From the NCBI GenBank assembly GCA_013298695.1, contig JAAFIS010000014.1, positions 1 to 36,510 of the forward strand: a DNA stretch of 36,510 bases. Direction: 5' to 3'. The notes under the pieces are model-generated. The model worked only from the letters and a program-made list of their open reading frames with translations. It searched no databases and had not been told where the DNA came from. Source of the stretch: Betaproteobacteria bacterium. Its GTDB lineage: Bacteria; Pseudomonadota; Gammaproteobacteria; Burkholderiales; Casimicrobiaceae. Made by a program: the position numbers and the translations under genes. Position 1 is the first letter of the stretch, and each line of letters begins with the position of its first letter. Shown here piece by piece: positions 1-36,510 of the stretch.

Positions 1-41
1 GGATAAGATTACTTATTGACGATTGCACTAAACGGTTATAT

Positions 42-60
42 CGCCCAATTGATAGTGGCT
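42..60. repeat. Right half of a paired-palindrome intergenic repeat (partner outside window)
   Basis: The sequence CGCCCAATTGATAGTGGCT has the conserved inner arm CGCCCAATT and a degenerate outer arm. This is the pattern of the right-hand palindromes at 20449-20467 (AGCCCAATTGATGCGGC) and 3627-3645. If the 66-68 bp centre spacing of the complete copies holds, the left partner would be centred about 16 bases before the window start and so cannot be seen. The copy lies just past the 3' end of the minus-strand aminotransferase gene, the same kind of position as the other copies. Confidence 0.55.
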
Positions 61-78
61 TTAACCCTATAAGTTATA

Positions 79-1239
79 TCAAAGCTTGCGGAGCCGGTCC
101 GCTGCCTCATTGAGCGTTGCATCGCGCTTTGCGAAACAAAACCGGATGATTTTTTGCTCGGTGGGCGATGAGTAAAACGCGCTCACCGGAATGGGCGTGA
201 CGCCGATCTCGCGAGTCATCCATTCACAGGCCTCGCGCTCCGTCAGGTCACGAATGGCAGCGACATTTTCGTAGCTTGCGCAAACGAAATAGCTGCCTTC
301 ACACGCAAGCGGATCGAGTGGCGTGAGCGAGAGCGCTTGCGTAAACAGATCGCGCTTCGCTTGATAAAACGATGGCAGGTTCAGATACGGCGAAGCGTCA
401 TTCAAGTACATCGCAATGCCCTGTTGCATCGCGCTATTTGCTGTAAACACCGTGTATTGATGCACCTTGCGAAATTCGCTGGTCAACGCCGCAGGCGCGC
501 ACACCGTGCCAATCTTCCAGCCCGTCACGTGAAACGTTTTTCCAAACGATGAAATCACGAAGGTGCGATCTCGCAATCGCGGGTCGCACACAGCGCTGCG
601 ATGCGCCTTTCCATCAAACACCATGTGTTCGTAGACTTCGTCTGAGAACACAAAAATCTCTCGGTTTTCAATCGCATCGGCGAGCCGATTCCAGTGCGCA
701 TCTGACCATGTACGGCCGCTCGGATTGTGCGGCGTGTTTACGATGATTGCACGTGTTTTGGGGCTGAGCGCGGCTGTGATGGCGTCGAAATCGGGCTCGA
801 ACGTGCCGCGCTTTAGGCTCACCGGAACAGGCGTCCCCCCGGCGAGAAGCACATTTGGTGCGTAGCTGTCGTAGCACGGCTCGAGGACGATCACCTCATC
901 GCCTTGACGCACCACCGCGAGAATCGCTGAGAGGATCGCTTGAGTGGCGCCGCTGGTGATTGTGATCTCAGTGTTAGGGTCAAATCGAACGCCGTGAATC
1001 GCTTCAAATTTGGCGCTGACGCGTTGGCGAAGCAAGGCATTACCCGGCATCAAAGGATATTGGTTGTGCCCGGATTTCATCGCGTCTGCTACTGCATCAA
1101 TCAACACCGGATCACAATCAAAATCCGGAAAACCTTGGCCCAAGTTCACCGCTTTATGTTGCGCCGCAAGCGCTGACATCACAGAAAAAATTGTGGTGCC
1201 AACGTGAGGTAATTTGCTCGTGAGCTGGGGTGGTGTCAT
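79..1239 (-). CDS. ybdL: Methionine-type PLP aminotransferase (YbdL-like)
   Basis: A fold-type I, PLP-dependent aminotransferase of 386 aa, the same length as E. coli YbdL, which prefers methionine, histidine and phenylalanine with keto-acid acceptors. Visible signatures are LPHVGTTIFSVMSAL near residues 10-24, NLGQGFPDF (32-40), SGATQAI (96-102), NTPHNPSG (168-175) with the PLP-contacting Asn172, SDEVYEH (199-205), and SSFGKTFHVTGWK with the Schiff-base Lys234. The family also includes kynurenine aminotransferase / glutamine transaminase K-like enzymes, so the true substrate is inferred. The ATG start is kept because residues 8-20 already align with the family N-terminus; the ribosome site is weak. 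It lies downstream of the prlC terminator in the same direction, so it probably has its own promoter in the 1240-1300 region. Confidence 0.9.
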   Translation of the reverse strand: MTPPQLTSKLPHVGTTIFSVMSALAAQHKAVNLGQGFPDFDCDPVLIDAVADAMKSGHNQYPLMPGNALLRQRVSAKFEAIHGVRFDPNTEITITSGATQAILSAILAVVRQGDEVIVLEPCYDSYAPNVLLAGGTPVPVSLKRGTFEPDFDAITAALSPKTRAIIVNTPHNPSGRTWSDAHWNRLADAIENREIFVFSDEVYEHMVFDGKAHRSAVCDPRLRDRTFVISSFGKTFHVTGWKIGTVCAPAALTSEFRKVHQYTVFTANSAMQQGIAMYLNDASPYLNLPSFYQAKRDLFTQALSLTPLDPLACEGSYFVCASYENVAAIRDLTEREACEWMTREIGVTPIPVSAFYSSPTEQKIIRFCFAKRDATLNEAADRLRKL

Positions 1240-1301
1240 GGGATCAACATTGAATTAGCCGCGCGCAAGAAATAAATGCGCATCACAGCTGAAACTAAAG
1301 C

Positions 1302-1334
1302 AAAAAAAGGCGGCGCGCACTAAACGCGCGCCGC
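1302..1334 (-). terminator. Rho-independent terminator of oligopeptidase A gene
   Basis: On the minus strand a 9-bp perfect GC stem (GCGGCGCGC at 1326-1334 read in reverse, pairing with 1310-1318) with a 7-nt loop is followed by seven T (plus-strand A run 1302-1308). It starts 27 bases after the prlC stop and separates prlC from the aminotransferase gene. Confidence 0.9.
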
Positions 1335-1361
1335 TGATCGTCGAACTTATTCGGCGCTGTT

Positions 1362-3413
1362 CTACGCCGCGATCAGTCCGCGCTTTTTAAGCATCGGCTC
1401 AACGGTGGCATCGCGGCCCCGAAATGCGCGATAGCCGTCGGCAGGCTCGATACTGTCGCCCGCCGAATATACGAATTCATACAGCCGCTTTGCAGTGGCC
1501 GGATCAAACGGATCGCCGGTTTCCTCAAACGCATTGAACGCGTCGGCGTCGAGCACTTCCGCCCACATATAAACGTAGTAACCGGCCGCATAGGAATCAC
1601 CGGAGAACAGATGACGAAAGTGTGGCAAGCGGTGCATCATGGTGGCAGCGTGTGGCATGCCCAGGCGCTGCAATTCGTCGACTTCAAAAGCTTCGAGACT
1701 AAAGTTTTCATACGTCGCGCGCGAGTGCACCGCTAAATCCACAAGCGCAGACGATGTGTACTGGACCGTTTCGAAGGCTTTGTTAAATGTCGACGCGGCG
1801 CGAATACGCTCAACAAGTGCCTGCGGAATCGGTTCGTTGGTTTTGTAATGTCGTGCGTATTGCGCAAGCACGCTCGGCTCGAGCGCCCAGTGTTCGTAGA
1901 GTTGCGACGGAAGCTCGACATAATCTTGCAAAACGTTGGTGCCCGAGAGCTTTTCGTAGCTCACGTTTGACAACAAACCATGCAAGCCATGACCGAACTC
2001 ATGGAACAACGTGCGCACGTCGTCGAACGTGAGAAGCGCCGGTTGGCCCTCTGGCGGTTTTGAAAAATTGTTGTGGTTTCCGATGATCGGAATCACTTTG
2101 CCGGTTGCCGCGTTACGTGTTTGCCAGCGATAGCCACTCATCCACGCGCCGCCTTGTTTTGTGGGTCGCGCAAAATTGTCTGAGAGAAAAATTCCGATCA
2201 GCTCATCGCCGCGTTTGACCTCAAAGAGGCGAACGTCGGGGTGATACAGCGTGATCCCTGTTTTCTCTTCAAACTGAACGCCGAACAATTTGCCTGCGAC
2301 GCCAAACATCGCACGAATCATCGCGTTGAGTTCGAAATAGGGTTTGATTTCCGCATCGTCCAAATCGAAGCGCGCTTTGCGAACTTTTTCTGCGTAAAAA
2401 CGCCAATCCCATTTCGCCACGGGCTCGGTAGCGCCGTGAGCAATGCGCATCGCATCAAGGGCAACGTAGTCGTCGTTTGCTTTGGCAACGGCGGGCGTCC
2501 ACGCTTTCATCAAAAGCTCGTGTGCGGCTGCCGGGGTTTTTGCCATGCGATCAACGAGCGCGTAATCGGCAAATGTTTTGTAGCCATGCAGCGCGGCTTG
2601 CTCGGCACGCAGCTTAAGTATTTCAACCGCAAGTTGGCGGTTGTCAGTGGCGCCAGAATGGGCGCCCCGGGAGGTCCAAGCGTTGAGTGCGTGTTCGCGC
2701 AAATCACGGCTCTCGGAGAAAGTGAGAAACGGGACGATCGACGAGCGCGACAACGTGATCGCGTATCCATCGGGTTTGCCCCGCGCTGCTGCAGCGGCGC
2801 GCGCACTATCTTTCTGGCTCTGCGAAAGGCCGGCAAAATCGGCGTCTGCGGTCAACCACAGCGCCCAGTCCGATTCGTCTTTGAGCACGTTCTGCGCAAA
2901 CTGCGTAGTGAGCGTTGCCAATTGAGAGACGATCTCTGCGTAGCGCGTTCTCGAAGTTGCGGCGATTTTCGCGCCCTGGCGCACGAAGTCGAGATGAATG
3001 CGATTGAGCAACCGCGAATCTTCGCGCGAGAGCGTGGTGGCTGCCGGCGATTGCTTTACCGCGTCAATACGTGCGAAAAGACGTTCATTCATGTACACCG
3101 ACGAGCGATGCGAAGCGATCTTGGGAACGAGTTCGCGTTCGACCGATTGCAGTGCGTCGCTGGTTTCAGCCGCCGTCAAGTTGCCGAACAAATCATTGAG
3201 CCGAAAAAACAACCACCCCGCGCGATCAAACGCCGCAATGGTGTTGGCGAAACTCGGTGCTTCGACGTTGTCGATGATTGCGTCAAGTTCGGTGCGATGC
3301 GCGGTAAACGCAGCGTCAAACGCTGGTGCGAAATGCTCAGGTTGCGTTTGCGCAAACGGCGGCAAGCCGTAGGCGTCGTTCCAAGTAGCGAGCAAAGGAT
3401 TGCTGGTATTCAT
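1362..3413 (-). CDS. prlC: Oligopeptidase A (M3 family zinc metallopeptidase)
   Basis: A cytosolic thimet-type oligopeptidase that degrades short peptides, including cleaved signal peptides. The zinc motif HEFGH is at residues 471-475 of the 683-aa protein (His471, Glu472, His475), with the third ligand region DYVELPSQ around Glu500. The N-terminus NPLLATWNDAYGLPPF is typical of PrlC. The open frame continues upstream to 3566, but the first 51 codons do not resemble the family and run into the palindromic repeat at 3561-3645. I therefore place the start at the ATG at 3413, preceded by TTGGAAATTTTCAA, with a GGA about 10 bases upstream. It is transcribed in the same direction as the cobalamin adenosyltransferase gene, but 245 bases of non-coding DNA with a repeat lie between them. 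Confidence 0.95.
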   Translation of the reverse strand: MNTSNPLLATWNDAYGLPPFAQTQPEHFAPAFDAAFTAHRTELDAIIDNVEAPSFANTIAAFDRAGWLFFRLNDLFGNLTAAETSDALQSVERELVPKIASHRSSVYMNERLFARIDAVKQSPAATTLSREDSRLLNRIHLDFVRQGAKIAATSRTRYAEIVSQLATLTTQFAQNVLKDESDWALWLTADADFAGLSQSQKDSARAAAAARGKPDGYAITLSRSSIVPFLTFSESRDLREHALNAWTSRGAHSGATDNRQLAVEILKLRAEQAALHGYKTFADYALVDRMAKTPAAAHELLMKAWTPAVAKANDDYVALDAMRIAHGATEPVAKWDWRFYAEKVRKARFDLDDAEIKPYFELNAMIRAMFGVAGKLFGVQFEEKTGITLYHPDVRLFEVKRGDELIGIFLSDNFARPTKQGGAWMSGYRWQTRNAATGKVIPIIGNHNNFSKPPEGQPALLTFDDVRTLFHEFGHGLHGLLSNVSYEKLSGTNVLQDYVELPSQLYEHWALEPSVLAQYARHYKTNEPIPQALVERIRAASTFNKAFETVQYTSSALVDLAVHSRATYENFSLEAFEVDELQRLGMPHAATMMHRLPHFRHLFSGDSYAAGYYVYMWAEVLDADAFNAFEETGDPFDPATAKRLYEFVYSAGDSIEPADGYRAFRGRDATVEPMLKKRGLIAA

Positions 3414-3560
3414 TTGAAAATTTCCAAGTTCAGAGGCGGCGAATTTTCGGCAAGCGCTGCAGTGACGCGCTTTCAAGAATTCGCGGGAGTGCCCGTATTT
3501 TCGATGAAACTCGACATCAGCGGGCGAATCACACAACCTTTGACAGCTACCTACTGTTAA

Positions 3561-3645
3561 TCGCAATTTAATTGGGCAAATTGCGCTTTAATCTATTTTC
3601 TCAACTAACCACTAGATCTAGATGATCGCCCATTTAGATAGGCCT
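3561..3645. repeat. Paired-palindrome intergenic repeat, copy 1
   Basis: The left unit is centred at 3569 (GCAATTTAATTGGGC) and the right unit at 3636 (CGCCCATTTAGATAGGCCT), 67 bp apart. The arms facing inward (ATTGGGC and CGCCCAT) match the consensus best and the outer arms are decayed. The 46 bases between are AT-rich and unlike those of other copies. The pair fills most of the 245-bp gap between two minus-strand genes. No coding region or terminator with a T-tract is visible in this gap. Confidence 0.7.
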
Positions 3646-3658
3646 TCTAGACGCTAAG

Positions 3659-4222
3659 TTAACCGCGAGCGCTGGCACTTCTGCCCTTCTCCCAGAGCAC
3701 ATCGCCGCGCCCCGCTTCCCGATTCAAAACTCGCGACAAGACGAACGCCATGTCGCTCAAGCGGTTGAGGTAAATGCGCGAGTGTTCAGAAATTTTCTCG
3801 GTTTGCGCTGCATCCACCAGCGAGCGTTCGGCACGCCGACACACCGTGCGCACAAGATGGGTGAACGCAGCGGCGCGCGAACCACCGGGCAAGATGAAGT
3901 CTTTGAGCATCGGTAAATCGGCGTTCAGCGACTCAGTGAGTTGTTCAAGCCGCTCAACATGTGCGTCGGTGATCGCAAAATAACCCGGGATGGATAGCTC
4001 ACCGCCCAAATCAAACAAGTCATGCTGCACGTCGGTAAGTGCATCGCGAAGCGCATCAGGCAGCGGCTCGGTGAGCAACAGACCGACCACGGAGTTAAGT
4101 TCGTCAACGTCGCCCATCGCGGCAACACGCGGGTGACCTTTGGGCACTCGCGATCCGTCGCCAAGGCCCGTGGTGCCTGCGTCGCCGGTTTTAGTTGTAA
4201 TCTTTGACAGTCGATGTCCCAT
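3659..4222 (-). CDS. Cob(I)alamin adenosyltransferase, PduO type
   Basis: Transfers the adenosyl group of ATP to cob(I)alamin to make adenosylcobalamin. The 187-aa protein has the N-terminal ATP-binding signature TKTGDAGTTGL (residues 10-20), GDVDELNS (37-44), the helix with CRRAER (128-133), and YLNRLSDMAFVLSR (151-164). These are typical of PduO/MMAB, not CobA. The start is the ATG at 4222, where the family begins (MGHRLSKITT); 38 additional upstream codons are open but overlap the divergent hydratase gene and do not look like the family. No B12-dependent mutase is in the window, so its client enzyme is unknown. The divergent intergenic spacer to the next gene is only 19 bases. Confidence 0.93.
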   Translation of the reverse strand: MGHRLSKITTKTGDAGTTGLGDGSRVPKGHPRVAAMGDVDELNSVVGLLLTEPLPDALRDALTDVQHDLFDLGGELSIPGYFAITDAHVERLEQLTESLNADLPMLKDFILPGGSRAAAFTHLVRTVCRRAERSLVDAAQTEKISEHSRIYLNRLSDMAFVLSRVLNREAGRGDVLWEKGRSASARG

Positions 4223-4241
4223 ACCAGCGTCCGAGAAAAAA

Positions 4242-5045
4242 ATGAGCGAAGCAAGAAGTCTAGACGAGCCTTTGGTGTTGCACGCCACTAGCAACGGCAT
4301 CGCTATGCTCACCTTAAATTCAGCGCACAATTTCAATGCACTGTCGTCAGCGATGATCGCTGCGCTTCACGACGCGTTGGTCGCGATCGGTGAGCACACT
4401 GATGTGCGCGTAGTGGTTATCGAAGCACGAGGAAAGGCGTTTTGCGCAGGCCACGATCTACGCGAAATGCGTGCTCACGACGACGAGGGTTGGCAGCGCG
4501 AGTTGTTTGCGCGCTGCTCAGACATGATGATGTCCATTGCGAACTTGCCGCAGCCGGTGATCGCGAAGGTGCAGGGCATTGCAACCGCTGCTGGCTGCCA
4601 ACTGGTGGCGATGTGCGATCTCGCTATTGCCGCCGAAACCGCTAAGTTCGCCACGAGCGGCATCGCGCTTGGACTTTTTTGCTCCACGCCTGCAGTCCCT
4701 CTTGCGCGCTCGGTGTCTGCCAAACACGCGGCAGCAATGTTGTTCACAGGCGAATTCATCACCGCGCAACGCGCCGAGTCCATCGGGCTTATCAATCGCG
4801 TAGTTTCTGAGGCAGACTTGGATGCAGAAGCCGACGCGATTGCGGCGCGAATTGCGCGGCATTCCGCCCGCTCGTTGCGATCAGGAAAAAAATTGCTGCA
4901 GTCGCTGCAACAAGCAAACGCGATGGCAGACGCGTATCGCTTGGCGGGTGAAAACATGGCGTGCGATATGGCAACTAACGACGCAAAGAATGGCATTGAC
5001 GCGTTCTTGGAGAAACGCGCGAGCCCAGCGTGGCTTAATCGCTAG
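4242..5045 (+). CDS. Enoyl-CoA hydratase/isomerase-family protein, ECHDC3-like
   Basis: A crotonase-fold protein of 267 aa. FCAGHDLREM (67-76) and AAGCQLVAMCDLA (116-128) supply the two oxyanion-hole loops, and GLFCSTPAVPLAR (144-156) is the hallmark stretch of the ECHDC3 branch. Compared with rat enoyl-CoA hydratase as I recall it, both catalytic glutamates appear replaced: the first by Gln120 (AAGCQ) and the second by Gly140 (ATSGIALG). Classical hydration activity is therefore doubtful, although CoA-thioester binding is likely. The start is the ATG at 4242. A longer frame from 4140 overlaps the divergent adenosyltransferase gene and adds a non-family extension. The next gene is 76 bases downstream on the same strand. 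Confidence 0.88.
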   Translation: MSEARSLDEPLVLHATSNGIAMLTLNSAHNFNALSSAMIAALHDALVAIGEHTDVRVVVIEARGKAFCAGHDLREMRAHDDEGWQRELFARCSDMMMSIANLPQPVIAKVQGIATAAGCQLVAMCDLAIAAETAKFATSGIALGLFCSTPAVPLARSVSAKHAAAMLFTGEFITAQRAESIGLINRVVSEADLDAEADAIAARIARHSARSLRSGKKLLQSLQQANAMADAYRLAGENMACDMATNDAKNGIDAFLEKRASPAWLNR

Positions 5046-5121
5046 CATTTGCCGAGCGGCGATCTTTCCGGCCGCGCAACGTAAAATTTGCCGACTGTGA
5101 TGTTGCCCCTTTGGAGCCAAT

Positions 5122-5469
5122 GTGAGTTTTCTGTCTCCACAACCCATTCCCCCGGAAGATTCGTGGGACACCCTACGCGAATGGCGAATGCAGCCTTTTT
5201 CGATGCGCTATCGCACCGGCCTCGCGGTAATGCTGCGTCTCATGACGTTGGTAGTGGGCATGGCCGGCGTCGCTCTCTTCTTCGTCGAACCTTCGCTCAG
5301 AACTGCGCTATTGGTGATTGGGCTGTGGCTTTTCAGCATCCCGCTCACCGCACTCGGCTACGTTCGAAAAATGGATCGCATGGCAGCCAGCGTTCCGGTT
5401 TCACCCGCCGCGAACAGTCCGACTACGACCGTTGACATCAGAAGTCGAACTGAGACAGAAAAACCCTGA
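5122..5469 (+). CDS. Small membrane protein of unknown function
   Basis: A 115-aa protein that I do not recognise as a named family. It has a polar N-terminus with a WDTLREWRMQPF segment, two hydrophobic helices at about residues 34-54 and 60-80, and a polar Ser/Thr/Pro-rich tail. The start is a GTG at 5122 with a good ribosome site, TTGGAG, five bases upstream. It ends 6 bases before the stop of the convergent GtrA gene at 5476, so the two genes meet tail to tail with no room for a terminator. Confidence 0.65.
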   Translation: MSFLSPQPIPPEDSWDTLREWRMQPFSMRYRTGLAVMLRLMTLVVGMAGVALFFVEPSLRTALLVIGLWLFSIPLTALGYVRKMDRMAASVPVSPAANSPTTTVDIRSRTETEKP

Positions 5470-5475
5470 TCGCCC

Positions 5476-5877
5476 TCATTTATTGGCGTTTGGTTTATGT
5501 AGCAGCTTCTTCGCAGCAAAAAAGTTGTAGCTAAACCCGACCGCTGCCCCGGCGCAAACGCCCGCGACGACCCAAAGCGCTGATCGATCCGAGGCGTAAA
5601 CCACTGCCGTTGACACTGAAAAATTCAACGCAGCACCCACTGATTGCGCGAGCAAATAGCGAAACCAATCGGAAAACGTCGCCCGCCCTGCGGCGTCGAA
5701 CGTGAACGCTCGATTAAAAAAATAGGTAGTGGAGATGCCGACCATTAACGCGGCGATCCGCGCGATCACAATCGGGGCGGCAAGCGTTGTAAGCAAAAGC
5801 ATTACCGCTGCGTCTAGCGCAAGCGCGATGAGCGCGCCGATCAGGTAGCGAGTCGCCTGACCTGCGGTTTCCCTCAC
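5476..5877 (-). CDS. GtrA-family membrane protein (putative polyprenyl-phosphate-sugar flippase)
   Basis: A 133-aa protein with four predicted transmembrane helices and the family pattern: RYLIGALIALALDAAVM at the N-terminus, then TTYFFNRAFTF, then a closing GFSYNFFAAKKL. GtrA-family proteins are proposed to move polyprenyl-phosphate-linked sugars across the membrane. The mycobacterial member Rv3789 lies beside dprE1/dprE2. That is relevant because DprE1/DprE2-like genes occur 6 kb away in this window. The start is a GTG at 5877 with a strong GGAGG site seven bases upstream. The start overlaps the stop of the upstream small reading frame by four bases (GTGA). Confidence 0.85.
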   Translation of the reverse strand: MRETAGQATRYLIGALIALALDAAVMLLLTTLAAPIVIARIAALMVGISTTYFFNRAFTFDAAGRATFSDWFRYLLAQSVGAALNFSVSTAVVYASDRSALWVVAGVCAGAAVGFSYNFFAAKKLLHKPNANK

Positions 5878-6092
5878 AATCTAGCCTCCGAGCGCAGTTG
5901 CATCGTCTTCAACAGAGGATTGTCTTGGATGACCAACATTGCAGCGAATGAGTAGGCGGCCCGGCGTTCGTAGACGAGTCTTCCGGCGCTCTGAAAATGT
6001 TGAATAGTGATTCCCTGAAGCCGGACAAATTGCGGTAGGTCGAAGTGTAGACTTGCATCGATTACTTCGCGGGTCAGGTTCGTTTCCAACAC
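5874..6092 (-). CDS. Hypothetical small protein upstream of GtrA gene
   Basis: A 72-aa reading frame starting at GTG 6092. Its stop overlaps the GtrA start by four bases, an arrangement usual for coupled translation. The composition (FDLPQFVRLQGITIQHF and a basic C-terminus) matches no family I know, there is no membrane segment, and no convincing ribosome site precedes the start. An in-frame stop lies 18 bases upstream. The overlap and lack of internal stops are the only support. It may also be a gene remnant or the GtrA leader. Confidence 0.35.
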   Translation of the reverse strand: MLETNLTREVIDASLHFDLPQFVRLQGITIQHFQSAGRLVYERRAAYSFAAMLVIQDNPLLKTMQLRSEARL

Positions 6093-6185
6093 GAATTCAA
6101 ACGCGAGGCTTTAGAGCCACGGCTCAACCGAGCTTAGGAACAATTTTGATGTTAGCTTGCGTGAATTCGCCGCGGTTAACACAGC

Positions 6186-6205
6186 TTACGTTCACGTAAA
6201 CTTGA
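6186..6205. promoter_or_regulatory. Operator-like palindrome upstream of etfB
   Basis: TTACGTTCACGTAA (6186-6199) has perfect 6-bp arms around a 2-base centre. The extended 18-mer ACGTTCACGTAAACTTGA (6188-6205) recurs with 16 of 18 identities at 27268-27285 upstream of the TRAP receptor gene. Both sites lie about 80 bases before their start codons. The sequence is reminiscent of operators of MerR-type regulators of branched-chain amino acid and fatty acid catabolism (LiuR-like), but the regulator is an inference. The rest of 6093-6284 shows no gene. Confidence 0.5.
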
Positions 6206-6284
6206 GTCATTGCGAAACCACATCGCAGCGTGAGAGATCTACCCACTCACGCAACAAGAAAATCATCATCGATTTGGAGACATC

Positions 6285-7034
6285 TTGAAAGTCTTAGTAC
6301 CTGTGAAACGCGTTGTTGATTACAACGTGAAAGTCCGCGTGAAAGCCGATAACTCTGGCGTTGATATCGCGAACGTGAAAATGTCGATGAATCCGTTTTG
6401 CGAAATCGCGGTGGAAGAAGCCGTTCGCCTTAAAGAAAAAGGCGCGGCCACTGAGATCATCGCGGTGTCGGCAGGCGTTGCTCAATGCCAAGAAACGCTG
6501 CGCAATGCGATGGCTATTGGCGCAGATCGTGGCATCTTGATTGAGACGGATGTTGAGCTGCAACCACTGGCCGTTGCGAAGTTGTTAAAGGCGGTCGTCG
6601 ACCGCGAACAACCACAGCTTGTGATCCTCGGAAAGCAAGCCATTGATGACGACGCCAATCAAACAGGACAAATGCTTGCCGCCCTGTTGGGTTGGGGACA
6701 GGCAACGTTTGCCTCGAAAGTCGAAATTGAGGGAAACACGGCCAAAGTGACGTGCGAAGTGGACGGCGGTCTTGAAACGATATCAGTGAAGCTGCCCGCA
6801 ATCATTACCACGGACTTGCGCCTGAACGAGCCGCGTTACGCAACGCTGCCCAACATCATGAAGGCCAAGAAAAAACAACTAGACACGCTAAAACCCGCAG
6901 ATTTGGGCGTCGACGTGACACCACGCTTGACCACGCTGAAAGTGGAAGAGCCACCTAAGCGCAAAGGCGGCGTGAAAGTGGCCGACGTTGCGGCACTCAT
7001 CGACAAACTTAAAAACGAAGCGAAGGTGATTTGA
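6285..7034 (+). CDS. etfB: Electron transfer flavoprotein, beta subunit
   Basis: EtfB forms a heterodimer with EtfA, binds AMP, and accepts electrons from acyl-CoA dehydrogenases for delivery to ETF:quinone oxidoreductase. The 249-aa length and the sequence are typical: [19 protein letters not shown] at the N-terminus, [19 protein letters not shown] (36-54), and [16 protein letters not shown] (111-126), the ETF-beta signature region. The start is a TTG at 6285 with the site TTGGAGA just upstream. No ATG lies nearby and family similarity begins at this codon. etfA follows after 87 bases. Confidence 0.95.
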
Positions 7035-7121
7035 TTCGCGAATGCAAATCAAATCGTCTCGGCGAACACCGGGATTCATTCATGCAACGCCGCGCAAGCG
7101 GCACCTACTGAAAATATTCTT

Positions 7122-8054
7122 ATGGCAAATCTCGTAATCGCCGAACACGATCACGGCTCGCTCAAGGCTGCAACGTTAAACGTCATTAGCGCCGCGAGCG
7201 TCATCGGAGGCGAAGTTCACGTATTGGTCGCGGGGCACAACGCGAAAGCGGCGGCAGAAGCGGCCTCACAGGTGGCGGGCGTTGCAAAGGTGTTGCTCGC
7301 GGACGGTGATGCACATGCACACCGGCTACCTGAAAATACGGCAGCGCAAGTTGTCGCTGCCGCTTCGGCGTACTCGCACATTCTCGCGCCAGCCACGCCC
7401 TACGGCAAAGCCGTAGCGCCTCGCGTCGCCGCACTTCTCGACAAAGCCCAAATCAGCGACATTATTAAAGTCATCGACGCCGACACGTTTATGCGGCCGA
7501 TCTATGCCGGCAACGCGTATGCGACGGTGAAATCAAGTGACAGCGTTAAAGTGCTCACGGTGCGCGGTACGGCGTTTGCGGCAGCGGCAAAAACCGGCGG
7601 TAGCGGCGTCGTTGAAAACGTTTCGCCGATTGCCGACTCCGGCGTTTCAACGTTTGTATCCGCTGAACTGGTGAAAAGCGAGCGCCCTGAGCTTGCGGCA
7701 GCAAAAATTATCGTCTCTGGCGGGCGTGGTCTCGGCTCAGGCGAAAAATACCGCGAAGTGCTTACTCCGCTCGCCGACAAGCTTGGCGCAGCGATGGGTG
7801 CGAGCCGTGCGGCGGTGGACGCGGGCTATGTTCCTAACGATTACCAAGTCGGCCAAACCGGCAAGATCGTCGCGCCGGATTTGTACATCGCGATTGGTGT
7901 ATCTGGCGCGATTCAGCATCTCGCAGGAATGAAAGACAGCAAAGTGATCGTTGCCATCAACAAAGATCCCGATGCGCCAATATTCTCGGTTGCAGATTAC
8001 GGGCTCGTCGCTGATTTGTTTGAGGCCGTGCCCGAGCTCGCTTCTAAACTCTAA
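7122..8054 (+). CDS. etfA: Electron transfer flavoprotein, alpha subunit
   Basis: The 310-aa alpha subunit carries the FAD. The C-terminal FAD domain is clear: SGGRGLGSGEKYREVLTPLA, then AAVDAGYVPNDYQVGQTGK, then PDLYIAIGVSGAIQHLAGM, and NKDPDAPIFSVADYGLVAD near the end. The N-terminal domain is the usual diverged Rossmann-like part. The ATG at 7122 lacks a strong ribosome site but matches the family start. It is co-oriented with etfB and with the acyl-CoA dehydrogenase gene 82 bases downstream, so the three probably work together. Confidence 0.95.
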   Translation: MANLVIAEHDHGSLKAATLNVISAASVIGGEVHVLVAGHNAKAAAEAASQVAGVAKVLLADGDAHAHRLPENTAAQVVAAASAYSHILAPATPYGKAVAPRVAALLDKAQISDIIKVIDADTFMRPIYAGNAYATVKSSDSVKVLTVRGTAFAAAAKTGGSGVVENVSPIADSGVSTFVSAELVKSERPELAAAKIIVSGGRGLGSGEKYREVLTPLADKLGAAMGASRAAVDAGYVPNDYQVGQTGKIVAPDLYIAIGVSGAIQHLAGMKDSKVIVAINKDPDAPIFSVADYGLVADLFEAVPELASKL

Positions 8055-8069
8055 TCGAGCGAACAGTCA

Positions 8070-8135
8070 GCGGTGAACAGTGAGCAGTGGTTCACCGCCA
8101 CTTCAAATTTGTACTGCTCACTCTTCACAGTTCAC
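8070..8135 (+). promoter_or_regulatory. Mutually exclusive hairpins in the leader of the acyl-CoA dehydrogenase gene
   Basis: Two dyads share the same bases. Hairpin 1 pairs GCGGTGAAC (8070-8078) with GTTCACCGC (8090-8098) across 11 bases. Hairpin 2 pairs AGTGAGCAGT (8079-8088), which lies in the loop of hairpin 1, with ACTGCTCACT (8113-8122). It can be extended by GTGAAC (8073-8078) with GTTCAC (8130-8135), which ends one base before the ATG at 8137. Either an attenuator-like switch or a decayed repeat built on the word CAGTGAACAGTG would explain it. Confidence 0.45.
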
Positions 8136-8136
8136 C

Positions 8137-9933
8137 ATGCCGTACAACGCTCCCCTCAAAGAATTTCAACTCCTGCTAGAAACGGTCGCACCGATTGCGG
8201 AGCTATCGAAGCTAGAACACTTCGCAGACGCAACGCCTGACACCGTCAGCGCGATCCTTGACGAGACGTCAAAGTTTGCAAGCGAAGTGCTCGACCCGCT
8301 CAACTGGCCGGGTGATCGCGAGGGCGCAAAGCGTCACGCTGACAATACGGTGACAACGCCAAAAGGCTTCAAGGAAGCCTACCAAGGCTTCAAGGCGATG
8401 GGCGGTATGGGCCTGCCAATGCCCCAAGAATTTGGCGGCATGGGGCTGCCACGATCGGTCGCGACGCTCACTGACGAGATGCTGCATTCCTCTTGCATGA
8501 GTTTCGGCCTGATGCCGATGCTTACGCAAGGAGCTATTGAAGCGGTGTTGCTCGCCGGAAGTGACGCGCTGAAGGCAACCTTTCTTGAAAAGATGGTTGC
8601 AGGCGAATGGGCTGGCACCATGAACTTAACCGAACCGCATGCGGGCTCGGATCTCGCTTTGGTGAAAACTCGCGCCGACCGAATCGGTGACGGAACCTAC
8701 AAAATTTTCGGCACCAAGATTTACATCACATTCGGTGAACACGACTGGACGAAACAAATCGTTCATCTCGTGCTGGCGCGCACGCCGGACGCGCCGGAAG
8801 GTGTTAAAGGCATTTCGCTGTTTGTCGTGCCAAAAATGTTGGTGAACAAAGACGGCTCGCTCGGTGAAAGGAACGACGCCTATTGCGTGTCGATCGAACA
8901 TAAACTCGGCATCCACGCCTCGCCTACAGCAGTGATGCAATATGGTGACAACGGCGGCGCAGTCGGCTATTTGGTGGGCGAAGAAAATCGCGGCCTCGAA
9001 TACATGTTCATCATGATGAATCTGGCGCGCTTTGGCGTGGGTCTACAGGGCATTGGCATCGCTGAGCGCTCGTATCAGCGCGCCGTTTCGTACGCACGAG
9101 ATCGCGTTCAATCGCGCGACGTAGGCGCGCCGAAGAATCCGTCGGTGCCGATTATTCGTCACCCCGATATTCGCCGCCTGCTGCTGCGCATGCGCTCACA
9201 AACGGAGGCCGCACGTGCGCTCGCGATGGCAACGGCCTACGCGATTGATCTCGCGGAGGCGCACCCTGATCCCGAAACACGAAAGGCCAATCAAGCGTTC
9301 GTTGATTTAATGATTCCAGTGGTCAAAGGCTGGTCAACCGAGATGGCGCAAGAGGTGACGTCCAACGGTGTTCAAGTCCACGGCGGTATGGGTTTTGTCG
9401 AAGAGACCGGTGCCGCACAGTATTACCGCGACGCCCGCATCACAACCATTTACGAAGGCACCACTGCAATTCAAGCCAACGATTTGATTGGTCGCAAAAT
9501 GGCACGCGAAGGCGGCATGACTGCGAAGAGCCTTATCAACGCAATGCGCATCTTTGCTGACAGCCTGGATGGCCAGAATAATGTGCATCTGAAAGCTGCG
9601 CAACAGCGCCTTCGCGCAGGCATCGACGCTATGGCGCGCGCCGTCGATTTCAACCTGGCAAATTTCAACACCAATGTGCGCGCTTGTTTCGCGGGCAGCG
9701 TGCCGATGGTGAAACTTTTCGGCATCGTGTGCGGTGCGTGGGCGCTGACGCGCGTTTGCGTTGAAGCCGCGCAGCGAAGCGCCGCGAATCATCCAGACAA
9801 GGCGTTCTACGATGCGAAGCTTGCGACGCTTCGTTTCTATGTCGACACAATGATGCCCGAGGCGATAGCCGCAGCCGACGTGATCGTAAACGGCGCCGAA
9901 GGCACATTGGCGCTTGAGGAAGCCGCGTTTTAA
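8137..9933 (+). CDS. Acyl-CoA dehydrogenase, DmdC/large FadE-like type
   Basis: A flavin-dependent alpha,beta-dehydrogenase of acyl-CoA that passes electrons to ETF. At 598 aa it is longer than classical short-chain enzymes and matches the subfamily with an extra C-terminal domain. The N-terminus MPYNAPLKEFQLLLE is characteristic of methylmercaptopropionyl-CoA dehydrogenase-like proteins. It shows MNLTEPHAGSDLALV, the FAD/substrate loop, and VHGGMGFVEETGAAQYYRD. The catalytic base is Glu440 in TTIYEGTTAIQ. Substrate chain length cannot be read from sequence. The start is the ATG at 8137; a frame open from 8080 would translate the hairpin region and adds no family sequence. It sits directly behind etfBA. 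Confidence 0.93.
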   Translation: MPYNAPLKEFQLLLETVAPIAELSKLEHFADATPDTVSAILDETSKFASEVLDPLNWPGDREGAKRHADNTVTTPKGFKEAYQGFKAMGGMGLPMPQEFGGMGLPRSVATLTDEMLHSSCMSFGLMPMLTQGAIEAVLLAGSDALKATFLEKMVAGEWAGTMNLTEPHAGSDLALVKTRADRIGDGTYKIFGTKIYITFGEHDWTKQIVHLVLARTPDAPEGVKGISLFVVPKMLVNKDGSLGERNDAYCVSIEHKLGIHASPTAVMQYGDNGGAVGYLVGEENRGLEYMFIMMNLARFGVGLQGIGIAERSYQRAVSYARDRVQSRDVGAPKNPSVPIIRHPDIRRLLLRMRSQTEAARALAMATAYAIDLAEAHPDPETRKANQAFVDLMIPVVKGWSTEMAQEVTSNGVQVHGGMGFVEETGAAQYYRDARITTIYEGTTAIQANDLIGRKMAREGGMTAKSLINAMRIFADSLDGQNNVHLKAAQQRLRAGIDAMARAVDFNLANFNTNVRACFAGSVPMVKLFGIVCGAWALTRVCVEAAQRSAANHPDKAFYDAKLATLRFYVDTMMPEAIAAADVIVNGAEGTLALEEAAF

Positions 9934-10028
9934 CCGCTCAATCTTGCAGTCATTGGTATCGCCGCGGCGCGCATTTGCAACGGTTTCATTCATTCGCGTT
10001 GCGCGCCTAGCGGTACTACACTTCGCGC

Positions 10029-10430
10029 ATGGGCGCCTTTTCTCCTGATTCCACTTACGTTCAACTCGCATCCAACGGCGACGCAATTGCGCTCGTCGGC
10101 GGGGAGACTTTCTGGCGGTTCTCGGAATCTGAAATGGAGCAGTTTGGTAGCGAATGGCTGATTACTGAATTTGACTGCAGCGCCGATTGGTCAAACTGGG
10201 AAATGCACCCGCACGGCGACGAGTTTGTGTACCTGTTGTCGGGTGCGGTCATGATGCGACTCGCACTTCCAGAAGGCGAAAAACAACTCCTACTTCAAGC
10301 CTCGCGCGCGATCATTGTGCCTCGTGGCGTATGGCACACCGCATGTGTCAGTGTTCCGAGCAAAATGCTCTTCGTGACAAAGGGGCGAGACACCCAGCAT
10401 CGCCCGGTGAAAAAAGGCTATGAGGTATGA
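10029..10430 (+). CDS. Cupin-domain protein
   Basis: A 133-aa single-domain cupin. Metal-ligand motif 1 reads WEMHPHGDEFVYLLSG (His60, His62, Glu65) and motif 2 ends in PRGVWHTA with His103, so a mononuclear metal site seems intact. The specific substrate is not identifiable; relatives are annotated only as cupin proteins. It is the first gene of a tight unit: its stop overlaps the start of the DinB-like gene by four bases (ATGA). Confidence 0.85.
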   Translation: MGAFSPDSTYVQLASNGDAIALVGGETFWRFSESEMEQFGSEWLITEFDCSADWSNWEMHPHGDEFVYLLSGAVMMRLALPEGEKQLLLQASRAIIVPRGVWHTACVSVPSKMLFVTKGRDTQHRPVKKGYEV

Positions 10431-10936
10431 CGCAATCGATTCTGCTCACATCCGCGTTTCGCTACAAAGCATGGGCCAACCAAGAACTTTTTGCAACGCT
10501 GCGTGAAGTAGACGAAGCGGCGCATTCGCAAGAGCGGCATGCGTGCGTTCGCTTGCTCAACCACATCTATGTAGTCGATCAAATTTTTGCCGCTCATTTA
10601 TGTCGGACAACCCACACATTTGTGGCGACCAACACATCAGAAACGCCAACGCTCGACGCGCTCGAAAGCGGAGTCGCGCGAACCGATTCGTGGTATCTGG
10701 ATTTCGTATCGAAGCTCGATAACGAAGCGCTTGAAGAGCCCATCGAGTTTGTGTTTACCGATCAAACCAACGCACGCATGTCGCGCGAAGAAATGCTCAT
10801 GCACGTGAATCTTCACGGCGCATATCATCGCGGCGCGGTGGGTCGGATACTTTCGCAGACTGGACTCGCGCCGCCGCGCGATCTCTTCACTGGCTTTCTG
10901 CACAAATCTGAACCTGAGCGACGCTTGCGCACATGA
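10427..10936 (+). CDS. DinB/YfiT-like four-helix bundle protein
   Basis: A 169-aa protein of the DinB superfamily, many members of which are metal-dependent thiol (bacillithiol, mycothiol or glutathione) transferases. The expected three-histidine site is present: His46 in LLNHIYVVDQ, and His130 plus His134 in LHGAYHRG. It is coupled by ATGA overlaps to the cupin gene before it and the VOC gene after it. Because a glutathione transferase gene closes the cluster, a role in thiol-dependent detoxification is plausible but inferred. Confidence 0.85.
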   Translation: MTQSILLTSAFRYKAWANQELFATLREVDEAAHSQERHACVRLLNHIYVVDQIFAAHLCRTTHTFVATNTSETPTLDALESGVARTDSWYLDFVSKLDNEALEEPIEFVFTDQTNARMSREEMLMHVNLHGAYHRGAVGRILSQTGLAPPRDLFTGFLHKSEPERRLRT

Positions 10937-11295
10937 GCGCCCCATTGCACACCATCATCATTTACGCCAAAGATCCGAAGAAAAGCGCGGAGTTTTATCG
11001 GCGCTTCTTCGGTTTTGAAACCACGGGTGAAATGCTCGAAGGCTTGATTGAACTTAGATCAAAATCTGGCGCAGGGTTGTTGATCCACCCGGCAGCGAAG
11101 GGCGTCACGCTTGGCCAAGTCGGCGTGAAACTCATGTTCGATGTTGAAGATATCGAGTCGTTTAAAGAAGTGTCCGCCGCATACGGGCTCGTGTTTGGGG
11201 CAACGCACCAAGCCAACGGTTACGCGTTCGCTAACGCTAAAGACCCCGACAAAAACTCGATCGCCATTTCCAGCCGCGCGTTTCGAAAGCGCTAA
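10933..11295 (+). CDS. Glyoxalase/bleomycin-resistance (VOC) superfamily protein
   Basis: A 120-aa VOC-fold protein with the two beta-alpha-beta-beta-beta halves: HTIIIYAKDPKKSAEFYRRFFGF-type opening (residues 6-28), and a second half centred on KLMFDVEDIESFKEV, ending in NAKDPDKNSIAIS. VOC proteins include glyoxalases, dioxygenases and drug-binding proteins, and nothing here fixes the substrate. The start overlaps the DinB stop by four bases. Confidence 0.85.
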   Translation: MSAPLHTIIIYAKDPKKSAEFYRRFFGFETTGEMLEGLIELRSKSGAGLLIHPAAKGVTLGQVGVKLMFDVEDIESFKEVSAAYGLVFGATHQANGYAFANAKDPDKNSIAISSRAFRKR

Positions 11296-11321
11296 TTTTT
11301 TAATTTTCTGCCGTCCGCATC

Positions 11322-12005
11322 ATGCTCACACTCCACTATTACCCCAGCAACGCTTCGATTACGCCGCACATTTTGCTCGAGGAAATGGGGGTTCCGTTTG
11401 AGTTGAAGCTCGTAGATCGAACGCAGGGCGCACACAAGTCGCCGGACTACTTGAAGCTCAATCCAAACGGTCTGATTCCGGTGCTGGTTGACGGCGACTT
11501 GGTGCTCTATGAAACCGCTGCCATTTGTCTATATCTGGTCGAAAAATTTCCGGAGAAAAATTTCGCACCGCCGTCGGATATCGCGAAACGCGCTGAGTTT
11601 TATAAGTGGTTGATGTGGATGACCAATACACTGCAACCCGCGATCATCATGTATTTCTATACCGACCGCTACACCGCGTCTTCCGATCTGCAGCGCGTCG
11701 CGGAGATCAAGTCGAAAACGCAGGAAAGAATTGGCGCGATGCTTAAACAGCTCGACGATCAACTCGCCGTAAGTGGTGGTCCGTGGATGATGGGTGAAAC
11801 GTTCAGCGTTCTGGATGTTTACGCGTTTATGCTCGGACGCTGGACTCGCGGCTTCGAATCAACGGTTAACGGAAAGCTGAGCACAGCGAAAGCAAGCGAT
11901 GCGAATGCGTGGCCGCATCTCGCCCCTTTTCTGCACCGCATGCTCGCGCGTGAATCAGTTCAGCGCGTAGTCGAAAAAGAAGGCTTAAAGTCACCCGTGA
12001 TTTAG
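11322..12005 (+). CDS. Glutathione S-transferase family protein
   Basis: A 227-aa cytosolic GST. The N-terminal thioredoxin-like domain shows LHYYPSNASITPHILLEE (residues 4-21), the cis-Pro stretch NPNGLIPVLVDGD and the glutathione-binding YETAAICLYL. The C-terminal helical domain contains GGPWMMGETFSVLDVYAFMLGRW, the usual GST C-terminal N-capping region. The start is an ATG 26 bases after the VOC stop, so it is probably cotranscribed with the cupin-DinB-VOC genes. A paired-palindrome repeat starts 19 bases after the stop. Confidence 0.92.
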   Translation: MLTLHYYPSNASITPHILLEEMGVPFELKLVDRTQGAHKSPDYLKLNPNGLIPVLVDGDLVLYETAAICLYLVEKFPEKNFAPPSDIAKRAEFYKWLMWMTNTLQPAIIMYFYTDRYTASSDLQRVAEIKSKTQERIGAMLKQLDDQLAVSGGPWMMGETFSVLDVYAFMLGRWTRGFESTVNGKLSTAKASDANAWPHLAPFLHRMLARESVQRVVEKEGLKSPVI

Positions 12006-12023
12006 CGTCAGCGCAACCGGTTA

Positions 12024-12110
12024 CGGTCCGATTAATTGGAGCGACACACGAATTTTTTATTGTTTTCGATAAACGACCGGAATCGCTTGTTTGCCCAAGT
12101 AATTTGGGCG
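12024..12110. repeat. Paired-palindrome intergenic repeat, copy 2
   Basis: The left unit TCCGATTAATTGGA (12027-12040) forms a 7-bp dyad with one G-T pair. The right unit is TGCCCAAGTAATTTGGGCG (12092-12110). Centres are 67-68 bp apart. The pair lies between the convergent GST and reductase genes, in a 143-bp gap with no other recognisable content and no T-tract beside the stems. Confidence 0.7.
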
Positions 12111-12148
12111 GTGGTGGCAAAAGTTGAACTGTCGCAGTTATCCGAAAC

Positions 12149-12871
12149 TTACCACTTCAAACGTTTCGCGACGCGCTCGGGAATCGCTCGAACAATTGTC
12201 ATGATCAATTGCCAATACCGCGGCAAATAGACAACGTCGCGCTGCTGATCAAGCGCGCGAACAATGCCTTTCGCGACCGATTCGGCGCTAGCAAATAGCA
12301 ATCCCTTTTTCATCGAAGCCGTCATCGGGGTGTCAATTGACCCGGGTTTCACGGTGATGACGTGAACGCCGCGCGCCAACATCCGGGCGCGCAGTCCGTC
12401 ACAGAACGCGGTAAGGCCCGCCTTTGCGGAACCGTACGCGAAATTGCTGTAGCGACCGCGCTCACCCGCAACCGAGGAAATCACAGCAATTGAGCCACTG
12501 CCTTGAGTTGCCATTTTGTTAGCAAGGCACTGCGTCCATGCACATCCGCTGATGAAATTTACGTTGAACTGTTCGGCGAGGTAGCGCAAATCCTCCATGC
12601 CACGAGCGGCGTCGGTCAGCGATCCGTGAGCCACCAGCGCCTGTTGCGTAATCGGCAACGTGGCCACCGCTGCTTCAATGAACGCTATGGATGTGATCTC
12701 ACCCGCATGCACAGCAACGCCCACCGCACCGCGCACTCTCGCGTCCGCCGCGATCCGTTCGAGCTCTGCGGCGTTGCGGCCAAACAGCACAAGCTCATCA
12801 CCTCGTGCAGCCCAATCGCGAATCGCGGCCTGCGCCACCGCAGAGGTCGCACCAACAACACAGATCATCAT
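12149..12871 (-). CDS. SDR-family reductase, DprE2-like
   Basis: A 240-aa short-chain dehydrogenase. The nucleotide loop is GATSAVAQ (residues 7-14) and the catalytic residues are Ser132/133 (VISSVAG), Tyr146 and Lys150 (YGSAKAG). The modified glycine motif and the position directly behind a DprE1-like oxidase identify it as the likely partner of the epimerase pair. In mycobacteria that pair converts polyprenyl-phospho-ribose to the arabinose epimer, with DprE2 reducing the 2-keto intermediate. The first ATG of a tandem ATGATG at 12871 overlaps the upstream stop by four bases, so I start there and not at 12901. The exact sugar is not known. Confidence 0.85.
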   Translation of the reverse strand: MMICVVGATSAVAQAAIRDWAARGDELVLFGRNAAELERIAADARVRGAVGVAVHAGEITSIAFIEAAVATLPITQQALVAHGSLTDAARGMEDLRYLAEQFNVNFISGCAWTQCLANKMATQGSGSIAVISSVAGERGRYSNFAYGSAKAGLTAFCDGLRARMLARGVHVITVKPGSIDTPMTASMKKGLLFASAESVAKGIVRALDQQRDVVYLPRYWQLIMTIVRAIPERVAKRLKW

Positions 12872-14157
12872 CGCGTAACTCGCCTCCAAAAGCTTGAACA
12901 AATCGCGGGATCGCGCGCGGCCTCAAGCGCTTCCCATTGTGGATAGAAACGTTTGAACATAACGCTACTCATGCGCGCGTCTTTCGCGGCATAAACCCGC
13001 CCGCCGACGTCAGCGACCATCGCATCGGCACGATCTAGCGCGCGGCGATCGGCGTCGTTCGGCCCCGGCACGTCCAACGCAACGGTCACGCCGGGCATCG
13101 GAAAGCTCATCAATCCCGGTGACGCGATGGCTGCGAACGATTTGATAACGGCGAGATAGCTGGCGACGCGGGATTCTCGCAAGTGCGAAAGTATCTTTGG
13201 CACACTCTCGCGCGCCGCCTCGCGGGGCACAACAAACTGATACTGAACAAACCCGCGTTTACCGTAAACGCGATTCCACGCGGTCACCGCATCAAGTGGA
13301 AAGAAAAACTGCCAGAGTGGAACGGTCTCTCGGCGCGCAGTGCGCATCGACTGAGCGCGGTAATACACAGAGTTAAACGCTTTCGCACTCCACCGCCCGA
13401 GCACCCAACCTGGCGCATCGACCGGCATGGTGAACTTCGCCGGCTGAGGTGCCAGCCATTCGTCCGGCCCGTCGCAATGCTCACCACGAAAGAAGACACC
13501 GCGCAACCCGGGATCAAGCGTGTCGATCCAACCAACGGTATAGGGCCACGCGCTACTCGCCTCATCGAGCGAAACGTAATCATCAATGTTGCCTGCACCG
13601 CCAAACACTGTCGTGTCTTGCGCAATACCGGGGCCGGGTAAGACACCCAGCTGAAGGGTCGCCTCTTCGATAAGTCCCGTTAAGCCAAGACCCGCAACCG
13701 TTGCGCCAAATGTTGGATCCGTGGTGCCGATTTCACGCGCACCGGTATCACTGCGACGCAGCTTTATCGATTGCACCGAGCGCCCAAAGGTGCCTGCAAT
13801 ATGGTGATTTTTTCCGTGGACATCGTTTGCAATGGCTCCGCCCACCGTCACATAGCGAGTTCCGGGCACCACGCTTGGAAACCAGCCGCGCGGCACCATC
13901 ACCTGCGCAATATCTGCAAGCGACGCGCCCGCCTCGCAGCGGAGCACGCCGTGCACCTCATCAAACGATATCAGCCGATCTCGGCGAAAGCTGTGCAGCA
14001 GCGCGCCGCCGTCGTTCACGCAGACATCGCCGTAGCTTCGACCCAAGCCGCGTGGCAAAAAATTCTTTGTCGGTAGCGCGTCGCCATCAGCAAATAGATG
14101 TTCATGCGTCGCGGAAAGTCCGCGCCCCCAAGGCTGATCGAGGGAGAGCGGCGTCAT
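12868..14157 (-). CDS. FAD-binding oxidoreductase, DprE1-like
   Basis: A 429-aa VAO/PCMH-fold flavoenzyme. PRGLGRSYGD (35-44) is the FAD-binding loop and IANDVHGKNHHIAGTFG (109-125) is the region that carries the FAD-contacting histidine in DprE1. The mycobacterial enzyme oxidises the 2'-OH of decaprenyl-phosphoryl-ribose. The start is the ATG at 14157, sharing one base with the UbiB stop (TGATG), and family similarity begins there. A longer frame to 14436 lies antisense to nothing but within ubiB and shows no family match. Translation of UbiB, this protein and the DprE2-like reductase is therefore coupled on one transcript. Confidence 0.88.
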   Translation of the reverse strand: MTPLSLDQPWGRGLSATHEHLFADGDALPTKNFLPRGLGRSYGDVCVNDGGALLHSFRRDRLISFDEVHGVLRCEAGASLADIAQVMVPRGWFPSVVPGTRYVTVGGAIANDVHGKNHHIAGTFGRSVQSIKLRRSDTGAREIGTTDPTFGATVAGLGLTGLIEEATLQLGVLPGPGIAQDTTVFGGAGNIDDYVSLDEASSAWPYTVGWIDTLDPGLRGVFFRGEHCDGPDEWLAPQPAKFTMPVDAPGWVLGRWSAKAFNSVYYRAQSMRTARRETVPLWQFFFPLDAVTAWNRVYGKRGFVQYQFVVPREAARESVPKILSHLRESRVASYLAVIKSFAAIASPGLMSFPMPGVTVALDVPGPNDADRRALDRADAMVADVGGRVYAAKDARMSSVMFKRFYPQWEALEAARDPAICSSFWRRVTR

Positions 14158-15707
14158 CACTCGAGTAGTAGCGGAACCCACAGCGTTGCCAGAATCGCGA
14201 GCATACAAATCGCAATAACGCCTAGCCAAAAAGCGATCCAGCCGCTCACTTCGATGCGTGGTGCCACCGCGGGCGGCGCTTGGGTGTAGCGCTCCAACGC
14301 CTGATGCATCAAGCGCGGCATTTGCGGCATTGCCGAAGACAGGTAAGGCGCTTGATCTAGCAGCCGTTTGCGAATAGCTTCCGGCCCCACTTGATCGCGC
14401 ATCCACTTTTCGAGAAACGGCTGCGCCGTTGCCCACAAATCGAGGTAGGGATCAAGCTGCCTGCCGAGCCCTTCGATGTTGAGCAATGTCTTCTGTAGCA
14501 GCGCAAGTTGCGGCTGGATTTCAACGTTGAATCGACGCGAGACAGAAAAAAGTCGCATCAACACTTTCCCAAAAGAGATGTCGGCGAGCGGTCGCGCAAA
14601 GATCGGTTCGCAGACGCTACGAACTGCGTTTTCAAGCTCATCAGGGCGGGTGTCTTTTGGAACCCATCCCGACTCGATGTGCGCCATCGCCACACGCCGA
14701 TAATCTCGCCGAAAAAATGCGAGGAAATTTTCAGCAAGGTAGCGTCGATCGTTGTCGGTCAGTGTGCCAACGATGCCAAAGTCCATCCCGACATACTGCC
14801 CGATGTTCGGGGCATCAACACGCACAGCAATGTTGCCCGGATGCATGTCGGCATGAAAAAAGCCATCGCGAAAGACTTGCGTGAAAAATATTTCGACCCC
14901 GTCTCGTGCAAGTTTTTTGATGTCGACGCCAGCTTCTCGTAAACGCTCCAGCTGGTTGACGGGCACCGCGTAGAGCCGCTCCATCACCATCACGCTTTTT
15001 TCGCACCAGTCCCAGTACACCTCGGGCATGTAGAGCAGTGGAGAATTTTCAAAATTGCGGCGTAGCTGCGAGCAATTGGCAGCTTCGCGCACGAGATCGA
15101 GCTCATCGTGCAAGTAGGTATCAAACTCCGCCACAACTTCGCGCGGTTTCAAACGTCGGCCGTCAGCAGAAAATTTTTCTACCCAGCCCGCGAGCACGCG
15201 AAGCAGTGCAATGTCGCTTTCGATCACCGGCAGGATGTTGGGCCGCAACACCTTTACTGCCACGTCGCGCGTTTCAATCGCGTCTTCAATTTTCAGCTGA
15301 ATCTGTGCGAAATGAACTTGCGCGATCGATGCACTCGCGACTGGCATCCAGTCAAATTGGGTGAATTTTTCTTCAACCTTACAGCCGTATTCGCCTTCGA
15401 TCACACGGCGCACGTCGTCCGCCGGGAAGGTCGGCACACGATCTTGGAGTTTCGCCAGCTCTTCAGCAATGTCAGCAGGGATCAAATCCGGACGTGTAGA
15501 GAGCACTTGCCCAAACTTAACGAAAATCGGGCCTAGTGATTCGAGCGCCATGCGGAGCCGCGCACCGCGACTATCGGAAAACGCTCTTTTGCCGAACAGC
15601 CAGGCCACTGACCTTAGCAGCCGACTCGGCGAATCGCGGAGCACGAATTCGTCAAGACCGTATTTATGGAAGACGCCTAAGATTCTGGCAAGTCGAAACA
15701 AACGCAT
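14157..15707 (-). CDS. UbiB/ABC1 (ADCK) family atypical kinase
   Basis: A 516-aa protein-kinase-like ATPase that supports ubiquinone and isoprenoid lipid metabolism. Family marks are the KxGQ motif KFGQ (64-67), the Ala-rich loop ASASIAQVH (124-132), the lysine in AVKVLRP (Lys152), HADMHPGN (285-292) and MDFG (308-311). One or two hydrophobic helices close the C-terminus (about 487-513), as in UbiB. The enzyme is usually found beside ubiE and ubiJ; here it heads an operon with DprE1/DprE2-like genes instead. It is divergent from ctaA across 146 bases, which must hold both promoters. Confidence 0.92.
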
Positions 15708-15853
15708 GCCAACATTCTAAAGACGTCGGCGGCGCTGCCAGCCTCTGGCACCAACAAGTTGCGGCGATGAGGGATCGTCGGCCGCCTGCGCGTCGCACAC
15801 GACTAAAATAGCGGTTTGTAGTAACCCTCGCAGCGCTCGCGTTGCCGCGCACG

Positions 15854-16987
15854 ATGCCCCCCTCGACCGAACCCATTTTCTGGCAGTTTTCGCTATCTGC
15901 CGTGAACGCGATCATTTGGGTCGCAATATTGCTGGTTGCGATGTGGATGGGGCTACGCATGAAGTGGTCACGTTTGGTTGCGATCACTGCATTCATCACA
16001 CTCGATCTAATTGCCTTCGGCGCGTTCGTGCGTCTCACCGACAGCGGCTTGGGCTGCCCGGATTGGCCCGGTTGCTACGGCAAGTTTCTGCCGACCCAAG
16101 CGGTGACTGACATCAATCAAGCTATTGCGGAGCAAGGCGGCACGCATGGCCCGGTGAGCCACGGTAAAGCGTGGATCGAGATGCTGCATCGCTACGTGGC
16201 GAGCTTCATCGGTGCCTTGATTTTGGTGATGTTCGTTCGCGCCGTTATCGCGAAATTTAAGCCCGAGCGAAACATGTTTTCTGGATCACGCACCGATGTT
16301 GGCGCGGCGTGGCCCTTGTTGCTGTTGATCGTGGTGAGTTTGCAGGGCCTTTTTGGCAAATGGACGGTCACGCTAAAGCTGATGCCCATCATCGTGACGA
16401 CGCATTTACTAGGCGGAATGACGCTCTTCGCGCTGCTAATTTGGTTTTGGATGCGCGAGCGTGACCGCGCAGGCGATGTGCGCGCGACTCCCGTGCAAGT
16501 GCCGTCGCGAACGTGCGTGTGGGTTTGGTTTGCGATCTTTGTTTTGTATTTGCAAATATTCTTAGGCGGCTGGGTGAGCACGAATTACGCGGTGTTAGCT
16601 TGTGCCGATTTCCCCACCTGCAACGGCACGATGTTTCCCGCAACCGCTTGGAGTGATGCGTTTACCTTCGTGCGCGAACTTGGAAAAAATCCAGATGGCA
16701 CTTATCTGAGCGCAGACGCGTTGCGCACGATTCATTGGGCGCATCGGATCGGCGCGATCGTGGTGACGATTGTCATCGTGATTGCCGCGATGTCGTTGAT
16801 GAAAGCCGACGCGGCGCTCAAGCGACATGCGATTCACATCAAGATCGCGCTTACGCTGCAAATTTTGATTGGCATCAGCACGGTACTGTTCGATCAGCCC
16901 ATCCTCGTGGCCACCGCACATAATTTCTTCGCGGCCGTGTTGCTAGCTACGCTTGTAATCGCGGCGTATCGATCGCGCACATCGTAA
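15854..16987 (+). CDS. ctaA: Heme A synthase (COX15/CtaA family)
   Basis: Oxidises the C8 methyl of heme O to the formyl group of heme A for cytochrome c oxidase. The 377-aa integral membrane protein has about eight helices. Diagnostic motifs are FVRLTDSGLGCPDWPGCYG (58-76, with the Cys68/Cys74 pair), EMLHRYVAS (109-117) with a heme-ligand His, and IHWAHRIGA in the second half. A TTG four codons upstream (15842) could also start translation; I prefer the ATG at 15854, though no good ribosome site precedes either. It is unusual in standing apart from the cox and ctaB genes, none of which are in the window. Confidence 0.93.
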   Translation: MPPSTEPIFWQFSLSAVNAIIWVAILLVAMWMGLRMKWSRLVAITAFITLDLIAFGAFVRLTDSGLGCPDWPGCYGKFLPTQAVTDINQAIAEQGGTHGPVSHGKAWIEMLHRYVASFIGALILVMFVRAVIAKFKPERNMFSGSRTDVGAAWPLLLLIVVSLQGLFGKWTVTLKLMPIIVTTHLLGGMTLFALLIWFWMRERDRAGDVRATPVQVPSRTCVWVWFAIFVLYLQIFLGGWVSTNYAVLACADFPTCNGTMFPATAWSDAFTFVRELGKNPDGTYLSADALRTIHWAHRIGAIVVTIVIVIAAMSLMKADAALKRHAIHIKIALTLQILIGISTVLFDQPILVATAHNFFAAVLLATLVIAAYRSRTS

Positions 16988-16999
16988 ATCACGAATCTA

Positions 17000-17022
17000 T
17001 GCGCTCCAATTGGAGAAGCGCA
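17000..17022. repeat. Single palindrome related to the paired-repeat family, after ctaA
   Basis: CTCCAATTGGAG (17004-17015) is a perfect 12-bp palindrome, and TGCGCT (17000-17005) also pairs with AGCGCA (17017-17022). The arm ATTGGAG is the variant also seen in copies at 12024 and 36014. No partner is visible 67 bp away on either side. It lies 13 bases after the ctaA stop with no T-tract. The rest of 17023-17254 holds nothing I can assign; short reading frames there lack ribosome sites and family features. Confidence 0.5.
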
Positions 17023-17254
17023 CAGATTTCAGCCGCTTCCTTTTGAAGCTGATTACGCTGTTTTATGCACATTGCGCGTCTTTACACAGATTATTTTGCC
17101 TTGTTATCACGCCTCGATAGACGTGCGGGCAATCAGCGGCAATTTGCAAAATCAGCGTTAAAAGCGTTGCATGAAATACGCAGACCGAGCCAGACGTTGA
17201 GCCGCTGTACGTACAAATTACGACCTGAGAGATATAAACAGCTTTTGAGCAATC

Positions 17255-17340
17255 TTCCCAATTCAATTGGGCGGTAACTTAATAAATTTTAATTATCAAT
17301 CACTACGATTTATTCATTTTTAGCCCAATTAGATTGGGCG
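17255..17340. repeat. Paired-palindrome intergenic repeat, copy 3 (best preserved)
   Basis: The left unit TTCCCAATTCAATTGGGCG (17255-17273) and the right unit AGCCCAATTAGATTGGGCG (17322-17340) are both near-perfect palindromes, centres at 17264 and 17331 (67 bp). The 48 bases between are almost only A and T. The element lies between the convergent ctaA and mogA genes and ends 26 bases before the mogA stop. Confidence 0.8.
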
Positions 17341-17365
17341 AAAAGAATAAAAGCTATTCGAAAAA

Positions 17366-17962
17366 CTAGCCCGTCGTTTTCACCCGAATTGCATTCTTGG
17401 GTCGAAATGCTTTGCACACCGCTTCGTTGGTTTCGATGTAGGGCCCACCGATAAGATCGATGCAATAAGGCACAGCGGCAAAGATACCGTGCACGATCCC
17501 AGAACCATTCTCACCACGCAAACCCTCCAGCGTTTCCTTGATGCTCTTGGGTTGCCCCGGCAAATTGATGATGAGCGTGTTGCCGCGAATCACTGCAACT
17601 TGCCGCGATAGGATCGCAGTTGGCACAAAGTTCAAACTAATCTGGCGCATTTGCTCGCCAAATCCGGGCATTTCTTTGTGCGCAATCGCGAGAGTCGCCT
17701 CCGGGGTAACGTCGCGTCGCGCGGGGCCGGTGCCGCCCGTGGTGAGCACTAAATCGCAGCGTTCCACATCAACTAGTTCAACTAACGTTCGCTCGATCAA
17801 CGGTTTCTCATCGGCGATCAAACGCGTCACGTGCGTGATCGGATTTTGAACAGCGCTTGCGAGCCATTCCTGCAATGACGGAATGCCTTTGTCTTCATAC
17901 ACGCCGCTCGATGCGCGGTCAGAGACTGAAACGAGGCCGATTTTGATAGCGTCGTGATTCAT
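17366..17962 (-). CDS. mogA: Molybdopterin adenylyltransferase
   Basis: Adenylates molybdopterin before molybdenum insertion. The 198-aa protein shows IGLVSVSDRASSGVYEDKG at the N-terminus, LTTGGTGPARRDVTPEAT (73-90) and LIINLPGQPKSIKE near 150-163, the MoaB/MogA signatures, with the conserved Asp84. Its length and the SDRAS start favour MogA over MoaB. It starts 5 bases after the darP stop, so the two are one transcript. No other molybdenum cofactor gene is in the window. Confidence 0.93.
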   Translation of the reverse strand: MNHDAIKIGLVSVSDRASSGVYEDKGIPSLQEWLASAVQNPITHVTRLIADEKPLIERTLVELVDVERCDLVLTTGGTGPARRDVTPEATLAIAHKEMPGFGEQMRQISLNFVPTAILSRQVAVIRGNTLIINLPGQPKSIKETLEGLRGENGSGIVHGIFAAVPYCIDLIGGPYIETNEAVCKAFRPKNAIRVKTTG

Positions 17963-17967
17963 GAGTG

Positions 17968-18492
17968 CTAGCTTGCTGACGTCGGCAATTTCATCAAGCG
18001 CTGATGAATTTCGCGGAAGAGTTTTCGTGAGGAAGCGGGCGCTTGTCCGTTTGCTGCTTCCTTTCGCGCTTTTGTAATGAGTTCCGCGAGCGCCGCGCGA
18101 TCCGCGTCCGGTTGCGCAACCAAGTATTCGGCGAGCGCGCCGTCTTCAGCGAGCATCCGCTCACGCCAACGCTCCGCGGACTTGAAAATCGCTTTGTGCG
18201 CGCGCGTGCCCGATTCCCAGCGCTCAATCTGCGCGCGAATCGGTACCGGATCGACTTCGCGCATCCACTTGCCGATGTATTGCATTTGCCGACGCGTGGC
18301 TTCGTGTTTTCCCACGCGCTCTAACTCTTCGAGCGCGTCGCGCAATCCTTCGGGCAAATCGAGTTGTGCAAGTTGATCTTGAGTGAGCGTCGTGAGCAGT
18401 TCACCCAAATCCTGCAGATCAGTCATTTGCTTTTTGATCTGGGTTTTCGAAGGCGCGTTTTCGTCGCGGGGGAGATTTTTGGGTCTAGACAT
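17968..18492 (-). CDS. darP: Ribosome-associated protein DarP (YjgA, DUF615)
   Basis: A 174-aa helical protein that binds late 50S ribosomal precursors and aids large-subunit assembly. The family core is visible: SKTQIKKQMTDLQDLGELL (15-33), VGKHEATRRQMQYIGKWMRE (60-79) and KLFREIHQRLMK near the C-terminus. It is divergent from pmbA, as yjgA is in E. coli. The start codon is the ATG at 18492; the sequence from 61 bases upstream through ATGTCT is nearly identical to that at pmbA. Confidence 0.93.
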   Translation of the reverse strand: MSRPKNLPRDENAPSKTQIKKQMTDLQDLGELLTTLTQDQLAQLDLPEGLRDALEELERVGKHEATRRQMQYIGKWMREVDPVPIRAQIERWESGTRAHKAIFKSAERWRERMLAEDGALAEYLVAQPDADRAALAELITKARKEAANGQAPASSRKLFREIHQRLMKLPTSAS

Positions 18493-18949
18493 GGATCACT
18501 TCGTGAAGGACGAGGCGCTTTCAGCGCTAGGACGACGTGCTTCGCACTAGGACGTCGCGCTTTGCGCTTTGACGCAACGTGTGTGCGAGCCGTGTTCCGC
18601 GGTGTGACGGACGATTTTGCAAAGAGTGCATTCTCTACGATTTCCGATATCAGGTTCCGAAAAAGCAGAACATGAAAAGCAAAGTAAACTTTCGACTGCC
18701 TTGCGTCACAGGTCGAAGACCTTCGGCTTGTGTCTCAACGTATAAATTTTGGAACAAAAAAGTGTCGAATTTTCGTGTCAGGCTAGACGCGAAGCACAAC
18801 GGTAGCGAGCTACTGTAAGCATTCGCATCGACGCCTAGCGCGGAGAGTCGCAGCCTTGATGTTCCAAAATTTGTGCGTTGAGACACCGGTGCGAAGCACG
18901 CCGTCCTTGCGCTGAAAGCGCGTCGTCCATCACGAAGTAATCTATGTCT
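18487..18949. repeat. 61-bp inverted repeat forming the leaders of darP and pmbA
   Basis: Arm 18487-18547 (read in reverse) matches arm 18889-18949 at 55 of 61 positions. Each arm ends in ATGTCT, the first two codons of darP or pmbA. Read toward each gene, the arm is a string of small hairpins with 3-base loops: GTGC-GAA-GCAC, GCGCT-GAA-AGCGC and CAC-GAA-GTG, separated by NCGTCCT-type spacers. The darP side has one more unit, GCGC-AAA-GCGC (18557-18567). The last unit abuts the start codon and covers the expected ribosome site. The 341 bases between the arms contain a second inverted repeat; I see no gene in 18493-18943. Confidence 0.8.
18730..18886. mobile_element. 157-bp segment with 27-bp terminal inverted repeats (MITE-like)
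   Basis: GTGTCTCAACG plus TATAAATTTTGGAACA at 18730-18756 pairs with 18860-18886 at 25 of 27 positions. The interior of about 100 bases has no frame of note. No target-site duplication is clear at the borders. The segment lies wholly between the 61-bp leader arms. It could be a miniature transposable element or a large stem-loop. Confidence 0.5.
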
Positions 18950-20278
18950 CTTGCACTCTCCTCTAACGCCCTGCGCGACGTTGCGCTCGCTGCTATTGAT
19001 CACGCCAAGCGAAACGGCGCGACGCAGGCTGATGCCGAGGCAACGCAAGGCAGCGGCCTCAACGTTACCGTTCGTATGGGCGAACTTGAAACACTTGAAC
19101 ACAACGTCGATCAATCGGTCGGCGTAACCGTCTACGTTGACGGTCGCAAAGGCAATGCAAGCACCGGCGATTTATCGATCGCTGCGGTTAAAGCGACTGT
19201 TGAAAAGGCGCTCGCCATTGCCAAGTACACGAGCCCTGATCCGTTTGCCGGGTTGGCGGACGCGGAGCTCATGGCGACACAGTTTCCTGAGCTTGATCTC
19301 TACCACCCGTGGGATATCGACGCTGGCCAGGCGATCACGCTTGCCAAAACCTGCGAGGAAGCGGGCTTCGCGGTGGATCCGCGTATCGATAACTCCGAGG
19401 GCGCGTCGGTGAGCGCCAGTGAATCCGAATTCTTCTACGCGAATTCGCACGGTTTTGTTGGCGGCTATAAAGGCAGCGCGCATTACCTAGGCGCGTCGTT
19501 CGTTGCCAGCGACGGCGACGCGATGGAGCGCGATGATTGGTACACCTCGCATCGGCGTGCGAGCGCACTCGAAGACGCTGCAAGCGTAGGTCGTCGCGCC
19601 GGTGAGCGCAGCATTGCCCGCCTTCATGCACGCAAACTTCCCACGCAAACTGCGCCCGTTTTACTCGATCCGAGCATGGCGGCTGGGTTTATTGGGCACG
19701 GCATCTCGGCGCTGTTCGGCGGGTCGTTGTATCGGAAAACATCGTTCCTGCTCGATTCTCTGAACAAGCCTATTTTTTCGGAGTGCGTAAACATCGTGGA
19801 CGATCCGCACATTCGAGAGGCTTACGCCAGCTCGCCGTTTGACCAAGAAGGCGTGCGTTGTAGCAAGCGCGCAATCGTGGAAGCCGGCGTCGTACGTGGT
19901 TACTTTTTGTCCGCGTATTCAGCGCGCAAATTGAATATGCAATCCACCGGCAATGCAGGCGGCAATCACAACTTGATCATCGCGCCAACGACGCAAAGCG
20001 ATCTCAAAGCGCTTGCCAAACAAATGCACCGCGGCCTGTTGGTGACCGAACTGATGGGCCAAGGTGTCAATCCTGTGACCGGCGACTATTCACGCGGGGC
20101 TGCGGGTTTCTGGATTGAAAACGGCGAGATTGCTTTCCCGGTATCGGAGGTCACCATTGCGGGCAATTTGCTTGATTTGTACCGACGCATCGCAGCGATT
20201 GGAAGCGATGTAGATCGTCGCGGATCGAAGTGGATTGGCTCGGTGTTGATCGATCAAATGCAGATCGCTGGCAGTTGA
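18944..20278 (+). CDS. pmbA: Metalloprotease TldE/PmbA
   Basis: The 444-aa TldE subunit of the TldD/TldE heterodimer, which degrades unfolded peptides and matures modified peptides such as microcin B17. The PmbA-type features are ITLAKTCEEAGFAVD in the first third, LLDPSMAAGFIGHGISALFGGSLYRKTSFLL in pieces around 245-275, and NHNLIIAPT plus GDYSRGAAGFWIENGEIAFPVSEVTIAGN in the last quarter. The last stretch is the strongest identifier. No tldD is in the window. It is divergent from darP, a conserved arrangement. The ATG at 18944 lies at the end of the 61-bp leader repeat. Confidence 0.94.
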   Translation: MSLALSSNALRDVALAAIDHAKRNGATQADAEATQGSGLNVTVRMGELETLEHNVDQSVGVTVYVDGRKGNASTGDLSIAAVKATVEKALAIAKYTSPDPFAGLADAELMATQFPELDLYHPWDIDAGQAITLAKTCEEAGFAVDPRIDNSEGASVSASESEFFYANSHGFVGGYKGSAHYLGASFVASDGDAMERDDWYTSHRRASALEDAASVGRRAGERSIARLHARKLPTQTAPVLLDPSMAAGFIGHGISALFGGSLYRKTSFLLDSLNKPIFSECVNIVDDPHIREAYASSPFDQEGVRCSKRAIVEAGVVRGYFLSAYSARKLNMQSTGNAGGNHNLIIAPTTQSDLKALAKQMHRGLLVTELMGQGVNPVTGDYSRGAAGFWIENGEIAFPVSEVTIAGNLLDLYRRIAAIGSDVDRRGSKWIGSVLIDQMQIAGS

Positions 20279-20382
20279 TTGCGCGAATGTGAACTTGAGC
20301 TTCGCTGTGTGAGCGCTTTATGTGCTGCTCGCAATTTTAGTGCGCGCGCAGCGGCTTATCGTTGAGCGTCTTTTTTACTCTA

Positions 20383-20467
20383 GCCCCAGTTGCATTGGGC
20401 GTTGCGACCCTATTCTAATTTACCGCTATCGACGTTTTCGAAAGCGACAGCCCAATTGATGCGGCTT
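20383..20467. repeat. Paired-palindrome intergenic repeat, copy 4
   Basis: The left unit GCCCCAGTTGCATTGGGCG (20383-20401) and the right unit AGCCCAATTGATGCGGC (20449-20465) have centres 66 bp apart. As in other copies, the inward-facing arms are intact and the outward arms drift. It lies between pmbA and the TRAP genes on the same strand, 104 bases after the pmbA stop. Confidence 0.7.
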
Positions 20468-20538
20468 TTAGCGAGCGTAGATAGGAAAGCCCTAATAGCC
20501 GCACCGTTGACCCAGTTTCTAAAATTTCGGAAACGGCA

Positions 20539-20604
20539 TCCACATTGTGGAATTGAATTTCAACGACTGCTAACAGTCGGTTGTCAGCCGAAAAGCGTAC
20601 GCTT
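20539..20604. promoter_or_regulatory. Three perfect dyads upstream of the TRAP transporter genes
   Basis: TCCACATTGTGGA (20539-20551) is a perfect 13-bp palindrome. CGACTG (20564-20569) pairs with CAGTCG (20574-20579), and AAGCGTACGCTT (20593-20604) is a perfect 12-bp palindrome. They lie 61-126 bases before the dctQ start. One or more may be operators; I cannot match them to a named regulator. Apart from these and the paired repeat, the 386-bp gap 20279-20664 holds no gene that I can see. Confidence 0.4.
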
Positions 20605-20664
20605 CGCGCGATGAAAATCGCAGCGCGGCGGCCGCGAACCGTCACATAACCTGGGAGGGACTGG

Positions 20665-21267
20665 ATGAACGGATTACTTGGCGTATCGCGCCTCATAGAT
20701 AAGATGAGCTTGCTCGTGGGCAAATCCACGATGTGGCTCATCCTCGTTGTTACGCTCATTAGTGCGATCAATGCAATCGTTCGTAAGGCATTTGACTTGA
20801 GCTCAAACGCTTGGCTTGAATTGCAATGGTATTTGTTTGCTGCCGTTTTCTTGCTGGGCGCGGGCTACGTTTTCCTCAAGAACGCTCACGTTCGAATCGA
20901 CTTCATCTCGTCGAGGCTCACCGCCCGCTCGCGAAATTGGATTGACATCGTTGGCATCATTTTGTTTTTGATACCGCTGTGTTTGATCGTCATTCGCCTG
21001 TCTTGGCCCCTCTTCTACAACGCGCTTACTTCAGGCGAAATGTCGCAAAACGCGGGAGGGTTGATTCGTTGGCCGGCCTATATGCTGATCCCGCTCGGAT
21101 TTACGCTGCTACTTCTGCAGGCGCTCTCTGAGCTCATCAAGCGGTTTGCCTTCTTGCGCGGCCACATTGCCGATCCGCTCGAAAGTGCCACCGAGAAATC
21201 AGATGAAGAAAAATTGCTTGAAGAGCTCGCTGCGGCGGCTGAAAAAGCAGGTCGGGGAGCTAAGTAA
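20665..21267 (+). CDS. dctQ: TRAP transporter small membrane subunit (DctQ)
   Basis: The 200-aa DctQ-type subunit of a tripartite ATP-independent periplasmic transporter, with four hydrophobic helices at about residues 20-40, 50-72, 92-115 and 137-157, and a charged, Glu/Ala-rich cytoplasmic C-terminus. The motif LELQWYLFAAVFLLGAGYVF (50-69) is typical of the family. The start is an ATG preceded by GGGAGGGA. The stop overlaps the dctM start by one base (TAATG). The matching receptor is probably the TakP-like protein encoded at 26097-27185. Confidence 0.92.
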   Translation: MNGLLGVSRLIDKMSLLVGKSTMWLILVVTLISAINAIVRKAFDLSSNAWLELQWYLFAAVFLLGAGYVFLKNAHVRIDFISSRLTARSRNWIDIVGIILFLIPLCLIVIRLSWPLFYNALTSGEMSQNAGGLIRWPAYMLIPLGFTLLLLQALSELIKRFAFLRGHIADPLESATEKSDEEKLLEELAAAAEKAGRGAK

Positions 21268-23123
21268 TGGTTGAATTCATCACCACTAATTTTGTGCCAC
21301 TGCTGTTTGTGGCGCTTTTTGCGTTTTTGCTCACCGGTTTCCCGGTTGCGTTTGCGCTCGCCGCCGTAGGCCTGGTCTTCGGTTTCATCGGCATGGAAGC
21401 GGGCTTGTTTCAAGGCACGCTGTTCCAAGCGCTTCCGCTTCGAATAGCCGGGATCATGCAGAACGACACCCTGCTCGCGATTCCCTTCTTCACCTTCATG
21501 GGGATCATTCTTGAACGATCTGGCATGGCTGAAGATCTGCTGGAAACTGTAGGGCAAGTGTTCGGCCCGGTTCGCGGCGGGCTTGCGATCGCCGTGATTC
21601 TCGTCGGCGCGTTACTCGCTGCGACCACGGGCGTCGTGGCCGCAGCAGTGATCTCGATGGGATTGATTTCGCTGCCAATTATGCTGCGCTACGGATACAA
21701 CCGAACGATCGCCACTGGAACCATCACCGCATCAGGAACCTTGGCGCAAGCCATTCCACCTTCGCTCGTGTTGATTGTGCTGGCCGACCAACTTGGTCGC
21801 TCCGTTGGCGACATGTACGAAGGCGCATTGGTGCCCGGACTGCTGCTCGTTGGCTTGTATTTGCTGTTCGTTGCGGTCGTCGCGATTGTTCGCCCGGCTT
21901 GGGTTCCGGCGTTGCCGCTTGAGGCACGAATCTATCGTGAAGACAACGGCGCATCGGGGCACAAATCATTGTTCGCGTTGCTCGCGATTGCAGCCGTTGC
22001 AGGCTTCGCATGGTCGCGTGTTCATCAATCGATCATCAATCCTTTGGTGCAGCGTGAACTTCCAGCACCGGGCGATGAAGTGCTCATTTTGTCGATGACG
22101 GTTGCATCGTTCGTTGCACTTGGTCTCGCGCTGCTCAATCGAGTTCTGCGATTGAAGCTCGTGTCGAAATTGGCTGAACAAGTCACCTTTGTTTTGATTC
22201 CGCCACTGATCTTGATCTTTTTGGTCTTGGGAACGATTTTCCTGGGCATCGCAACACCCACCGAAGGCGGTGCGATGGGCGCACTGGGCGCGTTAATCAT
22301 GGCAGGCGGCAAGCGTCGGTTGAATTTCTCGTTGCTCAAACAAGCGCTCGACAATACGGCGAAGCTCGCGTGTTTTGTGCTCTTCATTCTGATCGGTTCG
22401 ACCGTATTCAGCTTCACCTTCAACGCGGCGGACGGGCATCTGTGGGTTGAGCACCTCTTCCAAAAAGTACCGGGCGGACAACTCGGTTTCTTGATCGTCG
22501 TAAACATCCTCGTGTTCATTTTGGGATGCTTCATCGACTTCTTCGAGATCGCGTTCATTGTGATTCCGTTGCTCGCACCGGTTGCCGACAAAATGGGAAT
22601 CGATCTGATTTGGTTTGGCGTGATCATCGCCATGAACCTGCAAACATCGTTTTTGACGCCGCCGTTTGGATTCGCTCTGTTCTACCTGCGCAGCGTCGCG
22701 GCAAAAACTGACTATAAAGACCGAATCACCGGAAAGCTAATACCCGCGGTCACCACAACACAAATCTACAAAGGCTCAATCGCCTTCATCATTCTGCAAT
22801 TGATTATGGTGGGCGTTGTCATGTGGAAGCCGGGGCTTGTGATCGACAACATCGACAACAAAGCGAAAAACGTCGATACGTCAAACATCAAACTCGAAGC
22901 CGAAGGTCAAGGCACGCAGAAGAGCGATGAAGATCTGATGAAGTTGTTCGATCAGAAGCGTGAGCAGCAAAACCAAGAAAACATCAAAAACGATCAACAG
23001 CCTGCAAGCTCAACGCCCAATGGCAATGGGCAGTCAGCGCCAAATACGCCTCAAACAACTAAAGACGAAGATCCGATGAAAGCGCTAGTCGATTCAATAA
23101 AGAAGGACGAGGCTAAGAAGTAA
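21267..23123 (+). CDS. dctM: TRAP transporter large membrane subunit (DctM) with long polar C-terminal tail
   Basis: The substrate-translocating DctM subunit, with sodium-coupled import of organic acids. At 618 aa it exceeds the common 425-450 aa. Family motifs are LLTGFPVAFALAAVGL near the N-terminus, GASGTLAQAIPPSL-type loop (TASGTLAQAIPPSLVLI, around 153-169) and IATPTEGGAMGALGA around 330-344. An insertion with a long loop lies near residues 205-290. After the last helix (about residue 520) comes a tail of about 93 residues rich in Gln, Asn, Asp and Lys (for example QKREQQNQENIKNDQQ), with no hydrophobic segment. A strong terminator follows. Confidence 0.92.
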   Translation: MVEFITTNFVPLLFVALFAFLLTGFPVAFALAAVGLVFGFIGMEAGLFQGTLFQALPLRIAGIMQNDTLLAIPFFTFMGIILERSGMAEDLLETVGQVFGPVRGGLAIAVILVGALLAATTGVVAAAVISMGLISLPIMLRYGYNRTIATGTITASGTLAQAIPPSLVLIVLADQLGRSVGDMYEGALVPGLLLVGLYLLFVAVVAIVRPAWVPALPLEARIYREDNGASGHKSLFALLAIAAVAGFAWSRVHQSIINPLVQRELPAPGDEVLILSMTVASFVALGLALLNRVLRLKLVSKLAEQVTFVLIPPLILIFLVLGTIFLGIATPTEGGAMGALGALIMAGGKRRLNFSLLKQALDNTAKLACFVLFILIGSTVFSFTFNAADGHLWVEHLFQKVPGGQLGFLIVVNILVFILGCFIDFFEIAFIVIPLLAPVADKMGIDLIWFGVIIAMNLQTSFLTPPFGFALFYLRSVAAKTDYKDRITGKLIPAVTTTQIYKGSIAFIILQLIMVGVVMWKPGLVIDNIDNKAKNVDTSNIKLEAEGQGTQKSDEDLMKLFDQKREQQNQENIKNDQQPASSTPNGNGQSAPNTPQTTKDEDPMKALVDSIKKDEAKK

Positions 23124-23147
23124 CTCTCGAAGTTCGCAATCGTGAAA

Positions 23148-23176
23148 AGGGGCGCAACTTGCGCCCCTTTTTTTTC
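23148..23176 (+). terminator. Rho-independent terminator after dctM
   Basis: GGGGCGC (23150-23156) and GCGCCCC (23162-23168) form a 7-bp GC stem with a 5-base loop, followed by eight T. It lies 26 bases after the dctM stop. The four A before the stem could make it act weakly for the opposite strand too, where the symporter gene ends at 23240. Confidence 0.92.
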
Positions 23177-23239
23177 ATTCACGGATGCGGTCAGTTCGAC
23201 GCCGCAAGCGCTTGTCCGCCTCGGGAGAGCGCTCAGAGA

Positions 23240-24151
23240 TTAAGCCGCCGCTACGGCACCTATCTTTGCGCCGTCTCGTGCCAAGGCTTCTCGCTTCGAA
23301 ATTCCGCGATACCAGAGCGTGATTGCAGTGCTCGTGAGCACAATGAACAACGAATACAGCACAGGAATCAGCAGCACCTCCTGTTGCATCGTGCCGCTGA
23401 AGGTGAGCGTAACAATCAACACTGCGAGTGGGCCGTTCTGGATTCCCGTTTCCAATGAAATGGTGCGAGCACGATTATTGTCTTGCTTGAGTAAACGCGC
23501 GAGCCAATAGCCGAGCAACATGCCGACCAATCCCAAGCCGATCGCGGCGAAGTAAACCGACCAAGGCGTAGTGAGCAATAGCTGATAGTTTCGGGGCACC
23601 CATGACACGATCAAGAACAAAATAACAAACACGCCGAGCATGCCGCCGACTAGCTCAACCACCGCGCCGATGTTCGCGTTCCATTTACGCAGCAACATGC
23701 CAAGAACCGTGGGGACCAACAAAATCACCAGCACTTGCGCAACGTTTGCCGCAGGAATTTTGAATTCTCCGGTAACGCCTGCCATGTTCGAGTACATCTC
23801 AATCAACGCGGGCACCGCAACGACTGCAACCAGTGTTGAAACGCTCGTCATCATGATCGACAGCGCGAGCACCCCTTTGCTGAAATAGGTAAAGATGTTG
23901 GAAGTAGTGCCGCCGGGCATACAACCCATCAAAATCAATCCGACCGCGAGCGCTGGCGGCAGCCCAAGGCTCACCGCAAGCGCGTAGCCCAGAAACGGCA
24001 TGATTCCGTATTGACAAAGTAGCCCCACCAGCACGCCTTTCGGTTTCTTGAAAGCAATAAGGAAATCGCGAAAGGTCAGCGAGGCGCCCATGCCAAACAT
24101 GATGACCATCATCATCACGCCAAGGAGTTTTGTTTCGGTTTCGGTCAACAT
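23240..24151 (-). CDS. Bile acid:sodium symporter family protein (BASS)
   Basis: A 303-aa, about nine- to ten-helix sodium-coupled transporter of the BASS family. Bacterial members carry diverse organic anions, including keto acids and pantoate. Family-typical motifs are GMGASLTFRDF (20-30), LMGCMPGGTTSNIFTYFSKG (73-92), where the first part holds the crossover motif, and SLETGIQNGPLAVLIV near residue 231. The start is an ATG preceded by an AAGGAGAG site. It lies 15 bases after the acyl-CoA synthetase stop, so the two genes form an operon, which suggests uptake of a carboxylate that is then activated to a CoA thioester. Confidence 0.88.
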   Translation of the reverse strand: MLTETETKLLGVMMMVIMFGMGASLTFRDFLIAFKKPKGVLVGLLCQYGIMPFLGYALAVSLGLPPALAVGLILMGCMPGGTTSNIFTYFSKGVLALSIMMTSVSTLVAVVAVPALIEMYSNMAGVTGEFKIPAANVAQVLVILLVPTVLGMLLRKWNANIGAVVELVGGMLGVFVILFLIVSWVPRNYQLLLTTPWSVYFAAIGLGLVGMLLGYWLARLLKQDNNRARTISLETGIQNGPLAVLIVTLTFSGTMQQEVLLIPVLYSLFIVLTSTAITLWYRGISKREALARDGAKIGAVAAA

Positions 24152-24166
24152 GTTTTTCTCTCCTTA

Positions 24167-25891
24167 TTATTTCGCAGCGACTTCTTTGCGTAGTTCCTTG
24201 CGCAATATTTTTCCAATGGGAGACTTCGGAAGTTCATCGCGGAAGATGATCTTCGTCGGCATTTTGTAGCCGGTCAATACGGTTTTGCAATGCTCCAGCA
24301 CCTCGGTTTCGGTGAGCGTTGCGTCGCGCTTCACAACAAAAGCTCGGACGGCTTCGCCAGTTTTGGCATCGACTACACCGATCACGGCAGCTTCCATCAC
24401 TTTATCGTGCGCAGTGATGGCCTCTTCCACTTCGTTGGGATACACGTTGAAGCCAGACACGATGATGAGATCCTTTTTACGATCAACGATGTGGAACATG
24501 TGCTCGTGGTCCATCACCGCTACATCACCGGTGTAGAGCCACCCGTCTTTAATTGTTTTCGCGGATTCGTCATGCTGATTCCAGTAGCCCTGCATCACCT
24601 GTGGACCTCGAACGATGAGCTCACCGCGCTCGCCCTGCGGGACGGGCTTGCCATCGTCGTCAACTAAACGCACGGCGGTGCCGGGCGCGGGGATACCGAT
24701 GCAATCGGTGCGCTGCGGGCCGGTGAACGGCTGGAAACACACGAGCGGCGACGATTCGGTTAAACCATAGCCTTCCGCCAATCGCGACCCCGTCGTCGCC
24801 TCCCAGCGCTTAACGACCGCACTATGCATTGCAGCGCCGCCACCGATCGCGGCTTTCAGATGTTTTGGTGGAAACGCAGTGAACCATTCCTCATTGAGCA
24901 GTGCGTTAAACAGCGTGTTCACGCCAGAGATCCATGTCACCGGATAGTTTTCAAATGCACGCTGCAAGTTTTGCACCGGACGTGGCGATGGAATGAGCAG
25001 ATTGCGTGCACCGACGCGGTAGAACGCGAGCAGGTTCGCCGTGAACGCGAAGATGTGATACACCGGCAAGGCCGTGAGCACGACCTCTCGGCCAAGCTCA
25101 ATCTTTGCCGCGCCCATTGCAAGGATTTGATCAATGTTTGCGAGCAGGTTGCCGTGAGTGAGCATCGCGCCTTTGGCAACGCCTGTGGTGCCACCGGTGT
25201 ATTGCAGCAAGGCGAGATCGGTGCGCTTGAGCCGCTTCCAAAACTCCTGAGGATCACGCTTCAATTTCGCCCGCGCCGCGCCGCCGGCCGCCACCGCTTC
25301 TTCAATTTGAGTGACTGACATCGAGTGCGCAGGGATAGCGCGATTCCAGTATCGCTGGATGCCTTGCACGATGTGGCGAACGACCGGCGGAAAAAAGCTT
25401 GCCACCGAGCAGGTGATGATGTGCTTGATTCCCGTTTCGGCACGAATGGTTTCGAGCTTATCGGTGAACATATCGACAATCACCACTGCTTCAACACCGG
25501 CGTCAGCAAACTGATGCTTCATTTCTGCGGCGGTGTAGAGCGGGTTAGTGTTGACCAGTACGCAACCCGCTTTTAAAATGCCGAAAACAGCGATTGGCAC
25601 GCTCAAACAGTTCGGCGCCTGTACTGCGACCCTCGCGCCGGCTTCAAGCTGAAGCGTCTCTCGTAAGTAAGTCGCAAAGTCGTCGCTGAGTTCATCGATT
25701 TGCGCAAAGCTTAAGTTGCCATACATGCCGTTGGGCATGACGCAGGTGAATGCGCGATTTTGTGCAAATTGTTTTGCCACTGCACTGATCAGCGCCGGCA
25801 GGCAAGCGTGCTCGGATTGTCCATCCTGAAACGATTGCACGCCATAGTGCATCGTCCAAGGAGCAAGGTCGTAAACAGATTCGGCTTTCAT
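24167..25891 (-). CDS. fadD: Long-chain acyl-CoA synthetase (AMP-forming)
   Basis: Activates carboxylic acids to CoA thioesters through an acyl-adenylate. The 574-aa ANL-superfamily enzyme shows the P-loop YTGGTTGVAKGA (231-242), GYGLTESSPLV, YTGDVAVMDHEHMFHIVDRKKD in two pieces around 455-480, the hinge region SGFNVYPNEVEEAI, and the C-terminal catalytic lysine in GKILRKELR. The length and GGTTGVAKGAMLTH favour FadD; medium-chain or aromatic acid ligases are possible. The start is the ATG at 25891 with a poor ribosome site. It is cotranscribed with the downstream BASS symporter and located between the two halves of the TRAP system. Confidence 0.9.
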   Translation of the reverse strand: MKAESVYDLAPWTMHYGVQSFQDGQSEHACLPALISAVAKQFAQNRAFTCVMPNGMYGNLSFAQIDELSDDFATYLRETLQLEAGARVAVQAPNCLSVPIAVFGILKAGCVLVNTNPLYTAAEMKHQFADAGVEAVVIVDMFTDKLETIRAETGIKHIITCSVASFFPPVVRHIVQGIQRYWNRAIPAHSMSVTQIEEAVAAGGAARAKLKRDPQEFWKRLKRTDLALLQYTGGTTGVAKGAMLTHGNLLANIDQILAMGAAKIELGREVVLTALPVYHIFAFTANLLAFYRVGARNLLIPSPRPVQNLQRAFENYPVTWISGVNTLFNALLNEEWFTAFPPKHLKAAIGGGAAMHSAVVKRWEATTGSRLAEGYGLTESSPLVCFQPFTGPQRTDCIGIPAPGTAVRLVDDDGKPVPQGERGELIVRGPQVMQGYWNQHDESAKTIKDGWLYTGDVAVMDHEHMFHIVDRKKDLIIVSGFNVYPNEVEEAITAHDKVMEAAVIGVVDAKTGEAVRAFVVKRDATLTETEVLEHCKTVLTGYKMPTKIIFRDELPKSPIGKILRKELRKEVAAK

Positions 25892-25910
25892 CGGTTTTGG
25901 CGCTTAAATT

Positions 25911-25926
25911 AGAGTCTCGTGACTCT
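25911..25926. promoter_or_regulatory. Perfect dyad just upstream of fadD
   Basis: AGAGTC (25911-25916) and GACTCT (25921-25926) are separated by TCGT, and one more pair extends the dyad outward. It lies about 20 bases upstream of the fadD start on the minus strand, so it is either an operator or a leader hairpin. Confidence 0.4.
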
Positions 25927-26023
25927 AGTAAAACCGAAACATCCAAACGCTAGGGGAACCCCGATGGCAAGGGAAAGCCCGAGCGTTTGCGCTCCAGTGA
26001 TACCGCACGAGAAAAACTTGAGT

Positions 26024-26057
26024 TGAAAAAAACCCGCAAGCTTTCGCGTTGCGGGTT
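26024..26057 (-). terminator. Rho-independent terminator of the TRAP receptor gene
   Basis: On the minus strand AACCCGCAA (26049-26057 region) pairs with TTGCGGGTT (26031-26039) across a 9-base loop, followed by about seven T (plus-strand A run 26026-26032). It lies 40 bases after the dctP stop and separates it from fadD. Confidence 0.92.
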
Positions 26058-26096
26058 TGGTCGACACGAGCGCGGCGAATGCCCGCGCTGACTTGA

Positions 26097-27185
26097 CTAC
26101 AGCTTTTGCGCTTGCATGAAGTCGTCGAAACCAGCTTCGGTGAAGCGGAACCAGAGGTTCGATTCGCGGCGGAAGCTTGAGTAGTCGTCGTAGATTTTTT
26201 TCCAAGCAGGATTCTTGCTGGAGATGTCGGCGTAGAGATCCATTGCCTCTTTAAACGCTTTGTCCATCAAGTCTTTCGGGAAGCGGTGCAACTTGGTGCC
26301 ACCAGCAACCAATTGCTTGAGGGCAGCAGGGTTGCGAGCGTCGTAGCGCGCTTGCATCGTGGTGTGTGCGATAGCAGCAGCGTTTTCAACGATCGCCTTG
26401 TACTCGGGCGTAAGTGCGTCAAACGCTTTTTGATTAACGTACAAATCAAGCTGCGGGCCGCCTTCCCACCAACCTGGGTAGTAGTAGTGTGGTGCTACTT
26501 TGTTGAAGCCGAGCTTCTGGTCATCATACGGACCGACCCATTCGCATGCGTCAATCGTGCCTTTTTCAAGGGCTTGATAAATCTCGCCGCCAGGAATGTT
26601 TTGTGGAACTGCACCCAGGCGCGCACAAACGCGTCCAGCGAATCCACCTACGCGGAATTTAAGGCCATTGAAGTCAGCCGCCGATTTGATTTCTTTGCGA
26701 TACCAGCCGCCCATTTGCGCACCAGTGTTGCCCATTGGGAAGCTTGTGAAGCCGTAACCCGAGTAGAACTCGCGCATCAGTTTCAGGCCGTTGCCTTCGT
26801 AGGCCCACGCGGTCATCTGACGCGAGTTCAAGCCGAAAGGAATCGCGCAACCCAACGCAAATGCATCGTTCTTGCCGAAGTAGTAGTAAGGTGCGGTGTG
26901 CCCTGCTTCCACCGTACCGTTTTGCACTGCATCGACCAGGCCCGGCATTGGCACCAATTCACCGGCTGCGTGCACCGAGATTTGAAATTTACCGCCCGTC
27001 ATTTTCGATACTTGCTGCGCAAAAATTTCTGCCGCGCCGTAGATCGTGTCAAGGGATTTCGGGAAGCCCGAGGTTAAGCGCCAGCGAACGGCAGGTGCCT
27101 GCCCGATGACAGCGGGCGCGCCAAGAATTGCGCCACCTGTCGCAGCAGCTGCGGCAGTGTTTGCAAGGAAATTACGACGTTGCAT
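26097..27185 (-). CDS. dctP: TRAP transporter periplasmic receptor, alpha-keto-acid (TakP) type
   Basis: The 362-aa solute receptor of a TRAP system. It starts with a twin-arginine type signal, MQRRNFLANTAAAAATGGAI, followed by mature sequence from about residue 31. The sequence closely follows the TakP group, which binds keto acids such as pyruvate: SGFPKSLDTIYGAAEIFAQQ, AGHTAPYYYFGKNDAFALG, GNTGAQMGGWYRKEI, GTIDACEWVGPYDDQKLGFN, and PGWWEGGPQLDLYVNQ. The start is the ATG at 27185, with GGAGAG upstream; the frame is open to 27269 but the signal peptide begins here. Its membrane subunits are most likely the dctQ and dctM products encoded 3 kb away on the other strand. Confidence 0.93.
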   Translation of the reverse strand: MQRRNFLANTAAAAATGGAILGAPAVIGQAPAVRWRLTSGFPKSLDTIYGAAEIFAQQVSKMTGGKFQISVHAAGELVPMPGLVDAVQNGTVEAGHTAPYYYFGKNDAFALGCAIPFGLNSRQMTAWAYEGNGLKLMREFYSGYGFTSFPMGNTGAQMGGWYRKEIKSAADFNGLKFRVGGFAGRVCARLGAVPQNIPGGEIYQALEKGTIDACEWVGPYDDQKLGFNKVAPHYYYPGWWEGGPQLDLYVNQKAFDALTPEYKAIVENAAAIAHTTMQARYDARNPAALKQLVAGGTKLHRFPKDLMDKAFKEAMDLYADISSKNPAWKKIYDDYSSFRRESNLWFRFTEAGFDDFMQAQKL

Positions 27186-27267
27186 AGTCTCTCCAGTAGG
27201 GTTGTGTACGCGTTTAGAAAACGTTTTTTTGTGGTGCTGTTCGCGCATTGCAAATTGATACGAGTTC

Positions 27268-27285
27268 ACGTTCGCGTCAACTTGA
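27268..27285. promoter_or_regulatory. Operator-like sequence upstream of dctP, shared with etfB
   Basis: ACGTTCGCGTCAACTTGA differs at two of 18 positions from the sequence at 6188-6205. It lies 83 bases upstream of the dctP start; the etfB site is 80 bases from its start. Relative to the gene it points the opposite way, which would not matter for a dyad operator. A common regulator is inferred. Confidence 0.45.
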
Positions 27286-27432
27286 TGTGGTATGCAAGCG
27301 CAACCGACCTCAAATTCTAGAAGTGATATCCCATCGCACCGACGGGGGTTTTCCCGCCAGATTGATCCGCGATTAACCTGACAACCGAGCTACGTACAAT
27401 CGAGCGCGAAAACACCATTACAAGGGGACTTC

Positions 27433-28788
27433 ATGGATCATTTCGCTAGCCAAAATGGCGCGCGCGGCAATCGCTTGCTTCGCGTCATTGCGGGCATCTC
27501 GGGGCTCTTTTTCACAACAACGGCATTCGCGGCCTCACCCATGATCGGCCCTGTTCCGCTAGATTTTTTACTGTTCGCAGGGGTGCTCGCTGGCGTCGCG
27601 CTTTTCCATCACCACGCGTTTAAGTTCGCGGTCGGCGGTGCAGTTGTCATCGCGCTCTACAAAATCTTGATTGCCGGCTTCAAGACTGGCACAGGGGTCG
27701 AGGGCTTCATTGGCCATTTGGGGCATGAATGGGTGCTGCTTGCTAACCTGCTGTGTCTCCTGGTTGGGTTCGCATTGCTATCGAACCACTTCGAGAAAAG
27801 CGAACTCCCCAAAGTGCTCCCACACTTTCTGCCTGACGACTGGAAAGGCGGATTCATGTTGCTAGTTCTGGTGTTCGTGCTCTCCGCGTTCCTCGACAAC
27901 ATCGCGGCTGCACTCATCGGTGGCACCATCGCCGCTGCTGTATTCCGCAAGAAAGTGCACATCGGATATCTTGCGGCCATTGTGGCTGCATCGAACGCTG
28001 GCGGTTCAGGTTCGGTTGTCGGTGACACGACTACGACGATGCTTTGGCTCGCAGGCGCATCTCCGTTTTCTGTGCTGGACGCATATGTGGCAGCGGGCAC
28101 AGCCTTAGTCTTCATGGCGTACTTCGCGTCGAAGCAACAACAAGCCTATTCACCGATTATCAAAGACGCGAAGGTAGCGCACCGCGTCGACTGGGCGCGC
28201 ATCGGCATTGTTGTTTGGATCTTGCTTGTAGCGATCGTTGCAAACGTCCTAGTAAACGTTAAGTTTGCTGAAGTCGGCGAGCACTTTCCGGTGCTTGGAG
28301 TCGCGGTCTGGATCGCGATCCTGCTTGCCATCGCCGTGCGTACGCCAGACTGGTCGCTGGTGCCGGGGGCTGCGAAAGGCGCGATCTTCTTGTTGGCGCT
28401 CGTATTGTCTGCATCGATGATGCCGGTAGAAGAATTGCCTCCTGCCTCGTGGGTGACTACATTTGGGTTGGGTTTTTTGTCCGCAGTGTTTGACAACATT
28501 CCACTCACCGAGCTTGCAATAAAACAAGGCGGATACGACTGGGGAATGCTTGCCTATGCGGTCGGTTTTGGCGGTTCCATCTTGTGGTTCGGTTCATCCG
28601 CAGGTGTTGCGCTTTCAAGCCAGTTCCCCGAGGCGCGCAACGCAATTGCTTGGCTCAAGGGCGGGTGGCACGTAGCGGTTGCGTATGTGCTCGGTTTTTT
28701 TGTGATGCTGGTGCTTACCGGATGGCACCCCACACCTCTAAAGGCAACCGCGGAGCTTCTCCAGTTCGCGCAGCTATTCGCTGCTTAG
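27433..28788 (+). CDS. Sodium/proton antiporter-like protein of the ion transporter superfamily (citrate/NhaD-like)
   Basis: A 451-aa integral membrane protein with about 11-12 helices. Two internally related half-repeats each end in a loop with Asp-Asn: SAFLDNIAAALIGGTI (first half) and SAVFDNIPLTELAIKQGG (second half). This doubled DN signature is typical of NhaD/ArsB/citrate-type ion transporters. The segment between, AASNAGGSGSVVGDTTTTML, resembles the substrate hairpin of the family. The N-terminal stretch to about residue 33 (FFTTTAFAASP) may be a cleaved signal or first helix. The start is an ATG with AAGGGGA upstream. A second antiporter-type gene follows. Confidence 0.82.
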   Translation: MDHFASQNGARGNRLLRVIAGISGLFFTTTAFAASPMIGPVPLDFLLFAGVLAGVALFHHHAFKFAVGGAVVIALYKILIAGFKTGTGVEGFIGHLGHEWVLLANLLCLLVGFALLSNHFEKSELPKVLPHFLPDDWKGGFMLLVLVFVLSAFLDNIAAALIGGTIAAAVFRKKVHIGYLAAIVAASNAGGSGSVVGDTTTTMLWLAGASPFSVLDAYVAAGTALVFMAYFASKQQQAYSPIIKDAKVAHRVDWARIGIVVWILLVAIVANVLVNVKFAEVGEHFPVLGVAVWIAILLAIAVRTPDWSLVPGAAKGAIFLLALVLSASMMPVEELPPASWVTTFGLGFLSAVFDNIPLTELAIKQGGYDWGMLAYAVGFGGSILWFGSSAGVALSSQFPEARNAIAWLKGGWHVAVAYVLGFFVMLVLTGWHPTPLKATAELLQFAQLFAA

Positions 28789-28806
28789 CAAGGAGATGCG
28801 CAGCAA

Positions 28807-28832
28807 GCGCTCGCGGGTTGCCACCCGAGCGC
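28807..28832 (+). other. GC-rich hairpin after the first antiporter gene
   Basis: GCGCTC and GGGT (28807-28818, with a two-base bulge) pair with ACCCGAGCGC (28823-28832) across a TGCC loop. It begins 18 bases after the stop codon. There is no T-tract, so it may protect a 3' end or act as a weak terminator. Confidence 0.4.
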
Positions 28833-28903
28833 GTGTTGCGGGAAGCGCGGTTCACAGCAATGGCGCGCTAAATTTACGTAGTCACGATGATTAAAAAAGT
28901 CGC

Positions 28904-28951
28904 GATCGCTCCCCGGCGCTCCGGGTTCCCACGCTTTTGTGCAGCGCGATC
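28904..28951 (+). promoter_or_regulatory. Structured leader before the second antiporter gene
   Basis: GATCGC (28904-28909) pairs with GCGATC (28946-28951), enclosing CCCGG-CGCT-CCGGG (28912-28925) and a weaker CAC-GTG hairpin (28929-28941). The result would be a small three-way arrangement ending 21 bases before the ATG at 28973. It does not match a riboswitch family I can name. It may be a cis-regulatory RNA or a chance fold. Confidence 0.35.
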
Positions 28952-28972
28952 ATTAAATAAACTCGACGAACT

Positions 28973-30256
28973 ATGAGTCCCACCACCATTCAGCTAATCG
29001 GCGCCACACTTTTCGCGCTCGCCATCGTTCACACGTTTTCCGTTAAATATTTTGAGCGGCTTGCTCATCGCTATCCGGCGCACGCAGGCAGTTTCCATTT
29101 CCTAGGCGAGGTCGAAGCAGTATTCGGATTTTGGGCGCTTGTTTTTGTCGCGTTCAAATTTTCGATCACAGGCAAAGCGGCTACCGTTGACTATCTCGAA
29201 GGGCGAAACTTCACGGAGCCCATGTTTGTCTTCGTGATTATGGTGATCGCCGCGTCGAAGCCCATCGTTGATCTCGCAGGTTTTGTGGTGCGCGCGTTGA
29301 CCCGCGCCACCCCTGTGAAAGCTCGTGCGAAGCCTCAAGTGTTCTATTTTTTGGTCCTCGCACTGGTTCCGCTGCTCGGCTCGTTCATCACCGAGCCCGC
29401 AGCCATGACACTGGCCGCTCTTTTGTTGCGCGATCACTTCATGTCGAAGAACGTGTCAACAAAGTTTAAGTATGCGACGGTTGGTGTTTTGTTTGTGAAC
29501 ATCTCGATCGGCGGCACACTGACCGCTTACGCCGCACCGCCGGTTCTTATGGTGGCGCAAACTTGGCAGTGGACAACCTCGTTCATGCTCGCTGAGTTTG
29601 GTTGGCGCGCGGCGCTCGCGGTCGCAGTTAACGCCATCGCGATCACATTGTTTTTCGCACGCGAGCTACGCCATTTGGAATACCACGCAAGCGAGGGCAC
29701 GCGGATAGAAACGCCATGGACCATTGTGTTTGTTAGCCTGTTGTTCTTAGCCGGCGTCGTGGTCTTCGCGCATTACGACAGCGTGTTCATGGGCATCTTT
29801 TTGTTCTTCTTGGGATTCGCCACCGCGTACGGAAAATACCAAGAGAGACTGGTGTTGCGCGAGGCGCTGATGGTGGGATTTTTTCTTGCGGGGCTGGTGG
29901 TGCTCGGCGCACAACAAGCTTGGTGGTTGCAGCCGCTGCTCACCAAAATGTCGCCCGATGCGGTGTATTTCGGCGCGACAGCGCTCACCGCGATTACCGA
30001 TAACGCGGCGATCACGTATCTGGCGTCCCTGGTGCCCAATCTTTCCGACGAATTTAAATACATGGTCGTTGCTGGCGCGGTGACCGGTGGCGGACTCACG
30101 GTGATCGCCAACGCGCCAAACCCTGCGGGCTACTCGATCCTGAAAGGAAACTTCCCTGACGGCGCGATTGGCGCGGGTGGATTACTAGTGGCTGCGTTAC
30201 CGCCGACGCTAGTTGCGGTGTTCACGTTTTGGGTGATGCGAGCTTTGGGAATTTAG
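28973..30256 (+). CDS. Putative Na+/H+ antiporter (PF07399-type)
   Basis: A 427-aa, roughly 11-helix membrane protein. Recognisable segments are HFLGEVEAVFGFWALVFV (43-60), GSFITEPAAMTLAALLLRDH (around 136-155), GGTLTAYAAPPVLMVAQ (180-196), TALTAITDNAAITYLASLVP (335-354) and VTGGGLTVIANAPNPAGYSIL. These fit the putative Na+/H+ antiporter family named in PF07399; transport has mostly been inferred for that family. Its TDNAAITYL loop echoes the DN loops of the preceding protein, so both belong to the wider ion transporter group. The ATG at 28973 has no obvious ribosome site. Confidence 0.85.
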   Translation: MSPTTIQLIGATLFALAIVHTFSVKYFERLAHRYPAHAGSFHFLGEVEAVFGFWALVFVAFKFSITGKAATVDYLEGRNFTEPMFVFVIMVIAASKPIVDLAGFVVRALTRATPVKARAKPQVFYFLVLALVPLLGSFITEPAAMTLAALLLRDHFMSKNVSTKFKYATVGVLFVNISIGGTLTAYAAPPVLMVAQTWQWTTSFMLAEFGWRAALAVAVNAIAITLFFARELRHLEYHASEGTRIETPWTIVFVSLLFLAGVVVFAHYDSVFMGIFLFFLGFATAYGKYQERLVLREALMVGFFLAGLVVLGAQQAWWLQPLLTKMSPDAVYFGATALTAITDNAAITYLASLVPNLSDEFKYMVVAGAVTGGGLTVIANAPNPAGYSILKGNFPDGAIGAGGLLVAALPPTLVAVFTFWVMRALGI

Positions 30257-30266
30257 CTTTAGTATT

Positions 30267-30357
30267 GATCGCCCGGTATTACTGGGCGATCAAATAATTT
30301 ATGTAGTTTTTCAATTATCAGAGTTTTTAGTCGTATCGCCCACGTTAGTTGGGCGAT
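30267..30357. repeat. Paired-palindrome intergenic repeat, copy 5 (longest stems)
   Basis: The left unit has arms GATCGCCCGGTA (30267-30278) and TACTGGGCGATC (30280-30291): 12 pairs with one G-T. The right unit has ATCGCCCAC (30335-30343) and GTTGGGCGAT (30348-30357). Centres are 67 bp apart (30279 and 30346). The bases between are AT-rich. The element starts 10 bases after the antiporter stop and precedes the glyA leader. Confidence 0.8.
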
Positions 30358-30658
30358 GTGTCTAATAGTTGATAGCGTTTTCATTCGCTACGTTTCTATA
30401 ATTCGAGACAGGTACGTAACTGGCGTAGTGCTGCAATGAATTCGCAGCGTTAGGGGGAGTCACCCTCAGGAAGCGTGCCGTTGTGAAAGTGTTTCCGAGT
30501 TTCGAAAGGGCGTCATGAGTTTTCTTGAACGTCTTTATCGACCGGATCGTCATCGAAAAGACACGCTTCGCAACTCCCGCCGTTCGCCTGGGCATGCGCT
30601 GCACACTTCCAAAAAGTGCGCAGTGCCGAACTGCATGTACTGCAAAGGAAAAACGCCC
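30358..30658 (+). promoter_or_regulatory. Leader and probable promoter of glyA
   Basis: TATAAT at 30397-30402 is a consensus -10 box but has no convincing -35 at the right distance. A reading frame from ATG 30515 runs in frame into glyA and would add 48 residues with no family match. It contains the cluster [11 protein letters not shown] and may be chance. CTG..CACTT (30599-30608) pairs with AAGTG..CAG (30614-30623), a hairpin 35 bases before the start. I see no known riboswitch signature. Confidence 0.35.
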
Positions 30659-31918
30659 ATGAACGCTCGCCCAGAATTTTTCGTCTCCTCCCTCGCACAA
30701 GTTGACCCAGAAATTTTCGCAATTGAACAACGCGAAAATCAGCGCCAAGAAGATCACATCGAACTGATCGCATCGGAGAATTACACGAGCAAAGCCGTGA
30801 TGGAAGCGCAAGGCTCGCAGCTAACGAATAAATACGCGGAAGGCTATCCCGGCCGTCGCTACTACGGCGGCTGCGAATACGTCGATCAAGCCGAAACGCT
30901 CGCACTCGATCGCATCAAACAACTCTTCGGCGCGAAATTCGCCAACGTGCAGCCGCACTCAGGCGCGCAGGCGAACACCGCCGTTTACTTCGTACTCATG
31001 CAACCCGGTGAAGCGTTCGTCGGCCTCTCGCTCGCCGAAGGCGGTCACCTCACGCACGGCATGGCGCTCAACATGAGCGGCAAATGGTTCACGCCGCATG
31101 CGTACGGCTTAACCGCAGCAGAAACGATTGACTACGACGCGATGCGCGAAAAAGCGCTCGAAGTCAAACCGAAAATGATCGTCGGCGGCGGCTCTGCTTA
31201 CTCGCTCAAATGGGATTGGGCCAAGATGCGCGAAATCGCCGATGAAGTCGGCGCGAAATTGTGGATCGATATGGCGCATTACTCCGGCTTGATTGCTGCG
31301 GGCGTTTACCCCAACCCAATGCCACACGCGCACGTCGTCACCAGCACCACGCACAAAACATTGCGCGGCCCACGCGGCGGCATCATCCTGACAAACGATG
31401 AAGACCTCGCGAAAAAATTAAACAGCGCCGTCTTCCCCGGCTTGCAGGGCGGCCCGCTGATGCACGTGATCGCCGCAAAAGCAGTCGCCTTCGGCGAAGC
31501 GCTCAAACCTGAATTCAAAACGTATCAACAGCAAGTGTTGAAGAATGCCGACGTGCTAGCGAAAACGCTAGTTGAACGCGGACTCCGCATCGTCTCCGGC
31601 GGCACCGAATCACACCTAATGCTAGTTGACCTCCGCGCCAAAAAAATCACCGGCAAAGAAGCCGAACATGTGCTGCATACCGCACACATGACGTGCAACA
31701 AAAACGCCATCCCGAACGACCCAGAAAAACCAATGGTGACGAGCGGCATTCGTTTGGGTTCGCCTGCGTTCACGACACGCGGATTCAAAGAAGCCGAAGC
31801 GAAAATGGTCGGGAATTTCATTGCGGACGTGCTCGACAATCCGCAGGATGAAGCGACGATTGCGCGAGTGCGTGAGCAGGTGATTGCGCTTTGTTCGCGG
31901 TTTCCGGTTTATCGGTAA
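30659..31918 (+). CDS. glyA: Serine hydroxymethyltransferase
   Basis: PLP-dependent interconversion of serine and glycine with tetrahydrofolate, the main source of one-carbon units. The 419-aa protein has the family N-terminus with [40 protein letters not shown], and the PLP lysine Lys233 in [13 protein letters not shown]. The start is the ATG at 30659, with AAGGAA upstream and family similarity from residue 12 onward; the in-frame ATG at 30515 is rejected. The gene favours codons such as GCG AAA and CGC GAA, as expected for high expression. The next gene's frame begins inside its 3' end. Confidence 0.96.
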
Positions 31919-32868
31919 ATGCTTGCATTTTGAATCGCCCTGCCACTCACGTTCGAATTGCAAGAGCGATCACCAGATCGCTCTTTGCCGCGTTTATCTG
32001 CATCCCCTTCCTTTCGCACAGTGCGGCTGTAGAAGTCGAGCCGAGCCCGCCGCCTCCGCAAGTCGATTATGCGGCGGCGGTTGGAGCGTTAGAGAGCGGA
32101 TGGGGAAGTGTTTTCGGAGTTACTACGCTCTACATCGAAAAGAAGTACGATGAGGCTTTCCAGGTCGCTCAATCCGCCAACTCGCCCGGAAGTCCTCATC
32201 TCGCTTATTGGTTGGGCCGGATGTACCTTGAGGGACGAGGCGTCACTCAAAATGCGGCGGAAGCAGAGCGCCTACTTCGGTTGGCAGACGGACAGGGGCT
32301 TGGACACGCATCCCTGCTGCTATCTCAACTCTTCGCGCGTAGTGGTCTAGTCGAAAAAGACTACGAGATCGCCAACCTCTTTCATGCGCGGTGGATCAAA
32401 TACGAGATTGCGAAATCAGAGCTACGTGCGCGAGACGTTCCTCTTTTGGGCGCCGTGTTGAGCGCTGAGGCTAGAGACTCCATCCGATATTGGAAACGCC
32501 GCGCGACGTACTTTCAGAGGCTCTCGACCTACATCGAGCGAAACAAGATCAGGGTCGAGTTGATTGGTCAAGCGACTCCCGCCGGGGCAGCCCGCCCGAC
32601 CCGAATTCCCGGCGAGTGCCGCCCCAGCGGTCCGCCGCGACGTGAGATGCTCAGGCTAGGGACAGATCAAATTGATGGAAACCTGTATTTTTTTGTTGGA
32701 ATTGATGGAAAGCCAGAAGGCATGGTGGTCGAGGGTTTGACAGACTTGAAGTTGGCGGTGACTACGCTCGCTATCTTCGACGACGCACTCGGAAGACGAG
32801 ATTGTTTATTTGGCGAGGGATTGAAGAACGAGATTGTGCAACTCCCATTCACGTTCAAACTTGAATAG
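31891..32868 (+). CDS. Secreted Sel1-repeat protein with TonB C-terminal-like end
   Basis: Not a named family as a whole. After a hydrophobic export signal (about residues 28-46, [16 protein letters not shown]) comes a Pro-rich stretch (PSPPPPQ), then Sel1/TPR-type repeats: [20 protein letters not shown] (104-123) and a weaker second copy. The last 60 residues, with [13 protein letters not shown] and the closing [10 protein letters not shown], look like a TonB C-terminal-type domain. The start is uncertain: TTG 31891 inside glyA has an AGGTG upstream, while TTG 31930 would give a more usual signal peptide. No ATG is available. It is probably cotranscribed with glyA. Confidence 0.7.
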
Positions 32869-32872
32869 TTTC

Positions 32873-32924
32873 GTAGGGTGGGCACATACGAATCGAAACG
32901 GTGGGCACGGGGTGCCCACCCTAC
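32873..32924. repeat. REP-like palindromic repeat (GTAGGGTGGGCAC type)
   Basis: GTAGGGTGGGCAC (32873-32885) pairs perfectly with GTGCCCACCCTAC (32912-32924). A second direct copy of GTGGGCAC (32901-32908) makes an alternative tight hairpin with 32912-32919 across three G. This word pair is common as a dispersed repeat in many bacteria. It fills the gap between the Sel1 protein gene and the orphan antitoxin gene and ends 9 bases before the latter. Confidence 0.8.
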
Positions 32925-32933
32925 AATTTGCCT

Positions 32934-33248
32934 GTGAAAACGACTAAGCGAAAAGTTCCATACCCAAAACCCGGCGAAATTCTGCTCGAAGATTTTCTGA
33001 AGCCTATGGGCATCACGCAATATCGCCTTGCGAAAGAAATCGGCGCATCGCAGTGGCGTATCGGCGAAATCGTTGCGGGTACGCGCGCAATCACGGCTGA
33101 CACGGGACTACGTTTGTCAAAGTTCTTTGGCATGTCTGACAGTTTCTGGATGGGTCTCCAATTCGATCACTGCGCAGCGCACGCGAAAGATGGGCTTAGA
33201 GATGTGCTGCGCGGCATTCGTCCATGGGAAGCGGTTGCGGTTGCGTGA
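32934..33248 (+). CDS. HigA-type antitoxin without adjacent toxin
   Basis: A 104-aa XRE-family protein of the HigA/VapI type. The sequence shows the family opening PKPGEILLEDFLKPMGITQ, the helix-turn-helix AKEIGASQWRIGEIVAGTR, and the end TGLRLSKFFGMSDSFWMGLQ. The start is a GTG at 32934, since residues before it (open to 32901) come from the repeat. A HigB toxin normally precedes it; here the Sel1 protein gene and a REP-like repeat are upstream instead. It may be an orphan regulator or the remains of a module. It differs clearly from the second HigA 430 bases downstream. Confidence 0.85.
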   Translation: MKTTKRKVPYPKPGEILLEDFLKPMGITQYRLAKEIGASQWRIGEIVAGTRAITADTGLRLSKFFGMSDSFWMGLQFDHCAAHAKDGLRDVLRGIRPWEAVAVA

Positions 33249-33363
33249 AAGTCGTTTGTCGACAATGACGCTACATCGCCTGTGTCAGCGAACGAGCGCG
33301 GTGAAGCCCGCGCCCGCAGGCGCGCGCGTTGGCACCGAACGCGCCCTCCACGAATTCGCAAAC

Positions 33364-33398
33364 TTGCAGCTTGTATACCGTAGCGTTACAATATACAA
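33364..33398 (+). promoter_or_regulatory. higBA promoter overlapped by an inverted-repeat operator
   Basis: TTGCAG (33364-33369) and TACAAT (33387-33392) are spaced by exactly 17 bases. TTGTATA (33371-33377) and TATACAA (33392-33398) form a 7-bp inverted repeat that covers the spacer and the -10 box. The repeat ends directly at the higB ATG. HigA autorepression at such a site is standard for the family. The predicted transcript start falls at about the ATG. Confidence 0.7.
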
Positions 33399-33680
33399 AT
33401 GGCGATCAAATCGTTTACACATAAAGGACTGGAAAATTTCTTTCTGAAAGGATCGAAAGCAGGAATTCAGCCGCACCACGCAGACCGATTAAGTCGCCAA
33501 CTTGCCCAATTGAATCGCGCCACGAACCCGTCTGATATGAACATCGCAGGCTGGCGATTGCACTCGCTCGGCGGCAAACTCGCAGACCATCATTCAATTT
33601 GGGTAAATGGAAACTATCGAATGACGTTCAAATTTAGTGGAACTGATGCGATTTTGATTGATTATCAGGACTATCACTAA
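33399..33680 (+). CDS. higB: HigB toxin (RelE/ParE superfamily)
   Basis: A 93-aa ribosome-dependent mRNA interferase. It shows FTHKGLENFFLKGSKAGIQ at the start, WRLHSLGGKLADHHSIWVNG in the middle, and the closing YRMTFKFSGTDAILIDYQDYH-type strand ending in DYH. This is the HigB consensus. The ATG at 33399 abuts the operator and lacks a ribosome site, consistent with a leaderless message. It overlaps higA by one base (TAATG). Confidence 0.92.
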   Translation: MAIKSFTHKGLENFFLKGSKAGIQPHHADRLSRQLAQLNRATNPSDMNIAGWRLHSLGGKLADHHSIWVNGNYRMTFKFSGTDAILIDYQDYH

Positions 33681-34009
33681 TGAGATACGGAGCAAAACTT
33701 ATGATGCGACAACACAACCCTCCACATCCCGGCGCAACGTTACGTGAAGACGTTTTGCCCGCGCTCGGTTTATCCGTTACCGAAGCCGCGTCGCAGCTCG
33801 GCGTTACGCGTCCTGCGCTGTCGCGCGTGCTAAATGAACATGCCGCAATTTCGCCGGAAATGGCGCGCCGCATCGAAGCCTGGCTTGGCGTTGATCGCGG
33901 CGGACGCGCGGAGGTGTGGCTCGGCATGCAGCTCGATCACGATTTGTGGCATGCCCGCAAGCGCCCTGCGCCTAAAGTCAAACGGGCACCAACGCTGGTC
34001 GCCACGTAA
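33680..34009 (+). CDS. higA: HigA antitoxin
   Basis: A 109-aa antitoxin and autorepressor, paired with the HigB just upstream. HPGATLREDVLPALGLSVTE (15-34), the helix-turn-helix ASQLGVTRPALSRVLNEHAA (36-55) and EVWLGMQLDHDLWHAR (about 78-93) are the family marks. The start at 33680 overlaps the toxin stop; a second ATG pair at 33701-33706 (MM) is an alternative that lies closer to the usual family start. The module is complete and looks intact. Confidence 0.92.
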   Translation: MRYGAKLMMRQHNPPHPGATLREDVLPALGLSVTEAASQLGVTRPALSRVLNEHAAISPEMARRIEAWLGVDRGGRAEVWLGMQLDHDLWHARKRPAPKVKRAPTLVAT

Positions 34010-34081
34010 TCACGTTGGCAGCAAGCGGTCTGCTTCAATGACATACGCTCCCTCTTCTCTCACTAAGCGATAGCAACTGCC

Positions 34082-34840
34082 ATGGACTTAGGACTTCGCA
34101 ATAAAAACGTCATCATCACTGGGGGTTCTCGCGGCATCGGGCGCGCGATCGCACTTGCGTTTGCGGATGAGGGCGCAAACGTTGCGATCTGTGCGCGCGG
34201 CGCGCAGGCCTTGTCGGACGTGAAAGCGGAAATTGTTTCGCGAGGCGTGAACGCGTACGCAGGTACCTGCGACGTTGGCGATAGCGCGGCGCTCCAACAA
34301 TTTTTGAGCGATAGCAACGCAGCGTTGGGCGGCATCGATGTTCTGGTAAACAACCCGTCGGGCTTCGGGATGAGTGATGATGAAGCCGGATGGCGCGCGG
34401 GATTTGAGGTGGACATGATGGCAGCGGTTCGCGCAACGCAACAAGTCACGCCGTGGATCGCCGCGCGCGGGGGTGGCGCGATCATTCACATTTCGTCGAT
34501 TTCAGGCATGGAAGGCACAACGCGGGCGATTCCCTATGCGGCGATGAAAGCCGCGATGATTTCGCATTCGAAATCGATGGCGCTCACGCTCGCGCCGAAA
34601 AACATCCGGGTGAACTGCGTATCGCCCGGCTCCGTTGAGTTTCCTGGCGGTACGTGGGAAGAGCGCAAACTCGCGAACGATCCCGTGTACGAGGCGGTTC
34701 GCACCGGCATTCCGCATAAACGACTCGGTCGCCCCGAAGAAATCGCAGCGGTCGTTGTGTTTTTGGCTTCGTCGCAGGCAAGCTGGCTTACAGGTGCGAA
34801 CATTCCGGTTGACGGCGGACAGCATCGTGGAAATCTATAA
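34082..34840 (+). CDS. SDR-family oxidoreductase
   Basis: A 252-aa classical short-chain dehydrogenase. It has the NAD(P) motif TGGSRGIG (13-20), NNPSG in place of the common NNAG (about 90-94), the catalytic Ser in HISSISG, and Tyr-x-x-x-Met-Lys-like YAAMKAA with the catalytic Tyr and Lys. The C-terminus LTGANIPVDGGQHRG is typical. The substrate is not evident. Thirty-one bases separate it from the Bug receptor gene, so the two are likely one transcript; the pair could take up and oxidise an organic acid. Confidence 0.9.
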   Translation: MDLGLRNKNVIITGGSRGIGRAIALAFADEGANVAICARGAQALSDVKAEIVSRGVNAYAGTCDVGDSAALQQFLSDSNAALGGIDVLVNNPSGFGMSDDEAGWRAGFEVDMMAAVRATQQVTPWIAARGGGAIIHISSISGMEGTTRAIPYAAMKAAMISHSKSMALTLAPKNIRVNCVSPGSVEFPGGTWEERKLANDPVYEAVRTGIPHKRLGRPEEIAAVVVFLASSQASWLTGANIPVDGGQHRGNL

Positions 34841-34871
34841 CGTCACGACATTTGTTCAGAAGGAGACTCCG

Positions 34872-35855
34872 ATGAATATGCATAAAAAACTTTCAGCCAC
34901 TCTCGCACTTTGCGCCGCGAGCATTACTTGGTTTGCCGCGCCGCTCAACGCACAAACCTGGCCGAGCAAATCAATTCGTTTTGTCGTGCCGTTCGCGCCA
35001 GGCGGCACAAGTGAAATCGTCGCGCGTTCAGTGGCACAGGAGCTCTCAACGATCCTCGGGCAGACGGTATTCGTTGAAAACAAACCGGGCGGTGCGGGAA
35101 TCATCGCGATGCAGGAAGTTGCAAAGGCCGATCCCGACGGTCACACGATCATCATGGGCCACGTTGGCACGCTCGCGGTGAATCCGTACGCGATGCCGAA
35201 GCATCCTTACGATGTGAACAAGGAATTTGCGCCCGTGATTTTGCTGGCGCGTGTACCGAGCATCATTGCGGTGACGCCCGAAACACCGGTGAAGAATTTG
35301 AAGGAGTTTGTCGCGTTGGCGAAGTCAAAGAAAGACGCGATGGTTTACGGCTCTGCCGGAAACGGCTCGTCAGGTCATCTCGCGATGGAATATTTCATGG
35401 CGGAAGCGGGCATTGATCTAACGCATGTACCGTACAAAGGCACGGGGCCGATGTTGCAAGACATGTTGGGCGGTCGCGTGCAGGCGACTTTTACCGGTGC
35501 GCCCGCGCTCATGGGGCAAATCAAAGCAGGCAAGCTGCGTGCGCTCGCAGTGGGTTCGCACGATCGGATGGCAGCGTTGGCGGACGTTCCTACGGTCGCC
35601 GAGAGTGGCTACAAAGATTTCGAAACGTCGCAGTGGTACGGCATTCTCGTCCCCGCGAAAACACCGAAAGCAATCATCGAGAAACTCGCAGCGGCCACCG
35701 ATCAAGCGCTCAAAACCAGCGCGATCACATCGCGGTTTCAGAAGGATGACGCGCGCGCGGGCGGCGGAACGCCAGAGCAATTTGCCGCGTTCATTAAACG
35801 CGAACAAACGACGTGGGAGCGGATCGTGAAGAAGACGGGGCTCAAGATTGATTGA
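34872..35855 (+). CDS. Bug/TctC-family periplasmic solute-binding protein
   Basis: A 327-aa receptor of the tripartite tricarboxylate transporter type, a family strongly expanded in Burkholderiales. A Sec signal peptide (residues 1-28, ending near PLNAQ) is followed by WPSKSIRFVVPFAPGGTSEIV (29-49 in two parts), ENKPGGAGIIAMQEV, GSAGNGSSGHLAMEYF and HVPYKGTGPMLQDMLGG, all standard Bug motifs. The start is the ATG at 34872 with AGAAGGAGA upstream. No TctA or TctB gene is beside it, which is usual for orphan Bug receptors. The coding end runs into a GATT repeat. Confidence 0.93.
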   Translation: MNMHKKLSATLALCAASITWFAAPLNAQTWPSKSIRFVVPFAPGGTSEIVARSVAQELSTILGQTVFVENKPGGAGIIAMQEVAKADPDGHTIIMGHVGTLAVNPYAMPKHPYDVNKEFAPVILLARVPSIIAVTPETPVKNLKEFVALAKSKKDAMVYGSAGNGSSGHLAMEYFMAEAGIDLTHVPYKGTGPMLQDMLGGRVQATFTGAPALMGQIKAGKLRALAVGSHDRMAALADVPTVAESGYKDFETSQWYGILVPAKTPKAIIEKLAAATDQALKTSAITSRFQKDDARAGGGTPEQFAAFIKREQTTWERIVKKTGLKID

Positions 35856-35865
35856 TTGATTGATT
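35846..35865 (+). repeat. GATT tetranucleotide repeat spanning a stop codon
   Basis: Five perfect copies of GATT run from 35846 to 35865, with the stop TGA at 35853-35855 inside the tract. Because a GATT run contains TGA in every frame within 12 bases, slippage would change at most a few C-terminal residues. Confidence 0.85.
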
Positions 35866-35904
35866 GAGAAGTTGCCGTGATGTTCACCACACGGCTTCGT
35901 TCTC

Positions 35905-35937
35905 GGAGTTTGCATTTTGGCGTGGTCCACAAACTCC
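35905..35937 (+). terminator. Possible terminator hairpin after the Bug receptor gene
   Basis: GGAGTTTG (35905-35912) pairs with CAAACTCC (35930-35937) across 17 bases. Only three T follow, so it is a weak terminator candidate. It lies 50 bases after the stop codon. Confidence 0.4.
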
Positions 35938-35945
35938 TTTGCTAA

Positions 35946-36032
35946 GCGCCCATAACGTATGGGCGCGCCGGTCTTTATGAGCAAGCGTCAATAAATATTA
36001 AAAATTCAATCTTCGCCCAATCTAATTGGAGC
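35946..36032. repeat. Paired-palindrome intergenic repeat, copy 6
   Basis: The left unit GCGCCCATA (35946-35954) and TATGGGCGC (35958-35966) surround a 3-base centre. The right unit is CGCCCAATCTAATTGGAGC (36014-36032). Centres at 35956 and 36023 are 67 bp apart, with AT-rich sequence between. It lies between the convergent Bug receptor and dusA genes, ending 16 bases before the dusA stop. Confidence 0.75.
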
Positions 36033-36048
36033 AGAAACGCTAAAGCTA

Positions 36049-36510
36049 CTAGCCAGTGAGTGCGTCAAGTAATGGTTGGCGATGATCATCGTAATCGCTC
36101 TTAAACGGCATTGCACGCCTGAGCAGATCCGGGTTATTTTCAAGTAACAATTTCGGATCAGAAAGCATGCGACGCCATGCCTTGCCGCCGACTTCACCAG
36201 CGAAGAGCCCAAGCATATGGCGAGCAATGTCACGCACTCGTGTCGGGTGGCGATGCGTTTGTGTAGTGGCGATTTGCTCACGTGCGTACACGATCATTTT
36301 TTCAACAACGGCTTCCCGCGTAGTGAGCGGTGTGCCGTAGAGCGCGGTTTCAACTTTCGCGAGCACGTAGCTATCGTGATATGCGGCGCGGCCGAGCATG
36401 ATGCCGTGCGGCACCGACTGTAGGCGCGGGCCTGACCGCGCTTCGCTAGCGAGCGCGGTCAGGCCCGCGCCTACAGAATTGCTAAGTACATCAACGCACT
36501 GCGCGACCGT
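36049..36510 (-). CDS. dusA: tRNA-dihydrouridine synthase A, C-terminal part (5' end outside window)
   Basis: Reduces uridines in the tRNA D-loop using FMN. Only the last 153 codons are in the window. HGIMLGRAAYHDSYVLAKVE is the end of the TIM barrel (phosphate-binding GR), and ARHMLGLFAGEVGGKAWRRM with the following helix is the DusA C-terminal helical domain. The frame has no stop from 36510 to 36049. Between CVDVLSNS and VPHGIML lie about 20 extra codons, produced by a 59-bp palindrome at 36418-36476. Homologues as I recall them have no insertion here. A GTG at 36414 could also serve as a start for a C-terminal fragment, but that is less likely. Confidence 0.85.
   Translation of the reverse strand, partial: TVAQCVDVLSNSVGAGLTALASEARSGPRLQSVPHGIMLGRAAYHDSYVLAKVETALYGTPLTTREAVVEKMIVYAREQIATTQTHRHPTRVRDIARHMLGLFAGEVGGKAWRRMLSDPKLLLENNPDLLRRAMPFKSDYDDHRQPLLDALTG
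36418..36476. repeat. 59-bp REP-like palindrome inside dusA
   Basis: The 24-base arm at 36418-36441 (CTGTAGGCGCGGGCC, then TGACCGCGC) is perfectly complementary to 36453-36476. The 11-base centre contains TCGCTAGCGA, itself a perfect palindrome, so the whole folds with a single bulged base. The dusA frame reads through it as VGAGLTALASEARSGPRLQ. Confidence 0.9.

Follow-up and report, generated by a model that had tools for sequence, protein, structure and literature searches.

Evenly spaced ~130-bp dyad elements along the chromosomes of a Casimicrobiaceae genus, candidate sites for a symmetric DNA-bending or DNA-wrapping complex

What are the paired palindromes that recur between the genes of this stretch of DNA (hereafter the window, 36,510 bp of the genome G000), and why is the distance within each pair so constant? 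A first-pass annotation of the window had described six such loci, with 66–68 bp between palindrome centres, and had left two readings side by side, a REPIN-like mobile doublet or two sites read together by one protein complex. Our results show that the palindromes of each pair belong to one larger dyad of ~130 bp, of which they are the conspicuous part. These results support the second reading and extend it from two sites to the whole dyad, which a protein would recognise as a unit. We propose, with a probability of roughly 0.6, that the elements are architectural sites, placed at regular intervals, at which one rigid complex with dyad symmetry bends or wraps DNA; here we infer protein binding, bending or wrapping, selection on the spacing and a topological role.

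All six loci are present in the window, and three of them do lie between convergent genes, as had been noted (Table 1). The palindrome pattern, CGCCCAAT-n3-ATTGGGCG, has eight matches there with at most three mismatches, against 0.37 expected from shuffled sequences.

Table 1. Dyad elements of the window, the parts of element 3, and one gene elsewhere in G000 that carries a site. Positions refer to the window unless a contig is named; scores in bits are those of the weight matrix (PWM); R1 is a sequence-only model of the element.
Feature	Position	Strand or context	Remarks
Element 3, full dyad	17236..17359	convergent gap, ctaA (COX15-CtaA, +) / MoCF_biosynth gene (-)	PWM 83.4 bits; R1 match 17236-17358
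Element 3, left outer box (AACAGCTTTT)	17237..17246	+	conserved logo columns -16 to -9
Element 3, left palindrome	17255..17273		2 mismatches to CGCCCAAT-n3-ATTGGGCG
Element 3, centre (consensus TTTATCGATAAA, degenerate in this copy)	17292..17303		logo columns 37-48
Element 3, right palindrome	17322..17340		1 mismatch
Element 3, right outer box (AAAAGCT)	17349..17358	+	mirrors left outer box
Element 1	3541..3664	tandem gap, Peptidase_M3 / Cob_adeno_trans, both -	65.6 bits; site also in G002 orthologous gap
Element 2	12006..12129	convergent gap, GST (+) / short-chain dehydrogenase (-)	59.8 bits; site also in G002 orthologous gap
Element 4, weak (copy at 20383)	20363..20486	tandem gap downstream of pmbA	24.4 bits
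Seventh copy, weak	22995..23118 (palindrome 23014)	3΄ end of ORF 21267-23123	30.1 bits; left half good, right half poor
Element 5	30249..30376	tandem gap, Na_H_antiport_3 (+) / SHMT (+)	79.6 bits; R1 match 30249-30376; site in G012 orthologous gap
Element 6	35928..36051	convergent gap	54.2 bits
Selenoneine synthase SenA homologue	G000 C12:289351-290613 (L047:9351-10613)		phmmer 1e-62 to 8k5i; among the strongest in-gene sites

The family is abundant far beyond the window. Over the whole 4.08-Mb genome the palindrome has 433 matches with up to three mismatches, against 20 for the pattern read backwards, and 243 against none with up to two. A sample of 836,510 bp (C1:1–400 kb, C12:1–400 kb and the window, ~20% of the genome) was analysed in detail, with genes called by a home-made codon-usage caller. 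A symmetric weight matrix was built that presumes a distance of 67 bp between the palindromes; the 836 kb used for its refinement were also those in which sites were counted. It gave 156 matches of at least 20 bits against none in the reversed sequence used as control, or 155 sites after one shifted duplicate was dropped. At uniform density, which the extrapolation presumes, the genome would hold ~755 sites.

The distance between the two palindromes is nearly invariant. Among the 64 doublets of the sample, tallied over centre distances of 64–70 bp only, 45 are spaced at 67 bp, 11 at 66 bp and four at 68 bp, with one each at 64, 65, 69 and 70 bp, so that 60 fall in the annotated range of 66–68 bp; when every palindrome-pair distance up to 400 bp is counted, 67 bp is again the maximum and no second peak appears 10 bp away. 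The inward arms are better kept than the outer ones, as had been claimed (GGGC at 93–96% per position against 77–89% for the outer CCC, in 45 doublets that were themselves selected on both palindromes). Alignment of the doublets gives the full layout, which runs from the outside inwards through an outer box cAGCTTT, about six weak bases, the palindrome (A/T)(A/T)CGCCCAATTnAATTGGGCGAT, about seven weak bases and a TTTA block to the centre TTTATCGATAAA, and then continues as the mirror image. The DNA between the palindromes had been described as AT-rich and free to differ from copy to copy; the A/T blocks are indeed there, but the sequence is not free, as it holds these blocks and a conserved symmetric centre. 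The conserved outer boxes, CAGCTTT and AAAGCTG, lie beyond the coordinates first annotated, and in the logo and the weight matrix the conserved columns cover about 124–138 bp around TCGA (logo columns 41–44). The best columns of the outer box and centre, neither of which played any part in choosing the doublets, reach 77–86%, and the spacer columns are nearly without information, a contrast that neutral decay of a single master copy would not produce. A gap-free alignment of 35 elements was obtained, partly by construction since the matrix presumes 67 bp, and the distance between palindromes varies by about one bp, with outer boxes, A/T blocks and centre in register. The columns that flank the palindromes are A/T and carry no GTAG or CGTC tag.

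Palindromes of this kind could form hairpins, and elements enriched in convergent gaps might be bidirectional transcription terminators or other transcript-end structures. We consider this distinctly unlikely. Covariation of paired positions, within the palindromes and across the dyad, was very weak or absent in 45 elements (z of 1.6, 1.6, 1.3, -1.1, -0.6 and 0.5). With 110 elements of G000 it amounted to 1142 of 2420 pairs where 1095.5 were expected (z 2.7), an excess that is near noise since a deliberately shifted pairing reached z 3.1 in G005; four other species gave z of 0.3–1.8. So little covariation points to recognition of duplex DNA rather than of a hairpin. As, in addition, no Rfam family matched the window at its gathering score, a hairpin or RNA function was rejected. 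Intrinsic terminators (a GC stem followed by a T run) were discarded on stem use and lack of enrichment: the window has scarcely more terminator-like matches than shuffled sequence (62, against 31.6 + 25.9 in shuffles), and an element palindrome serves as the stem in only two of seven elements (3562–3585 and 30265–30293). Nor would a terminator account for the rigid spacing between the palindromes, or for the 29 sites of at least 20 bits that lie at least 60 bp inside genes.

The arrangement of the sites along the chromosome also bears on our proposal. In the sample of G000, 115 of the 155 sites lie in gaps, which make up 13% of the sequence; the remaining 40 are inside called genes, and the earlier statement that all copies lie in gaps does not survive outside the window. 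On this 20% of the genome, both the peak at 66–68 bp and the frequencies in genes and gaps leave the doublet standing. Among gaps of at least 80 bp, convergent ones are preferred (32 of 59 occupied) over tandem (56 of 232) and divergent ones (19 of 84), with Fisher P of 2e-5 and 2e-4. Neighbouring sites are on average 5397 bp apart with a coefficient of variation (CV) of 0.53, against ~0.99 for random placement; only six of the 146 intervals are shorter than 1.5 kb where 35 were expected, and one is longer than 15 kb where nine were expected. The intergenic sites alone still show a CV of 0.60; placing them at random in gaps, with weights for gap type, gives 0.94 ± 0.08. Relatives behave in the same way, with mean spacings of 4.9 kb in G002 (CV 0.58, n = 40), 10.1 kb in G005 (0.42, n = 25), 8.3 kb in G007 (0.54, n = 13) and 11.4 kb in G012 (0.37, n = 14), and against exponential gaps the P values of the five species range from <1/20000 to 0.017. 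The CV of G005 leaves out one interval of 105 kb and becomes 1.36 with it. This interval (G005 C1:110–215 kb; L149–L153, L186) is the only long hole seen, and the ten proteins tested there include TraC, a bacterial topoisomerase, a Tn3-type transposase, a DNA methylase and SNF2-type helicases; it probably holds an integrative (conjugative) element free of sites. In G000 a perfect family palindrome (C18:241091–241109) is found downstream of gyrA, ~70 bp from its last C-terminal repeat match, which may be coincidence given the density of sites.

The sites inside genes fit into this pattern. An intergenic site lies within 1.5 kb for 38% of random in-gene points but for none of the 29 sites that are well inside a gene, and the mean distance to an intergenic site is 4386 bp for these sites and 2562 bp for the random points; in-gene sites fill long intervals that lack a nearby intergenic site. 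How did they get there? A homologue could be aligned across eight of 49 in-gene sites (G000, G002 and G009, at least 18 bits), all eight weak to middling at 20–38 bits, and at most two extra residues were found; in three of these, close orthologues align without gaps and have no detected site, for one gene in eight other species. The SenA homologue, with a 61-bit site, aligns through the site to the solved SenA with single-residue gaps only, and a second 61-bit site falls in an ORF without a Pfam or PDB match and may lie outside any gene. The host genes of ten in-gene sites were compared with Pfam, nine of them with a match; six sites lie inside the matches, five with a change in domain length of -2 to +5 aa and one, in an amidohydrolase, with +44 aa, which is not clear. 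Judged by these alignments, the in-gene sites that could be checked appear mostly to have arisen by substitution and not by insertion.

These observations bear directly on the mobile doublet of the first-pass annotation. REPINs are likewise made of two inverted palindromic units at a fixed distance and are present in hundreds of copies, mostly between genes, as described in PMC3116915, and the spacing of our doublet is close to the 71 bp of the GI REPINs of P. fluorescens given there. Moreover, the genome does encode a true RAYT transposase (NF047646, 191.8 bits), and in the genus Y1_Tnp is found in 15 of 17 genomes, the two without it (G008 and G016) having few or no sites. The RAYT of G000, the only Y1 transposase of the genome, is nevertheless flanked on both sides by a REP of its own, different and GTAG-tagged (GTAGGGTGGGCACCCCGTGCCCACC; G000 C1 ~100066–100090 and 100733–100757, with a full copy in the window at 32900–32923 on the minus strand), and not by dyad sites, the nearest of which is 2.06 kb away; the expected tie between a RAYT and the repeat is thus missing. 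REP and REPIN palindromes bear an adjacent GTAG or CGTC tag (title of PMC3733652), and this RAYT with its GTAG-tagged REP is an ordinary REP/RAYT system that coexists with the dyad sites; the 12-mers of the flanking REP occur ~6 times in 836 kb, an unexceptional count. Across the genus, which has 44 Y1_Tnp matches, an element was found within 500 bp at one of the 16 loci examined (G007 C90:3822–4172, L281, with a strong dyad site of 94 bits 420 bp away), and outside the genus 15 of 23 genomes have Y1_Tnp and none has sites.

The copies themselves show no trace of copying. In all five species tested, column-shuffled spacers resemble each other as much as the real spacers of different copies do; in G000 their identity is 0.326 against 0.327 after shuffling (110 of the 155 elements, at least 40 bits), and the best pair reaches 0.61, with 0.55–0.63 under the null. 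In addition, 40 of 155 sites are in genes and nearly all of the checkable ones are without insertion, many positions are conserved between species, the spacing is even, and the apparent integrative element is free of sites. The dyad sites thus differ from REPINs in having no GTAG tag, no linkage to RAYT, no copying and in-gene copies made by substitution (with one unclear exception), as well as in their conserved centre and outer boxes and their even spacing. Non-cognate REP and absence of copying led us to reject a REPIN/RAYT origin, which is now very unlikely. A family of MITEs or transposon ends with target immunity would also produce even spacing and few close pairs, as seen here, and would explain the long inverted repeat, but it is extremely unlikely: the copies have no common spacer ancestry, the alignable in-gene sites are substitutions apart from the unclear case of +44 aa, the 105-kb interval of G005 would have been a good target and holds no sites, and sites are common to species at about 75–80% protein identity. 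MITE insertion was rejected on the lack of copying and the in-gene alignments. Another repeat altogether provides the commonest 12-mers of the 836-kb sample, CGTTCGTGGTGA (23 occurrences) and GCTCACCACGAA (20), with GTCGAACCATGA (15) as a possible partner, and has a weak match in the window at 13479–13492 on the minus strand.

How widely are the sites distributed? Model R1 detected sites in 16 of the 17 genus genomes, and the 23 genomes of other genera had none; its counts are low in G003, G007 and G012 (two matches each) and in G008 (six), and it had none in G016. The few matches in G007 and G012 are due to a different dialect. The pattern GGGC-N23-TCGA-N23-GCCC was searched in 64 genomes of the family and is frequent in G000 (77 matches, control 0), G005 (169, 0), G006 (118, 0), G013 (116, 2) and G011 (111, 0), with 0–7 matches in the other 12 genomes of the genus and at most three in other genera. 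A broader pattern, applied to 300 genomes of the order, gave at most seven matches (control 1) outside the genus, which is weak evidence since it is clear in only two of the six genus genomes included (G005 with 137 matches and control 0, and G010 with 32 and 3; G000 had 15 and 9). In 100 kb each of G017, G027, G030 and G038, the matrices estimated for single species of the genus detected no motif, the exception being two matches of at least 20 bits against none with the G002 matrix in the AT-rich G038. A de novo scan for spaced dyads was silent elsewhere, a weak negative as it failed to pick up the known sites of G002 and those in 120 kb of G000; an unrecognised dialect outside the genus is possible. 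G027, from another family of the order, has an unrelated spaced dyad in C1:1–100000, GTAT-N37-ATAC, with 21 occurrences where 1.1 are expected.

Within the genus the architecture is constant and the letters differ. Motifs were re-estimated for G000, G002, G005, G007 and G012, and an attempt for G016 gave none; the other eleven genomes were judged by R1 and the patterns. G000 uses GGGCGAT half-sites with the centre TATCGATA, G002 uses GGGCTA and G005 GGGCTT with AAAGTCGACTTT, and in G012 and G007 the half-sites become GTCGTT without a shift in offset, while the outer box AACAGCTTTTT and a GTCGAC centre are kept. The positions of the sites are often shared. Comparison of orthologous gaps, which the first-pass annotation had proposed, showed that presence or absence of a site mostly agrees between species: in 14 of 14 gaps between G000 and G002 (four with and ten without a site), in ten of 11 between G000 and G005 (two with, eight without) and in 21 of 23 between G002 and G005 (two with, 19 without). 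Some gaps are discordant, and not every site is common to species, even if many positions are conserved and shared sites occur between species with about 75–80% protein identity. The gap between ctaA and the MoCF gene (element 3) holds a site in nine of 12 genomes checked, that is, in eight species besides G000, one of which (G010) has a weak copy; none was found in G013, G014 and G016. The gap was confirmed by its flanking genes in six of the nine and deduced from the distance to pmbA in G001, G009 and G011, and the site of each of the five species with an estimated dialect scores best with that species' own matrix. The weak element 4 has an orthologous site in G002 and G009, and none was found in the eight other genus genomes among the 11 that have the gap. 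In a tree of PmbA, in which several forks are moderately supported, G008 and G016 stand as sister to the other genomes, and the two GTCG species are not each other's closest relatives. G008 and G016 have small genomes (2.5–2.6 Mb), few or no sites and no Y1_Tnp.

Dialects are also known from the DNA uptake sequences (DUS) of the Neisseriaceae, genome-wide motifs whose letters differ between related species and which occur as inverted pairs in gaps as well as inside genes, according to PMC3630211. A genus-specific uptake or self-recognition tag of this DUS/USS-like kind, kept by transformation and recombination, would explain the dialects and the absence of sites from the apparent integrative element about as well as an architectural function does, and in-gene sites that arise by substitution would fit it too. 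We nonetheless regard it as unlikely. DUS are short signals of 10–12 bp with a CTG core and without a long dyad (PMC3630211), whereas here the information is spread over a ~130-bp dyad of fixed architecture with a tolerance of one bp between the palindromes, and the preference for intergenic and convergent positions, together with the placement of in-gene sites far from intergenic ones, points to a local, distance-dependent function.

Which protein, then, would read an architectural site of this kind? One symmetric, DNA-bending or DNA-wrapping complex would fit the fixed spacing, the single dyad, the alternating GC and AT blocks and the base-specific half-sites, and the even spacing, the convergent preference and the in-gene substitutes fit a local function that reaches over several kb, such as relief of torsion or anchoring of loops. 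Among known proteins, DNA gyrase is the leading candidate binder on account of size, symmetry and location, though we consider it doubtful. The published E. coli gyrase motif, as given in PMC6379681, is 130 bp long and symmetric, with periodic arms and a cut with a 4-bp stagger, and BIME-2 is an intergenic family cut by gyrase (PMC6379681). Our ~130-bp sites resemble this motif, the Mu site and BIME-2 in their length, their one dyad, their alternating GC and AT blocks and their location downstream of or between genes. Their preference for convergent gaps matches the places where positive supercoils concentrate, as stated in PMC8360656. Several features do not fit gyrase. The GC content of the elements has a period of 9.4–9.5 bp in G000, G005, G012 and G007 (P 0.001–0.008) and of 7.45 bp in G002, with nothing significant at 10.5 bp, so that the observed ~9.45 bp differs from the 10.5–10.75 bp expected (10.75 bp for the E. 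coli motif). The GGGC or GTCG half-sites are base-specific and carry 37–90 bits (the higher values rest on 14–27 elements and are inflated), far more than the degenerate E. coli motif; the even spacing and the species dialects set the sites apart from that motif as well, and a switch of dialect would be odd for so conserved an enzyme. When GC profiles were compared with the annotated Mu gyrase cut site, the fraction of Mu positions that score as high was 0.009 with the profile of G000, 0.031 with G002 and 0.089 with G005; the match is suggestive for the first two and not for the third, and weak overall. GyrA C-terminal repeats do not track the sites and are unremarkable in this genus: 15 of the 17 genus genomes have six matches, G004 has seven on two contigs and G013 none despite many sites, and genomes of other genera have six to eight, or none in three of them.

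A dedicated, genus-specific nucleoid protein or a loop-forming (SMC-type) protein would have the same architectural function with another binder. We hold this idea tentatively, somewhat short of an even chance, and rate it as equally or more likely than gyrase. It agrees with the restriction of the sites to one genus and with strong base-specific half-sites that switch between GGGC and GTCG while the outer boxes and the centre stay. On the other side, no candidate gene was found, and H-NS, the only nucleoid family searched, does not track the sites (six of 17 genus genomes).

We propose the following working model for these architectural sites. Each element would be one duplex recognition site of ~130 bp, symmetric about a single dyad axis, and a rigid and symmetric protein complex would occupy it as a unit and bend or wrap the DNA. 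Selection on spacing would keep a site every ~5 kb in G000 and G002, and every 8–11 kb in G005, G007 and G012; intergenic positions, above all convergent ones, would be preferred, and an in-gene site would evolve where no intergenic one is near. The role of the system is probably chromosome architecture or torsional management, with one hard-wired complex per interval of the size of a supercoil domain, placed where converging transcription accumulates positive supercoils. In its most complete form, to which we give slightly less than an even chance, the system would be a chromosomal ruler: several hundred long dyad sites, one per 5–11 kb, each assembling one DNA-wrapping complex, with spacing under selection and a half-site code that is switched between species of one genus while the architecture stays constant.

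What would such a system mean for the biology of these bacteria? Among chromosome-wide recognition sequences for one protein, matS, parS, KOPS and Chi are about 8–16 bp long and few or skewed in distribution, and to our knowledge none of them is an evenly spaced dyad of ~130 bp. The open-access literature yielded papers on REP, BIME, DUS and gyrase and none on evenly spaced ~130-bp dyad sites, so that, if our proposal is true, these bacteria would have a type of hard-wired and regularly spaced architectural system for which that literature gave no bacterial precedent. Bacterial supercoil domains measure roughly 5–10 kb, and their boundaries are generally held to be stochastic and not fixed by sequence. 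Evenly spaced ~130-bp sites common to several species would be a case in which the spacing is written in the DNA, and who binds them and what sets the distance would become directly testable questions. The dialects offer a natural experiment, in which the sites of each species should be bound by that species' own protein. Irrespective of its function, this family suggests that selection acts on distances along a bacterial chromosome, coding sequence included.
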